Positions 1 to 64,000 are shown, numbered from the stretch's first letter. The stretch: 64,000 nt of DNA from Flavobacteriales bacterium (GCA_018335925.1 JAGXRF010000064.1:62001-126000); one strand, 5' to 3'. Numbers and translations: made by a program. The notes: a model not told the origin generated them from the sequence alone.

Positions 1-878
1 TCTAAAACTCCATTAATAAAAATAGCACTATTTGGAGTTGAGTACTCTTTGGCTATTTCTAAATATTCGTTAATAGTTACTTTGATAGGAATACTGGAGA
101 AATACAAAAATTCTGCAATGGCCATATTCAACAAAATAATATCCATTAAAGCAATACGCTCCATGTCCCAATTAGGAGTTTTGTTTTCGTATTCTTTTTG
201 CAAAGTTTTGTAATTCAACATCACTTTTCGGAATAACTCTAAGGCAAAATCTTTATCCTCCAAATCTTTAAATAAAGGAGAAAGTTGGAAAGCATTTCTT
301 CCTTTTTCCCAAGTTTTTAATTGTTTTAATATAAAGGAATTTACCAACGGAAAATCGTCTGCCCATTGCATGTAGTTATCTTCCATCAATTCGTATAATT
401 TGTTGTTTGGAGCAATAATTTCTTCAAACATTTTACGAACAAAAGCCAAATCATTTTCCCATGATTGTTTTTTGTCTTGCAGGTAATCTTGGTACAAATC
501 GCTTTCTTTGATGGCTTGTATGAGCCACAAAATGGCATCATCGTTGTTTTTCCAATAAAACAATTTTCGTTGTTCCATTCGGTCTTTCAAATCTTGTAAA
601 GAAGCCAAATGCAACAAAACTTGATTTTGAACAAATTTTAAGTTGGGATTTCTTTCTTCAGGAGTTGCCAAGTGTTTCTTTTTAGCAACTTCTATGTATT
701 CTTCTTCTTTCTGACGAATTTCTACAAAAGCAGACATCATTAAAAGATAAATATCTTCCATTACTTGCATGGAATGTAACAAAGTTTTTTCGTATTTCAC
801 CAAATCATCCGAATCGCTTTGCAGCATGGCATATATGGTTTGTAAAACTTTTAATCGAAGATGTCGTCTGTTGAGCAC
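1..878 (-). CDS. nusB: Transcription antitermination protein NusB, long Bacteroidota form (partial, C-terminus off window edge)
   Basis: Absent from ORF track. Reverse-strand reading from GTG at 878 gives (M)LNRRHLRLKVLQTIYAMLQSDSDD... and, near the edge, ERIALMDIILLNMAIAEFLYFSSIPIKVTINEYLEIAKEYSTPNSAIFINGVL, the NusB C-terminal signature. Confidence 0.9.
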   Translation of the reverse strand, partial: MLNRRHLRLKVLQTIYAMLQSDSDDLVKYEKTLLHSMQVMEDIYLLMMSAFVEIRQKEEEYIEVAKKKHLATPEERNPNLKFVQNQVLLHLASLQDLKDRMEQRKLFYWKNNDDAILWLIQAIKESDLYQDYLQDKKQSWENDLAFVRKMFEEIIAPNNKLYELMEDNYMQWADDFPLVNSFILKQLKTWEKGRNAFQLSPLFKDLEDKDFALELFRKVMLNYKTLQKEYENKTPNWDMERIALMDIILLNMAIAEFLYFSSIPIKVTINEYLEIAKEYSTPNSAIFINGVL

Positions 879-955
879 GTGTAAAGAACTTTTAAATAAT
901 AAAAACGGAGCCAAATAAATTTAGCTCCGCAAAAATAGGTAATATTTTGAAAATA

Positions 956-2059
956 CTATTTCAGATTTTGCTTTTTACGCTCTTCAATTCTACTTTGAGC
1001 CACTTGCAATGCTGCTTGGTGGGTTGTGATTTGATTTTTTTGAGCAATTTGCAATATTTCCAAAGTAGTATGGTAAATATTTTCGGTGCGTTTCATTGCC
1101 TCTGCTTTGTCATATTTGGCAATTTCGGCATATACATTAATGATCCCTCCAGCATTGATAACAAAATCAGGAGCATAAACAATTCCTTTTTGTTGTAACA
1201 ACAAACCGTGTTTGTTTTCGTCTGCCAACTGATTGTTTGCAGCACCAGCAATAATGGTAGCTTTGATTTTGCTCAAACATTCGTCATTTACAGTTGCACC
1301 CAATGCACATGGAGCGTAAATGTCCATTTCTGCACTATAAATATCGTCACCAGCAAAAATAATGGCACCATATTTTTTACTTACTTCCTCTAATCTAGCT
1401 TCGTTGATATCGGTAATAAAAACTTTTGCATTTTCTTTGGTTAAGTATTCCACCAATGTCTCTCCTACATGCCCGATTCCCTGTACCAAAACTTTCTTTC
1501 CTTCCAAGTTATCCGATCCATATTGGTGTTTGGCAGCTGCTTTCATTCCCATGTAAACTCCATAAGCAGTTACAGGCGATGGATTTCCGCTTCCTCCTCT
1601 TGATTCAGAAATTCCGGTAACGTGAGGAGTTACATCATGAACTGTATCCATATCGGCAGTGGTCATTCCAACATCTTCTGCTGTAATGTATTTTCCAGAT
1701 AAAGAATGTACAAACTCACCGAATTTTCTCATCAACTCAGGTGTTTTTTGGGTTTTGGCATCACCAATAATTACAGCTTTTCCTCCACCTAAATTCAATC
1801 CTGCCACAGCCGACTTAAAGGTCATCCCTCTTGACAATCGCAATACATCGTTTAATGCTTCCCATTCGTTTTGATAACTCCACATACGTGTTCCACCTAA
1901 AGCTGGACCCAATACTGTGTTGTGAATACCGATAATGGCTTTTAATCCTGTTTCTTTGTCTTGACAAAACACTACTTGTTCGTGGTTGTCAAAAGACAAT
2001 TGTCCGAAAACTGGATCAGAATGAATGATTTCTTGCGAAGTTAACAAACCGTCTGTCAT
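956..2059 (-). CDS. Leucine/Glu/Phe/Val dehydrogenase family protein
   Basis: ALGGTRMW, GGGKAVI, VQGIGHVGE (Rossmann) and APDFVINAGG motifs of Leu/Phe dehydrogenases. Confidence 0.92.
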   Translation of the reverse strand: MTDGLLTSQEIIHSDPVFGQLSFDNHEQVVFCQDKETGLKAIIGIHNTVLGPALGGTRMWSYQNEWEALNDVLRLSRGMTFKSAVAGLNLGGGKAVIIGDAKTQKTPELMRKFGEFVHSLSGKYITAEDVGMTTADMDTVHDVTPHVTGISESRGGSGNPSPVTAYGVYMGMKAAAKHQYGSDNLEGKKVLVQGIGHVGETLVEYLTKENAKVFITDINEARLEEVSKKYGAIIFAGDDIYSAEMDIYAPCALGATVNDECLSKIKATIIAGAANNQLADENKHGLLLQQKGIVYAPDFVINAGGIINVYAEIAKYDKAEAMKRTENIYHTTLEILQIAQKNQITTHQAALQVAQSRIEERKKQNLK

Positions 2060-2245
2060 GTGAAATAGAAGTTTATATTAATAATTTGATTACAAATATA
2101 GGTTTTAATTTAAGATAAATTAATTTTAGCCTTACTTTTTAGGTTTTCTTTGTAGATAATGCATCGTTAATCCGTCTTAAATTTTACCTTTTTTTAAGTA
2201 TTTTACCAAATACATTGGTTACTTTTACCAAGTTTTAAAGAATTC

Positions 2246-4012
2246 ATGAAAGAATTACAACATCTCAACCAATACTTTATAAAATATAAATTGCACTTTT
2301 TAGGTGGTATTGCCATTACTATTATTGCACAATTTTTTGCATTATATACGCCTAAATTAGTGAATAAATCCATCACTACGGTTACCAACTTTCCAACCAA
2401 CGCTACCGATGCACAAATGAAAGAAGCCACTTGGATACTAACCGAATCGCTTTTGCTTATTATTGGTACTACATTGGTATATGGTTTTTTGACCTTTTTA
2501 ATGCGACAAACCTTAATTGTGATGTCAAGGCATGTGGAGTATGATTTGAAAAACGAAGTATATGCCCACTACCAAAAACTTTCGTTAAACTTTTACAAGC
2601 AAAATCGCATTGGTGATTTGATGAACCGTATTAGTGAAGATGTGGGAAAAGTACGCATGTATGTTGGTCCTGCCGTAATGTATACCATTAACACTTTGAT
2701 TAGATTTGCAGTGGTTATTATTTATATGTGGAATGTTTCCCCAAAACTTACCATTTATACGCTTTTACCACTGCCATTATTGTCATATACCATTTACAAA
2801 GTAAGTGCAGCTATTCATGTTCGCAGCACCAAATACCAAGAGAACTTATCCAATTTATCGAGTTTTGTGCAAGAATTTTTCTCTGGAATTAGAGTAGTAA
2901 AAGCCTTTGCATTAGAGAACGACAAGGAAAAAGATTTTGAAAAAATCACCTCCGACAGCAAAACCAAAAATTTAAGTTTGGCAAAAATCAATGCATTATT
3001 TGGTCCGTTGATGATATTGTTAATTGGCTTGAGCAACCTCGTGGTAATTTTTATTGGTGGAAAAATGTATCTGGACAATGAAATTACTCAAATTGGGGTA
3101 ATAGCTGAATTTATCTTGTATGTAAACATGCTTACATGGCCAGTTGCATCTATCGGGTGGGTAAGTTCTTTGGTGCAAGAAGCAGAAGCATCGCAAAAAA
3201 GAATCAATCAATTTTTAAAAATCAAACCTGATATTGAGGACAAAGAGGTACTTTCCGTTGACCATGTCCAAGGAAAATTGCACTTTAAAAATGTGTCGTT
3301 TACTTACCCAGATACGGGTATAGAAGCATTAAAAAACATTTCTTTTGAAGTAAATCCCGGACAAACTTTGGCAATTATTGGCAAAACCGGAAGTGGTAAA
3401 ACCACCTTATTATCTCTAATAAATAGATTATACGAAGCTAGTAGTGGAGAAATATTTATTGATGGCATACCCATTCAAAAAATCCCATTAGGTGTATTGA
3501 GGGATGAAATTTCCGTGGTGCCTCAAGATGGTTTTTTGTTTTCGATGACTATAGCCGAAAACGTAAAATTTGGCAAACCCGAAGCTTCACAACAAGAAAT
3601 TGAAAAAGTTTGTGAAATGGCTTATGTACATCACAACATTATCGATTTAAAAGATGGATATCAAACCATGTTGGGTGAAAGGGGTATTAACTTATCAGGC
3701 GGACAAAAACAAAGAATATCTATTGCAAGAGCTTTATTAAAAGAGCATTCCTTGATTTTGTTTGACGATTGTCTTTCCGCAGTTGATATGGAAACTGAAG
3801 AAATTATTTTAAAAAATTTATACCAAGTTTCGCAAAATAAAACCACCATTATCGTCAGCCATAGGGTATCAAGTGTAAAACATGCCGACTATATTTTGGT
3901 GTTAGAAGAAGGAAAAATTTTAGAACAAGGCACTCATAATGAATTAGTAAACCTTCAGGGTACTTATGCCAATTTGCTGGAGAAACAATTGCAAGAAAAA
4001 GAAATGAAATAA
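2246..4012 (+). CDS. ABC transporter, fused permease/ATP-binding (MsbA/MdlB-like)
   Basis: N-terminal TM domain, Walker A GKTGSGKTT, signature LSGGQKQR, Walker B LILFDD. Confidence 0.93.
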   Translation: MKELQHLNQYFIKYKLHFLGGIAITIIAQFFALYTPKLVNKSITTVTNFPTNATDAQMKEATWILTESLLLIIGTTLVYGFLTFLMRQTLIVMSRHVEYDLKNEVYAHYQKLSLNFYKQNRIGDLMNRISEDVGKVRMYVGPAVMYTINTLIRFAVVIIYMWNVSPKLTIYTLLPLPLLSYTIYKVSAAIHVRSTKYQENLSNLSSFVQEFFSGIRVVKAFALENDKEKDFEKITSDSKTKNLSLAKINALFGPLMILLIGLSNLVVIFIGGKMYLDNEITQIGVIAEFILYVNMLTWPVASIGWVSSLVQEAEASQKRINQFLKIKPDIEDKEVLSVDHVQGKLHFKNVSFTYPDTGIEALKNISFEVNPGQTLAIIGKTGSGKTTLLSLINRLYEASSGEIFIDGIPIQKIPLGVLRDEISVVPQDGFLFSMTIAENVKFGKPEASQQEIEKVCEMAYVHHNIIDLKDGYQTMLGERGINLSGGQKQRISIARALLKEHSLILFDDCLSAVDMETEEIILKNLYQVSQNKTTIIVSHRVSSVKHADYILVLEEGKILEQGTHNELVNLQGTYANLLEKQLQEKEMK

Positions 4013-4079
4013 TTATTTTGAAGTTTCCATTTTTTTTTAGACTTTTGGTTTCAAACTAATTCAAATTGACAGAAAGAAT

Positions 4080-4439
4080 ATGAGCGAAAAAGACATGTTA
4101 GAAAAAGATGAAATCTTTTCTAAAGTATTGAGAGCAGGGAGAAGAACTTATTTCTTTGACGTAAGATCCACCAAAGCAGACGATTACTACATCACTATTA
4201 CCGAATCAAAAAAATTTACCGAAGAAGACGGTTCTTTTCATTTCAAAAAACATAAAATCTATTTGTACAAAGAAGACTTTGCTGCTTTTAGAGAAATTTT
4301 AGACGAAATGACTTCTTTTGTAATTAATAACAAAGGAGAAGAAGTGATTTCAGAACGTCATCAAAAAGACTTTAAAAAAGAATATCGTTCAGAAGACGGA
4401 AAATCAAGCTACACTGATGTAGATTTTGACGATATTTAA
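4080..4439 (+). CDS. PUR family DNA/RNA-binding protein (DUF3276)
   Basis: Small acidic/basic protein with FSKVLRAGRRTYFFDVRSTKADDYYITITESKK, typical Bacteroidota PUR-alpha-like. Confidence 0.85.
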   Translation: MSEKDMLEKDEIFSKVLRAGRRTYFFDVRSTKADDYYITITESKKFTEEDGSFHFKKHKIYLYKEDFAAFREILDEMTSFVINNKGEEVISERHQKDFKKEYRSEDGKSSYTDVDFDDI

Positions 4440-4463
4440 AAAGCTTTCTAACCAAACTTGATT

Positions 4464-4497
4464 AAAAACCACAAATCTTCGGAGCTGTGGTTTTTTT
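4464..4497 (+). terminator. Rho-independent terminator after the PUR-family gene
   Basis: AAAAACCACA...TGTGGTTTTT stem followed by T run. Confidence 0.75.
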
Positions 4498-4532
4498 ATT
4501 ACATATAATCGACCCTAAAAACAAAGCTTTTG

Positions 4533-4590
4533 TATTTCAGAATTTGATTTAGAATCTAAATTGAGAAGCTGAATTCATTTCAGCTTGACA
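4533..4590. repeat. Possible decayed dispersed intergenic repeat with perfect 8-bp hairpin
   Basis: AAGCTGAA (4566-4573) - TTCAT - TTCAGCTT (4579-4586), preceded by TTTCAGAATTTGATTTAGAATCT. Confidence 0.4.
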
Positions 4591-4647
4591 AGGCTTAGGC
4601 TTTTTAATATTATTTTATGTTTAATGTTTAAAACTAAATAACTACAA

Positions 4648-4681
4648 AAAAAATCCCGAGCTAAAAAACTCGGGATTTTAT
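4648..4681 (-). terminator. Rho-independent terminator of sucC
   Basis: AAATCCCGAG-CTAAAAAA-CTCGGGATTT hairpin; T run on the minus strand, just downstream of the sucC stop. Confidence 0.8.
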
Positions 4682-4696
4682 ATCAAATCTAACAAA

Positions 4697-5890
4697 TTAA
4701 CTCAAGGCAACTTGTACTTGGTCTGCTGCTTCTTGGAATTCAACCGCAGATAAAATTGGCATTCCGGAATTGTCGATCAATTCTTTTGCAATGTCCGCAT
4801 TGGTTCCTTGTAATCTTACAATAATTGGCACTTTAATATCGTCACCCATATTTTTGTAAGCATCTACCACCCCTTGTGCAACTCTGTCGCAACGAACGAT
4901 TCCACCAAAAATGTTGATTAAAATAGCTTTTACATTCGGATCTTTTAAAATAATTCTGAAAGCAGTTTCTACTCTTTTGGCATCTGCAGTTCCACCAACA
5001 TCTAAAAAGTTAGCCGGTTCAAAACCTGCATATTTGATCAAATCCATGGTAGCCATTGCCAAACCTGCTCCGTTTACCATACATCCAACAGTACCATCTA
5101 AATCAACGTAATTTAATCCGGCTTCTTTGGCTTCAACTTCAATTGGGTTTTCTTCTCTTACATCACGCATTTCGGCAATTTTTTGTTGACGATACAATGC
5201 GTTGTCATCCAAACCAACTTTTGCATCTACTGCTAAAATTTTATTGTCAGATGTTTTTAATACAGGGTTAATTTCAAATAACGAAGCATCTGAACCAACA
5301 TAAGCTGCGTACAATGACTCTACAAATTTTACCATTTCTTTAAACGCATTGCCACTCAAACCTAAGTTAAAAGCAACTCTACGAGCTTGAAAACCTTGTA
5401 ATCCGTAAGCTGGATCGATTTCTTCGGTAAAAATTAAATGTGGGGTTTTTTCTGCTACTTCTTCAATGTCCATTCCTCCTTCGGTAGAATACATGATCAT
5501 GTTTCTTCCTTTAGAACGATTTAATAAAATAGACATATAAAATTCTTTAGTTTCACTTTCTCCAGGATAGTACACATCTTCTGCAATCAAAACTTTGTGT
5601 ACTGTTTTTCCTTCAGGTGGGGTTTGTGGAGTAATTAATTGCATTCCGATGATTTGCTCAGAAATTTCGGTAACTTGCTCTAAGTTTTTAGCCAACTTAA
5701 CTCCTCCTCCTTTTCCTCTTCCTCCTGCATGGATTTGTGCCTTGATTACGTACCAGCTAGTTCCTGTTTCGGCAGTTAATTGTTTTGCAGCAGCTACTGC
5801 TTCTACCGGATTGTTAGCAACAATTCCTCTCTGTACTCTCACTCCGTATTTGGATAAAATTTCTTTTCCTTGGTATTCGTGAATGTTCAT
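4697..5890 (-). CDS. sucC: Succinate--CoA ligase (ADP-forming) subunit beta
   Basis: MNIHEYQGKEILSKYGV, AQIHAGGRGKGGGVKLAK, FLDVGGTADA, INIFGGIVRCD. Confidence 0.97.
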   Translation of the reverse strand: MNIHEYQGKEILSKYGVRVQRGIVANNPVEAVAAAKQLTAETGTSWYVIKAQIHAGGRGKGGGVKLAKNLEQVTEISEQIIGMQLITPQTPPEGKTVHKVLIAEDVYYPGESETKEFYMSILLNRSKGRNMIMYSTEGGMDIEEVAEKTPHLIFTEEIDPAYGLQGFQARRVAFNLGLSGNAFKEMVKFVESLYAAYVGSDASLFEINPVLKTSDNKILAVDAKVGLDDNALYRQQKIAEMRDVREENPIEVEAKEAGLNYVDLDGTVGCMVNGAGLAMATMDLIKYAGFEPANFLDVGGTADAKRVETAFRIILKDPNVKAILINIFGGIVRCDRVAQGVVDAYKNMGDDIKVPIIVRLQGTNADIAKELIDNSGMPILSAVEFQEAADQVQVALS

Positions 5891-6112
5891 GTTTTGAAGT
5901 TTAGATCTTACTCAATTAATGGTCACAAAAATACAAAAGTAATTTCAAAATGAAGGCAATGGTGGACTTTAAATTTTGCAAGATTTTGCAACACAAAGCG
6001 AGATTTTTATCTCATTTTTCAATTTTACTAACCAAAAACGATTTTTTGTAGTGAAATATGCAACGAAACATGGAGTTTATTCTTACATGCTTTTGTATGA
6101 GTAGTTGATGCA

Positions 6113-6256
6113 CTCGCCCCAATTGCAGTGATAGCTTTGTGTAGCAAAATTGGCAGCAGTGGTTGTGCTGCCAAAGCGACCAACGGAAGCTTTGAACAGC
6201 AGATTACCAATGCCCAATTTTGCAAACAAACTAAAACGGAAAGTGGGAATAGCGAT
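6113..6256. repeat. Structured intergenic element (multi-stem inverted repeats), likely a flavobacterial dispersed repeat or ncRNA-like element
   Basis: Outer stem TTTGT-gta-GCAAAATTGG (6136-6153) with CCAATTTTGC-aa-ACAAA (6214-6230); inner stems TGGCAGCA/TGCTGCCA (6151-6158/6166-6173) and CAAAGC/GCTTTG (6172-6177/6189-6194). Flanks CCCCAATTGCAGTGATAGC ... ACGGAAAGTGGGAATAGC. Confidence 0.55.
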
Positions 6257-6385
6257 AAAAAACAACAAAACTAGATGTTAATTGATATATTTATAACATT
6301 TCGTTATTTTTTGTGATGTCGTGTGATAAAAATTAGAAAATTAAAATTAGCATGCTATTTTTGCCCTCCAATTAAGAAATGAACC

Positions 6386-7615
6386 ATGGAAAATAACCAA
6401 TTAGTAAGTATTGCCAACCGCTTTGGATCACCAGTTTTTGTGTATGATGCACACCGAATTATTTCGCAATATGACCGATTGACCAAAGCGTTTGCAAAGG
6501 TGGACCAACTTAGAATTAATTATGCTGTGAAGGCTTTGTCAAATGTTTCGATTTTAAAATTGATGAAAGAACTGGGCTCTGGCTTAGATACGGTATCTAT
6601 TCAAGAAGTGTTGCTTGGATTGGAAGCGGGCTTTGAACCTCAACGCATTATTTTTACTCCTAATGGGGTGTCGTTAGAAGAAATTATTGAAGTGGCACAC
6701 ATGGGGGTGCAAATTAATATTGACAACCTTTCGATTTTAGAGCAGTTTGGCACACAATTTCCTAAAATTCCGGTTTGTATTCGAATCAATCCTCACGTAA
6801 TGGCAGGTGGAAACTCTAATATTTCAGTAGGACATATTGATAGTAAATTCGGAATTTCTATTCATCAAATGCCGCATTTGTTACGTATTGTTGAAAACAC
6901 TGGCATGCATATTAACGGGATTCACATGCATACCGGATCGGATATTTTAGATATTGATGTGTTTTTGTATGCTGCAGAAATTTTATTTAATGCTGCCAAA
7001 AACTTTACCAATTTAGAATTTATTGACTTTGGAAGCGGATTTAAAGTTCCGTATAAAAAAGACGATATTGAAACCAATATTGAAGAACTAGGTGAGCGTT
7101 TAACCGAACGTTTTTTGGCTTTTGAAAAAGAATATGGAAGAAGTTTGACCTTGACGTTTGAACCTGGAAAGTTTTTAGTGAGTCAAGCCGGATATTTTGT
7201 TGCCAAAGTAAATGTGGTAAAACAAACTACTTCTACCATTTTTGCAGGAATTGATTCTGGCTTTAACCATTTGATTCGTCCGATGTTTTATGGTTCATAC
7301 CACCATATCGAAAACATTTCTAACCCAGATGGGAAAGAGCGTTTTTACTCGGTGGTAGGCTATATTTGCGAAACAGACACTTTTGCCAATAACAGAAGAA
7401 TTACCGAAATTAAAGAAGGTGATTTGTTGTGTTTTCACAATGCTGGTGCTTATTGCTTTTCGATGGCATCTAACTACAACTCTCGCTTTCGTCCGGCAGA
7501 AGTGCTTTGGTACGAAGGAAAAGCCCATTTGATTAGAAAGCGTGAAACCATGAAAGACTTATTAAAAAACCAGGTAGTTTTAGATTTTAGCTTACAAGAA
7601 GCCAATGTTGTTTAA
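6386..7615 (+). CDS. lysA: Diaminopimelate decarboxylase
   Basis: PLP-binding INYAVKALSN, HMHTGSDI, FEPGKFLV, CETDTFA motifs. Confidence 0.95.
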   Translation: MENNQLVSIANRFGSPVFVYDAHRIISQYDRLTKAFAKVDQLRINYAVKALSNVSILKLMKELGSGLDTVSIQEVLLGLEAGFEPQRIIFTPNGVSLEEIIEVAHMGVQINIDNLSILEQFGTQFPKIPVCIRINPHVMAGGNSNISVGHIDSKFGISIHQMPHLLRIVENTGMHINGIHMHTGSDILDIDVFLYAAEILFNAAKNFTNLEFIDFGSGFKVPYKKDDIETNIEELGERLTERFLAFEKEYGRSLTLTFEPGKFLVSQAGYFVAKVNVVKQTTSTIFAGIDSGFNHLIRPMFYGSYHHIENISNPDGKERFYSVVGYICETDTFANNRRITEIKEGDLLCFHNAGAYCFSMASNYNSRFRPAEVLWYEGKAHLIRKRETMKDLLKNQVVLDFSLQEANVV

Positions 7616-7646
7616 GATTTTACACTAACTCCAAACTTTCTTTTGC

Positions 7647-7681
7647 TAAAACCGTAACATAAAAAGTTGCGGTTTTTTGGT
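7647..7681 (+). terminator. Rho-independent terminator of lysA
   Basis: AAAACCGTAAC-ATAAAAA-GTTGCGGTTTT hairpin (one G-T wobble) followed by T run. Confidence 0.7.
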
Positions 7682-7713
7682 TTTTATTACATTTGAATTT
7701 AAAAGCAATTGCA

Positions 7714-8961
7714 ATGGAAAAAACTGCAAAAATATCTTTTAAAAACATCTTAACTCTACCGGTTGTAGTAGCAGCTTTAGGCTATTTTGTAGATATTTAC
7801 GATTTGCTTTTGTTCGGAATTGTTCGTGTTCCAAGTTTGATTGACTTAGGTTTAAACCCAGATGTGGAGGGCACCATGATTTTAAATTGGCAAATGTTTG
7901 GATTGCTTTTGGGAGGAATTTTATGGGGTGTTTTAGGGGATAAAAAAGGTAGACTTTCCGTATTATTTGGCTCTATTTTAGTGTACTCTTTGGCAAATAT
8001 TGCTTGTGGTTATTTACCAAATTTTCCGAAAGAAAACATTGCTATCATTTATGCCTCTTTAAGATTTATTGCTGGAATTGGTCTGGCTGGTGAGCTTGGT
8101 GCAGGCATTACCTTGGTGTCAGAAAGTTTACCTAAGGAACTGAGAGCCTTGGGTACTTCTATTGTAGCTGGATTTGGTTTATTAGGTGCCGTTTTTGCAC
8201 AACTTACGGTGGAATTTACTCAAGATTGGAGTTTGGCTTATTATATAGGTGGATTTTTAGGTATTCTGCTTCTTTTTTTAAGGATAGGAGTTGTGGAAAG
8301 TGGGATTTTTCAAAAGATTGAAAGTGAAAAACAAATTTCGAAAGGTCATTTTTGGTGGTTATTTACTCGAAAAAAGTTGCTAATTAAATACCTTAAATCC
8401 ATTGCTATTGGTATTCCTACTTGGTTTTGTATTGGGATTTTAGCCGTAATGGCCAATCAGTTTGCAGCTGCTTTGGGCATTCCTTCATTAACACCAGGTA
8501 AAGCTATTATGTGGGCTTACATAGGAATTTCTGCTGGAGATTTTGCCAGTGGATTTATTTCGCATTATTTAAAATCTCGAAAAAAAGCAATTTTAGGCAT
8601 GATGGGTTTTACCATAATTGGAGTTTTATTGATGTTGTATGGGCCCAATGGTTCCGCAAGCACCTATTATTTTTATTGTTTTTGGTTGGGATTAGGTACA
8701 GGTTATTGGGCCATGTTTGTTACGGTTGCATCAGAACAATTTGGCACCAACTTGCGAAGTACAGCCACTACCACAGTACCAAATATGGTAAGAGGCTTGC
8801 TTCCTACCCTACTGTTTGCTTTTGACGGATTAAAAGTTAACATCGGAGTAATACATGCTGCAGCACTAGTGGGTGTATTTTCTTTTGCAGTGGGTATGTA
8901 TGCTACTTGGAGTATTGAAGAAACCCATAATAAAGATTTAGATTTTGTAGAATTGCCATAG
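7714..8961 (+). CDS. MFS transporter
   Basis: About 12 hydrophobic segments; GVLGDKKGRLSVL loop motif. Track start (7693, TTG) precedes a better ATG at 7714. Confidence 0.88.
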   Translation: MEKTAKISFKNILTLPVVVAALGYFVDIYDLLLFGIVRVPSLIDLGLNPDVEGTMILNWQMFGLLLGGILWGVLGDKKGRLSVLFGSILVYSLANIACGYLPNFPKENIAIIYASLRFIAGIGLAGELGAGITLVSESLPKELRALGTSIVAGFGLLGAVFAQLTVEFTQDWSLAYYIGGFLGILLLFLRIGVVESGIFQKIESEKQISKGHFWWLFTRKKLLIKYLKSIAIGIPTWFCIGILAVMANQFAAALGIPSLTPGKAIMWAYIGISAGDFASGFISHYLKSRKKAILGMMGFTIIGVLLMLYGPNGSASTYYFYCFWLGLGTGYWAMFVTVASEQFGTNLRSTATTTVPNMVRGLLPTLLFAFDGLKVNIGVIHAAALVGVFSFAVGMYATWSIEETHNKDLDFVELP

Positions 8962-9009
8962 CAACTGCAAACAAAACCCTAAAAGCATCTTGCTTTTTTA
9001 GTTTCTTTA

Positions 9010-9018
9010 TATCTTTGC
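9010..9018 (+). promoter_or_regulatory. Bacteroidota -7 promoter element upstream of lipA
   Basis: TATCTTTGC matches the TAnnTTTG consensus, 22 nt before the ATG. Confidence 0.5.
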
Positions 9019-9039
9019 ACTGCTAATTTTTCAGAACAA

Positions 9040-9912
9040 ATGAACACGGTATTAGAGCATGTACAACCTCCGGTAGGCAAACCAAAATGGTTAAGAGTTA
9101 AACTTCCTACAGGTGAAAAATATACACAACTTAGAGGATTGGTAGATAAATATAATTTGCATACCATTTGTACCTCAGGGAGTTGTCCAAATATGGGAGA
9201 ATGTTGGGGAGAAGGTACTGCTACCTTTATGATTTTAGGAAATATTTGTACCCGCTCTTGCGGATTTTGCGGTGTTAAAACCGGAAGGCCGGAAACTGTG
9301 GACTGGGAAGAGCCCGAAAAAGTAGCCCGCTCCATTAAAATCATGAATATCAAACATGCGGTGATTACGAGTGTGGATAGAGACGATTTGAAAGATATGG
9401 GTAGCATTATTTGGTTGGAAACCATCCAAGCCATCAGAAGAATGAACCCTGAAACCACTTTAGAAACTTTAATTCCTGACTTTCAAGGGATTCATAAACA
9501 TTTGGATAGAATTGTAGAAGCCAATCCTGAAGTTGTTTCACACAACATGGAAACTGTGCGAAGGTTGACCCGTGAAGTACGTATTCAAGCCAAATACGAC
9601 AGAAGTTTAGAGGTTTTACAATACTTAAAACAACAAGGTATTCGCAGAACCAAATCGGGTATCATGCTAGGTTTAGGAGAAACTGAAGAAGAAGTAATTG
9701 AAACACTCCACGATTTACGCAAGCACAACGTAGATGTGGTAACTATTGGTCAGTACTTACAGCCTACCAAAAAACACTTGCCAGTAAAAGAATTTATAAC
9801 TCCTGAGCAATTTAAAAAATACGAAGAAATAGGAAAATCTTTAGGCTTCCGACATGTAGAAAGCGGAGCTTTGGTAAGAAGTTCCTATCATGCTCAAAAA
9901 CATATTTTATAA
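9040..9912 (+). CDS. lipA: Lipoyl synthase
   Basis: [29 protein letters not shown] (radical SAM), [18 protein letters not shown]. Confidence 0.97.
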
Positions 9913-9916
9913 ATCA

Positions 9917-9943
9917 GAAAAGTGGAGCTACATCCACTTTTTT
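9917..9943 (+). terminator. Rho-independent terminator between convergent lipA and corA
   Basis: AAAAGTGGA-gctaca-TCCACTTTTTT hairpin. Confidence 0.7.
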
Positions 9944-10992
9944 CTTTTAAAATAAATCAACATTCCTAAAAAAATCAAAAACATCACACCCAAAACTACA
10001 AAGTAGCCATAAGACATTTCTAATTCGGGCATGTGGTGAAAATTCATACCATAAACCCCAACTATAAAAGTTAACGGGATAAAAATAACCGACATCATCG
10101 TAAGTACCTTCATGATGTCGTTGGTTTTATTGCTCAAACTGTTCATGTACAAATCAAGCAAGCCAGAAGAAAGCTCTCGATACATTTCCAAACTATCCAT
10201 TACTTGAATGATGTGGTCATACAAATCTCTCAAATACCATTTCAAATCACCAAACTTGCCTTCTGCCTGCATTTTCTCCATTTTATTTACCACTTCACGC
10301 ATAGGATAAACCGCTTTTCTAATCATCATACTTTCTTTTCGCAATTGGTTTAATTTTGCCAAGGTATTCTGATTTGGTTTTGCAATTAATTCATCTTCTA
10401 ATGTTTCTAATTGCTCCCCAAATTCCTCCGTAATGGTAAAATATTCATCCACTACAGAGTCTAGTAACAAGTAAAACAAATACTCCGCTTTTTTTTGTCG
10501 AACCACACCGGTATTCTCTTGAATTCGCTTTCGAATGGCAGTAAAAATATCTCCTGATTTTTCTTGGTAAGTTACCACCAATTGTTGCTGTAAAATCAAA
10601 CTTAATTGTTCTTGTTTGATGTTTTTATCATTGGGTTGCCACTCTAACATTCTGCAAACCAAATGGGTGTAGCTAGGAAATTCCTCCACTTTTGGTCGTT
10701 GGTCCATGCTTAATAAATCCTCCTGAGTTAATTTATGTAAGCCTAAAAATTGAGATAATTCTTGTATAAATTCTACTTCATGCAACCCCTCAATATTAAT
10801 CCAAAGTACGCCTTCTTTTTTGGCATATGACATTACTTCTTGTAAAGTAGCATTTTCTTTACATACCATTTCTGTGGAGGTAAACCATAAAAATTCTACC
10901 CTTTGGGCATGCATTTTTTGAAATCCGGTAAACATGGGTACTCCGGGTGGCAATCCCTTTTTAATATTTCTTCGAGTAGGTTTGGCAGCCAT
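9928..10992 (-). CDS. corA: Magnesium/cobalt transporter CorA
   Basis: C-terminal FIVGVYGMNFHHMPEL (GMN motif) plus two TM helices. Confidence 0.95.
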   Translation of the reverse strand: MAAKPTRRNIKKGLPPGVPMFTGFQKMHAQRVEFLWFTSTEMVCKENATLQEVMSYAKKEGVLWINIEGLHEVEFIQELSQFLGLHKLTQEDLLSMDQRPKVEEFPSYTHLVCRMLEWQPNDKNIKQEQLSLILQQQLVVTYQEKSGDIFTAIRKRIQENTGVVRQKKAEYLFYLLLDSVVDEYFTITEEFGEQLETLEDELIAKPNQNTLAKLNQLRKESMMIRKAVYPMREVVNKMEKMQAEGKFGDLKWYLRDLYDHIIQVMDSLEMYRELSSGLLDLYMNSLSNKTNDIMKVLTMMSVIFIPLTFIVGVYGMNFHHMPELEMSYGYFVVLGVMFLIFLGMLIYFKRKKWM

Positions 10993-11080
10993 ATTCGTAT
11001 AATTAAGTAGAGTAAAAGTAAGTAGAATAGTACAATTTGCTTGCTTACTTTGTAAATTTGTGATCTTAAATAACCAAAAA

Positions 11081-12085
11081 ATGCAAAAAATACCAATCGG
11101 AATTAATGGATTTGGAAGAATTGGAAGGACTTTGTTGCGTCAATCTTTAAAGAGAGAGAATATTCAAGTAGTTGCCATTAACGATATTGCTCCCATAGAA
11201 ACCATGAAGCATTTGTTGCAGTATGATAGTATTCATGGGGTTTTACATGAAGAAGTTTTGGTGGAAAATAATTTTTTAGTCATTGGAAATCAAAGAATAA
11301 AATACACCCAATGGCAACATCCTGAGGATATAAGCTGGGAAGATGTTGAAGTTGTGATAGAAAGCACCGGAAAATTCAAAACCATGGAAAGTGCAAATTT
11401 TCATTTGAAAAATGACGTTAAAAAAGTCATTATTTCTGCACCAGCATCCGATGAAAAAATCCCAACAGTAGTTTTAGGGGTGAATGAGAGAAAATTAACC
11501 CATGAGCATCACATCATTTCCAATGCCAGTTGTACTACCAACAATGCAGCACCTATGTTGCAATTAATACAAGATAATTGCCAAATAGAATCCGCTTATA
11601 TAACCACTGTACATTCTTACACTACCGATCAAAGTTTGCACGACCAACCGCATGCAGATTTACGAAGAGCTCGTGGTGCAGCACAATCTATTGTACCAAC
11701 TACTACGGGTGCTGCCAAAGCATTGACTAAGATTTTTCCGGAATTAGACCAAAAAATTGGTGGAAGTGGCATTCGTGTTCCAGTTCCAAATGGTTCTTTA
11801 ACCGATATTACTTGTTATGTAAAACACCCAAAATCTCCAGAGGAAATCAACCAACTATTTGCAGAAGCTGCCAAAAATCAATTGAATGGAATTTTAGCTT
11901 ACACCAACGATCCAATTGTTTCGGTAGATGTGATTGGGAATCCTAATTCCTGTTTGTTTGATGCAAGTTTGACCTCGGTTATTGGAAATATGGTGAAAAT
12001 TGTTGGATGGTATGATAACGAAACTGGTTACAGCAACAGATTGTTAGATTTGATTGCATATTTAAAAGTAAATCAATACATTTAG
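11081..12085 (+). CDS. gap: Type I glyceraldehyde-3-phosphate dehydrogenase
   Basis: IGINGFGRIGR, SNASCTTN active site, WYDNETGYSNRLLDL. Track start 11060 extends upstream of the ATG at 11081. Confidence 0.95.
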   Translation: MQKIPIGINGFGRIGRTLLRQSLKRENIQVVAINDIAPIETMKHLLQYDSIHGVLHEEVLVENNFLVIGNQRIKYTQWQHPEDISWEDVEVVIESTGKFKTMESANFHLKNDVKKVIISAPASDEKIPTVVLGVNERKLTHEHHIISNASCTTNNAAPMLQLIQDNCQIESAYITTVHSYTTDQSLHDQPHADLRRARGAAQSIVPTTTGAAKALTKIFPELDQKIGGSGIRVPVPNGSLTDITCYVKHPKSPEEINQLFAEAAKNQLNGILAYTNDPIVSVDVIGNPNSCLFDASLTSVIGNMVKIVGWYDNETGYSNRLLDLIAYLKVNQYI

Positions 12086-12100
12086 CATTATTTTATATAA

Positions 12101-13537
12101 GTGAAAAGGGGGCTTTTCTTTACTTTATGCGTTACTTTTGTTTGCGTTAATTATGCATACAGCATAGATTATACCCTTATTTTACAACGTCAATTAGAAG
12201 ATTTTACAGAAATTACCAAAGCTTCTGCCTCACCTCCTGTGGAAAATTTTACTTTGCGATTTTCTAAAATTGTTACCATTTTAAGTATCGCTTTAATCTC
12301 CATTTTATCGCTTTTGAGTTTAACATTGTATAAAAACAATGTATTAAAACTAGAAGCCAACAAAGCATTGGAAACTAAAAATGAAGAATTGCGAATTGCC
12401 AAAGAAAAAGCAGAAAAAGCATCTAAGGCAAAAGACGAATTTTTATCAACGGTGAGTCATGAATTGAGAACTCCTTTAAATGCAATTATCGGAATTACTC
12501 ATATTATGATGGAGGATGCACCTAAAAAAGCACATATCGATTATTTGAATTCTTTAAAATTTTCAGGGGAATATTTACGTGATTTGATTAATGATATTTT
12601 AGAAATCAACCGAATTGAATCTGACAAGATACATATTGAAAAAGAATTGATTCATTTGCCAATTTTATTACAAAACATCGTTTCTTCATTCAAAAATTTA
12701 GCCTCGCAAAACAACAACCATTTTTATTTTCAATTAGATCCATTGGTTCCCAAAAACATTGTTGGAGACAACACCAAACTGTCTCAAATATTGATAAATT
12801 TGGTAAACAATGCATTAAAATTTACCAAAAATGGTTCAGTTGAAATCCAAGTACATTACATTCATGATGAAGCAGAAAAAATGCATCTTGAATTCCGAAT
12901 CATTGATACTGGAATTGGCATACCAGATGAAAAACAAGAAGAAATATTTGAAAGATTTTCGCAAGCATCTACTTCTATTAACAGAAAATACGGTGGTACT
13001 GGATTAGGCTTGGCAATTGTAAAAAAACTAACGGAATTACTTCAAGGAAATATCCGATTAAAAAGTAAAGTCAACCAAGGCTCTACTTTTTATGTAAGTT
13101 TACCTTTTGATAAAACAGACCAAGAAGCCAAATTAGATAGCCAAACCATCATTGACGAGAATATTCTTAAAGGCAAACATATTTTGGTAGTTGAAGACAA
13201 TGCCATCAACCAAATGGTAGCTAGAAAAATGCTGGAAAAAAAAGGAATAAAATGCACCATTTTAGATAATGCAGAAGCTGCCATTGAACATTTAAAAGAC
13301 TTCAATTACGATTTGGTGTTAATGGACGTTCATTTACCCGGAATAAATGGAGATGAAGCCACACTTAGGATTAGAAACTACGATCAAAAAACACCAATTA
13401 TTGCGTTAACCGCTATTACTTTGGAGGAAAGTGCAGAATCTTTGTTAAAATTCCAAATAGACGATGTAATTACCAAGCCTTTTAATCCAGCTAATTTTTA
13501 TAAAACCCTTGCATATTATTTGGTAAATAAGAGATAA
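12101..13537 (+). CDS. Hybrid sensor histidine kinase/response regulator
   Basis: Signal/TM, HisKA FLSTVSHELRTPLNAI, HATPase NLVNNALKFT / GTGLGLAIV, REC VLMDVHLPG. GTG start. Confidence 0.92.
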   Translation: MKRGLFFTLCVTFVCVNYAYSIDYTLILQRQLEDFTEITKASASPPVENFTLRFSKIVTILSIALISILSLLSLTLYKNNVLKLEANKALETKNEELRIAKEKAEKASKAKDEFLSTVSHELRTPLNAIIGITHIMMEDAPKKAHIDYLNSLKFSGEYLRDLINDILEINRIESDKIHIEKELIHLPILLQNIVSSFKNLASQNNNHFYFQLDPLVPKNIVGDNTKLSQILINLVNNALKFTKNGSVEIQVHYIHDEAEKMHLEFRIIDTGIGIPDEKQEEIFERFSQASTSINRKYGGTGLGLAIVKKLTELLQGNIRLKSKVNQGSTFYVSLPFDKTDQEAKLDSQTIIDENILKGKHILVVEDNAINQMVARKMLEKKGIKCTILDNAEAAIEHLKDFNYDLVLMDVHLPGINGDEATLRIRNYDQKTPIIALTAITLEESAESLLKFQIDDVITKPFNPANFYKTLAYYLVNKR

Positions 13538-13617
13538 TATTCACACCGAATTTCCTAAAAATCTTTGCATAAAATACTATCTTTGCAGGCTTAAAAATAC
13601 TACACAAAGCTTGTTTT

Positions 13618-14328
13618 ATGAAAAAAATATTTTCTGCTATTACATTATTATTTTTGTTAATAGCATGTACCAAAAAAGAATCCGGTTTTCATTTAAGTGG
13701 AAACATCAAAGGAATCAAACAAGGAGTATTGTACTTGCAACAATTAAAAGATTCTAATTTGGTTGTTTTAGATTCTGCTATTTTTGATGGAAAAGATAGT
13801 TTTACATTAAAAGCAGAATTAACCGAGCCCGAAATGTTGTATTTGTTTTTAGACAAAGGCCAAACCAACTCGATTGACAATAACTTGCCATTTTTTGCAG
13901 AACCAAAAGCAATGACACTTCAAACTAATTTAGAAGCATTTTTTGCAGATGCCAAGTTAGAAGGATCGGAAAGTCATGTTTTATACGAACAATATTTATC
14001 TACTTTAAAACAGTTTAAAGACCGAGATTTAGAGTTTTTTGAACAACAAATTCGAGCACAAAAGCTAAAAAAACAAAACCGAATTGATAGCATTCAAATA
14101 TTGAAAGACCAAAATTTGAAAAGAATGTATTTGTATGCCATTAACTATGCTATTGGTAGAAAAAACAGTCCGGTTGCCGCTTACATTGCAGTTTCAGATT
14201 TATATGATACCAAAACCAAATTTTTAGACACCATTCACCAAAGTTTGACTCCGGAAGTGAAGTCGACCAAATACGCTAAAATTTTGGAGAAAACCATCCA
14301 AGAAAGAAAAAAGAATTCTATTGATTAA
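13618..14328 (+). CDS. Lipoprotein with DUF4369-like domain
   Basis: Lipobox LLFLLIACTKK; FHLSGNIKGIKQGVLYLQQLKDSNLVVLDSAIFDGKDSFTLKAEL typical of DUF4369. Confidence 0.8.
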   Translation: MKKIFSAITLLFLLIACTKKESGFHLSGNIKGIKQGVLYLQQLKDSNLVVLDSAIFDGKDSFTLKAELTEPEMLYLFLDKGQTNSIDNNLPFFAEPKAMTLQTNLEAFFADAKLEGSESHVLYEQYLSTLKQFKDRDLEFFEQQIRAQKLKKQNRIDSIQILKDQNLKRMYLYAINYAIGRKNSPVAAYIAVSDLYDTKTKFLDTIHQSLTPEVKSTKYAKILEKTIQERKKNSID

Positions 14329-14339
14329 AGCCATTTTAA

Positions 14340-16115
14340 ATGAACCTATACCAGAAATTACAACCCTATTTATCCCAAGCTGTTCAAACTGTTTTTCAAA
14401 CAGAAATGACTGCTTTTGAATTTCAGCAAACCAAAAAAGATTTTGAAGGAGATGTTACTTTGGTAGTATTTCCGTTGGTAAAAATTTTAAGGGGAAATCC
14501 GGTAGAAATTGGGAATAAAATTGGAGAATATTTGGTAGAAAACTGCCCAATAGTTTCCAAATTCAATGTGGTTGGTGGTTTTTTAAACATCGTAATTTCT
14601 GAAGATTATTATTCTCAATCTTTTGCAGAAATCCTGCAATCGGAGCAATATGGCTTTCAACCAAGTAACAGCAAAAAAGCGGTAATGGTAGAGTATGCCT
14701 CTCCAAACACCAATAAACCATTGCATTTAGGCCATGTTAGAAATGTGTTGTTAGGATACGCGGTAGCAGAAATTTTAAAAGCTGCCGGCCATAAAGTGTA
14801 CAAAACCCAAATTATCAACGATAGAGGGATACATATTTGTAAATCGATGTTGGCTTGGCAAAAATTTGGCAATGGAGAAACTCCTGTAAGTTCAGGTTTA
14901 AAAGGAGATCATTTAGTTGGTAAATACTATGTTGCTTTTGACAAGGCATACAAAGAAGAAATCAATACATTAATGCAGCAAGGAAAAACGGAAGAAGAAG
15001 CCAAAAAAATTGCTCCTATTTTGTTAGAGGCACAAGAAATGTTGCGAAAATGGGAAGCTAATGATACGAGTGTTGTAGAACTTTGGAAAACTATGAACGG
15101 ATGGGTGTATGAAGGATTCAACCAAACATATACCAATATTGGAGTTGATTTTGACAGCTATTATTACGAAAGTAATACCTATTTATTAGGGAAAGAAGTC
15201 GTGCAATTTGGTTTAGAAAAAGGCGTTTTTGAAAAAGACCCGGATGGATCGGTTTGGATTGATTTAACGGATGATGGCTTAGACCGAAAAATTGTATTGC
15301 GAAGCGATGGAACAGCAGTTTATATGACCCAAGACATAGGAACCGCTATTCAGCGTGTAAAAGATTTTTCTGATGTTGAAGGCATGGTTTATACCGTTGG
15401 AAATGAACAAGATTACCACTTTAAAGTTTTGTTTTTAATCTTAAAAAAACTAGGCTTTGCGTGGGCTGAAAACTTATACCATTTATCTTACGGGATGGTA
15501 GAATTGCCAACCGGAAAAATGAAATCAAGAGAAGGTACTGTGGTAGATGCTGATGATTTGATGCAAGAAATGTTTCAAACTGCCAAACAGATTTCAGAAG
15601 AATTAGGAAAATTAGATGGATATACCGAGAGTGAAAAAGAAGCATTATACCAAACTATTGGTTTAGGAGCACTAAAATACTTTATTTTAAAAGTGGACCC
15701 AAAAAAGCAAATGCTTTTTAACCCAACCGAATCGGTAGATTTTAACGGAAATACTGGGCCTTTTATACAGTATACTTATGCCAGAATTCAATCGATTTTA
15801 CGCAAAGCAGATTTTGATTGGAAATCGAATATTTCAAATGTAACAATGCAACCAAAAGAGAAAGAATTGATCAAGTTATTGTTGCAATATCCAGAAACAA
15901 TTCAGTTAGCTGCAAAAAATTACTCTCCTGCTATTATTGCAAATTATGTGTATGAAGTAGTGAAAGAATACAATTCCTTTTACCAAAGCATTCCTATTTT
16001 AGGTGAGAATGAATCAACATTTAAAATTTGGAGGGTTCAACTATCTGCGGAAACTGCAAAAATTATCGCATCTGCTTGTACTTTATTAGGCATAAGTGTA
16101 CCAGAGAGAATGTAA
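14340..16115 (+). CDS. argS: Arginine--tRNA ligase
   Basis: EYASPNTNKPLHLGHVRN (HIGH motif), KMKSREGTVV. Confidence 0.97.
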   Translation: MNLYQKLQPYLSQAVQTVFQTEMTAFEFQQTKKDFEGDVTLVVFPLVKILRGNPVEIGNKIGEYLVENCPIVSKFNVVGGFLNIVISEDYYSQSFAEILQSEQYGFQPSNSKKAVMVEYASPNTNKPLHLGHVRNVLLGYAVAEILKAAGHKVYKTQIINDRGIHICKSMLAWQKFGNGETPVSSGLKGDHLVGKYYVAFDKAYKEEINTLMQQGKTEEEAKKIAPILLEAQEMLRKWEANDTSVVELWKTMNGWVYEGFNQTYTNIGVDFDSYYYESNTYLLGKEVVQFGLEKGVFEKDPDGSVWIDLTDDGLDRKIVLRSDGTAVYMTQDIGTAIQRVKDFSDVEGMVYTVGNEQDYHFKVLFLILKKLGFAWAENLYHLSYGMVELPTGKMKSREGTVVDADDLMQEMFQTAKQISEELGKLDGYTESEKEALYQTIGLGALKYFILKVDPKKQMLFNPTESVDFNGNTGPFIQYTYARIQSILRKADFDWKSNISNVTMQPKEKELIKLLLQYPETIQLAAKNYSPAIIANYVYEVVKEYNSFYQSIPILGENESTFKIWRVQLSAETAKIIASACTLLGISVPERM

Positions 16116-16116
16116 T

Positions 16117-18633
16117 TTAGAAAATTTGATACTTTAAAAATAAATTTGGGGTAAGTTTTAGTCCAATAATTTGAACTTCTTCAATTTGATTTTGGTTTAA
16201 TCTATAAAACTGATTAATGACATTTTTGTTATTAGTCAAATTTTGAATAGAAAAACCAACTAACAAGTTACTTTTTGCATTAAAATCAAATTGGTAAGAG
16301 CCTGAAATGTTTAATTGAAAATAATCATTTAAGTTAGATTCATTTGGAAAAGCAAAAGCAATTTCTGGGGTTTCTGGTAAATTAAATACAGGCGAAAGTG
16401 ATAAAATTTCAGTAGTTGGCCTTCCGGAAAACCATTTTCCTCCAACAGAAAATTTTAATTTTTTCCAATCTAAACTACTTGTAAATGTAATAGCATGTTG
16501 AATTTCAAAATTATTTCTAAACTCTGGTGGCACATACCCATCAAATTGATAATCTGTATTGTTGTAGCTATAATTAATCCAATACAAAAAGTTTTTTACC
16601 CTTTTTTGAACTAAAAACTCAAATCCATAAGTGGCATACGACCCATTAATTTTTTGAAATTCTAACTGATTTTGAAATCCTTGAGCAGCACTAGTAATAC
16701 CATTAACTCTTTTGAAAAAAATCTCCGCTGATAACAACCAAGAATTTACTTTATAATCTAAATTAGCCGACTGTTGGTAACTATTTAAAACAGGAAAGTT
16801 AGTTTGATCAGATAACACCCATCGACGTTTTTCTAAACCAAAAAAATCTTGTTGTAAATCAATAACTTGTGATACAAACTGATTTTTAACTTCACCTAAA
16901 GTTGCTATTGAAAATTGATCATCAATTTGATACCTTACATTCCATCTGGGTTCTATAAAAAATTCATTAAATTTTTCAGCATAGTTAATTCTCACTCCTA
17001 AGTTAGTATTCCATCTTAAATTTTGATAACTAATTTCACTTGCCAATGAATGTATATTTTGAACTAATTTTATTGTTCTATCAAAAACTGGAATATTGGT
17101 TTTATCTGAGTTTCTAATTCCAATTTCATTAAATTGATATCCGTATGCAAATGTTAACTTTTCTGAAATCAAGTGTTTATTTTTCCATTTAAAGCCTAAA
17201 TCAAAAATTTGGTTGTTTTGAGTTAAAATCTGTGCATTGTTGATATTTTCATTATAACCTGATTGATCATGCATAGAAAAATGAGTAATCCATTCTGAAG
17301 AAAATTTGGAAGACCACTGGCTTTGCCAAGTAAATGAAGTACCTATATTTTTTTGTAATAACTCGTTATTTTTTACAACAAAAGGTATCATATTTTTATC
17401 CTCTTCAGTAAATATTAAAGAATTATTGAAGTTTACAAAGTCAATATAATATTGATGTTTATTTCCTAGTTTTGATTGAAATTGAACAGTAAAATCGTAA
17501 AAATTAAAATCAGAATCGGTGTTTAACAATACTTTCTGATCGTTTTCTAAATTTAAAATTTCTGTATTTTGAAAAACCCTATCAAAATAACTTTGATAGG
17601 TAAATGAGTTCAAAAAATCTGTATTTGACCTTCTTCCTGAAATGGTTAGCAAACTTTTGTTTTTAAAATTTACTTTAGCAAATATCCCAGATGAAATCAT
17701 ATTAAAATTCAAATTTGCAGCAGAGTTTTCATTAAAACTTTTATGTGAAGAGATATCAACAACACTCGAAACACCTTCGTTTATAAAGGCTGATGTTCCG
17801 TTTTTGTTAATAGAAATGGTGTTAGATAAATTTGGATTAATTGCTGAAAACATTCCAAAAAAATGACCTGTTTGATATAACCTAATATGGTTCCACAAAA
17901 AAAGATTTTGGTCATGCGTACCACCTCTTACATTAATATTCGAAATAGTTTCATCAGAATTAATAAATCCAGGAATTTGATTTAGTGTTTGCAAAACGTC
18001 TAACTCTACAAGTCCGGGTAAAATTCCGAATTTACTCGGTTTTATCTCTACAGTTCCGTCAGCTTTTTTCCTTATTCCTTTAGAAATGTACTCTGTAGCA
18101 ATAACCTCTTGCAATTCTGAAACACGTTCCTTTACAACATAAGTTGTACATAGCTTTTGATTAGATGGTTTTACATTAACTTTCAAGTTTTGAAATGAAA
18201 CATGATTAATGCTTAAAACCAACTGTTGGGTGTTTTTAACAATTATTTCAAAATAACCTTTATTATCTGAAATAGCATATTCTTTTAAATCTGATAACTG
18301 TATGGTTGCATTTTCTATTGGACTATTTTGAGTATCTTTTATATATCCACATATATAAAAAGTAAATTCTTTAGGCTTTATGATAATGATTTTATCAGAA
18401 AAAAAAGTAAATTCTAATTTTGAATTTTGATTTAAAAAATCAATTTTCTCTTTTAAACTCCAGTTAATATTTGGTTGATTTACAAAAACTTGATCGATGT
18501 TTTCTTGTAAATAGTTGAAAGTAATTTGATGTTGTTTTTCTATTTTTTCTAAAACTTCTGATAAGGGAAAATAATTTTGACTTTGCACAAAACTAGAACA
18601 AATTAAAAATGTAAAAAACCAAAATTTTCTCAT
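16117..18633 (-). CDS. TonB-dependent receptor with N-terminal STN signalling domain and carboxypeptidase-regulatory-like domain
   Basis: FPLSEVLEKIEKQHQITFNYLQENI (STN-like), YICGYIKDTQNSPIENATIQL, plug NQIPGFINSDETISNINVRGG, C-terminal barrel. Confidence 0.9.
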   Translation of the reverse strand: MRKFWFFTFLICSSFVQSQNYFPLSEVLEKIEKQHQITFNYLQENIDQVFVNQPNINWSLKEKIDFLNQNSKLEFTFFSDKIIIIKPKEFTFYICGYIKDTQNSPIENATIQLSDLKEYAISDNKGYFEIIVKNTQQLVLSINHVSFQNLKVNVKPSNQKLCTTYVVKERVSELQEVIATEYISKGIRKKADGTVEIKPSKFGILPGLVELDVLQTLNQIPGFINSDETISNINVRGGTHDQNLFLWNHIRLYQTGHFFGMFSAINPNLSNTISINKNGTSAFINEGVSSVVDISSHKSFNENSAANLNFNMISSGIFAKVNFKNKSLLTISGRRSNTDFLNSFTYQSYFDRVFQNTEILNLENDQKVLLNTDSDFNFYDFTVQFQSKLGNKHQYYIDFVNFNNSLIFTEEDKNMIPFVVKNNELLQKNIGTSFTWQSQWSSKFSSEWITHFSMHDQSGYNENINNAQILTQNNQIFDLGFKWKNKHLISEKLTFAYGYQFNEIGIRNSDKTNIPVFDRTIKLVQNIHSLASEISYQNLRWNTNLGVRINYAEKFNEFFIEPRWNVRYQIDDQFSIATLGEVKNQFVSQVIDLQQDFFGLEKRRWVLSDQTNFPVLNSYQQSANLDYKVNSWLLSAEIFFKRVNGITSAAQGFQNQLEFQKINGSYATYGFEFLVQKRVKNFLYWINYSYNNTDYQFDGYVPPEFRNNFEIQHAITFTSSLDWKKLKFSVGGKWFSGRPTTEILSLSPVFNLPETPEIAFAFPNESNLNDYFQLNISGSYQFDFNAKSNLLVGFSIQNLTNNKNVINQFYRLNQNQIEEVQIIGLKLTPNLFLKYQIF

Positions 18634-18671
18634 ATCACAAAAAACAAATATAATAGATTTTTGTGTAGACC

Positions 18672-19559
18672 TTAATTTAACAAATATTGATTATTTGATT
18701 TTTTTAAAACACTAAGCCCCGAAGTTTGTTGTATAATTATTAATGCTTCATTAAAATCATTCATAGGTAAATTTCCATAAAAAGAAACATCTTTTTTGTT
18801 TAGCAAGCTTATATTTTTGTTGTAATGAAAATTTATCTGATTTATTACCTCTGCAAGATTTACATTATTAAAAACAAATTGTTGTTTGCTAAAATCAGTA
18901 TAGTTTTTATTGTTTTCGAAATATAATTTTTTATTGCCAACAAAAGAAACTTTTGCTCCTTTAGTTAAAATTACTTGTTGGTTGTTGTATTGTTTTACTT
19001 GAACTTTTCCTTCCAAACAAGTTACATTAAATTGATTTTGATCGGATTGCACAAAAAATTTTGTCCCCAATACATTTACGCTTCCTGATTTAGTTTTAAC
19101 AGTAAATTTCTCTCCTCTTTTAACTTCAAAGTAAGCATTACCTTTAAGTGAAATTTCTCTATTACTATTCCAAAGTAGTTTTTGGAAATCAGCTTGGGCA
19201 TTTGATAATAAAATCACTTTTGATTGATCTGGCAAATAAAATGCAATAGCTTGATTTGAATTATTTAATACAGATTGATAATTAGTTAGATTAAACACTA
19301 AAAATGCAACCATAAAAAATGCAAAACTTGCGGCTATGCCAATAACTTTGTTAAAATTGTATTTTATAAGTTTAGTCTTTTTGGTTTGTAATATCTCTTG
19401 CAACATTTCGCTATCGGTAATTTGAGGCACGTTTGCCTCAGCTGAAATATTCTTAATATTTTTTAATAATATTATATCTTCTTTTGATTCAAATTGAGCC
19501 AATTCTTGATCTGAAATTTTCCCTTCAAGCCAATCTGACAAATAAGTATCTTTTCTCAT
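18672..19559 (-). CDS. FecR family anti-sigma/regulatory protein
   Basis: One TM, GNAYFEVKRGEKFTVKTKSGSVNVLGTKFFV (FecR), C-terminal DUF4974-like VINQINFHYNKNISL. Confidence 0.93.
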   Translation of the reverse strand: MRKDTYLSDWLEGKISDQELAQFESKEDIILLKNIKNISAEANVPQITDSEMLQEILQTKKTKLIKYNFNKVIGIAASFAFFMVAFLVFNLTNYQSVLNNSNQAIAFYLPDQSKVILLSNAQADFQKLLWNSNREISLKGNAYFEVKRGEKFTVKTKSGSVNVLGTKFFVQSDQNQFNVTCLEGKVQVKQYNNQQVILTKGAKVSFVGNKKLYFENNKNYTDFSKQQFVFNNVNLAEVINQINFHYNKNISLLNKKDVSFYGNLPMNDFNEALIIIQQTSGLSVLKKSNNQYLLN

Positions 19560-19602
19560 ATCCCATTATTTTTTAGTTATAACATTTCAATGCTATAAAA
19601 CC

Positions 19603-20121
19603 CTACTTAAATTCCTTAATATTATTTTTCAATGCTTGTAAAGCACCATGCATTCTTTTTTCTACAGCTTTTACGCTAATCCCCAAAATTTCAGCTATTT
19701 CTGCATACTTTTTATCTTCAATTCTGTGCATTAAAAAGCAAACTCTTTGTGCCTCAGTTAATTGATTTATTGCGTTTTCTAACTTTTGTTTAAAATCAGC
19801 TTCTTGCATTTGAAATTCAGGTGATTCTATAAAAATTGACTGCTTATCCGTTGAGTTTTTGTATTGCAAAACAACTTTTTGATGTTTAATCAAATTTAAT
19901 GTAGTATTGTTTGCTATGGTATAAACATAAGATTTTGCCTTTTCTATGGAAACTTTAGTACAATTTTCCCATAATTTGGTGAATGCTTCTTGTGCAACAT
20001 CATTAGCTTGCTCTGTATCACCAAATTTAAAATATAGAAAATTCCTTAATGGCTTGATATTTTCTTTAAAGAAATTGGTAAAAATTTTTTGATTGCATAG
20101 ATTTGGTAAATCTATATTCAT
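19603..20121 (-). CDS. ECF RNA polymerase sigma-70 factor (FecI-like)
   Basis: Region 2 LRNFLYFKFGDTEQANDVAQEAFTKLW; region 4 LTEAQRVCFLMHRIEDKKYAEIAEILGISVKAVEKRMHGAL. Confidence 0.94.
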   Translation of the reverse strand: MNIDLPNLCNQKIFTNFFKENIKPLRNFLYFKFGDTEQANDVAQEAFTKLWENCTKVSIEKAKSYVYTIANNTTLNLIKHQKVVLQYKNSTDKQSIFIESPEFQMQEADFKQKLENAINQLTEAQRVCFLMHRIEDKKYAEIAEILGISVKAVEKRMHGALQALKNNIKEFK

Positions 20122-20199
20122 ATGTTTTTTTTTGTAAATTTATTAATTAAACCTTAGGGTTTTATTTGTTGTGATTGTTTTATTGTTAAAAAATAAAAA

Positions 20200-21189
20200 A
20201 TGAAAAAACTTTACATTTTATTTTTCATCTTTATTTTCTCCTGCCAAACAGAAGAAAACATATTAGTTGAAGATAATAGTCAAAACATAAAACCTAGTTT
20301 ACCTTTGCACCTTTTTTTAGAAAGGGTAAACCAAAACAACACCTCAGTTGATAATATATTGGATGGTACTAGTGCAATAAAGGTAAAATTACCAGTACAA
20401 ATTACACTTAACAATACAGTTTTAATAGTTAATGATTCCAATGACTATATTTTGGTTGAAAACTTAAAAAACCAATCTGCCTCCGATGACGATATTGTAA
20501 ACTATCAATTCCCGATTACAATTGAATTAAGAAATTATCAAAATATTACAGTTTCTAACCAGTCTCAATTAAATAACATTATTAACAACAATCAAAATAT
20601 CAGTGAAATTAGTTGTATTAATATTCAATTTCCTATTAGTATAAATTTATATAATTCAAACAGTCAAATTGCAAATACTATTGATTTTAGTAACAAAATT
20701 CAGTTAATGAACTTTTTATCAAATGCAAGTAACGATTTAATTTATCAATTAAAATACCCACTTGTTATTATTGATCCAAATACTGTACCTCAAACGGTAA
20801 ATAGTAACCTACAAACTCTTTCTTTAATTGAAAACGCAATAAATATTTGTGGTAATAATGCTGGAAATTTTGATGACTTTGTAACCATTATTACTTCTGG
20901 AAATTGGAAAATTGATTATCTGTTTGAAGATAATGAAAACCAAACAAATGATTTTATTGGATATGCGTTTTCATTTTTATCTAACGGTAGTATTTTAGTT
21001 CAAAAAAACGGTGTTAGTTATAATGGCACTTGGCAATATTATGAAGATAGTGGATCTTACAAGTTTGATATTGAATTTGATGAGGATGATTTTGATGACA
21101 TTGAAGAGGATTGGAATATTATTGAATTTTCAAACAATATAGTTTATTTAAAAGATGGTGATAACTTTTTAACCTTTTCTAAATTATAA
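20200..21189 (+). CDS. Repeat-containing lipoprotein of unknown function, divergent from the sigma/FecR/TBDR operon
   Basis: Lipobox IFIFSCQTE; four periodic segments LPVQITL / FPITIEL / FPISINL / YPLVII; C-terminal lipocalin-like GNWKIDYLFEDNENQTNDF...FSFLSNGSILVQKNGVSYNGTW. Confidence 0.8.
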   Translation: MKKLYILFFIFIFSCQTEENILVEDNSQNIKPSLPLHLFLERVNQNNTSVDNILDGTSAIKVKLPVQITLNNTVLIVNDSNDYILVENLKNQSASDDDIVNYQFPITIELRNYQNITVSNQSQLNNIINNNQNISEISCINIQFPISINLYNSNSQIANTIDFSNKIQLMNFLSNASNDLIYQLKYPLVIIDPNTVPQTVNSNLQTLSLIENAINICGNNAGNFDDFVTIITSGNWKIDYLFEDNENQTNDFIGYAFSFLSNGSILVQKNGVSYNGTWQYYEDSGSYKFDIEFDEDDFDDIEEDWNIIEFSNNIVYLKDGDNFLTFSKL

Positions 21190-21299
21190 ACTACTGATAA
21201 TAAGTTAAAATAAAACTCTAATTCTAAAAAAAAATAGAGGTTTTTTGTAGGGTTTTGGACGGTTTAATTGTTTTATATAAAACATTTAAACGAATAAAT

Positions 21300-21773
21300 A
21301 TGAATAAGTATATCAGTTTGTTTTTAATTAACTTGCTTTTTATTTGTTGCACACCTAATGAAACTAATAATCAAAATTTAAAACCTCTTAAAAGCTATCA
21401 ATTTAATATTTCAGAGCTTGAATTTTATAATGAAATTAATCAATTCAGATCCTCATTAAATCTAGCAATTTTAACTCTTGATGAACATATTTCAGCCGTT
21501 TCAGAGGATCATAACAATTTTATGATAGAGCAAAATAAATTAACACATCATAATTTTTTAAAAAGATCTCAACACTTAAAAGAAACCTTGAATGTTAGCC
21601 ATGTTTCAGAAAACTTAGCTTTTAATATTAATTCAACCTATGCGGTACTTAATGCTTGGATTAACAGCGAAAATCACTTTAAAAACTTAACTGGAAAATA
21701 CAATAAAATCGGTATATCTATTAGATTCAACACAGAAAATAAGCCGTTTTATACAGTAATTTTCACAAGATAA
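21300..21773 (+). CDS. CAP (SCP/PR-1) domain lipoprotein
   Basis: Lipobox LLFICCTPN; EINQFRSSLNLAILTLDEHISAVSEDHNNFM, SENLAFN, AWINSENHFKNL. Confidence 0.85.
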   Translation: MNKYISLFLINLLFICCTPNETNNQNLKPLKSYQFNISELEFYNEINQFRSSLNLAILTLDEHISAVSEDHNNFMIEQNKLTHHNFLKRSQHLKETLNVSHVSENLAFNINSTYAVLNAWINSENHFKNLTGKYNKIGISIRFNTENKPFYTVIFTR

Positions 21774-21860
21774 TTTTATTATGGTTTATATTAATTTTTA
21801 AAATTTTTTTGTTGGATTTAAATGTAAATATAACTATAAAGAGGTGATTAGATAAGAAAA

Positions 21861-22745
21861 TTAAATTTTTAGCATCTTTCTCTCTCTAGCCAATAAGGTA
21901 TTTTTCATTAGCATTGCAATAGTCATTGGGCCAACTCCTCCTGGGACTGGAGTAATGTAAGATGCTTTTTTACTACAAGCATCAAAATCTACGTCACCAA
22001 CAATTCGATAGCCTTTTTCGGTAGATTCATCGTTTACACGGGTAATTCCCACGTCTATTACTACGGCATCATCTTTTATCATTTCTGCTTTTAAGTAATT
22101 CGGAACTCCTAATGCACTGATGATAATATCTGCTTGCGTGGTAATTTGGGCAATGTTTTTAGTATAACTGTGGGTTAAAGTAACGGTAGAATTTCCTGGA
22201 AATCCTTTTCTTCCCATCAATATACTCATTGGCCTACCAACAATATGACTTCTTCCAATTACAACAGTGTGTTTGCCTTGGGTTTCTACGCCATATCTTT
22301 CTAATAATTCTAAAATTCCAAAAGGAGTAGCAGGGATAAAAGTGGTCATATCCAATGCCATTTTACCAAAGTTTTCCGGATGAAAACCATCCACATCTTT
22401 ACTTGGGTCAATAGCCATAATTACTTTTTGGGTATCAATTTGCTTTGGTAAAGGCAACTGAACAATAAAACCATCTATAGCAACATTTTCATTAAGTTCT
22501 TTGATTTTTTTCAACAACTCAATTTCGGTAGTAGTACTCGGTAATTTAATTAAAGTACTTTCAAATCCTACTTTTTCACATGCTTTTACTTTGCTTCCTA
22601 CATAAGTTAAACTTGCACCATCATTTCCTACAATAATTGCTGCTAAATGAGGTACTTTTTCCCCTTTATTTTTCATTTTTTGAACCTCAACAGCAATTTC
22701 TTGTTGTATTTCTAACGAGGTTTTTTTTCCGTCAAGTAGTTTCAT
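21861..22745 (-). CDS. folD: Bifunctional methylenetetrahydrofolate dehydrogenase/cyclohydrolase
   Basis: YVGSKVKACEKVG, VQLPLPKQ, VVIGRSHIVGRPM, TPVPGGVGPMT. Confidence 0.97.
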   Translation of the reverse strand: MKLLDGKKTSLEIQQEIAVEVQKMKNKGEKVPHLAAIIVGNDGASLTYVGSKVKACEKVGFESTLIKLPSTTTEIELLKKIKELNENVAIDGFIVQLPLPKQIDTQKVIMAIDPSKDVDGFHPENFGKMALDMTTFIPATPFGILELLERYGVETQGKHTVVIGRSHIVGRPMSILMGRKGFPGNSTVTLTHSYTKNIAQITTQADIIISALGVPNYLKAEMIKDDAVVIDVGITRVNDESTEKGYRIVGDVDFDACSKKASYITPVPGGVGPMTIAMLMKNTLLARERKMLKI

Positions 22746-22816
22746 AGTTGTTGGTTGTTAGAGTATATAGCTGAATTGAGGCCTGTTGATTTTAATAACA
22801 AAAAGACATTTTCAAA

Positions 22817-24145
22817 TTACTTCATTCCACCCATCATTCTCATCAAGTTTTTGCCTTGTCCGCCTTGCATCATTTTCATCATCTTGCTCATTTGTTCAAA
22901 TTGCTTTAAAAGCTGATTTACTTCTTCTACTTTTCTGCCAGCTCCATTGGCAATTCTAATTTTTCTTTTATGATCAATAATAGCTGGTTTGCTTCTTTCT
23001 TTTGGAGTCATAGATTGAATCAATGCTTCGATGTGCTTGAAAGCATCATCCGGAATATCTACATCTTTAATTGCCTTTCCAACTCCCGGAATCATACCCA
23101 TCAAATCTTTCATGCTTCCCATTTTTTTGATTTGCTGGATTTGTTGTAAAAAATCGTCAAAACCAAACTCGTTTTTGGCAATTTTCTTTTGTAGTTTTCT
23201 TGCTTCTTCTTCATTAAATTGTTCTTGGGCTCTTTCTACTAACGAAACAACGTCACCCATGCCCAAAATTCTGTCTGCCATACGTGATGGATAAAACACA
23301 TCAATGGCTTCCATTTTTTCACCAGTACCAATAAACTTGATAGGTTTATTTACTACTGATTTGATGGTTAAAGCAGCACCACCTCTAGTATCTCCATCTA
23401 ATTTGGTTAAAACAACACCATCAAAATTTAATCGATCATTAAATGCTTTGGCAGTATTTACTGCATCTTGACCTGTCATAGAGTCAACTACAAACAAAGT
23501 TTCCTGCGGTTTTAATGCTTGATGTACATTGGCAATTTCGGTCATCATTTCTTCATCTACTGCCAAACGACCGGCAGTATCTACAATTATCACATTGAAA
23601 CCGTTTGATTTTGCATGCTGTAATGCATTCAATGCAATTTGCACTGCATTTTTGTTTTCAGGTTCTGAGTATACCGCTACACCAATTTGATCACCAACTA
23701 CATGCAACTGATTAATTGCAGCCGGACGATAAATATCGCAAGCTACCAGCAAAGGCTTTTTTCCTTTCTTGGTTTTTAAAAAATTAGCAAGTTTTCCGGA
23801 GAAAGTGGTTTTACCAGAACCTTGTAATCCTGACATTAAAATGACACTCGGATTACCTGATAAATTGATTCCAACCTCGGTACCACCCATTAATTCAGTA
23901 AGTTCGTCTTTAACGATTTTTACCAATAATTGTCCGGGTTGTAAAGTAGTTAATACATTTTGCCCAATAGCTTTTTCCTTTACTCGACTGGTAAATTCTT
24001 TTGCTATTTTAAAATTAACATCGGCATCTAACAAAGCTCTTCGAACCTCTTTTAATGTGTCGGCCACATTAATTTCAGTTATTTTTCCGTGCCCTTTTAG
24101 CAAATGGAATGCTTTGTCTAATTTATCGCTTAAGTTATTGAACAT
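22817..24145 (-). CDS. ffh: Signal recognition particle protein
   Basis: MFNNLSDKLDKAFHLLKGHGKIT, GLQGSGKTT, DTAGRL, C-terminal M-domain. The 48-aa upstream extension in the track (to 24289) is implausible. Confidence 0.96.
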   Translation of the reverse strand: MFNNLSDKLDKAFHLLKGHGKITEINVADTLKEVRRALLDADVNFKIAKEFTSRVKEKAIGQNVLTTLQPGQLLVKIVKDELTELMGGTEVGINLSGNPSVILMSGLQGSGKTTFSGKLANFLKTKKGKKPLLVACDIYRPAAINQLHVVGDQIGVAVYSEPENKNAVQIALNALQHAKSNGFNVIIVDTAGRLAVDEEMMTEIANVHQALKPQETLFVVDSMTGQDAVNTAKAFNDRLNFDGVVLTKLDGDTRGGAALTIKSVVNKPIKFIGTGEKMEAIDVFYPSRMADRILGMGDVVSLVERAQEQFNEEEARKLQKKIAKNEFGFDDFLQQIQQIKKMGSMKDLMGMIPGVGKAIKDVDIPDDAFKHIEALIQSMTPKERSKPAIIDHKRKIRIANGAGRKVEEVNQLLKQFEQMSKMMKMMQGGQGKNLMRMMGGMK

Positions 24146-24218
24146 AGTATAGATAATTTGGGTGCAAAGATAAGTAAAGTAGAGGAAGGACAAAAAGAGA
24201 GATAAGATAAATAAAAAT

Positions 24219-24250
24219 AAAAACCTCTTACAATAGCAAGAGGTTTTTAG
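24219..24250 (-). terminator. Rho-independent terminator after the second CAP-domain gene
   Basis: AAAAACCTCTT-ACAATAGC-AAGAGGTTTTT hairpin between the CAP-gene stop (24276) and the ffh start (24145). Confidence 0.7.
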
Positions 24251-24275
24251 AAATGGGGCAAAAAGGCAAAAACAA

Positions 24276-24758
24276 TTATTTTTTAACAAAAATTGCTGTG
24301 CAATAAGGTTTGTTGTCAGAACTATAAGTAACGGAAACTCCTATGTGAGTAAATTCTCCCAATAATGTTTGTTGGTGTAAGTTGCTTCTTATCCACGCAT
24401 TAACAATAGCGTTGGCACTTTTAATGTTATAAGCAAGATTTTCAGAAACTTCTTTAGCACCAAAACTTGATTTAATTGTTTGTGCTCTTTGAGAAAAATT
24501 GTCGTGACTAAATCTATTATTCTCTATCATGTACCAGTTATGCTCTTCAGAAATGCTAGAAATATGAGCTACTAACTCGATGGGAGGTAGGTTATTTAAA
24601 ATTCTATAATCATTTATTTTTTCAAAAATTTGATATTCTTTCTCTGTAAAATTATAATCTTTTAGTTGTATTTTAGAGGATTCAATTGATTCCTCTGAGC
24701 TACAACTTACAAGCATAAAAATTCCGTATACCATTGGTATTAATAGGTTAAGTCTCAT
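24276..24758 (-). CDS. CAP (SCP/PR-1) domain lipoprotein, paralogous to 21300-21773
   Basis: Lipobox FMLVSCSSE; KINDYRILNNLPPIELVAHISSISEEHNWYMI, SENLAYN, AWIRS. Confidence 0.87.
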   Translation of the reverse strand: MRLNLLIPMVYGIFMLVSCSSEESIESSKIQLKDYNFTEKEYQIFEKINDYRILNNLPPIELVAHISSISEEHNWYMIENNRFSHDNFSQRAQTIKSSFGAKEVSENLAYNIKSANAIVNAWIRSNLHQQTLLGEFTHIGVSVTYSSDNKPYCTAIFVKK

Positions 24759-24999
24759 TTTTTTTTTTTTAGTTTTTAGTTAAAAATCGTTTGGGCAAAA
24801 AGTACTTTTTAATAAAAACAGCTGTTTGGGGTATTTGAAATGAATTACGTTAATTTTTATTTCTTGTTTTTTTTAGAAATAAATTTTTTGTTTTTTTTAT
24901 GATTTAGGATGTTTTAATTTTTTTTCAAAAAAAAATTTAACGATGGTAGGGTAAATGGTTTTAATGTTGTTTTATGAGTATAACTTTAATATCTATATC

Positions 25000-25692
25000 A
25001 TGAAAACATTTAAAATTTTAGTAGGATTATTTTTAGTAGTGGGCTTGGTTTCTTGTTCAAATAATGACGAAGCTGATACACAACAAAAAAATTTAAGAAT
25101 CAATGCAAAGTCAACTTTTTCAGGGTTAAGTGGCAAATCAGCAAATCAATCTTTTGCAACAGGGGTTTTATTGGAATCTTTTAAAATTAACATTAAAGAA
25201 ATTGAATTTGAGACATCAGAAGATATTTATGGGGATGATGAGGAGTTTGAATTAAAAGGACCTTTTGAATTGAATTTACTAAATACACAACAAACTGTAG
25301 TAGAAGTAAATGTGCCTAACGGAGTTTATGAAGAAGTGAAATTTAAAATGGACAAAAACAAAAAGTCTACTAGCAGTATGTTTAACAAGTCCATTGAAAT
25401 AAAAGGTACTATTAATGGGGTTCCGTTTATTTTTTGGCATAATGCTGAACAAGAATTTGAAATTGATTACGAAGATATAGGCCAAAGTTTAGTGATTAAT
25501 AACAACTCCGCAGTGATTAGCTTTGATTTTGATTTGAATTCTGTAATTGCTAGTGTAAACTTGACCAATGCAACAGATAATAACAATGATGGTTTAATTG
25601 AAATTAGTCCAATGGATACTGATGGGAACAATGCATTGGCTAATTTGATTATTTTAAAAATAGAACAATACACTGATTTACTAGATGACTAG
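25000..25692 (+). CDS. Lipoprotein, DUF4382-like
   Basis: MKTFKILVGLFLVVGLVSCSNN lipobox; ESFKINIKEIEFE...FELNLLNTQQTVVEVNVPNGVYEEVKFKM resembles DUF4382. Confidence 0.6.
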   Translation: MKTFKILVGLFLVVGLVSCSNNDEADTQQKNLRINAKSTFSGLSGKSANQSFATGVLLESFKINIKEIEFETSEDIYGDDEEFELKGPFELNLLNTQQTVVEVNVPNGVYEEVKFKMDKNKKSTSSMFNKSIEIKGTINGVPFIFWHNAEQEFEIDYEDIGQSLVINNNSAVISFDFDLNSVIASVNLTNATDNNNDGLIEISPMDTDGNNALANLIILKIEQYTDLLDD

Positions 25693-25710
25693 TTAAAGTT
25701 AGATTTATAA

Positions 25711-25741
25711 AAAAAGCTGCTTTATAGAGCAGCTTTTTTTT
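25711..25741 (+). terminator. Rho-independent terminator
   Basis: AAAAAGCTGCT-TTATAG-AGCAGCTTTTTTTT. Confidence 0.85.
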
Positions 25742-25813
25742 GTTATTTTTTACTTTGGATGTAAAACAGATTCGTGGTCATCTTTCTAATCAGTGTCATC
25801 CATGAATAAAAAA

Positions 25814-26506
25814 CTAATTCAAAATACCTGCAAGTTCTTTTTCTGTAAGCGAACGATATTTTCCTAGCGGAACATCTAATGTAATATGCATGATTCTAAT
25901 ACGTTTTAATGCCACTACTTCATAGTCTAAATATTCGCACATTCTTCTAATTTGTCGGTTTAAGCCTTGGGTAAGTACAATTCTAAACACCTTGCTACTA
26001 ATTCGCTCCACCTTACATTTTTTGGTAATAGTTCCTAAAATCGGGATACCATTGCTCATTTTTTGTATGAACTCGTCAGTAATTTTTTGATCCACCGTTA
26101 CAATGTATTCCTTTTCATGGTTGTGCTGACTTTGTAAAATTTCGTTCACAATATCACCATCATTGGTCAGTAAAATCAACCCCTCACTGTTTTTATCTAA
26201 TCTTCCAATTGGAAAAATTCGCTGACCATAGGAAACAAAATCCACAATGTTATCTTTTACCGAAGTATTGGTAGTGCACTCTATACCTATTGGTTTATTT
26301 AAGGCTAAATAAACTCTTTTTGGTTTCTCTCCTATTCGTTTACCATCTATCAAAATTTTATCTGCATCAGAAACTTTAGTGCCTAAAGTTGCGATATTGC
26401 CATTCACTAATACTCGCTCTTGTTCAATGATTTTATCCGCTTCTCTTCTAGAACAAAAACCAGTTTCTGCTAAAAATTTATTCAATCTTTTTAATTCGTT
26501 TTCCAT
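25814..26506 (-). CDS. 23S rRNA pseudouridine synthase, RluF-like
   Basis: S4 domain LNKFLAETGFCSRREADKIIEQERVLVNG; GRLDKNSEGLILLTNDG; GLNRQIRRMCEYLDYEVVALKRIRIMHI. Start corrected to 26506. Confidence 0.9.
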   Translation of the reverse strand: MENELKRLNKFLAETGFCSRREADKIIEQERVLVNGNIATLGTKVSDADKILIDGKRIGEKPKRVYLALNKPIGIECTTNTSVKDNIVDFVSYGQRIFPIGRLDKNSEGLILLTNDGDIVNEILQSQHNHEKEYIVTVDQKITDEFIQKMSNGIPILGTITKKCKVERISSKVFRIVLTQGLNRQIRRMCEYLDYEVVALKRIRIMHITLDVPLGKYRSLTEKELAGILN

Positions 26507-26585
26507 GATGCAAAAATACCAAATGCACTCCAATGTTTTTATAATTAATTGATAGCACTTATCTTTGAACAAATCATTACATAAA

Positions 26586-28241
26586 ATGAGACAATTTTTA
26601 CTATTTATCTTGATTTTTTCTGGCCTGCAAATTCTATTAGCCCAATCAAGAAAAAATGATTTGCATTTTGAAAACGATGGAGCTCATGAGATTTATATTT
26701 CCTTTTCCAAAGAGAGTATCCCAAAAAGCACCAATCTGGATTGGTTAACAACTTTGTTACAAACCAATAACTACCAATTAGAACCAGCAATTAATTTTTC
26801 TGAAAATCATTGGGAATATTTGAACCATCAATCCAAAAAAAATGTTGGTAGTAGTAAATCCGTGCAGCAATTAAAAACTATTTTCCGATTAAATTATCAA
26901 GCAACTAATGTGAATTTAATGGAAATTGCTAAAAAAATAGAAGAGAAAAATACAGTTCAATATGTTTCATTGGTAGCCAAAACCCCGATTGCTCCACCAG
27001 CATTTGATATTCCACCTATTTCAAGCAACTTACAAAGTTTACAAACCTACTTAAATGCCAATCCAGGCTTAAATGTGCAAGCTTTGTGGAACCAAAACAT
27101 TATTGGAAATGGTATAAGAATTAGAAATGTAGAATACGGATTTAATAAAAACCATGAAGAATTTCACCAAACCAATATTTTTCTAGCTCCAGGTACTACC
27201 ATTCATGCAGATGCTAGTTTCGATTTTACGGAACATGGAACCGGAACCTTTGGCATTGTTTATGGCCATGCGGGAAATTATGGTGTCACTGGAATTGCAC
27301 ACGGTGCAACGGAATGTATTTTATACCCTGAATGGCAACAAACCGGTTATAACAGGATATTGGCTGTTAATTTATCTATCCAAGCTTCTGTGGCAGGAGA
27401 TATTATTGTGTATGAAATGCAAACTGGTGGTGTTGGAGTAAGTACTAATTATGTACCTGCTGAATTTAACCAAGTGATTTGGGATTTAACAAAAGCAGCT
27501 ACAGATGCTGGAATCATTGTAGTTGCTGCTGCTGGAAATGGAAACCAAAATTTAGATCATCCGGATTATGCCAACTATATGAATCGAGGAAATAGTGGGG
27601 CAATAATTGTTGGTGCTGGAACTGCAGATATACTTCACAACAGAATTTGGTATAGTACTTTTGGTAACAGAGTGGATGTTCAAGGCTGGGGAGTTAACGT
27701 ACAAACATCAGGATTCAACTCCATCAATCAAACCCATCAATTTGGAGGTGATTTTAACCAAAGTTATCGTACTTTTTCAGGAACAAGTTCGGCAACCGCA
27801 ATGATAGGTCCTACAGTTGCATTGCTTTTACAACTTTACAAAAACCTGAACAACAACCAATTGTTAACCGGAGAACAATTAAGAAACTTGATGCAACAAA
27901 CGGGAATTGCTCAAGGAACTGGTACTACCGGAAATATTGGTCCATTTCCGAATTTGTTGGCTGCTGCCAATCATATACAAACCCTATCGGAAAACACTAT
28001 TTACAACCAATCAATTTTTAGCATATACCCAAATCCAGCCAACGATCGGATTGAATTATTTTGGGATAAACAGTCTCCAAATAGTGCTTCTTATCAAATA
28101 TTAAATGCTTTAGGACAAATAGTACAAATAGGGGTATACTCAAACCAACCAATTTCGATTCAAAACCTTTCGAAAGGTTTGAATTACTTACAAATAAATA
28201 CAGAAGAAGCGGTTATTAATAAAAAGTTTATTAAGAATTAG
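26586..28241 (+). CDS. S8 (subtilisin-like) serine peptidase with T9SS type A C-terminal sorting domain
   Basis: EHGTGTFGIVYGH (His), FSGTSSATAMI (Ser), C-terminal FSIYPNPANDRIELF...IQNLSKGLNYLQI...KKFIKN. Confidence 0.9.
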   Translation: MRQFLLFILIFSGLQILLAQSRKNDLHFENDGAHEIYISFSKESIPKSTNLDWLTTLLQTNNYQLEPAINFSENHWEYLNHQSKKNVGSSKSVQQLKTIFRLNYQATNVNLMEIAKKIEEKNTVQYVSLVAKTPIAPPAFDIPPISSNLQSLQTYLNANPGLNVQALWNQNIIGNGIRIRNVEYGFNKNHEEFHQTNIFLAPGTTIHADASFDFTEHGTGTFGIVYGHAGNYGVTGIAHGATECILYPEWQQTGYNRILAVNLSIQASVAGDIIVYEMQTGGVGVSTNYVPAEFNQVIWDLTKAATDAGIIVVAAAGNGNQNLDHPDYANYMNRGNSGAIIVGAGTADILHNRIWYSTFGNRVDVQGWGVNVQTSGFNSINQTHQFGGDFNQSYRTFSGTSSATAMIGPTVALLLQLYKNLNNNQLLTGEQLRNLMQQTGIAQGTGTTGNIGPFPNLLAAANHIQTLSENTIYNQSIFSIYPNPANDRIELFWDKQSPNSASYQILNALGQIVQIGVYSNQPISIQNLSKGLNYLQINTEEAVINKKFIKN

Positions 28242-29067
28242 TTTTTAAAAATTGCACCAATGCTTCATACATTGCAAGGTCATGCATGCTATGCCCTGCT
28301 CCGTTGGTGGTATAAAACTGAACTTGCGTAATTTGTTTGGCAATTTTTTCAGCTTCTGCAAAAAAAACTACCTCATCTAATGTATCATGTGCTTGAAAAA
28401 TAGGAATATTTATTTTTTCCGCAAATCGAGCACCTGTAAATTCATTTATCATCACCTGAAATCTTTGTTCAATATAAGCATCAAAAGCTTGACGCATTTT
28501 TGGAGAAGCTTTTAAAATTTGATAATAATTATCTAACAAAACTCGCATATCTGATGGGGCACCCAATAATCCGACTTTTTGTAGTTGGTGATTTGGATGC
28601 AAATGGCACCAATACAAAACCGCTGTTGCACCAATAGAATGACCTACCATATAATTTGGTTGAACTTTTTCGTACACTTTATGAATAAATTGTTCGTATT
28701 TAGGAACTGAAAAGTACTTTTCGGAACTCATGCCATGTGCAGGAGCTTCTAAAGCATACACTTCAAAATTGTGGCCTAATAATTTTTGAATCAACAGCTG
28801 CCATCTGGCTGCATTGCTATTCCAACCGTGTACCAACAGTACTTTATGAGTACCTTTTCCCCATTGATACAAAGGTATTTGATGGTCTTTTAAAAACTCT
28901 AAATCCAATTTTGCATCTTGCAAAAATTTTGGCATTTCATAGATTCTGTAATTCCCTTTGGAAGGTTTGCTAAAAAAATGATGCATCCAATGCAATGTTC
29001 TTTTTGGAGAAAAAAAACAAAGTAGTCGAAGCCAAATGGCAATTAGATGGAGAACGATTTTTTGCAT
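28231..29067 (-). CDS. Alpha/beta hydrolase
   Basis: VLLVHGWNSNAARW, VGHSIGATAVL nucleophile elbow, GAGHSM. Confidence 0.85.
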   Translation of the reverse strand: MQKIVLHLIAIWLRLLCFFSPKRTLHWMHHFFSKPSKGNYRIYEMPKFLQDAKLDLEFLKDHQIPLYQWGKGTHKVLLVHGWNSNAARWQLLIQKLLGHNFEVYALEAPAHGMSSEKYFSVPKYEQFIHKVYEKVQPNYMVGHSIGATAVLYWCHLHPNHQLQKVGLLGAPSDMRVLLDNYYQILKASPKMRQAFDAYIEQRFQVMINEFTGARFAEKINIPIFQAHDTLDEVVFFAEAEKIAKQITQVQFYTTNGAGHSMHDLAMYEALVQFLKTNS

Positions 29068-29079
29068 AATTAAAAATAA

Positions 29080-29113
29080 AAAATCCACTTAACACAATGC
29101 TAAGTGGATTTTA
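29080..29113 (-). terminator. Rho-independent terminator after the CdsZ-like gene
   Basis: AAAATCCACTTA-acacaatgc-TAAGTGGATTTT hairpin downstream of the stop at 29131. Confidence 0.7.
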
Positions 29114-29130
29114 AATTAATAGGTTATTTA

Positions 29131-29913
29131 TTAAGAAATACTTTGAAACAAAGCATCCATTTTTTCTTTTTCTTCTCTAGCCAACACGTTGTCAACCAAA
29201 ATTCTACCACTGTGCTCATCAATTAAAATTTTCTTACGAGCAGCAATTTCTACTTGGGTTTGAGGTGGAATGGTAAAGAATGATCCGTTTGCAGCTCCTC
29301 TTTCGATAGACACTACTGCCAATCCATTTCGAACGCTACTTCTGATTCTTTTGTATGCATTTAACAACCTCTCTTCAATTTTCTCTGCATATTCTGCTGA
29401 CTTGGCTACCAAAAAGTCTTCTTCTTTTTGGGTTTCAGCCATGATATTGTCTAACTCAGCTTTTTTGTGGGTTAAATGCTCTTTCTTTTGGTCTAAAGTT
29501 TCTTTAGTTTTCGCAATTTGGTCTTTTTTAAATTCAGAAGAAGCTTTTGCTTCTTTGATTTTCTTTTCTGCCAATTGGATTTCAAGTTCTTGGAATTCTA
29601 CTTCTTTGGTTAAAGAGTTGAATTCTCTGTTATTGCGAACATTTTTTTGTTGCTCGTTGTATTTTTTAATCAATTCTTTGTGGTCCTCAATAGCATTTTT
29701 ACGCGATTTGATTTCCTCATCAATGTTAGACAAGTCGTTTTGCATTTTTTCTAACCTCGATTCTAATCCAGCAACTTCGTCTTCTAAGTCTCTAACTTCT
29801 AACGGAAGTTCTCCTCTTACATTTCTAATTTCGTCAATTTTGGAATCAATAAGTTGTAAATCATACAGTGCTCTTAACTTTTCTTCTACACTGATTTCTA
29901 AGGTATTTGCCAT
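29131..29913 (-). CDS. Zinc-ribbon/DUF164-family coiled-coil protein (CdsZ-like) lacking the metal-binding cysteines
   Basis: Long coiled coil then ERGAANGSFFTIPPQTQVEIAARKKILIDEHSGRILVD, alignable to the C4 zinc-ribbon family; no Cys in the translation. Confidence 0.8.
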   Translation of the reverse strand: MANTLEISVEEKLRALYDLQLIDSKIDEIRNVRGELPLEVRDLEDEVAGLESRLEKMQNDLSNIDEEIKSRKNAIEDHKELIKKYNEQQKNVRNNREFNSLTKEVEFQELEIQLAEKKIKEAKASSEFKKDQIAKTKETLDQKKEHLTHKKAELDNIMAETQKEEDFLVAKSAEYAEKIEERLLNAYKRIRSSVRNGLAVVSIERGAANGSFFTIPPQTQVEIAARKKILIDEHSGRILVDNVLAREEKEKMDALFQSIS

Positions 29914-29916
29914 ATG

Positions 29917-31011
29917 CTAATAATACTTTACAGGATTGGTATTTATTTCGGATAAAATGATGGCAAAATTAGTGAATTTTTTCTTTAAAAAATCAACCAT
30001 ATAATTTTTTGTAAATATCTCACTTTCATAGTGTCCGATATCTAATAACAAGATTTGATTTTCTGCTTGATAAAAATCGTGGTATTTTAAGTCTGCAGTA
30101 ACCAACACATCGGCTCCTTTTGCTTTAGCCGCTTGGATGGCAAAAGCCCCAGAGCCACCTAAAACTGCAACTTTTTGAATGGTTTCTTGGTGTATTTTTG
30201 AATGTTTGATAACACTTGCCGAAAAGGTGTTTTTTACCAATTTTAAGAACTCTTTGGTTGGCATTGCTTTTTCAAAACTCCCGATTTTACCCAAGCCAGT
30301 GGTATTTAATTCGTTTTGTAATTGGTAAATTTCGTAGGCTACTTCTTCGTAAACATGGTTCTCAAACAATGCTTGTAGCACTTGCCTTTCTAAATACTTT
30401 TCAAAAGTGACTTCAATTTTGACTTCTTTTGCTGTTTCTCTCACAAACTTTTGTCCGATTACCGGATTACTCCATTCGTTTCCTTTGTAGGTGCCAACAC
30501 CTTCAGAAGTAAAGCTACACTCGATATAATTACCTATGCTACCAGCTCCAGCGGCAAATAATGCTTGCATTAGTTTGTCTTTATTTTCTGGAATGGTAAA
30601 AGTGATTAATTTATATATAAACTGTTTTTTGGGAATTAATATTTTGGATTGTTCGATGCCCAATGCTTTTAACATGATATCGTTTACCCCTAAAAAATGA
30701 TTGTCTAAGGCTGTGTGAACCGCATAAATGGCAATATCGTTTTTGATGGCTTTAAGTATGCTTCTTTCTACATAATTTTTACCTGTTAGCTTTTTAATTC
30801 CCTGAAACCAAATTGGGTGAAAACACACCACCAAATTGCATTTTTTTTGGATGGCCTCGTCTATCACTTCTTCCAATGCATCATGACAAACCAATATGCC
30901 TGAAATTTCCATTTCGGTATTGCCAACCAATAAGCCTACATTATCAAAATCTTCTGCAGTTGCCAAAGGAGCCAAAACATCTAATTCCGGTAAAATTTCT
31001 TTTAAATACAT
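29917..31011 (-). CDS. Nif3-like dinuclear metal center hexameric protein
   Basis: FDNVGLLVG, VVCFHPIWFQG, YAVHTALDN, LLDIGHYESE. Confidence 0.93.
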   Translation of the reverse strand: MYLKEILPELDVLAPLATAEDFDNVGLLVGNTEMEISGILVCHDALEEVIDEAIQKKCNLVVCFHPIWFQGIKKLTGKNYVERSILKAIKNDIAIYAVHTALDNHFLGVNDIMLKALGIEQSKILIPKKQFIYKLITFTIPENKDKLMQALFAAGAGSIGNYIECSFTSEGVGTYKGNEWSNPVIGQKFVRETAKEVKIEVTFEKYLERQVLQALFENHVYEEVAYEIYQLQNELNTTGLGKIGSFEKAMPTKEFLKLVKNTFSASVIKHSKIHQETIQKVAVLGGSGAFAIQAAKAKGADVLVTADLKYHDFYQAENQILLLDIGHYESEIFTKNYMVDFLKKKFTNFAIILSEINTNPVKYY

Positions 31012-31109
31012 GTGTTTGATTTTAGGTGTATAAAAATACGCATTTGAACCAAACAAATACCAAACTGCAATTTTGTCTCTACTTTACTACATATCAATAC
31101 ATTAATCTG

Positions 31110-31150
31110 AAAAATTGTCGCAGTTCAACAAAGAAATTATGACAATTTTT
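31110..31150. promoter_or_regulatory. Inverted repeat upstream of hsp20, candidate regulator-binding site
   Basis: AAAAATTGTC (31110-31119) and GACAATTTTT (31141-31150): perfect 10-bp arms, 21-nt spacer. Confidence 0.45.
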
Positions 31151-31224
31151 CCAACAAATTGCTTTGGTATTTCATTTGTTTAATACCAATCAAAAATGAT
31201 TGTTTAACTTAAATTATAAGAGAT

Positions 31225-31662
31225 ATGACACTAATCAAAAGAAACCCTGCTTTGAACTTTCCAAGCATTTTTGAAGAGTTCTTAAAACCAGATTTTTTTG
31301 GTGGTATGCAAAATTTTACCGGCAATGTTCCTGCGGTAAATATTTTGGAAAATGATACTAATTTTATGGTAGAATTGGCTGCTCCAGGTTTGAAAAAAGA
31401 AGATTTTGAGGTAGAGGTAGACCAACAAATATTAACCATTTCGGCTGAAGTAAAAAATGAAGTTAACGAAACTTCGGAAAACGGAAAATACTCCAGAAGA
31501 GAATTCAGCTACCAATCTTTTAAAAGATCTTTTAACTTACCTGAAACCGTGAATGAAGAGCAAATAGCAGCTACTTACGAAAACGGGGTTTTAAAAGTTA
31601 TGCTTCCTAAAAAAGAGGAAGTATTGCCAAAACCAAAAAAATTAATTTCTATTGAAGGATAA
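31225..31662 (+). CDS. Hsp20/alpha-crystallin family small heat shock protein
   Basis: ACD: PAVNILENDTNFMVELAAPGLKKEDFEVEVDQQILTISAE...YENGVLKVMLPKKE. Confidence 0.95.
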   Translation: MTLIKRNPALNFPSIFEEFLKPDFFGGMQNFTGNVPAVNILENDTNFMVELAAPGLKKEDFEVEVDQQILTISAEVKNEVNETSENGKYSRREFSYQSFKRSFNLPETVNEEQIAATYENGVLKVMLPKKEEVLPKPKKLISIEG

Positions 31663-31668
31663 TGAACC

Positions 31669-31703
31669 AATGCCCGAACTTTTAAATTCGGGCATTTTTT
31701 TTA
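31669..31703. terminator. Terminator shared by convergent hsp20 and Omp85-like genes
   Basis: AATGCCCGAA-cttttaaa-TTCGGGCATTTTTTTT. Confidence 0.8.
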
Positions 31704-33152
31704 AAATATGTGACCAAACCCAAAAAAGAACTGACTTCCTTCGCGGCTAACTGCATAATCCATTCGTAGGATGGTGGATTGGTTCCAAGCAATTCTACCA
31801 CCAACTCCGGGAGCTCCTTTCCACAATTTCCAATCAACTTGCGATGGACTATCCCAGGCATTTCCGAAGTCGTAAAATGCGGTTGCCCCAAGATTGATAT
31901 GTTGGTTCCAGAATTTAAAGTCGTAAAATCTGCCTCGTAATTCTAAATTAACCAATGCAACAGTTGGTGCCAAAAAGCGTGCTTCGCGATAGCCACGAAT
32001 TGAACGGGCTCCTCCTAAAACCATGATGCCTCCAGCTTCTGCTTGGCTGGACAAATCCCACATTTCGATAAAATTAATATTTGGTCCAAAAATGTGTCCG
32101 AAACCTGCTAACCCGGCAAAAGTTAACCTCCTTTTGTTGTTTCTCCATCGAGCCAAGGTATGGATGTAGTGTCCTTGCAGCATGAATTTATTAAAGTTAA
32201 AATCAGACCCTAACCATGGGGCGGAATATTCGTGGCTATATTGCAGGAAAACACCTTCGGATGGATCGGGTTCGTAATCGCGAGTATCGTAAATGATGGC
32301 TCCAGCCAACATACTTGTAAATAAAAAGCGGTTGTTGTTATTAAAGCCACTTAAATTAAATCGATTCCAAACTCCTGCTGCAATTTGCTCATCCACCATG
32401 GTTGGATTGCTGATGGCTTCTACTTTGTTTTCGTAAACATCAAAAGCTTCCTCTGCAATTTTCCCGTTATACGACTCAAAAGAGGTAAACAAAGCTTCGT
32501 AACCAAACATCAATCGCAACTTACCTCCCATCAATACTCGTTCTCCTAACAAGTTGAATAATTTTTCACGTTGTTGGATGTGGTGGTAGTGAAAATCGGT
32601 ATAATATTGGTTATCAGCCCCTAACTCGGCAATTACCAAATTATTTTCATAGTCCTTAACCTTATTAAATGTTTTGATGCCACCGTTCCTTTTGTCTCTA
32701 AAAGTCAATTGTTGGTTGGCAAACCTTCCAATTCCCCAATATTGTGCATTAGGATCTTCCCAAAAAACCACATCTGCTCTTAACCTCCAAGGAGAATTAA
32801 ATATATAGGGAGCATCATAATTCATGGCATATCGAATTCTTCCGTTTTGGAAAATAAACAACTCGGTATTTAACCTATGACGATAAGGAGTATATTCAAA
32901 AAACGGATCGTCTTTGGTTTTATTGATAAATAAATTGATGTTTCCTCCATAGCCAATTCCTCTAATAGGGTCTACCTCTACCCTAGGAACACCGGTTAAA
33001 AAAGTTCCTTCTTTCTTGTCTTCCAACTCAAATGCAGGCATTTTTTTGGATTCGTGGATATAGAATGGCAAGATTTTTTTGCTTGTAGTATCTACTTGTG
33101 CATTAATCGAACATAACATTAACATCGCAATTGCTAAATCCCATCGTTTCAT
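31701..33152 (-). CDS. Omp85/BamA-superfamily outer membrane protein lacking obvious POTRA domains
   Basis: Signal peptide; beta-barrel-like; GGARSIRGYREARF (Omp85 L6 motif); C-terminal SQFFFGFGHIF. Confidence 0.82.
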   Translation of the reverse strand: MKRWDLAIAMLMLCSINAQVDTTSKKILPFYIHESKKMPAFELEDKKEGTFLTGVPRVEVDPIRGIGYGGNINLFINKTKDDPFFEYTPYRHRLNTELFIFQNGRIRYAMNYDAPYIFNSPWRLRADVVFWEDPNAQYWGIGRFANQQLTFRDKRNGGIKTFNKVKDYENNLVIAELGADNQYYTDFHYHHIQQREKLFNLLGERVLMGGKLRLMFGYEALFTSFESYNGKIAEEAFDVYENKVEAISNPTMVDEQIAAGVWNRFNLSGFNNNNRFLFTSMLAGAIIYDTRDYEPDPSEGVFLQYSHEYSAPWLGSDFNFNKFMLQGHYIHTLARWRNNKRRLTFAGLAGFGHIFGPNINFIEMWDLSSQAEAGGIMVLGGARSIRGYREARFLAPTVALVNLELRGRFYDFKFWNQHINLGATAFYDFGNAWDSPSQVDWKLWKGAPGVGGRIAWNQSTILRMDYAVSREGSQFFFGFGHIF

Positions 33153-33228
33153 AATACTTATTTTTAATAAACGATGCAAAAGTATCTTCGAATATAGTTA
33201 GATGAAAAAAATTGGAATTAGAAAAACA

Positions 33229-34581
33229 TTAGAATTTAAATTCCCAATCAATGAAAAGCGTTTCGTTTTGTACCAATGTATGGATGTTTGCCGAATGGAT
33301 TTGTGCAATAGATTGAACGATTGCCATGCCTAAACCATAACCGGATTTTTGGTAGGAAGTTTTGGTAAAGGCATTCCACCAGTCGGGATTCCAAACAAAT
33401 TCTGAGGCAACTTTATTGCTAAAAGTAATGATTAATCCTTGTTTTTCAAATGTTACTTTTATTTGAACATTACCATCAACTCCGTATTTACAGGCATTTT
33501 CTAATAAATTTCTGAAAGCTGCGGTAAGTAAATACTTATTTCCGTTAATCTCCGGAATTTCCTCGTTTTCGGATAAATGTAGTTGGATATTTTTTTGAGG
33601 ATATTGTTTTTGTACCTCTTGAACAGCATCCAATAAACACAACACCGGTTCCACTTTTTCAAAGTGTATTTGGCTTACATCAGTTTGGGCTTTGGCATAA
33701 TCTAACATACTCTGAATGAGATGCAGCAACTGATGGATATCATTGGTAATTTTAGGTAAAGATGTTTTAATTTCTGCGAACGATTCAGGCTGTTTTAACA
33801 ACCACTCTACTTCGGATTTCACTGTAAATAACGGAGTCCTAAGCTCGTGAGCCAAATAAGAAAAGGTGTTTTTTTGTAAGGAAAATGCTTGCTCTAATCT
33901 TTGCAACAAATCGTTGATAGTAGTAATCAATTGCCCCAGTTCGTTATTGGGTATGGGATTTGGAATTCTTTCATGTAAATTTTTTGCAGAAATTTCTGTG
34001 GTTTTTGATTGTATGTACTGAACCGGCTGCAATAGTTTGGTAGAAAAATAACTTCCAATCCAAAACAAAAAAACCAATGATATTACACAAAAAGCCAAAA
34101 TATATTTCCAAAGCGATTGAAGCTCTTGATAGCCTGAAACATCTATAGCTGCTGCGGTAACAATCAAATTTCTGTTTGAAGAAGACAAATACATGCCGAT
34201 CACTTGGTAATCGTTTAAATAAAATTGGATTGACTTTTCCGATTGAATTTGTTGCAATAACTGTTTGGTTTCCTTTACATAATCCAACGTAACATCGTCA
34301 TGATACAAAAGTTGAAAATTATTATCGTAAATGGCTACCTCTACTTCTGGTATAGTTTTCCGATTATTCTGGTAAATGGTTTGGAGTATTTCCGGACTTA
34401 CTTTACCATCTAAAAACAAATTTGCTTTGGTAATAGCCTCTTTTTGGAGGTTTTCAAAAAAATATTTTTCTCGTTGATTGGATGCTGTTTGAAACACAAA
34501 CCATGCAAAAAACAAAAGGATACACAAAGTACTAGCAACAAAATAAAAAGTAAGTTTGGTTTTAATTTTCATTGCTATCAC
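33229..34581 (-). CDS. HAMP-domain sensor histidine kinase
   Basis: Two TM segments, HAMP, FSYLAHELRTPLF, NLLENACKYG, GYGLGMAIV. Confidence 0.93.
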   Translation of the reverse strand: MIAMKIKTKLTFYFVASTLCILLFFAWFVFQTASNQREKYFFENLQKEAITKANLFLDGKVSPEILQTIYQNNRKTIPEVEVAIYDNNFQLLYHDDVTLDYVKETKQLLQQIQSEKSIQFYLNDYQVIGMYLSSSNRNLIVTAAAIDVSGYQELQSLWKYILAFCVISLVFLFWIGSYFSTKLLQPVQYIQSKTTEISAKNLHERIPNPIPNNELGQLITTINDLLQRLEQAFSLQKNTFSYLAHELRTPLFTVKSEVEWLLKQPESFAEIKTSLPKITNDIHQLLHLIQSMLDYAKAQTDVSQIHFEKVEPVLCLLDAVQEVQKQYPQKNIQLHLSENEEIPEINGNKYLLTAAFRNLLENACKYGVDGNVQIKVTFEKQGLIITFSNKVASEFVWNPDWWNAFTKTSYQKSGYGLGMAIVQSIAQIHSANIHTLVQNETLFIDWEFKF

Positions 34582-35266
34582 ACTTTAGTACATAGCCAAT
34601 ACCGGGTTTGGTATGTAATAGTTTCATCGAAAAATTTTTGTCTATTTTTTTTCTAAGATAGTTAATGTACACATCCACAAAATTGGTTCCGGTATCAAAA
34701 TTGGTTTGCCAAACTTTTTCTGCCAACTCTTTCTTACTGATTACTTTTCCAGGATGCATTAAAAAGTATTCCAACAAATTGCTTTCTTTAGGAGTTAAAG
34801 AAATTTTTATCGACCCTCGCTGTACTTCTTTATTCAAGGCATCATACACCAAATCGGCACATTTTAGCAAAGTTTGTTTGCCGGGTGCTATGATTTGGTA
34901 ACGCTTTAAAATTGCATGAATTCGAGCAATTAATTCTTTCATTTCAAAAGGCTTTACCAAATAGTCGTCTGCACCTGCATCAAAACCTTTTAACTTTTCA
35001 TCGGTATTGCCCAAAGCTGTTAGCATCAAAATTGGTAAATCGGGTTTATGAAGTTTTACATTTTTGCATAACTCCGTGCCATTTTGGTCAGGTAAAAGTA
35101 AATCTGAAATCATCAACTCAACAGGCTCACTTAAGGCTATTTTCTTTGCCTCTTTTGCATTGTATGCAATGATGACTTCAAACATTGCTTCTTGAAGTTC
35201 TCTTTGAAGTAAATCTGCAACCCGAAGGTCATCTTCTACCACTAAAATTTTTGGCAATGATTGCAT
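34562..35266 (-). CDS. OmpR-family response regulator
   Basis: KILVVEDDLRVADLL, DYLVKPFEMKELIARI, C-terminal winged helix. Confidence 0.95.
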   Translation of the reverse strand: MQSLPKILVVEDDLRVADLLQRELQEAMFEVIIAYNAKEAKKIALSEPVELMISDLLLPDQNGTELCKNVKLHKPDLPILMLTALGNTDEKLKGFDAGADDYLVKPFEMKELIARIHAILKRYQIIAPGKQTLLKCADLVYDALNKEVQRGSIKISLTPKESNLLEYFLMHPGKVISKKELAEKVWQTNFDTGTNFVDVYINYLRKKIDKNFSMKLLHTKPGIGYVLKCDSNEN

Positions 35267-35300
35267 TTGTTTGAAAAATTATTTTCAAAAATAACAATTC

Positions 35301-36059
35301 TTATTGCAACCACTCTTTGAATTCATTAACACGCTCTCTGCTTACTATCAAATCTTCTGGAAAAGGTTTTTTTAAAACTACTTTTAAACGCGAATTGGTG
35401 TACGCAATAATATCTTGAATTTCAGAAAGATGCACGATGCAACTCCGGTTGATTCGAAAAAACAATTGTGGGTCTAACATTTGTTCTAACTGCTCTAAAG
35501 TGTTTTCAAGTAAATAATTTCTTCCTTCTAAAGTTTGCAAATAGGTGGCTTTGTTTTCGCTGTAAAAGCATTGGATTTGCTCAATCGGAAAAATCTTCAA
35601 ATGCTCTCCTACTTTTATGGTAAATCGTTTCTTGTACGAAACTGAATCCGTTTTTGGCATTAATAATTGTTGCAGTTGTGCCAAAGGAATGGTGGAAGAT
35701 TTAGCATGATTCTTTTCAAATTTTTCCATTGCTTTTTGCAACTCATCCTCATCAATTGGTTTTAACAAATAATCGATGCTGTTTAATTTAAATGCTTTTA
35801 ATGCATACTCATCATAAGCAGTGGTAAAAATAATGGCACTTTGCAGCGTTACATGTTCAAAAATTTCAAACGAAAGCCCGTCTGATAACTGAATGTCGAG
35901 TAAAATCAAATCCGGATGTGGATTTTTTGTAAGCCATTCAATGGCAGATTCTACAGAATGCAATAAAGTAGCTATTTCATAGCCTAATTTTTGCATTTTT
36001 CGTTGTAGCAATCGGGCTGCTGGTTTTTCGTCTTCAATAATAAGGATGTTCCAATTCAT
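35301..36059 (-). CDS. LytTR-family response regulator
   Basis: REC (DLILLDIQLSDG, YLLKPIDEDEL) plus LytTR (FFRINRSCIVHLSEIQDI). Confidence 0.95.
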   Translation of the reverse strand: MNWNILIIEDEKPAARLLQRKMQKLGYEIATLLHSVESAIEWLTKNPHPDLILLDIQLSDGLSFEIFEHVTLQSAIIFTTAYDEYALKAFKLNSIDYLLKPIDEDELQKAMEKFEKNHAKSSTIPLAQLQQLLMPKTDSVSYKKRFTIKVGEHLKIFPIEQIQCFYSENKATYLQTLEGRNYLLENTLEQLEQMLDPQLFFRINRSCIVHLSEIQDIIAYTNSRLKVVLKKPFPEDLIVSRERVNEFKEWLQ

Positions 36060-36068
36060 CTTGATCGT

Positions 36069-36392
36069 TTAATTCCAGGTTTGATTTTTGGCTTTTTCCT
36101 TCTCCATGATTTCTTTTATTTTTCTGTCTTCCCAGTCTTTGGTTAAAAAATTCCCGAAACCAAAAACGGAAATTCCGTGAAAAAACAAACCAATTCCCCA
36201 AAAGAACAATGTGTTGTAATTTTGCCAGTCAGATAAATTGGTGTTATCAAAATCATTGAAAATTTTTACAGATAACAAAAATGCATTTATTACTATATAA
36301 ATCAATAGATGCGTATAAAATCCTTTAATTTTTTGTACTCGCTTTTGAGCTCTTTCATAGCTATCTTGATTAAAGTCTTGTTTTATTTCCAT
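36069..36392 (-). CDS. 2TM domain-containing protein
   Basis: ERAQKRVQKIKGFYTHLLIYIVINAFLL...FFWGIGLFFHGISVFGFGNFLTKDWEDRKIKEIMEKEK. Start corrected to 36392. Confidence 0.88.
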   Translation of the reverse strand: MEIKQDFNQDSYERAQKRVQKIKGFYTHLLIYIVINAFLLSVKIFNDFDNTNLSDWQNYNTLFFWGIGLFFHGISVFGFGNFLTKDWEDRKIKEIMEKEKAKNQTWN

Positions 36393-36504
36393 GTTTTTAA
36401 TGTTAGTTGTAGTTAAAATGATGTTCTTCTCAGATGATTTTCTTCTAATTGACACTTGTTTAGTTAAAAATTAAAGGTCATTTCCTATAAATCATGTCTT
36501 CACT

Positions 36505-37860
36505 TTATCCCCATTTTTGTTGCTTTTCCTTTTCCATCAATTCCTTGATTTTTTTCTCTTCCCATGTTTGTGCATAGCCAAAGGTTTGCAATGCATGCAT
36601 TGCCAAGCCTAATCCCCATCCAAGCATTGGAAAAAAGAACCATTTAAACTCCCAATAGGTTTGGTAATTGATAAAGATTAACAACGGAATTACTAGACAA
36701 TACGAAAATAGGTTTCCGTAAAATCCTTTTAAGTCTTCTACTCGTTTTTTTGCTTTTAAATACAATTCTTGATTGGTTGGTTGATTGGTTTCCATAGGTT
36801 GTAATTGTTTAGTTAATATTGGTAAATAAATGTTGAAATGTTGGTTGGTGGTTTCAACCACTACTTTTCGTTGGGTTAATAAATCATATCGTTGTACTAT
36901 GTTGGATATTCCTACACCTTTTCGGTTAGATAAACTTTCCTTTTTTTGAAGATTGTTTCTAACCAACAACTGGTCGTTAGCTATAATAATTTCAATTTTT
37001 AAAGGCTTTTGTTCGCTTGCTAAATTGTGTTTAATACAATTTTCTAGTAATAACTGCAAACTCAATGGCACCACTTTTCCGGGGTAATCTTCTGGAATTT
37101 CAGGTAAATGAAACTCAATGCTATTTTCAAATCGCATTTGCAATAATTTCATATAAGTTACTGCAAAATCTAATTCTTCTTTTAACGATACCAACTCTTT
37201 GTCTTTCTGATCCAACACATATCGGTAAACTTTTGAAAGTGAAGTGGTAAATCGTTGTGCCATGTCTGGATTTTCCTCTATCAATGAACTCAATACATTT
37301 AGGCTATTGAATAAAAAATGAGGATCAATTTGGTTTTTCAGGCTTTCTAATTGTGCAGTGGCACTACTGGCTATGATTTTTTGCTCTACTACCTTTTTTT
37401 CTTGACTGCTTTTGTAAAAATAAATTACATGAAACACCAACGAAACAATCATAGTAATAATCAAAGTCACCACATAATGACCAACGTTTTCTGAGGCAAT
37501 AAACGCTTGAAAGGTTTTTTGCCCAACTACCATTCCTAAAAATACTCTAATAAAAAAGACTCCAATGATAGTAAAAAACACACTGCCAAAAAATCCAACT
37601 GCCAATCGAAACTTTTGTAGTTTTTGGTGTTTACTCCATGCAAATTTTCTGTTTAAATAATCAAAATAAACACTATTGATGGCAGTTAAAACTACTCCAT
37701 ACAATAAATAATGTAAAACTTCTATCAACAAAGAGCGGTTAAAAACAACCATTCTGCCAAAAAAATATTCCAAAGAAATTGCAGTGAAAAATATCACGAT
37801 AGCTACTACTATCCCTTTGATAAATATTTGAATCAAATATGCTAATAGGTTTGTTTTCAT
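36505..37860 (-). CDS. LytS/YehU-type sensor histidine kinase with C-terminal 2TM domain
   Basis: His_kinase LKNQIDPHFLFNSLNVLSSLI, HATPase LLLENCIKHNL / GVGISNIVQRY, then LYLKAKKRVEDLKGFYGNLFSYCLVIP...GWGLGLAMHALQTFGYAQTWEEKKIKELMEKEK. Confidence 0.92.
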   Translation of the reverse strand: MKTNLLAYLIQIFIKGIVVAIVIFFTAISLEYFFGRMVVFNRSLLIEVLHYLLYGVVLTAINSVYFDYLNRKFAWSKHQKLQKFRLAVGFFGSVFFTIIGVFFIRVFLGMVVGQKTFQAFIASENVGHYVVTLIITMIVSLVFHVIYFYKSSQEKKVVEQKIIASSATAQLESLKNQIDPHFLFNSLNVLSSLIEENPDMAQRFTTSLSKVYRYVLDQKDKELVSLKEELDFAVTYMKLLQMRFENSIEFHLPEIPEDYPGKVVPLSLQLLLENCIKHNLASEQKPLKIEIIIANDQLLVRNNLQKKESLSNRKGVGISNIVQRYDLLTQRKVVVETTNQHFNIYLPILTKQLQPMETNQPTNQELYLKAKKRVEDLKGFYGNLFSYCLVIPLLIFINYQTYWEFKWFFFPMLGWGLGLAMHALQTFGYAQTWEEKKIKELMEKEKQQKWG

Positions 37861-37883
37861 GGTTAAATGTTTTAAAACTTCTA

Positions 37884-38510
37884 TTACTTACAATTGGCTG
37901 CAATAAATTCGAGTGCTTCCAATTTTCCCCAATTTGGATGGATGTTGCTTTTTGGTTTAAAGTTATCAAAAAGTTGTATGCTTTTTTGTATTTGTTCACA
38001 CATTGGTTTGGTGCTCATCCCTAAAAACTTGGCAGAACCCAATTCAAATTGAGCTCTTTTAAAGTAAACTCTCGGATTATTTGGTTCTAATTTCTCGGCT
38101 TTTCCATACCAAGCAATAATTTCTGGTGATAAACTTTGTCCGTTTACCATCGGATCATACACCACCCATGCAGTTAAAACCATCGCTTTTATTACCATCA
38201 CTTCTACTTCATTTGGTGCTAATTTAAAGGCCAAATCACTTGCTTTCTCAGCATTCTTTAAATGGTTTTCCATTAATAACTTGTTTTGGCTATTTTTAAA
38301 AGCCTCTGTTACGTGGATTACTCCTAAGTAATAGCTAGGCAACCAATCCTGATGTTCTGAAACAACAATGGCTTCTAACAACTTTACCGCTTCTGAAATT
38401 TTGTTTTCTTCCCACATATTCAATGCCTTTTGCAAGTCTGTTTCCAGAGTATTTTGTGCAATTAATCCGGAACAAAACATCCATACGAAATACATAATTA
38501 ATCTGATCAT
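37884..38510 (-). CDS. Exported TPR-like protein, unknown function
   Basis: Signal peptide; helical repeats (KALNMWEENKISEAVKLLEAIVVSEHQDWLPSYYLGVIHVTEA). Confidence 0.6.
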   Translation of the reverse strand: MIRLIMYFVWMFCSGLIAQNTLETDLQKALNMWEENKISEAVKLLEAIVVSEHQDWLPSYYLGVIHVTEAFKNSQNKLLMENHLKNAEKASDLAFKLAPNEVEVMVIKAMVLTAWVVYDPMVNGQSLSPEIIAWYGKAEKLEPNNPRVYFKRAQFELGSAKFLGMSTKPMCEQIQKSIQLFDNFKPKSNIHPNWGKLEALEFIAANCK

Positions 38511-38640
38511 TTTAAATAGTTTTATTGGTTTGATGAAGCAAAGATGTAGACTCCTACGCAGCGGTAAAATATTTTCTTACCGAGTTGTGGAATTAGATGG
38601 ATGAATTGTAATTGGTAAAAACTTTCGAGAAAAAAATATG

Positions 38641-38649
38641 TACTTTTGC
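38641..38649 (+). promoter_or_regulatory. Bacteroidota -7 promoter element
   Basis: TACTTTTGC, 20 nt upstream of the ATG at 38670. Confidence 0.45.
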
Positions 38650-38669
38650 ATCCTAATCTTACAAAAATC

Positions 38670-39203
38670 ATGATTTACAAACTACGTGTGATTCTGGATG
38701 CAGAAGAAGATATTTTTAGAGATATTGCTATTGAAAGTAATGCCAATTTAGAGGATTTTCATAATGCTATTGTAAATGCCTTTGGATTTGACGGAAGCGA
38801 AGTTGCCTCTTTTTATACATGCGATGACCAATGGAACCAACAAGATGAAATTCCGTTATTTGATACAGGTGATGAGCCTGGACAAGTTAGAATAATGGCC
38901 GACTTTGCTTTGGATGATTTGCTCTACGAAAAGCAAACCAAAATGATTTACGTGTACGACTTTTTTAACATGTGGACCTTTTTTGTGGAGCTAGCAGCCA
39001 TGGTAGAACCTGAAGAAGGTGCAACATATCCTGAATTATTGTATGCTCATGGCCAATTGCCAGCTGGTGCAACCGATACCGATTTTGAAGGAGAAGACGA
39101 ATTATTCAACGATTTTGAAGATGGTCTGGATGAAGAAGACATGGACTTATTTGATGGAGATGACTCGTTTGAAGATTTTGGCTTTGAAGAAAATTGGAAT
39201 TAA
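38670..39203 (+). CDS. Plasmid pRiA4b ORF-3/IS1096 passenger TnpR-family protein
   Basis: MIYKLRVILDAEEDIFRDIAIESNANLEDFHNAIVNAFGFDGSEVASFY; acidic C-terminus. Confidence 0.8.
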   Translation: MIYKLRVILDAEEDIFRDIAIESNANLEDFHNAIVNAFGFDGSEVASFYTCDDQWNQQDEIPLFDTGDEPGQVRIMADFALDDLLYEKQTKMIYVYDFFNMWTFFVELAAMVEPEEGATYPELLYAHGQLPAGATDTDFEGEDELFNDFEDGLDEEDMDLFDGDDSFEDFGFEENWN

Positions 39204-39224
39204 TTAATATACTTATACAATAAC

Positions 39225-40283
39225 ATGATCAATTTATTTGGTGCTCATATCGAAAGTATTTCGGTTCACAGAGTTGGTAATAAAAGCAGAAGCGAAAAAA
39301 TATTTTTATCTGAAAATGCTTTTGCTTTAAACGACGAATTAACCCCGCTTTTAAAAGAATACTTTTTAAAACCTTTTCGCGAAAAAGAGGAAAACTACTT
39401 TCAATTTGTGCACGATGTAGACTTGGAATTTCATGAAATGTATCAATTGGCAAGTGAAGTTTTTACCAACCCAAATACTACCCACGAAGTTTCAAAAAAA
39501 ATAACCAAACACTTATACGAGCAATCCAACCATCCACACATAAAAAATGGAGAGGTATATGTTTGTTATTTTACCGATTTGGTTATAGACAATCAAAAAG
39601 TAGATGCTTTAGGAGTTTTTAAAAGCGAGTTACAGTCAGATTTTTTACAATTTGAAGAACAAGGAAATAACTTGCAAATGATTTTGCAACACGGTATTAA
39701 TTTGAACAAACTTGACAAAGGTTGCCTTATTTTTAATGTAGAAAAAGAGCAAGGATATAAAATTCTTACCATAGACAGCAACCGTTATGATGCCAGATAT
39801 TGGTTAGAACACTTTTTATCGGTAGATATTTTTCCGGATGAAAACTTCATGACCAAAAAATATTTGAAATTGTGTCAGGAATTTGCCAAAGATGTGGTAT
39901 TTCCGGCAGAAGACAAAAAAGAAGAAGTGATGTTTATGAATCGATCGGTAAACTTTTTTGCAAAAAATGACGAATTTGAAGAGACCAAATTTTTAAATGA
40001 AGTGATTGATAATCCGGATTTAATCCCGGAATTCAAAAACTACAAAATGGAAAAAGGTCCAAAATATGCCATTGAAGATGTCACCAATTTTCCAATTGCC
40101 AATGCAGCTGTAACTGATGCCCGAAAAAAAATAAAAAATGTGATTAATTTGGATACCAATATTCAAATAAAATTAGATTTTATCAACCCAGATAGTGCTG
40201 AAAAATTTGTAGAAAAAGGCTGGGATGAAGAACGACAAATGTATTATTACTTGGTATATTTCAACAAAGAGCAAAAATCATAA
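39225..40283 (+). CDS. Nucleoid-associated protein (NdpA/37-kDa family)
   Basis: KGCLIFNVEKEQGYKILTIDSNRYDARYWLEHFLSV; overall layout matches the Bacteroidota family. Confidence 0.8.
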   Translation: MINLFGAHIESISVHRVGNKSRSEKIFLSENAFALNDELTPLLKEYFLKPFREKEENYFQFVHDVDLEFHEMYQLASEVFTNPNTTHEVSKKITKHLYEQSNHPHIKNGEVYVCYFTDLVIDNQKVDALGVFKSELQSDFLQFEEQGNNLQMILQHGINLNKLDKGCLIFNVEKEQGYKILTIDSNRYDARYWLEHFLSVDIFPDENFMTKKYLKLCQEFAKDVVFPAEDKKEEVMFMNRSVNFFAKNDEFEETKFLNEVIDNPDLIPEFKNYKMEKGPKYAIEDVTNFPIANAAVTDARKKIKNVINLDTNIQIKLDFINPDSAEKFVEKGWDEERQMYYYLVYFNKEQKS

Positions 40284-40294
40284 AAATTTAAGTG

Positions 40295-41131
40295 ATGAGG
40301 ATTCAATTATTTGTTTTTTTGTTGTTAGTTACAATTTTGCAATCCTGTTCAAAAAGTAGCACTAAAGAAAAAGTAGTTCCAAATTTAGAGCCTATAGTTG
40401 TGGCAATGGACAATTTTGAACCATCAGACACCAATTTAAGCTCATGGATTTTTCCATTCACAACCACTCCTGATGGCAATGGTAGCATGGACAGAGTTTT
40501 TTGTTACACTTCAGAAAAAGAGTTTGAAGAGGATACCAAAAAAATGATGGCAACCATGTATGGAATTAATGGAAGCAAATACGTGGTTAAAGAAATGCTT
40601 GCTAGAATAAAAAAAGTAGTTGATTTTACTAACAATGATGTTATTGTTGCTCGAATTACTCCTTTGGAACCAAAAGATAGTTTGGTGTATTATTTACAGA
40701 ACGACACCATTCAATTTTGTTTAGAAAATGGCACAAAAAACCAACTACTTGACCCAAAGGTGTATTGGTTTAAAGCACCTAAAAACAGTAAAGTAAAATA
40801 TTGTATGCCAGAAATAACCCAAAAAACTTGGAAACTTTCACAAGTTTTTCAGGGAGATAAAGAAGAAAAAAACTTCAGTCCAGCTTCATTAAACTGGTTG
40901 CCAAATGCCAAATATGAAGTTACGCTACCATGTGGTAAATTCACCGGAAGATACACCAGAAACGAAAGAGACATTGCATGCAAAGCATTTAGCCCAAAAG
41001 ATGCCAATTGTGATGCTGCTTCAAGCTCATTTTTAAGTGATTTATTAGAAGTTAACAAGTATTCCTACACCGACAAAGGTGAGTTGATATTGCACTTAAA
41101 CTACAATGCTCGAAAACTGATTTTTCGTTAA
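40295..41131 (+). CDS. Lipoprotein of unknown function
   Basis: MRIQLFVFLLLVTILQSCSKSS lipobox; otherwise no family recognised. Confidence 0.65.
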   Translation: MRIQLFVFLLLVTILQSCSKSSTKEKVVPNLEPIVVAMDNFEPSDTNLSSWIFPFTTTPDGNGSMDRVFCYTSEKEFEEDTKKMMATMYGINGSKYVVKEMLARIKKVVDFTNNDVIVARITPLEPKDSLVYYLQNDTIQFCLENGTKNQLLDPKVYWFKAPKNSKVKYCMPEITQKTWKLSQVFQGDKEEKNFSPASLNWLPNAKYEVTLPCGKFTGRYTRNERDIACKAFSPKDANCDAASSSFLSDLLEVNKYSYTDKGELILHLNYNARKLIFR

Positions 41132-41160
41132 AACAATTGATTTTGTTAAGCATTTTTTAA

Positions 41161-41192
41161 TAGTTGCCCTCTAAAGGCAACTATCTTTTTTT
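41161..41192 (+). terminator. Rho-independent terminator
   Basis: TAGTTGCC-ctctaaa-GGCAACTA-TCTTTTTTT. Confidence 0.75.
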
Positions 41193-41220
41193 GTAACTTG
41201 CAAGGCTTTCGAATATTCGG

Positions 41221-44200
41221 ATGAGATTTTTTACACAAAACATGAAAAACTTTTTATTAGCCTTACTTTTTCCATTATCCTTACTAGCTCAATTTAGCAA
41301 AACACATTACATTCCACCTGTTGTTGGCTCTGACAACCAAGCAGCTATGAATCAGGTAATGTATATATCCTCCCCTAGTGTTAGCCCAATTAATTTTACC
41401 ATTACTGCCATAGGTGGTGGCAGCATTGCAGGAACAGTATCAAGAGATAATCCGTTTGAGTTTAATATCGGCTTTGGTTTAAATACCCAACTACATGTAA
41501 GTGAAGGTTTAGTAAACACTATTCTCAATAACAAAGGCTATATTGTAGAAGCCCAAGACCAAGTTTATGTTGCAGTTAGAGTTACTGCAGCTGTAAACAA
41601 CCAAACCGGTTTGCCAAACCAAGCAAGTGGTTTGGTATCCAAAGGTTTGGCTGCACTGGGAAAAGAATTTAGAATTGGAGCCATGACCAATACTGGAATT
41701 GGAACCATCAATAATATTCACTTAACTTTTGTTTCTGTTTTAGCTACCGAAAACAATACTGTAGTAGAATTTGAAGATTTGAAACCTGGAATTTCTTTAA
41801 TTAACAATGCTGCTGCAGGAAACACCCCTAATAGCGTAACTTTAAATAGAGGAGAAAGTTTCACCTTAGCAGTTAAAGGACCAACCAATGCCAATAGAGA
41901 TGGTATGATTGGTGGTTTGGTAAAATCAAATAAGCCAATTGCAGTAAATTGTGGCTCTTACGGAGGAACTAACGGTACCAATCAAAATAACCTCGACTTA
42001 GGATTAGACCAAATTGTTGGAGCTGACAGAATTGGTTCGGAATATATTTTTGTAAAAGCCCAAGGAGTAGATGCAGTTGAAAAACCTTTGTTAGTAGCCC
42101 ATGAGGATGGAACAGATATTTTTATTAATGGAAGTCCGATTGCAGTTACTACAATTAATGCGGGTGAATACTTTGGGGTACCTGGTAATTTATTCAACGC
42201 AAACGGCAACATGTATGTGGTAACCTCCAAACCAGTTTTTGCTTATCAAGGATTGGGAGGTACAGATAATCAAGCCAACCAAGAAGTATTTTTTGTACCA
42301 CCCTTAAGTTGCGAAACTCCAAAAATTATCGACAATATTCCACAAATAGACCGTATTGGGAATTTTACTTACACAGGTAACGTAAACATTGTTACCAAAA
42401 CTGGTGCAACCTTAAACTTTATCATCAATGGTGTAAATTACACTAGTACTAATTTACCGGGAGGAATTCAATTAAACGGACCTTTTACTGTTACTGGGAA
42501 TACAGATTATGTTAGTTATACTATGAGTGGATTGGGTGGAAATGTATCGGTGTTTTCTACAGAATCTATTTATTTATCTTATTACGGTTCCAACGCTGCA
42601 GCAACTTATGGAGGATATTATTCAGGATTTACCTTTAAACCAGAAATTATTTTTGAAAAACTCAATGTGGATGCAGATAATTGTATTCCAAACATTGAAC
42701 TCACAGTTAATACACTTTCCCCTTTTGACCAATACCAATGGTATTTTAACAACAATCCAATTGCAGGTGCAACTACATCTGAGTTTACTCCAACACTACC
42801 CGGGTATTACTATTTACAAGCAACCTTAGCTCAATGTGGCACAACTTTTACTTCAGATATTATTCCAGTAAGCGGATGTACGGTTGACTCTGATAACGAT
42901 GGAGTGCCCGACAATATTGATATCGACTTGGATAATGACGGAATTTCCAATTGCACAGAATCATATGGCAATCAAAATTTAATAGTCGATACTATTAGTT
43001 CATCCGGACAAATTCAAGTTGGAAACTACAACAACAGTTTTCAAGTTGCTACAGAAGTTTTAGGAATAAACGCATCCCCAACACCAGTTACCTTCGACAA
43101 CAATTCTCAAATATATTTAGAAAGTTTAGAGGGGTTTGACAGCGAAACCGCTGTACAATTCAGTTTTGCCACTCCAACTTCTGTAGAACTCACTTATATT
43201 GATGCCAATACACCCGGAAATTTTTTATTGAATCCTAATACAGAATACATCATTCAAGTTCCGGTAAATAAAACTTTGACCATTGTAAATCCAAACGATC
43301 AATTGTTGATTGATACCGATTATGATGGTGTATTTGAAAACAATGTCACCTTTTATTCTTCTTTCGAAATTCGCTTCCGATTAAATAGTGGTTCTGATTT
43401 ACCAGCCGGACAAGGCAATTTCAGAATTGGAGCATATTTGGTAGATTTTATCAAAATCAAACAAAAAAACTTACAAGATATTACTCCCGTTCGTTCTTCA
43501 TTTAAATTGGTTGCAAATTGTGTTCCCAGAGATTCTGATGGCGATGGTATTCCGGATGCTTTAGATTTGGATGCGGATAATGATGGAATTCCGGATTTTA
43601 CAGAAGGAGGTGCATTTGCTTTTGCAGCAAATGCTGGAACAGATGCCAACAATAACGGAATGGATGATGCTTTTGAAAATCAAAGCATTCCGTTAGACAG
43701 TGATGCAGATGGGGTTCCAAATTTCATCGACTTAGATAGTGATAACGATGGAATTTACGACTTACACGAAGCAGGACACAATGCAACAGATACCAATTTA
43801 GATGGAAGAATTGATGGAAATCCAACCGCATTTGGCACCAATGGTTTGTTCAATAATTTAGAAACCTCTGCAAATAGTGGAACTATCAACTATACCATTG
43901 CAGACATAGATACCGATAACGTTTTTAATTATATTGATTTAGATAGTGATGCAGACCAATGCTTTGACGTAATTGAAGCAGGATTTACCGATCCGGATAA
44001 CGATGGAAGGTTGGGAACATCACCCGTAACTGTGAACAATCTTGGAGTAGTGCAAAACTCAGGAGGGTACCAAATTCCACAACCTAATTATGCCATTAGT
44101 GCACCAATAGTTGTTAACCAACAGCCTATTAATGCATCGGTTTGTTTTAATGCAAGCACTAGTTTTACCATCATTGCTGCTAATATTACCACCTTTCAAT

Positions 44201-45750
44201 GGCAAGTTAGTACCGATGCTGGAGCTACTTGGAATAACATCACAAATAACACCAACTATAGTGGAGCAACCACAGCAACTTTAAGCATTAACAATGTACC
44301 TCAAACTTTTAATAACAACCGCTATCGAGTAATTCTGAACCGAACAGGTAATAGTTGTGAAGTTACTTCCAATACAGCAAGTTTGACAGTTTTTGCTTTG
44401 CCACAACTAAATAACAATGTGAGTTTGGTACAGTGTGACAATGATGGCGATGGTATTTCAAGAATTAATTTAATCTTATTCAACACACAAGTTTCAGGCA
44501 ACCATGCCCAAGAAACCTTTCAATATTACACCAACCAAACGGATGCACTAGCTGGAGGAAATACTGGATTAATTAATTCTCCAACCAACTTCAATACAGC
44601 TTCTACTACGGTTTGGGTGAGAGTAACCAATAGCAACCAATGTAGCCAAGTAACTTCTATTCCGATTGTGGTTTCTTTTAACCAAATTCCGAATAATTTT
44701 CAAGTAGTTTTTGAAGATTGTGATGATGCAGTTGTAGGGGTAAGCTCCAATAGTGATGGCACTTCAGTATTTAATTTTAGTAGTATCATTCCGCAATTAC
44801 AAAACTTTGTGAGTGATCCAAGTCAGTTTTCCGTACGTTTTTACGCCTCACAACAAGATGCAGAGCTTCAATTTGATGCAAATGGAAATTCCTTGGAAAT
44901 AACTAATATTTCCAACTACAGAAACACCACTCCCTTTGCACAATTAATTTGGGTGAGGGTTGAAAACAATTTAAATAACGCTTGCTTTGGTGTTGGTCCT
45001 TATGTAAGATTGGTAGTAAACGCATTGCCTAATTTAGGCCCAAATCAAGAATTTATTTATTGTTCCGGAAATCCAGCTGTACTATTAACACCAAATTTGT
45101 TAGGAAATAATCCTGGCAATTTTACGTACCAATGGAGCTACAACGGAGTTCCCGTAAATGGAGGTTTGGGGCCACAATTATTGGTTGCCCAAGAGGGTGT
45201 TTACACTGTGAGAGTCACCACCAATAAAGGATGCTTTAGAGAACAAGATATTACTGTGGTGTATTCAGAGCCTGCAACCATAACTAATGTTGAAGTTGTT
45301 GACTTGTCTCCTGTTAACTCTATTACAGTTACAGTTTCTGGAGCTGGTGAATACGAATACGCCTTAGACAGTCCGAATGGACCTTACCAAGATTCGAATG
45401 TGTTTAGTGGCATAGCAGCAGGAATCAGAACCGTTTATGTTCGAGATAAAAAGGGTTGTGGCATTACCCAGCAAGCTGTTTCCATACTTCGTATTCCACC
45501 ATACTTTACACCAAATGGAGATGGCATTAACGACATCTGGACATTGCAAGGAGCAAATCAATTTTTTTATCCAAATACCCAAATTTATGTTTTCGACCGA
45601 TACGGAAAGTTAATCAAACACATCCAACCCGTTGAGGCTGGATGGGATGGGACTTTCCAAGGACAACCACTTCCATCTACCGACTATTGGTATGTGATAG
45701 AATTAGAAGATGGAAGAGTGGCCAAAGGGCATTTTTCTTTAATTAGATAA
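41221..45750 (+). CDS. Giant T9SS type B sorting domain-containing surface protein (IgGFc-binding-like N-terminus, TSP3-like Ca-binding repeats, Ig-like segments)
   Basis: 1509 aa; DSDNDGVPDNIDIDLDNDGISN, DSDGDGIPDALDLDADNDGIPDFTEGG; C-terminal IPPYFTPNGDGINDIWTLQG...VFDRYGKLI...GWDGTFQGQPLPSTDYWYVIEL. Confidence 0.92.
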   Translation: MRFFTQNMKNFLLALLFPLSLLAQFSKTHYIPPVVGSDNQAAMNQVMYISSPSVSPINFTITAIGGGSIAGTVSRDNPFEFNIGFGLNTQLHVSEGLVNTILNNKGYIVEAQDQVYVAVRVTAAVNNQTGLPNQASGLVSKGLAALGKEFRIGAMTNTGIGTINNIHLTFVSVLATENNTVVEFEDLKPGISLINNAAAGNTPNSVTLNRGESFTLAVKGPTNANRDGMIGGLVKSNKPIAVNCGSYGGTNGTNQNNLDLGLDQIVGADRIGSEYIFVKAQGVDAVEKPLLVAHEDGTDIFINGSPIAVTTINAGEYFGVPGNLFNANGNMYVVTSKPVFAYQGLGGTDNQANQEVFFVPPLSCETPKIIDNIPQIDRIGNFTYTGNVNIVTKTGATLNFIINGVNYTSTNLPGGIQLNGPFTVTGNTDYVSYTMSGLGGNVSVFSTESIYLSYYGSNAAATYGGYYSGFTFKPEIIFEKLNVDADNCIPNIELTVNTLSPFDQYQWYFNNNPIAGATTSEFTPTLPGYYYLQATLAQCGTTFTSDIIPVSGCTVDSDNDGVPDNIDIDLDNDGISNCTESYGNQNLIVDTISSSGQIQVGNYNNSFQVATEVLGINASPTPVTFDNNSQIYLESLEGFDSETAVQFSFATPTSVELTYIDANTPGNFLLNPNTEYIIQVPVNKTLTIVNPNDQLLIDTDYDGVFENNVTFYSSFEIRFRLNSGSDLPAGQGNFRIGAYLVDFIKIKQKNLQDITPVRSSFKLVANCVPRDSDGDGIPDALDLDADNDGIPDFTEGGAFAFAANAGTDANNNGMDDAFENQSIPLDSDADGVPNFIDLDSDNDGIYDLHEAGHNATDTNLDGRIDGNPTAFGTNGLFNNLETSANSGTINYTIADIDTDNVFNYIDLDSDADQCFDVIEAGFTDPDNDGRLGTSPVTVNNLGVVQNSGGYQIPQPNYAISAPIVVNQQPINASVCFNASTSFTIIAANITTFQWQVSTDAGATWNNITNNTNYSGATTATLSINNVPQTFNNNRYRVILNRTGNSCEVTSNTASLTVFALPQLNNNVSLVQCDNDGDGISRINLILFNTQVSGNHAQETFQYYTNQTDALAGGNTGLINSPTNFNTASTTVWVRVTNSNQCSQVTSIPIVVSFNQIPNNFQVVFEDCDDAVVGVSSNSDGTSVFNFSSIIPQLQNFVSDPSQFSVRFYASQQDAELQFDANGNSLEITNISNYRNTTPFAQLIWVRVENNLNNACFGVGPYVRLVVNALPNLGPNQEFIYCSGNPAVLLTPNLLGNNPGNFTYQWSYNGVPVNGGLGPQLLVAQEGVYTVRVTTNKGCFREQDITVVYSEPATITNVEVVDLSPVNSITVTVSGAGEYEYALDSPNGPYQDSNVFSGIAAGIRTVYVRDKKGCGITQQAVSILRIPPYFTPNGDGINDIWTLQGANQFFYPNTQIYVFDRYGKLIKHIQPVEAGWDGTFQGQPLPSTDYWYVIELEDGRVAKGHFSLIR

Positions 45751-45751
45751 T

Positions 45752-46558
45752 ATGAACAAAGTTGTACTAATTACAGGAGCATCTTCCGGAATTGGAAAAT
45801 CCGTTGCATTGTATCTACAAGAAAAAGGATATATCGTTTATGGCACAAGTCGTGATCCGAAAAACTACCCAAAAAGTCCCATTACGTTGGTTCCATTAGA
45901 TGTAAGAAATTTACAACAAATACAACAATGCATTTCTTATGTTAAAGAAATGGAGGGTAAAATAGATGTTTTGATTAATAATGCAGGAGTAGGTATCACC
46001 GGACCATTAGAGGAAATCCCAATGGATGCTATTAAAAACCAAATGGAGACCAACTTATATGGGCCAATTGCCATGATGCAAGAAGTTTTGCCAACCATGC
46101 GAGAACAAAAATCAGGGTTAATCATCAATATTACTTCTATAGCAGGATACATGGGGCTTCCCTATCGTGCACCATACTCTGCCTCAAAAGGTGCTTTAGC
46201 ATTAATTTCGGAGGGTATTAGAATGGAGGTATCCGAATTTGGAATTAAAGTCTGTACCGTAGCACCGGGAGACTTTTCTACCAATATTGCAGCTGGTAGA
46301 TTTCATGCTCCATTAAAAAAAGATTCTCCGTACTACACTACGTACCAAAACCAACTAAAACAAATGAATGACCATGTTGCAGAGGGTAGCGACCCATTGC
46401 TGTTGGCAAAAAAGGTGGAAAAAATCATTCGTAATAACCAACCTAAAGTACACTACCCAATTGGAGCATTCCTGCAAAAGTTTTCCATCTTTTTAAAGAA
46501 AATTTTACCCGATACTTGGTATGAAAAAATGCTAAAAAACCATTACCAATTGAAATAA
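45752..46558 (+). CDS. SDR family oxidoreductase
   Basis: VLITGASSGIGKSVAL, NNAGVG, YSASKGAL. Confidence 0.93.
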   Translation: MNKVVLITGASSGIGKSVALYLQEKGYIVYGTSRDPKNYPKSPITLVPLDVRNLQQIQQCISYVKEMEGKIDVLINNAGVGITGPLEEIPMDAIKNQMETNLYGPIAMMQEVLPTMREQKSGLIINITSIAGYMGLPYRAPYSASKGALALISEGIRMEVSEFGIKVCTVAPGDFSTNIAAGRFHAPLKKDSPYYTTYQNQLKQMNDHVAEGSDPLLLAKKVEKIIRNNQPKVHYPIGAFLQKFSIFLKKILPDTWYEKMLKNHYQLK

Positions 46559-46607
46559 GATGTAGATTCTAGCCATATATTATCTCATAAAATTGCAAAA
46601 TCTATTG

Positions 46608-46616
46608 TACTTTTGC
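46608..46616 (+). promoter_or_regulatory. Bacteroidota -7 promoter element upstream of fsa
   Basis: TACTTTTGC, 23 nt before the ATG at 46640. Confidence 0.45.
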
Positions 46617-46639
46617 ACCAACTACTTAAAAAAGCAACC

Positions 46640-47296
46640 ATGAAATTTTTTATTGACACAGCTAACTTAGAACAAATTAAAGAAGCCCAATCTCTTGGGA
46701 TTTTAGATGGTGTTACCACCAATCCTTCATTAATGGCAAAAGAAGGCATTACAGGAAACAACAACATTTTGAAACATTATGTGGATATTTGTAAAATTGT
46801 AGATGGAGATGTGAGTGCAGAAGTAATCGCTACTGATTACGAAGGCATGATTAAAGAAGGAGAAATTTTGGCTGAATTACATCCGCAAATTGTAGTAAAA
46901 ATCCCGATGACCAAAGAAGGCATCAAAGCTTGTAAATACTTTAGTAACAAAGGCATCAAAACCAATGTAACTTTGGTTTTTTCAGCCGGTCAAGCATTAT
47001 TAGCTGCTAAAGCAGGTGCAACCTATGTTTCACCTTTTATTGGTAGATTAGACGATGTTTCAACCGATGGATTAAACTTGATTGCAGAAATCAGAGAAAT
47101 TTATGAAAACTACGGTTTTGAAACCCAAATATTAGCTGCTTCTGTTCGTCATACCATGCATATTATAAACTGTGCTAAAATTGGTGCAGATGTAATGACA
47201 GGACCTCTTTCGGCAATTTTAGGCTTATTAAAACATCCGTTAACCGATATTGGTTTAGCTCAATTTTTGGCAGATCATGCCAAAGGAAATCACTAA
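46640..47296 (+). CDS. fsa: Fructose-6-phosphate aldolase / small transaldolase
   Basis: [48 protein letters not shown]. Confidence 0.93.
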
Positions 47297-47322
47297 AAAA
47301 AGCGGCTTAAGCCGCTTTTTTA
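47295..47322 (+). terminator. Rho-independent terminator of fsa
   Basis: AAAAAAAGCGGCTTAAGCCGCTTTTTTA perfect palindromic hairpin. Confidence 0.85.
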
Positions 47323-47340
47323 GTATTTGTAAAATTTGTA

Positions 47341-48741
47341 TTACTTCAAATGATTTTCAAAATCAACCGCAAATAAATTGACAAAAGGTTGTACAATAAC
47401 ACCATTTTCATTCAAAATCATGGAGCGTTGTAATTTCAGCAACACCCATTTTTCTTTTAACACTTCAAAATTTACCGCACGAAACTGTTTGATTTTACCA
47501 TAGTTTAAGTCTTTAATTGCTGCTTGCCAATCTTCCATATCCTTATCTATATTTATAGCTATAAAATCATAGTGTGGATATTTAGTCTGAAAATCTACCA
47601 CTTTCTTGTGTACAGAATATCTATGTGATTCTGCTTTAGATGTCCAAAAAAACACTACAGATTTTCTTTTAAAAACATCTACTGAAGAAATGGTGTCTAG
47701 TGACAGTGTTTGCAACTCATTTACTGGAATTTTATTACCAATTTGAAGGTTATGAATGTGGTTGCCAATATTGGTAATCTCGTTTAACACTTCCGGGTCT
47801 TTTGATTTCGATTTAAATGCATCAATAAAAGCAGTATTGTTTTTCACATCTTGGTCTTCCAACAAATAAGAATAAGCAATATGAGTAAAAATCTTATTCT
47901 TCGACTTTTGAGAGGTAAAAATAGTATCTGCAATAGATAATTTGTGCAATCCTATCTGCAACAATTGCTCTCCCTTATTTGCAATACTCTGTGTCTTTTC
48001 AAAAGCAATGGCACTCATCATATGATTCAAATACTGCATAAATGGGGAATAGTACATTAAATCTTTTGCATTGTAATCGATATTATTTCGATGAGAAAAA
48101 TACGAAGCAGGTAGCTCCTTAAATAAGTTATGTCCGGTTCGAACATTATGTGCCAAAGGGTAAATTTCTTTTTTGATGTAATGACTAAAATACAAAGCAG
48201 TTCTGGCATACAAATCAAAACCTTCACTCCAATTTAACTTGCTCTTTTTATCTTCAAAAAATTCTTTTTTCACCAAAAAAATAGAATCAATATACTGTTG
48301 AAATTGCTTTGGCTCATAATCATAAACTTCAAACATCTTCTGACGATCACTTTCATTTTTCAAATACAATTCCATTAAAAAATTGTTCTTGTCTTCTCCC
48401 TTACCACAAAACACAACTGACTCGTCAAAATCTTGGGTATTTAAACGAACCATCAAACTGTCATTTTGGTCAAAATATACATATTGGTATTCCGGCTCGT
48501 GCTTAAAGGAATACATTCCAGGAACTAAGGAATCAAACTTTTTAAAAAAACGATTGTTTTTATCTAAGTATAATGTATCCAATATCTCCTCATTTTGCAT
48601 AAACAACACGTATGGAGAAGTTGGGTTGATGATTTCGCCACCAAAATAGGCAACATAATCTTTCTTTCCGAAATAATTACAGGAAGTTAATAAAGAGAGT
48701 AATCCTACTAAACTAAGGTAAATTGGGTAATGCTTATTCAA
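47341..48741 (-). CDS. Lipoprotein with degenerate thioredoxin-like C-terminus
   Basis: LLSLLTSCNYFG lipobox; C-terminal VFFWTSKAESHRYSVHKKVVDFQTKYPHYDFIAINIDKD...RSMILNENGVIV resembles TlpA/AhpC folds without CxxC. Confidence 0.65.
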   Translation of the reverse strand: MNKHYPIYLSLVGLLSLLTSCNYFGKKDYVAYFGGEIINPTSPYVLFMQNEEILDTLYLDKNNRFFKKFDSLVPGMYSFKHEPEYQYVYFDQNDSLMVRLNTQDFDESVVFCGKGEDKNNFLMELYLKNESDRQKMFEVYDYEPKQFQQYIDSIFLVKKEFFEDKKSKLNWSEGFDLYARTALYFSHYIKKEIYPLAHNVRTGHNLFKELPASYFSHRNNIDYNAKDLMYYSPFMQYLNHMMSAIAFEKTQSIANKGEQLLQIGLHKLSIADTIFTSQKSKNKIFTHIAYSYLLEDQDVKNNTAFIDAFKSKSKDPEVLNEITNIGNHIHNLQIGNKIPVNELQTLSLDTISSVDVFKRKSVVFFWTSKAESHRYSVHKKVVDFQTKYPHYDFIAINIDKDMEDWQAAIKDLNYGKIKQFRAVNFEVLKEKWVLLKLQRSMILNENGVIVQPFVNLFAVDFENHLK

Positions 48742-48824
48742 TCGTTTTCCATTTTGCGAATAACAAATGTATCAGTAAGGACTCAAGAAGGATGTTAATA
48801 GGTAGTTAAATAACTAATTTTTAG

Positions 48825-50513
<1,689 letters not shown>

Positions 50514-50599
50514 ACCCCAATTTGCATTGCCAAAATAATATTTAACAATTGCTGATGTAAATCAGCTTTTGCTTTTGGTAAATTGGTTATTTTCGTAGC

Positions 50600-51616
50600 A
50601 TGCGTTTGCTCAGAATTTTGTTGTTCCCACTTTCTGTGGGATATGGTTTGATTACATGGGTTCGAAATTGGTTGTACGATTTTCGAATTTTTTCCGTGTA
50701 CCAACCTCCTATTCCGGCTATTACCGTTGGCAATTTATCGGTTGGAGGCACCGGAAAAACTCCGATGTTAGAGTATTTGATTCAGTTGTTGCACCAAGAT
50801 TTTTTGGTTGCGACACTAAGCAGGGGTTATGGTAGAAAAAGCAAAGGCTATTTGTTGGCCAATCCGAAATTAACTGCAAAAGATATAGGAGACGAACCAT
50901 TTCAAATATTTCAAAAATTTTCAGACATTGTGGTTGCTGTTTGTGAAAACCGTAAAGTTGGCATTCAGAAAATCCTTCATGACCACCCCAAAACACAAGT
51001 TATTTTGTTAGACGATGCCTTTCAACATCGAAGGGTGCAAGCCGGATTGCAAATTTTATTGACCAAATACAACGATTTGTTTGTGGATGATTGGATGCTC
51101 CCTACCGGAAATCTTCGTGAATTTAGTTCTGGAGTCAATAGAGCTTCCATAGTAATTGTTACCAAATGTCCGGAAAATTTATCCGCAGAAGAACAAGCAA
51201 GTATTCGAAAAAAACTTTCTTTAAAACCATCTATATCTCTTTTTTTTAGCAGTATTCAATACAGTAATTTGGTGTATTCCCAAAACGAAAAAGCATCCTT
51301 ACAAGAAATCATTAACCAACCCAAAGTGGTGTTGGCAGGTATTGCAGATCCTAAGTTATTTATAGAAAAAGTAAAAGGAGAAAAAGACACTACTCTGATT
51401 TTTCCGGACCATCATGCATTTACTAAAGCTGATATCCAAAAAATTAAAATTACTGCTAAAAACAAACCGATAATTACTACTGAAAAAGATTATGTTCGAT
51501 TAAAAGACAGCGAAATAGCCAACCAACTATACTATTTACCCATTGAGGTAAAAATTATCAACGAATTTCAAAAACTAGATCAAATTATTTACCAATATGT
51601 GGGAAAAAATTCATGA
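50600..51616 (+). CDS. lpxK: Tetraacyldisaccharide 4'-kinase
   Basis: TVGNLSVGGTGKTPMLEYLI, TLSRGYGRKSKG, DDAFQHRRV. Confidence 0.95.
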   Translation: MRLLRILLFPLSVGYGLITWVRNWLYDFRIFSVYQPPIPAITVGNLSVGGTGKTPMLEYLIQLLHQDFLVATLSRGYGRKSKGYLLANPKLTAKDIGDEPFQIFQKFSDIVVAVCENRKVGIQKILHDHPKTQVILLDDAFQHRRVQAGLQILLTKYNDLFVDDWMLPTGNLREFSSGVNRASIVIVTKCPENLSAEEQASIRKKLSLKPSISLFFSSIQYSNLVYSQNEKASLQEIINQPKVVLAGIADPKLFIEKVKGEKDTTLIFPDHHAFTKADIQKIKITAKNKPIITTEKDYVRLKDSEIANQLYYLPIEVKIINEFQKLDQIIYQYVGKNS

Positions 51617-52415
51617 AACCGTAGCTTTTTTACAACCTTTTTGCAAAACCACTCCTGATTTCGGCATCATTTTAGGTTCCGGGTTAGGAAGTTTTACCGA
51701 AGAAATAAACATAGAGCATACCATTGCATACCAAGATATTCCTAATTTTCCGGTTTCTACAGTTACCGGGCATCACGGAGCATTGATAATTGGTACCGTT
51801 GGCAACAAACGAGTATTGGCCATGAAGGGTCGTTTTCATTACTACGAAGGCTACGACATGGCAACAGTTACTTTTCCAATTAGAGTGATGAAATACTTAG
51901 GCATCCAACAGTTGATAGTTTCTAATGCTTCTGGTGGCGTGAATCCAGATTACTATGTTGGAGCATTGGTAAACATTACCGATCATATCAATTTGTTTCC
52001 AGACCATCCATTGAAAGGTGCCAATGACGACCGATTGGGGCCTCGATTTGTGAACATGAGCGAACCTTACAGCAAAAAAATGCGTCAACATTTGCAAGCC
52101 ATTGCCAAATCTGGAAATATTGATTTAAAAGAAGGTATTTATTTAGGATTACAAGGCCCTACTTTTGAAACGTTGGCAGAATATAAAATGGTAAAACGAT
52201 TGGGAGCAGATTGTGTTGGCATGTCTACCGTACCTGAAGTAATTGTTGCCAAACACATGAATATGGATTGCTTGGGAATTTCTATTATTACCGACATGGG
52301 AGACGAAGAAAATATTGAAGAAGTAAACCACGAAGAAGTACTTATGGCAGCCAAAAAAGCAGAACCAAAAGTAAAATGGTTGATTTCTGAATTTATCAAA
52401 TCTTACGTTATTTAA
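51597..52415 (+). CDS. Purine-nucleoside phosphorylase
   Basis: IILGSGLGSF, TVTGHHGALIIG, FHYYEGY, SNASGGVN, GVYLGLQGPTFET-like, VGMSTVPEVIVAKH. Confidence 0.95.
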   Translation: MWEKIHETVAFLQPFCKTTPDFGIILGSGLGSFTEEINIEHTIAYQDIPNFPVSTVTGHHGALIIGTVGNKRVLAMKGRFHYYEGYDMATVTFPIRVMKYLGIQQLIVSNASGGVNPDYYVGALVNITDHINLFPDHPLKGANDDRLGPRFVNMSEPYSKKMRQHLQAIAKSGNIDLKEGIYLGLQGPTFETLAEYKMVKRLGADCVGMSTVPEVIVAKHMNMDCLGISIITDMGDEENIEEVNHEEVLMAAKKAEPKVKWLISEFIKSYVI

Positions 52416-52890
52416 GTAATGTTTTTGGAGTTAAAAAAGTAAGCAATTCGCCTTTGTTTAGGTCTTTCCAATCGGTAATATTTAGTTGAATTTCAGCCAA
52501 AGCACAGGTTGGAAAATTTTCAAAACTTTGCTCGGTTAATATTTCTACCAAATCATGGTAAGCCGGATTGTGCCCTACCAATACTACCTTATTAAAATGG
52601 GTAGGTAATTGTTTTATTTGTTGCAATACTATTCTGTAATCAAATTGATACCATTTTTTGTCATAGGTTACAGGAACAGAAACTTTGTTTTGCAATAAAT
52701 TTTGCAAGGTAGAAGTTGCACGAATTGCAGTAGAACAATACACTTGGTCACAACCAATTATTTTATCTGAATAAATAGAGGACAATTGTTTGCTATCAGA
52801 TTTCCCTTTTTCATTCAAAGGCCTGTCGTGGTCTGCTAAATCATACTCCCAGCTTGACTTGGCATGTCGGATTAAAATCAAAGTTTTCAA
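52408..52890 (-). CDS. SixA-like histidine phosphatase
   Basis: LILIRHAKSSWEYDLADHDRPLNEKGK; VLVGHNPAYHDLVE. Confidence 0.9.
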   Translation of the reverse strand: MKTLILIRHAKSSWEYDLADHDRPLNEKGKSDSKQLSSIYSDKIIGCDQVYCSTAIRATSTLQNLLQNKVSVPVTYDKKWYQFDYRIVLQQIKQLPTHFNKVVLVGHNPAYHDLVEILTEQSFENFPTCALAEIQLNITDWKDLNKGELLTFLTPKTLLK

Positions 52891-52912
52891 AATATTTTTT
52901 TAAAAAATAAAA

Positions 52913-52935
52913 AGCCCAACTTAGTTAAGTTGGGC
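52913..52935 (-). terminator. Rho-independent terminator of recQ
   Basis: GCCCAACTTAGTTAAGTTGGGC hairpin; A-rich left flank gives a T run on the minus strand. Confidence 0.75.
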
Positions 52936-52944
52936 ATGTATAGG

Positions 52945-55152
52945 TTAATTCGCTACTTCGCTAATAAATTTTATTCGCATTAATCGGAGTTCTTCAATGT
53001 CGTAATCGCCATCAAATTCTTTTAAAGCAGCTTCAATTTTATCGCTTTCCGAATCCATAAAATACTCATGTATTTCCTCTTGTTGGTCTTCGTCTAAAAT
53101 TTCATCTACCCAGTATTTGATATTCAGTTTGGTTCCGGCATACACAATTTGCTCCATTTCTTTCAACAAAGCATCCATCGTCATGCCTTTGGCAGCAGCA
53201 ATATCAGGAAATGCCAACTTTCTGTCGACACTTTGTATAATAAACAGCTTATTGGTAGAATTTGCTCCGGTAGATTTTACTACCAAATCATCCGGACGAA
53301 TGATGTCGTTTTCTTCAACATACGTTGCTATCAAATCCACAAAAGCTTTACCATACTTTTTGGCTTTGCTCTCTCCTACCCCATGCACATTGCTCAACTC
53401 TTGTATGGTGATTGGATACTTTAATGCCATATCTTCTAACGAAGGATCTTGAAAAACCACAAATGGTGGTACTCCGTGCTTTTTAGCTTCTTTTTTACGA
53501 AGATCTTTTAACATACTCATCAAAACCTCATCTGCAACAACCGAAGTTTTGGAAACCACATTCAATGCATCTTCCTCTTCCTCGCTGTATTCGTGGTCTT
53601 CAGTCATCATAAAACTTTGCGGGTTTTTAATGAATTCCAATCCAAGAGGTGTCATCTTCATTACCCCGTAACTTTCGATGTCTTTTTTGAGCAATCCTGC
53701 CACCAACACCTGACGAATCAAAGCTGTCCAATATTTTTCGTCTAAAGAAGTTCCTTTACCAAATACAGACAATTGGTCAATTTTATGCGATTTTAAAATG
53801 GCATTGATTTTTCCGGTCAGGGTAAACACCACTTCTTTTGATTTAAAAGCTTCTTTGGTATCTCTTACTGCCTCTAACAACAATTTCACTTGGTCTTTGG
53901 CTTCCACTTTGTTTTTCGGATTTCGCATGTTGTCATCCATGTCGGCTCCTTCTCCAGTTTCGCTGTCAAATTCTTCTCCAAAATAATGCAATAAGAATTT
54001 TCTTCTGGACATAGAGGTTTCCGCATAAGCAACTACTTCCTGTAACAATGCAAAACCTATTTCTTGTTCTGCCACAGGCTTGCCTGACATGAATTTTTCC
54101 AACTTTTCTACATCTTTATAGGAATAGTAAGCCAAACAATGTCCTTCTCCGCCATCTCTTCCTGCTCTTCCGGTTTCTTGGTAATAACTTTCTAGTGATT
54201 TCGGAATGTCGTGATGAATCACATACCGAACGTCTGGCTTGTCAATTCCCATACCAAAAGCAATTGTTGCCACCACTACTTCTACATCTTCCATTAAAAA
54301 CATATCTTGGTGTTTGGCTCTCACTTTGGCATCTAAACCAGCATGATAAGGCACGGCACTAATGCCATTCACTTGCAGCAATTGGGCAATTTCCTCTACT
54401 TTTTTTCTGCTTAAACAATAAATAATTCCAGACTTTCCTTTGTTTTGTTTGATAAAACGAATGATATCGCCTTCAATATTTTTGGTTTTCGGACGTACTT
54501 CGTAAAACAAATTCGGACGATTAAACGATGCCTTGTAAACTTTGGCATCTGTCATGTCTAAATTCTTTAAAATATCTTCTTGAACTTTAGGGGTAGCTGT
54601 TGCGGTTAATCCTATAACCGGAATATCTCCTAGATTCTTAATAATCGTTCTTAAATTTCGATATTCAGGTCTAAAATCATGCCCCCATTCTGAGATACAG
54701 TGGGCTTCGTCAATAGCAACAAAGGATATTTTAACCGACTTTAAAAATTCAACATATTCTTCTTTAATCAAAGATTCCGGAGCAACATACAATAGCTTGG
54801 TAATTCCTTTAGTAATATCAGATTTTACCTGATTGATTTCCGTTTTGTTTAATGAAGAATTTAACACGTGGGCAGTTCCATCTTCAGAAGATAAACTTCG
54901 GATGGCATCTACTTGGTTCTTCATTAATGCAATTAAAGGGGAAACTACTATGGCAGTTCCTTCCTGAATTAATGCTGGTAATTGGTAGCACAAAGACTTT
55001 CCACCACCGGTAGGCATGATTACAAAAGTATTTTGTTGATTTAAAATATTTTTAATCACTTGCTCCTGGAGACCTTTGAATTGATCAAAGCCAAAATATT
55101 TCTTCAGTTCTTTGTGAATATCAATTGCAGAGGTATTCATCATATGTCTCAA
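52945..55152 (-). CDS. recQ: ATP-dependent DNA helicase RecQ
   Basis: MPTGGGKSLCYQLPAL, DEAHCISEWGHDFRPEY, QETGRAGRDG; C-terminal HRDC-like. Confidence 0.96.
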   Translation of the reverse strand: MRHMMNTSAIDIHKELKKYFGFDQFKGLQEQVIKNILNQQNTFVIMPTGGGKSLCYQLPALIQEGTAIVVSPLIALMKNQVDAIRSLSSEDGTAHVLNSSLNKTEINQVKSDITKGITKLLYVAPESLIKEEYVEFLKSVKISFVAIDEAHCISEWGHDFRPEYRNLRTIIKNLGDIPVIGLTATATPKVQEDILKNLDMTDAKVYKASFNRPNLFYEVRPKTKNIEGDIIRFIKQNKGKSGIIYCLSRKKVEEIAQLLQVNGISAVPYHAGLDAKVRAKHQDMFLMEDVEVVVATIAFGMGIDKPDVRYVIHHDIPKSLESYYQETGRAGRDGGEGHCLAYYSYKDVEKLEKFMSGKPVAEQEIGFALLQEVVAYAETSMSRRKFLLHYFGEEFDSETGEGADMDDNMRNPKNKVEAKDQVKLLLEAVRDTKEAFKSKEVVFTLTGKINAILKSHKIDQLSVFGKGTSLDEKYWTALIRQVLVAGLLKKDIESYGVMKMTPLGLEFIKNPQSFMMTEDHEYSEEEEDALNVVSKTSVVADEVLMSMLKDLRKKEAKKHGVPPFVVFQDPSLEDMALKYPITIQELSNVHGVGESKAKKYGKAFVDLIATYVEENDIIRPDDLVVKSTGANSTNKLFIIQSVDRKLAFPDIAAAKGMTMDALLKEMEQIVYAGTKLNIKYWVDEILDEDQQEEIHEYFMDSESDKIEAALKEFDGDYDIEELRLMRIKFISEVAN

Positions 55153-55364
55153 TTAAATTTGTGTTTGCTTGGTAAACCATAAACAAAAAATAGGAAAGGG
55201 TAGATAAAACCTACCGAAGTCGTCAAATATTTTTTTATTTATCTAAATTTGCAGAATAAAGATACAACTAATTTTGAAGTACACAAACACAGTTAACGTT
55301 TTTTGTAAAGCCTTAATTTTGTTACACTAAACAGTTTTATCTTACATAAAATTAAACCTGATCC

Positions 55365-56339
55365 TTGGAAACAAACCGCCAAAATACCCTTATAGACTTA
55401 GCAAAAAGCACCATTAGGTCGCAAGCAAATGCTATTGTGCAATTAGAAAATCAATTAACTTATGATTTTGTGCAAGCAGTAGAAATGATTGCCCATGCCA
55501 AAGGCAGATTCATCATAACCGGAATTGGCAAAAGTGCTATTATAGCTCAAAAAATTGTTGCCACCTTAAACTCAACCGGAACACCATCTTTATTTATGCA
55601 TGCTGCAGAGGCTATCCACGGAGATTTAGGTGTGGTGCAACCTCAAGATGTAGTGATGTGCATTTCTAAAAGTGGAAACAGTCCGGAAATAAAAATGTTA
55701 TTGCCTATTTTAAAGAAATTTGGCAATCAATTAATTGGAATGACCGGAAACCTCAACTCATTTTTAGCTAAGCAATCGGATGTAGTTTTAGATACTACCG
55801 TTGAAAAAGAATCTTGCCCAAACAACTTGGCACCAACCAACAGTACCACAGCACAGTTGGTTATGGGAGATTGTTTGGCTGTTTGCTTAATGCATGTGCA
55901 TCAATTTACTGCACAAGATTTTGCCAAATACCATCCTGGTGGGGCTTTGGGTAAAAAATTACTTTTTACAGTTCAAGATATATTAAATGTAGAACAAAAA
56001 CCTCAAGTTACACCGGAAACACCTATTCAGAAAGCTATTTTTGAAATTTCTGAAAAAAGACTGGGAGTTACTGCTGTATTGGAAAATGAATTGGTAGTTG
56101 GTATTATCACCGATGGAGACATAAGAAGAATGTTAAGCCGCACGGAAACTATTACTGGAATTGTAGCCAAAGATGTGATGACCAAAAATCCGAAAATGAT
56201 TTCGTCTTCTACCAAATTATTAGATGCCTTACATTTAATGGAAGATTTAAAAATTACCCAATTGGTGGTGGTAGACAACCAAAAATACCAAGGAATTATC
56301 CACTTACACGACATATTAAAAGAAGGAATTGAACGATGA
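55365..56339 (+). CDS. kpsF: KpsF/GutQ family sugar-phosphate isomerase (arabinose-5-phosphate isomerase)
   Basis: TGIGKSAIIAQKIVATLNSTGTPSLFMHAAEAIHGDLG; CISKSGNSPE; two CBS domains. TTG start. Confidence 0.94.
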   Translation: METNRQNTLIDLAKSTIRSQANAIVQLENQLTYDFVQAVEMIAHAKGRFIITGIGKSAIIAQKIVATLNSTGTPSLFMHAAEAIHGDLGVVQPQDVVMCISKSGNSPEIKMLLPILKKFGNQLIGMTGNLNSFLAKQSDVVLDTTVEKESCPNNLAPTNSTTAQLVMGDCLAVCLMHVHQFTAQDFAKYHPGGALGKKLLFTVQDILNVEQKPQVTPETPIQKAIFEISEKRLGVTAVLENELVVGIITDGDIRRMLSRTETITGIVAKDVMTKNPKMISSSTKLLDALHLMEDLKITQLVVVDNQKYQGIIHLHDILKEGIER

Positions 56340-57142
56340 GTGTTGGCAAAGAAATGTCGTTTTTAGACCATCTGGAGGAATTGCGATGGATGTTGGTAAA
56401 AAGCACTGTAGCAGTATTGATAGCAGCAACCGTTGCCTTTTTATTTAAAAATATCATTTTTGATGTGATATTATTTGGTCCAAAAGATCCAAATTTTATT
56501 ACCTATCAATGGTTGTGCGAAGCCAGTCAGAATTTTGGTTACAGCGATGAACTTTGTGTAAAAGAAATCAAAATGTCCATCATCAACAGAGAAATGGGTG
56601 GACAATTTTCAGCCCACTTATGGACCTCTTTTACAGCCGGAATTATTTTGGCTTTTCCATTTATATTATGGCAGTTTTGGCTGTTTGTGAGTCCGGCATT
56701 GTATAAAAATGAAAAAAAATATGCATTTGGCTTTTTAATAAGTACCTCATTTTTATTCATATTAGGTGTGCTGTTTGGGTATTATGTAGTAGCTCCATTG
56801 TCCATTAACTTTTTGGCTAATTACTACGTTAGCAACACCTTGGACAATATGATTGATTTGACTTCTTATATCAGTTTGATGCGTTCTTCTACTTTAGCAA
56901 GTGGTTTGTTGTTTGAATTGCCTATCATCATCTTCTTTTTAACCAAACTTGGTTTGGTAACCCCAGCTTTTTTAAGAAAATATAGGAAATATACCTTAAT
57001 AATTGTGCTTATTATTGCAGCAATTATTACACCACCTGATGTATTAAGTCAAATTATTGTCACCATCCCAATCATGATTTTATACGAAATAAGTATTGGG
57101 ATTAGTGCATTAGTGGTAAAACAACAAAAAAAACTTGCGTAA
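56336..57142 (+). CDS. tatC: Twin-arginine translocase subunit TatC
   Basis: MSFLDHLEELRWMLVKS, FPFILWQFWLFVSPALY, six TM. Confidence 0.96.
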   Translation: MSVGKEMSFLDHLEELRWMLVKSTVAVLIAATVAFLFKNIIFDVILFGPKDPNFITYQWLCEASQNFGYSDELCVKEIKMSIINREMGGQFSAHLWTSFTAGIILAFPFILWQFWLFVSPALYKNEKKYAFGFLISTSFLFILGVLFGYYVVAPLSINFLANYYVSNTLDNMIDLTSYISLMRSSTLASGLLFELPIIIFFLTKLGLVTPAFLRKYRKYTLIIVLIIAAIITPPDVLSQIIVTIPIMILYEISIGISALVVKQQKKLA

Positions 57143-57146
57143 AATT

Positions 57147-57500
57147 ATGAGCGACTTGGTAAAAGAATTCAATGACTATCGTTCCAAAATGAACGAAAAA
57201 TTATTAGAAGGCAATCATTTAATCATCAAACGTATTTTTAACTTAGACACCAATGCCTATGCTGCAGGTGCATTAGATGTTAAAACCAAAGAGTTATTAG
57301 GATTGGTTGCATCTGCTGTTTTAAGATGTGACGATTGCATCAAATACCATTTAGAAACCAGCTTTAAAGAAGGGATCACCAAGGAAGAAATGATGGAAGC
57401 CATGGGAATTGCAACATTGGTGGGTGGTACCATTGTAATACCTCATTTGCGAAGAGCTTACGAATTTTGGGAAGCTTTAGAAAACCAATCTAATTCATAA
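57147..57500 (+). CDS. Carboxymuconolactone decarboxylase family protein
   Basis: [21 protein letters not shown] (CxxC..H AhpD-like). Confidence 0.88.
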
Positions 57501-57504
57501 AAAG

Positions 57505-58245
57505 ATGAAGTTACGTGCAGAAAATATCGTAAAAACCTACAAAGGCAGAAGCGTAGTAAAAGGCGTTTCGGTAGAAGTAAACCAAGGAGAAATTGTAGGT
57601 TTACTTGGGCCAAATGGTGCCGGAAAAACCACTTCGTTTTACATGATTGTAGGTTTGGTAAAACCAAATAGTGGTAAGATATTTTTAGACGACACAGAAA
57701 TCACCGACTTCCCAATGTACAAACGTGCCCAATATGGCATCGGGTATTTGGCACAAGAAGCTTCAGTATTCAGAAAATTGAGTATAGAAGACAATATTTT
57801 AAGTGTGCTTCAATTAACCAATTTAAGCAAAGAAGAGCAAGAAGCTAAAATGGAAAGTTTGATTGCCGAGTTTAATTTAGGCCATATCCGAACCAATAGG
57901 GGTGATTTATTGTCAGGTGGTGAAAGAAGAAGAACCGAGATAGCAAGAGCCTTGGCAACCGACCCAAAATTTATTTTGCTCGATGAACCATTTGCAGGAG
58001 TTGACCCGGTAGCAGTAGAAGATATCCAGAGAATTGTTGCCAAATTAAAAGAAAAAAACATCGGGATTTTAATTACCGATCACAATGTTCAGGAGACCTT
58101 GGCTATTACAGACAAAGCTTATTTGATGTTTGAAGGAGGTATTTTAAAAGCTGGAGTTCCGGAAGAGTTGGCAAGTGACGAAATGGTTAGAAAAGTATAT
58201 TTAGGTCAAAACTTTGAATTCCGAAAAAAGAAACTTCATTTTTAG
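57505..58245 (+). CDS. lptB: LPS export ABC transporter ATP-binding protein
   Basis: [60 protein letters not shown]. Confidence 0.96.
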
Positions 58246-59066
58246 CGAATCGTTTGATAAAGCAGCATTCTTGGAGTTCCGTTGTATAAGTTCACATCTA
58301 CATTTCCTCGAATCCCTTTAACAGAGCCCTTTTCGGTAAATTGCCAAAAAGTAGCATTTTCCGGAAAATCTTGCACCCAACCATTGTAATTGGCAATCCA
58401 AAAAGTATAATTCGGAAAATCTTTTTTCAAAAAATCTTGATAATATTTTTCACCGGTATAAATAATTGGCTGAATGCCATAATGCTTTTCAACCCTTTCT
58501 AACCATCTTTGCAACCCCTTTTTTAAGCTATCTAACGACTGGGTTTTGGGCAAATTTTCAATATCTAAAACAGGAGGCAAATCGCCTTTTTTTAATCGAA
58601 CAGTTCGGATGAATAAGTTGGCTTGTTCCAAAGAATTCTCATTCGGACGATAGTAATGATAAGCTCCACGAATTATTTTTTTAGTTGTCAAAGCTTTCCA
58701 ATTTTCTTGAAAAGTTAGGTCATTCCTATCTTTTCCGGCAGTTGCACGAACCAAAACAAAATGAATGGCTTTTTGATCGATGGAGTCTACTTCTTTCCAA
58801 TCAATTTTTCCTTGGTATTCAGAAACATCAATCCCCAATAAACTATTCGGATGTTTTTTAATCAGTTGATACACTCGAGCATCTTCCACTTCTTTCTGAA
58901 AACTTTGCTTAGTGTGTTTAGATTGAAAACTAAAGTAATAAGCAATAGCCAAACGATTTTGATATAGCCATGCCAGCAAAATGCTTAGCAACAAAAAAAG
59001 CAATGAAAATTTTACAAATCGTGAAACAAAACTGGGCTTTGTATTGGTTTTTCTCCTTGGCATCAA
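58242..59066 (-). CDS. Glycoside hydrolase family 25 (lysozyme-like) protein
   Basis: [48 protein letters not shown]. Confidence 0.92.
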
Positions 59067-59758
59067 ACAGTAAAAAATTGATTTTTAACTACAGATAGTA
59101 ACACATAAAATAAGATAATTGCAGGCACTGCCAATACCCCATACAATAGCAATCCAACCACACTTGTTACAAGCAATAGAATAGGAAAAATCAACTTATT
59201 CAAGTGAAACTCTTTAATTTTTAAAGAGAAAAGTGGAATTTCTGCATTGAGTAAAAAAGCACTTAAAACAGACAAAGCCAATAAAATCGCATATTGGTTT
59301 AACCATTGAGAGAAAGGAGATACCGATTGCATAACAAACCAAGGCAATGCAGAAATCCATAACGCATTAGCTGGAGTGGGCAATCCGATAAATTGATGGG
59401 TTTGACGGGTGTCAATATTAAATTTTGCCAATCGATAGGCTGAGCCTAAGGTGATGATAAAGCCCAACAAAGGTAAATACTCGTTAGTTGTGGTTTGTTT
59501 CATTAATAAAAACATGACCAAACCTGGAACAACGCCACTAGTTACCATATCTGCCAAACTATCTAGTTGCAAACCTAAATCGCTAGTAACTTTAAGCAAT
59601 CTTGCAAAAAATCCATCAAAAAAATCGAAGAAAATTCCCAAACATACCATCCAAAAAGCAGTAACAAAATCATCTTTTAACAAAAAAGTTACTGCAACAC
59701 AACCTGAGGCTAAATTAGCCAGGGTAAAGGCATTAGGAATGTAAGTCTTGAAATTCAT
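59063..59758 (-). CDS. pssA: CDP-diacylglycerol--serine O-phosphatidyltransferase
   Basis: IPNAFTLANLASGCVAV; FFDFFDGFFARLLKVTSDLGLQLDSLADMVTSGVVPG. Confidence 0.95.
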   Translation of the reverse strand: MNFKTYIPNAFTLANLASGCVAVTFLLKDDFVTAFWMVCLGIFFDFFDGFFARLLKVTSDLGLQLDSLADMVTSGVVPGLVMFLLMKQTTTNEYLPLLGFIITLGSAYRLAKFNIDTRQTHQFIGLPTPANALWISALPWFVMQSVSPFSQWLNQYAILLALSVLSAFLLNAEIPLFSLKIKEFHLNKLIFPILLLVTSVVGLLLYGVLAVPAIILFYVLLSVVKNQFFTV

Positions 59759-59918
59759 AAATAGTTTTTTGAGAAAAAAATAATTTCAATAAAGTCCTAC
59801 GAAGATAGTTCATTCCGACAAAGTATCGAAAACTATCAAACAAATTTAGAAGTAATGTTAAATGAAACTCTTCTTTCAAAAAAAATAACAATATGTGTAG
59901 GGCAAATGCGTTTTAACT

Positions 59919-61010
59919 TTGATATTTGTAAAAAAATTGTTTTTGAAGAAAATCATTTACATACTTACGTTTTTGGTAAGCCAATTTTTTATGGCACAAG
60001 CGGTGCGAAAATACTCCAACGAATTTATGAATATTGGAGTAGATGCCGCATCTTTAGGAATGGCAAATGCTGTTACTGCACAATCCAATAATGTAAATGC
60101 CGGGTACTGGAATCCTGCTGGTTTGGTTCAGTTAGAAGATTCTGAATTAGCATTAATGCATGCCAGTTACTTTGCCAATATTGCACAATATGATTATGCA
60201 GCATTTGCAAAACCCATAGACGACAGAAGTGCATGGGGAATTTCTTTGATTCGATTTGGTGTGGATGATATTTTAAACACCACACAATTAATAGATAACC
60301 AAGGAAATATTGACTACAATCGAATCAGTTTATTTTCTACCGCAGATTATGGGGTTACTTTTTCCTATGCCAGAAGATTACCGGTTCCAGGATTGCAATA
60401 TGGTGTAAATGCAAAAGTAATAAGAAGAATTATTGGAGATTTTGCCTCCTCTTGGGGATTTGGTTTGGATGTTGGAGTACAATTTGAAAGAAATGGATGG
60501 AATTTTGGATTGATGCTTCGCGATATTACCACTACTTATAATATTTGGAATATAAACGAGGAAAAATTTCAAGAAATTGCCAATGCCATTCCAGGTGAAA
60601 ACCAAGAATTACCAGAAACTACTGAAATTACTTTGCCAAAAGCACAGTTAGGGGTAAGCAAAAAGTTTACTTTTAATTATGATTATTCCTTAACAGCTGC
60701 TGCAAACTTAAATATGCGTTTTGAACAAACCAACGACATCATCTCCACCAACTTGGTGAGCATTGACCCTGCCATAGGATTTGAATTTGGATATACCGAG
60801 ATGGTTTTTTTAAGAGCAGGAGTTGGAAATTTTCAAAATGTTCGTCAGTTAGATGGTAGAGAATCGGTAGCTTTTCAACCAAACATAGGCTTAGGTTTTC
60901 GCTACAAAGGCATTCAAATTGATTATGCCTTAACAGATATCGGTGACCAAAGTGTGGCCTTATACTCCAATATTTTTTCACTTCGAATTGACTTAGGAAT
61001 TTTTAGATAA
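59919..61010 (+). CDS. PorV2-like outer membrane protein (PorV/PorQ family, type IX secretion-associated)
   Basis: KYSNEFMNIGVDAASLGMANAVTAQSNNVNAGYWNPAGL; FadL-like barrel. Confidence 0.87.
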   Translation: MIFVKKLFLKKIIYILTFLVSQFFMAQAVRKYSNEFMNIGVDAASLGMANAVTAQSNNVNAGYWNPAGLVQLEDSELALMHASYFANIAQYDYAAFAKPIDDRSAWGISLIRFGVDDILNTTQLIDNQGNIDYNRISLFSTADYGVTFSYARRLPVPGLQYGVNAKVIRRIIGDFASSWGFGLDVGVQFERNGWNFGLMLRDITTTYNIWNINEEKFQEIANAIPGENQELPETTEITLPKAQLGVSKKFTFNYDYSLTAAANLNMRFEQTNDIISTNLVSIDPAIGFEFGYTEMVFLRAGVGNFQNVRQLDGRESVAFQPNIGLGFRYKGIQIDYALTDIGDQSVALYSNIFSLRIDLGIFR

Positions 61011-62122
61011 TGCAAAAAATTCTTTTTTATTTTATTATTCTTTTTATTTCGCAAATAACCTTTGCACAAATAACCCTATCTCCAAATACCAAAATTAGTG
61101 TGCTAACATGCGGAACAGGTGACGAACTTTACTCCCTTTTTGGGCATACCGGTTTACGCATACAAGACCCAAACAATCAATTAGATATTGTTTATAATTT
61201 TGGGATGTTTGACTTTAGCACTCCTAATTTTTATACCAAATTTATTAAGGGTGATTTGCTTTATTTTGGCACTACAGAATCTTTTGGAAACTTTATGTAC
61301 CAATACCAATATTTTGGTAGAAGTGTAGTAGAACAAGAATTAAATATAGAAAGCACCACCAAACAAAAGATTTTTGACGACCTGAACCAAATTTTACAAT
61401 CAGAAAAAAAATATTACGAATACAAATTTATAGACGAAAATTGCACCACCAAAGTTTGGCAAGTTTTGAACCAACATTTGCCCGTAAAACTCACTAAAGT
61501 AGGAAAAGATTTTCCTTCTTACAGAGAAGTAATCAACGATAAGTTAGGCAATCGTTTTTTTGAAAAATTGGGAATCAATTTAATGTTCGGCAGCAAAACT
61601 GATGTTGCAGCTACACAAATTTTTCTTCCGGAAGAGTTGCAAGAAAGTTTGCAACAACAAGCAAGTTTAAAAGCAACCAACTCTCTTTTACCAAGATTAA
61701 ACAAAGACTACTTTACGATTTGGAACCATTGGTGGATTTGGCTGGTTATTGTAGTATTTTTTAGTTTCGTTAAATTAAGAACTGTATCTACTATTTGGTT
61801 TTGGATGCAAGGTTTGTTGGGAATATTTTTGCTTTTTGTTGGGTGGTATTCGCACCATCATGAGGTGAGTAACAACTATAATCCTTTGGTAGTAAATCCG
61901 ATACTAATCGGAATATCTTTGTTGTGGTTAAGCAAAAATAAAATGGTGCTTTACGCAGTGGTATCTTATTTTATACTATCACTTGTTTTTGTGATTTTAC
62001 ATTTTCAAAAGGACCACTTTTGGATCATGTGTACCTTTTTGCTTTCCAATTGGTGGATACTATACCGACAATTTTTCCGAAATAATGATTTATTGTCCTT
62101 TGTAAAACAAAACAGTAGATAA
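61010..62122 (+). CDS. DUF4105 domain-containing membrane protein
   Basis: SVLTCGTGDELYSLFGHTGLRIQDP...YNFGMFDF; C-terminal TM segments. Confidence 0.85.
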   Translation: MQKILFYFIILFISQITFAQITLSPNTKISVLTCGTGDELYSLFGHTGLRIQDPNNQLDIVYNFGMFDFSTPNFYTKFIKGDLLYFGTTESFGNFMYQYQYFGRSVVEQELNIESTTKQKIFDDLNQILQSEKKYYEYKFIDENCTTKVWQVLNQHLPVKLTKVGKDFPSYREVINDKLGNRFFEKLGINLMFGSKTDVAATQIFLPEELQESLQQQASLKATNSLLPRLNKDYFTIWNHWWIWLVIVVFFSFVKLRTVSTIWFWMQGLLGIFLLFVGWYSHHHEVSNNYNPLVVNPILIGISLLWLSKNKMVLYAVVSYFILSLVFVILHFQKDHFWIMCTFLLSNWWILYRQFFRNNDLLSFVKQNSR

Positions 62123-63484
62123 AGTTTTTATCAAGATATTGATATCTAAAAACACGTTGCGATGTTTGATGTAAAACAAGTCGTATTGCAGTTTGATCAA
62201 ACTATCTTCTAGAGAATCTCCATAGGAATAGTTTACCTGAGCCCATCCGGTTAGTCCTGGTTTAATGATATGTCTGGTTTCATAAAAAGGCATGGTGTTG
62301 GCTATTTGCTCAACAAAAATAGGTCGTTCTGGTCTTGGACCAATCAACGACATATCGTTGATTAAAATATTCCAAAACTGAGGCAATTCATCTAACCTGC
62401 TTTTTCTTAAAAACTTTCCAAATTTGGTCACCCTATAATCATTTTTAGCAGCAAAAACAGCACCGTCTTTTTCAGCATCTTTTACCATAGTTCGGAATTT
62501 AAAAATGGTAAATGATTGCCCGTTTTTTCCTACTCTTTCTTGAGCATAAAATAAAGGTCCTTTGTTACCAAGTAAATTTCCAATTAAAATAATTGGAAGT
62601 ATTAATAACATCAAAAGCAAACCTAAAATAGAGGCTAAAACATCTACAAATCGAATAAACAACAAATACAATTGGTTTTGATTGCTTCTGCTAAAAGGGA
62701 AATATTTGTAAAAATCTTTGTTTAAATAATGTACTGGAATTCGCTGCACCATATCTTCATACAATTGGGTGTACTCTCTAATGATAATTCCTTTTTCAAG
62801 ATATTTGATTAAATAATGGTATAAATCTGCTGAAATAAATTCAGTTTTCTGGCTGGCAATTACAATTTCAGATAAGTAATTTTTAGTTACAAACTGATCT
62901 AAATCAGATAGAGAAATCCAAGGATACTTTTTTAAATCTTCAAGGTCTAACTCGTATTTATCTGTATGTAAATAAGCTACTATATGGAAGTGAGGATCTA
63001 CTTTTTGGATGTCTTTTGTTAACTGCTCTGCTTGATCGGTATCACAAACCAACAATACTTTTTTAACAAAACGTTGAGAAGCCAAGAATTTAACATAAAA
63101 AATCCTCCAAAGTAACAAACCAAATAAAATAGAAAAATAAAAAATGACTATTTGCATCCGATTATTTGGCAATGATGGGGTTAAAATTGGTGTAAGTAAA
63201 TACACCAAAACGGTAAATGAAGTAGTTAAAATGATACTTTTGGTAGCTTGAAATTGATTGCTGGCAATTGGCAAATGATAAGCTTGAAAAACAGTTCCGA
63301 ATAACATCAAATAAAATCCAAGTACAAATACCCACCAAAAACTTTGACCACTAACTTGAAAATATTCGAACTTTAAAAAATTACTTACGAAGTGAAGGGT
63401 AAAATATACAAACAGCAAATCAAAGGCACGAAGTAAAACTTTTCGTTCTGAAATTTCGAAGTGTATGTTTTTTTTGGACTTCAC
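62090..63484 (-). CDS. Exopolysaccharide biosynthesis polyprenyl glycosylphosphotransferase
   Basis: N-terminal TMs, YAQERVGKNGQSFTIFKFRTMVKDAE, FLRKSRLDELPQFWNILINDMSLIGPRPE. Confidence 0.94.
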   Translation of the reverse strand: MKSKKNIHFEISERKVLLRAFDLLFVYFTLHFVSNFLKFEYFQVSGQSFWWVFVLGFYLMLFGTVFQAYHLPIASNQFQATKSIILTTSFTVLVYLLTPILTPSLPNNRMQIVIFYFSILFGLLLWRIFYVKFLASQRFVKKVLLVCDTDQAEQLTKDIQKVDPHFHIVAYLHTDKYELDLEDLKKYPWISLSDLDQFVTKNYLSEIVIASQKTEFISADLYHYLIKYLEKGIIIREYTQLYEDMVQRIPVHYLNKDFYKYFPFSRSNQNQLYLLFIRFVDVLASILGLLLMLLILPIILIGNLLGNKGPLFYAQERVGKNGQSFTIFKFRTMVKDAEKDGAVFAAKNDYRVTKFGKFLRKSRLDELPQFWNILINDMSLIGPRPERPIFVEQIANTMPFYETRHIIKPGLTGWAQVNYSYGDSLEDSLIKLQYDLFYIKHRNVFLDINILIKTLSTVLFYKGQ

Positions 63485-63507
63485 TTTTTTTGTACTAATT
63501 TATAAAA

Positions 63508-64000
63508 TTAATCTTTGATAAGGTCTATCCAAAGATGTTTAACTTCATTCCAATCCATTGTTTCTGCTAAATTTCTTGCATTATATACCATCGTTATAGT
63601 TTTATCGGGATTATCAATAAATTCAACGATAGCTTTTACAAATTCAATTACTTGATTTGGTAAAACTAATTTGACATGCTTATGATTTTCCACCATAAAC
63701 GGAATTCCACCAACATTTGTAGAAACAATTGGCATTCCCAGTGCCATTGCTTCAATCAATGTAATTGGCGTATTGTCAATAGAAGTTGTATTGATAAAAA
63801 CATCATGCGTTTTAGCCAAAGCACACCATTCTTGTTTAGATAATCTTCCGGTAAAAACTACTTCAACATTATTCTCAGTTGCATATTGCTTTAAAGAGGC
63901 AATCGTTACATCCTTTTCAGGACCTACCATAGTTAATGTTGCCTCAGGATAAACTTTTTTTAATTCAACCAAAACATCTATTGCCATTTTGGGTTGGTAA
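63508..64000 (-). CDS. Glycosyltransferase family 4 (partial, N-terminus off window edge)
   Basis: GRLSKQEWCALAKTHDVFINTTSIDNTPITLIEAMALGMPIVSTNVGGIPFMVEN. Reading frame stays open to the window edge. Confidence 0.92.
   Translation of the reverse strand, partial: YQPKMAIDVLVELKKVYPEATLTMVGPEKDVTIASLKQYATENNVEVVFTGRLSKQEWCALAKTHDVFINTTSIDNTPITLIEAMALGMPIVSTNVGGIPFMVENHKHVKLVLPNQVIEFVKAIVEFIDNPDKTITMVYNARNLAETMDWNEVKHLWIDLIKD

Follow-up and report, generated by a model that had tools for sequence, protein, structure and literature searches.

A probable FecI/FecR/FecA-type signalling module paired with a dedicated, non-SusD lipoprotein in flavobacteria

Introduction

The FecI/FecR/FecA, FoxI/FoxR/FoxA and FpvI/FpvR/FpvA systems each combine an ECF sigma factor and a FecR-type regulator with a receptor made of an N-terminal signalling domain, a plug and a barrel, and in each the receptor is expressed under the sigma factor. 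In such systems, the signalling domain of the receptor contacts the FecR-type protein, which is processed in response to ligand, and the sigma factor then acts (PMC9249621, PMC11637429). In E. coli, transcription of fecIR depends on sigma-70 and that of fecA on FecI (PMC9249621). The SusC/SusD polysaccharide loci of Bacteroidetes also place an ECF sigma/anti-sigma pair beside a TonB-dependent receptor and a surface lipoprotein, with a CarboxypepD_reg-like domain in the receptor of many members, and BtuB-BtuG shows how a single TonB receptor can be served by a surface lipoprotein that is not SusD (PMC10404256). Predicting ECF sigma regulons in Bacteroidota is difficult, and a comparative study found the prediction of ECF-controlled promoters to be challenging in the absence of mapped transcription starts (PMC3878776).

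Here we describe a locus from a Flavobacteriales genome (GCA_018335925.1), located within a 64,000-nucleotide stretch (JAGXRF010000064.1:62001-126000; hereafter the window). The locus is like the Fec, Fox and Fpv systems in its ECF sigma factor, its FecR-type regulator and the domains and fold class of its receptor, which is putatively also expressed under the sigma factor. It differs in having no adjacent transport genes among the ORFs read and in adding a dedicated divergent lipoprotein (LIPO) under the same putative sigma control; relative to the E. coli arrangement, the promoter lies ahead of fecR, and fecR and the receptor gene go together. Relative to the SusC/SusD loci, it has no SusD and the barrel is nearer to FepA/FecA than to SusC, and a comparable FecR/sigma arm is missing from BtuBG. 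The probable role of the cluster in flavobacteria is to detect a cue at the cell surface and to turn on the expression of surface proteins. We consider it likely that it is a FecI/FecR/FecA-type signalling module with a positive loop, in which the transducer has a dedicated surface lipoprotein other than SusD as its partner. In the literature searched, we found no published description of a sigma/FecR/receptor/LIPO module.

Results and Discussion

Organization of the locus

The features of the locus are given in Table 1. The five genes that a previous reading of this DNA, made from the sequence alone (the sequence-only reading), had placed here are matched by ORFs in position and strand, with sigma factor, FecR and CAP assignments confirmed by Pfam. 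The sigma factor scores 40.0 bits for PF04542 and 66.0 bits for PF08281, both above the Pfam cut-off, and 118.9 bits for TIGR02985, slightly below the NCBIfam cut-off of 126.4. FecR has both a FecR domain and a FecR_C domain above the Pfam cut-off, and it is the only FecR found in the host genome. The same reading had noted that a SusD-like partner is missing, and none was seen among the scanned proteins neighbouring the module. The DUF4382 lipoprotein gene and its shared promoter element are absent from that reading; we place the start of this gene at 25000, not at 24955.

Table 1. Genes and putative promoters of the locus (positions counted from the first nucleotide of the window).
Feature	Position	Strand	Basis
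Receptor: TonB-dependent receptor/transducer, 838 aa	16117..18633	-	Pfam, AlphaFold2, Foldseek
FecR-type anti-sigma/sigma regulator, 295 aa	18672..19559	-	PF04773 61.3 bits, PF16344 30.9 bits
Putative sigma-dependent promoter of fecR-receptor, TAGGGT-N15-TGTTATA	19578..19605	-	Motif match, related loci
ECF (FecI-like) sigma factor, 172 aa	19603..20121	-	PF04542, PF08281, TIGR02937 above cut-off
Putative sigma-dependent promoter of LIPO, TAGGGT-N15-TGTTTTA	20155..20182	+	Motif match, related loci
LIPO, lipoprotein, 329 aa	20200..21189	+	AlphaFold2, Foldseek, domain census, Cys pairs, prolines
Putative sigma-dependent promoter of CAP gene, TAGGGT-N15-TGTTTTA	21248..21275	+	Motif match
CAP-domain lipoprotein, 157 aa	21300..21773	+	PF00188 46 bits vs cut-off 21.1
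Putative sigma-dependent promoter of DUF4382 gene, TAGGGT-N15-TGTTTTA	24947..24974	+	Motif match
DUF4382 lipoprotein, 230 aa	25000..25692	+	PF14321 27.6 bits vs cut-off 25

Conservation of the gene arrangement

The sequence-only reading had proposed a search for LIPO homologues adjoining sigma/FecR/receptor trios, and this adjacency is what most neighbourhoods display. LIPO is divergent from sigma, followed by FecR and the receptor, in 37 of the 39 neighbourhoods fetched via LIPO; the exceptions are one locus with 2 kb between LIPO and sigma (L050) and one without FecR and receptor (L058), and in L063 the receptor is divided between two ORFs. In the reverse direction, the full arrangement is present in 64 of the 80 best receptor relatives from named genomes, with several of the remainder at contig ends or having LIPO slightly farther away. 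These relatives include members of Flavobacterium, Aquimarina, Psychroflexus, Planktosalinus and Aequorivita, as well as MAGs labelled Fulvivirga and Cyclobacteriaceae. A phylum-wide draw with a profile of the LIPO N-domain gave matches in 43 of 393 genomes, and all 30 loci that were read have a divergent sigma gene beside LIPO (one of them from another family of the class). The three sets of loci overlap partly, and the counts are thus not fully independent. LIPO homologues are found in 207 of the 301 genomes of the family, a count in which part of the matches may cover the lipocalin-like region only.

Many related loci, as well as the window, have argS on one flank and ffh/folD on the other, and the position of the module thus points to an ancestral locus. 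Judged by gene order, the core of the module is more than a chance neighbourhood; LIPO represents an unclassified lipoprotein family nearly always inherited with one receptor family.

A promoter-like element shared across the locus

A promoter-like element, (G)TAGGGT-N15-TGTTnTA, lies ahead of the LIPO, fecR-receptor, CAP and DUF4382 genes; the sigma gene ends at the TAG of the fecR copy, which serves as its stop codon. The window contains four copies of TAGGGT-N15-TGTTnTA (0.06 expected from shuffles), and no further exact copy occurs in the 3.58 Mb genome, the DUF4382 copy being ~4 kb from the module. Sites with one mismatch are not above control genome-wide (27 vs. 37) and do not allow weaker regulon members to be identified; we claim no wider regulon in the host genome.

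The intergenic sequence between LIPO and sigma carries GTAGGGT...TGTTTTA in most loci. Across 120 related loci (2.26 Mb), 153 sites have a spacer of 15, a single site each has a spacer of 13 or 18, and other lengths from 10 to 21 give none; 67 sites precede fecR and 52 precede LIPO. Under the strict pattern, fecR carries the element upstream in 65 of the 120 loci, and in most of the others it is present with one or two changes. The 121 family genomes analyzed contain 167 element sites (26 for the reversed pattern), with sites in 56 of 97 genomes that have a LIPO match vs. 2 of 24 that do not (p = 8e-6).

The element varies among lineages in both its -35 (AGGGT, AGGAA, AGGAG) and -10 (TGTT, TGTC, GGTT) boxes. 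Within a locus, the LIPO and fecR promoters share the same variable -35 base in 94 of 99 cases (best of 2000 shuffles, 74) and the same -10 tetramer in 93 of 99 (best of 2000 shuffles, 82), as expected if the sigma factor encoded between them reads both promoters. On the receptor tree, the -35 class changed only about three times and the -10 class about twice, and the concerted variation thus rests on few events. The sigma positions sharing most information with the -35 base are H158 and Y139, in the region 4.2 helix-turn-helix; with about three changes of the -35 class, we claim no significance for this covariation and have dropped it as proof of recognition.

The element could also belong to another sigma factor, its place beside this sigma gene being historical. 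Our catalogue covers some of the genome's sigma factors, and some genomes have several paralogous trios with a common motif class, but nearly all loci have the element on either side of this sigma gene, with variants that match across the gene, and few of the genomes that lack LIPO contain it; the location of the most informative sigma positions in region 4.2, albeit from few independent events, points the same way. We regard this alternative as very unlikely. Control of the TAGGGT-N15-TGTTnTA promoters by the adjacent sigma factor is well supported by these sequence comparisons, as is the suggestion of the sequence-only reading that the LIPO promoter may be a sigma target, given how regularly the element recurs ahead of LIPO and fecR among the loci. 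We infer that the receptor gene, too, is transcribed from a promoter read by this sigma factor.

Two published cases were compared with the locus and set aside. The promoter map of F. psychrophilum includes an ECF-type motif, SM6, which has a CGT -10 box and is not the same element (PMC9723704), and the FecR genes of F. johnsoniae associated with phosphate starvation (PMC8115612) have no link to this locus. A genome with one FecR, a promoter code of fixed spacing and a local regulon together offer a clean case in which sigma factor, anti-sigma factor, receptor, lipoprotein and targets are testable together.

The receptor

The receptor consists of an STN-like domain (residues ~24-87), a CarboxypepD_reg-like domain (~92-170), a plug and a barrel of the 22-strand type. 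In the window protein, CarboxypepD_reg_2 is above the Pfam cut-off, Plug (22.9 bits) is slightly below its cut-off of 23.9, and Pfam calls no STN domain; among 36 aligned receptors, Pfam finds Plug in 35, FecR_C in 24 and STN in 5. The STN domain named in the sequence-only reading is recovered structurally: in the AlphaFold2 model (pLDDT 86), residues 24-87 form a compact N-terminal alpha/beta domain, and the fold matches include FpvA. The best Foldseek matches are FepA/PfeA, full-length FpvA (including its signalling domain), FecA and BtuB, with the first SusC at rank 50. Profile matches to SusC/RagA in the PDB are confined to the extra N-terminal domain (profile positions ~101-194), a beta domain absent from some family members. 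The receptor family is coherent (49% mean column identity over 36 homologues). Receptor fold and missing SusD together rule out reading the cluster as a SusC/SusD locus. The module also suggests that TonB signalling can proceed without SusD in this phylum.

The lipoprotein

LIPO has no match in Pfam or NCBIfam. Its AlphaFold2 model (pLDDT 89) has four beta-beta-alpha repeats, in agreement with its earlier description as a repeat lipoprotein, followed by a C-terminal lipocalin-like domain (~226-329). The repeats form the N-domain (~45-219) as two tandem bbabba units, and each repeat has one proline kept in at least 90% of homologues. The N-domain is present as one copy in 118 of 119 homologues, while the number of lipocalin-like modules ranges from 0 to 4 (none in 17 of the 119); the N-domain is thus the constant part of LIPO. 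Its conservation (48%) is on par with that of the receptor (49%). Cys 59 and Cys 130 are both present in 81 homologues, both missing in 35 and single in 2, and Cys 139 pairs less strictly with 213 or 217; the window protein retains the second pair only. From this covariation, the N-domain would comprise two bbabba units in tandem, with a predicted disulphide closing each. Weak matches to PB1, a bbabba fold, were obtained for 9 of 48 N-domains.

The C-terminal domain resembles the Bacteroides lipocalin-like lipoproteins 4qrl and 4zgf (DUF4847) in predicted fold (best Foldseek E 4e-3, probability 1.00) and has a profile match to 4zgf (E 3e-4) and no Pfam match; the Bacteroides proteins differ in having no tandem bbabba N-domain, the invariant part of LIPO. 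The lipid-site cysteine (Cys15) is followed by an acidic, export-signal-like stretch (CQTEEN in the window). Among homologues, Q occupies position +2 in 90 of 110 and an acid position +4 in 92%, and this Q-x-E with further acids is close to QKDDE, the consensus export signal of surface lipoproteins (PMC5080379). A similar pattern occurs in 29 of 83 background lipoproteins and is not specific to the LIPO family; it is suggestive of surface exposure for LIPO.

These folds also bear on whether the receptor might be an ordinary nutrient receptor, importing an iron complex or similar with standard FecA-type signalling and LIPO as a BtuG/SusD-like uptake lid. The fold is nearest to iron-siderophore and B12 receptors, and for B12 there are known TonB-dependent transporters whose lipoprotein lid is not SusD (PMC10404256). 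However, no ABC transporter, iron or B12 gene adjoins the module among the window ORFs read, and the predicted fold of LIPO is neither a propeller nor SusD; BtuG is absent from both the sequence and the fold matches to LIPO, which does not resemble it on either count. On balance, we think the nutrient-receptor explanation unlikely.

Proposed mechanism

In the signalling module that we favour, ligand would be captured at the cell surface by LIPO and the receptor, which would relay the signal via its plug and N-terminal signalling domain to periplasmic FecR. Processing of FecR would free the sigma factor to read the promoters flanking its own gene, raising FecR-receptor and LIPO levels in a positive loop, and with them those of a small number of other surface lipoproteins, CAP and DUF4382 in this genome. 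Ligand gating and the processing of FecR are proposed by analogy with the Fec-type systems. A physical partnership between LIPO and the receptor is the least certain step, and the role of LIPO as a lid or capture protein, modelled on BtuBG, is the weakest. More tentatively, and at somewhat less than an even chance, the module may represent an undescribed lipoprotein-gated signalling class, Flavobacteriaceae-wide and in some other Bacteroidota families, in which a FecA-class transducer is capped by the tandem, Cys-paired bbabba N-domain of LIPO, which captures ligand or gates the signal, and what is sensed depends on exchangeable lipocalin-like modules.

Other candidate targets

The CAP lipoprotein, part of the module in the sequence-only reading, has the promoter element in the window, but the other loci fetched via LIPO or the receptor yielded no CAP homologue; we thus treat it as a local regulon member and have dropped it as a conserved module part. 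A second CAP gene (24276-24758), 43% identical to the first, has no promoter site upstream. DUF4382-type genes sit behind the same element in other genomes too, where it also precedes OB-fold (tRNA_anti-like), Lipoprotein_15, YHYH, VTC and T9SS-sorted proteins, a cytochrome-like lipoprotein, Tat-type DGYY-repeat lipoproteins and a 55-aa membrane protein. The products are mostly extracytoplasmic; some of these sites are expected by chance (control ~15%) and some are perhaps those of paralogous sigma factors.

With other lipoproteins under the same promoter, LIPO may be merely the most constant output rather than a partner. This is the main rival to the partnered module: the receptor alone would sense a small molecule, and the sigma-driven lipoproteins (LIPO, CAP, DUF4382, lipocalin-like) would act elsewhere, e.g., in binding, adhesion or envelope protection. 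The occurrence of one promoter ahead of surface proteins unrelated to each other, in this genome as in others, fits this explanation, as does the variable number of C-terminal modules in LIPO. However, only LIPO is constant, the other outputs differing between genomes, and its N-domain is conserved and nearly always found beside the sigma/FecR/receptor trio. We consider LIPO as output a serious possibility, if not a probable one, and prefer the module in which LIPO is the partner of the transducer.

In many loci (35 found), LIPO is followed by a lipocalin-like lipoprotein of ~160 aa, at the position held by the CAP lipoprotein in the window.

Genes associated with the element

In the window, folD/ffh is flanked by two CAP-domain lipoprotein paralogues that are 43% identical, only one of which is preceded by the putative sigma-dependent element (TAGGGT-N15-TGTTnTA). 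Among loci fetched from other genomes (L-numbers), the element lies upstream of a gene for a predicted membrane protein of 55-61 amino acids in 8 genomes; a Pfam search with this protein returned no match. A second copy of the gene adjoins the first in L222, with an OmpA-like lipoprotein encoded upstream. Tat-type lipoproteins with long DGYY repeats are also preceded by the element (L196, L215, L225, L269), that of L269 having a lipocalin-like end. Several Flavobacterium species carry Lipoprotein_15 and OB-fold genes 3' of the receptor gene, each with a separate element copy. In several genomes (L211, L232, L256) the near-identical match GTAGGGTTCCGGCCCGTTC[AG]GTTGTTATA falls within a reading frame of 280-291 codons and is probably a conserved coding stretch rather than a promoter.

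Features and their positions (window coordinates or loci)
Feature	Position	Context
CAP lipoprotein	21300-21773	element precedes
CAP lipoprotein	24276-24758	
Small membrane protein (MDVINEII...IQFGY type)	L221, L222, L229, L231, L242, L258, L263, L266	element precedes
Receptor, then Lipoprotein_15/OB-fold genes	L121-L144, L158, L180, L182	downstream of receptor gene

Tandem trios

L035 and L040 each contain a tandem pair of complete trios (ECF sigma, FecR and TonB-dependent receptor genes), and each trio has its own homologue of the lipoprotein encoded at 20200-21189 in the window (LIPO). The -35 classes of the paired trios differ (AGGGT vs. AGGAA), which makes these loci a natural test of promoter insulation.
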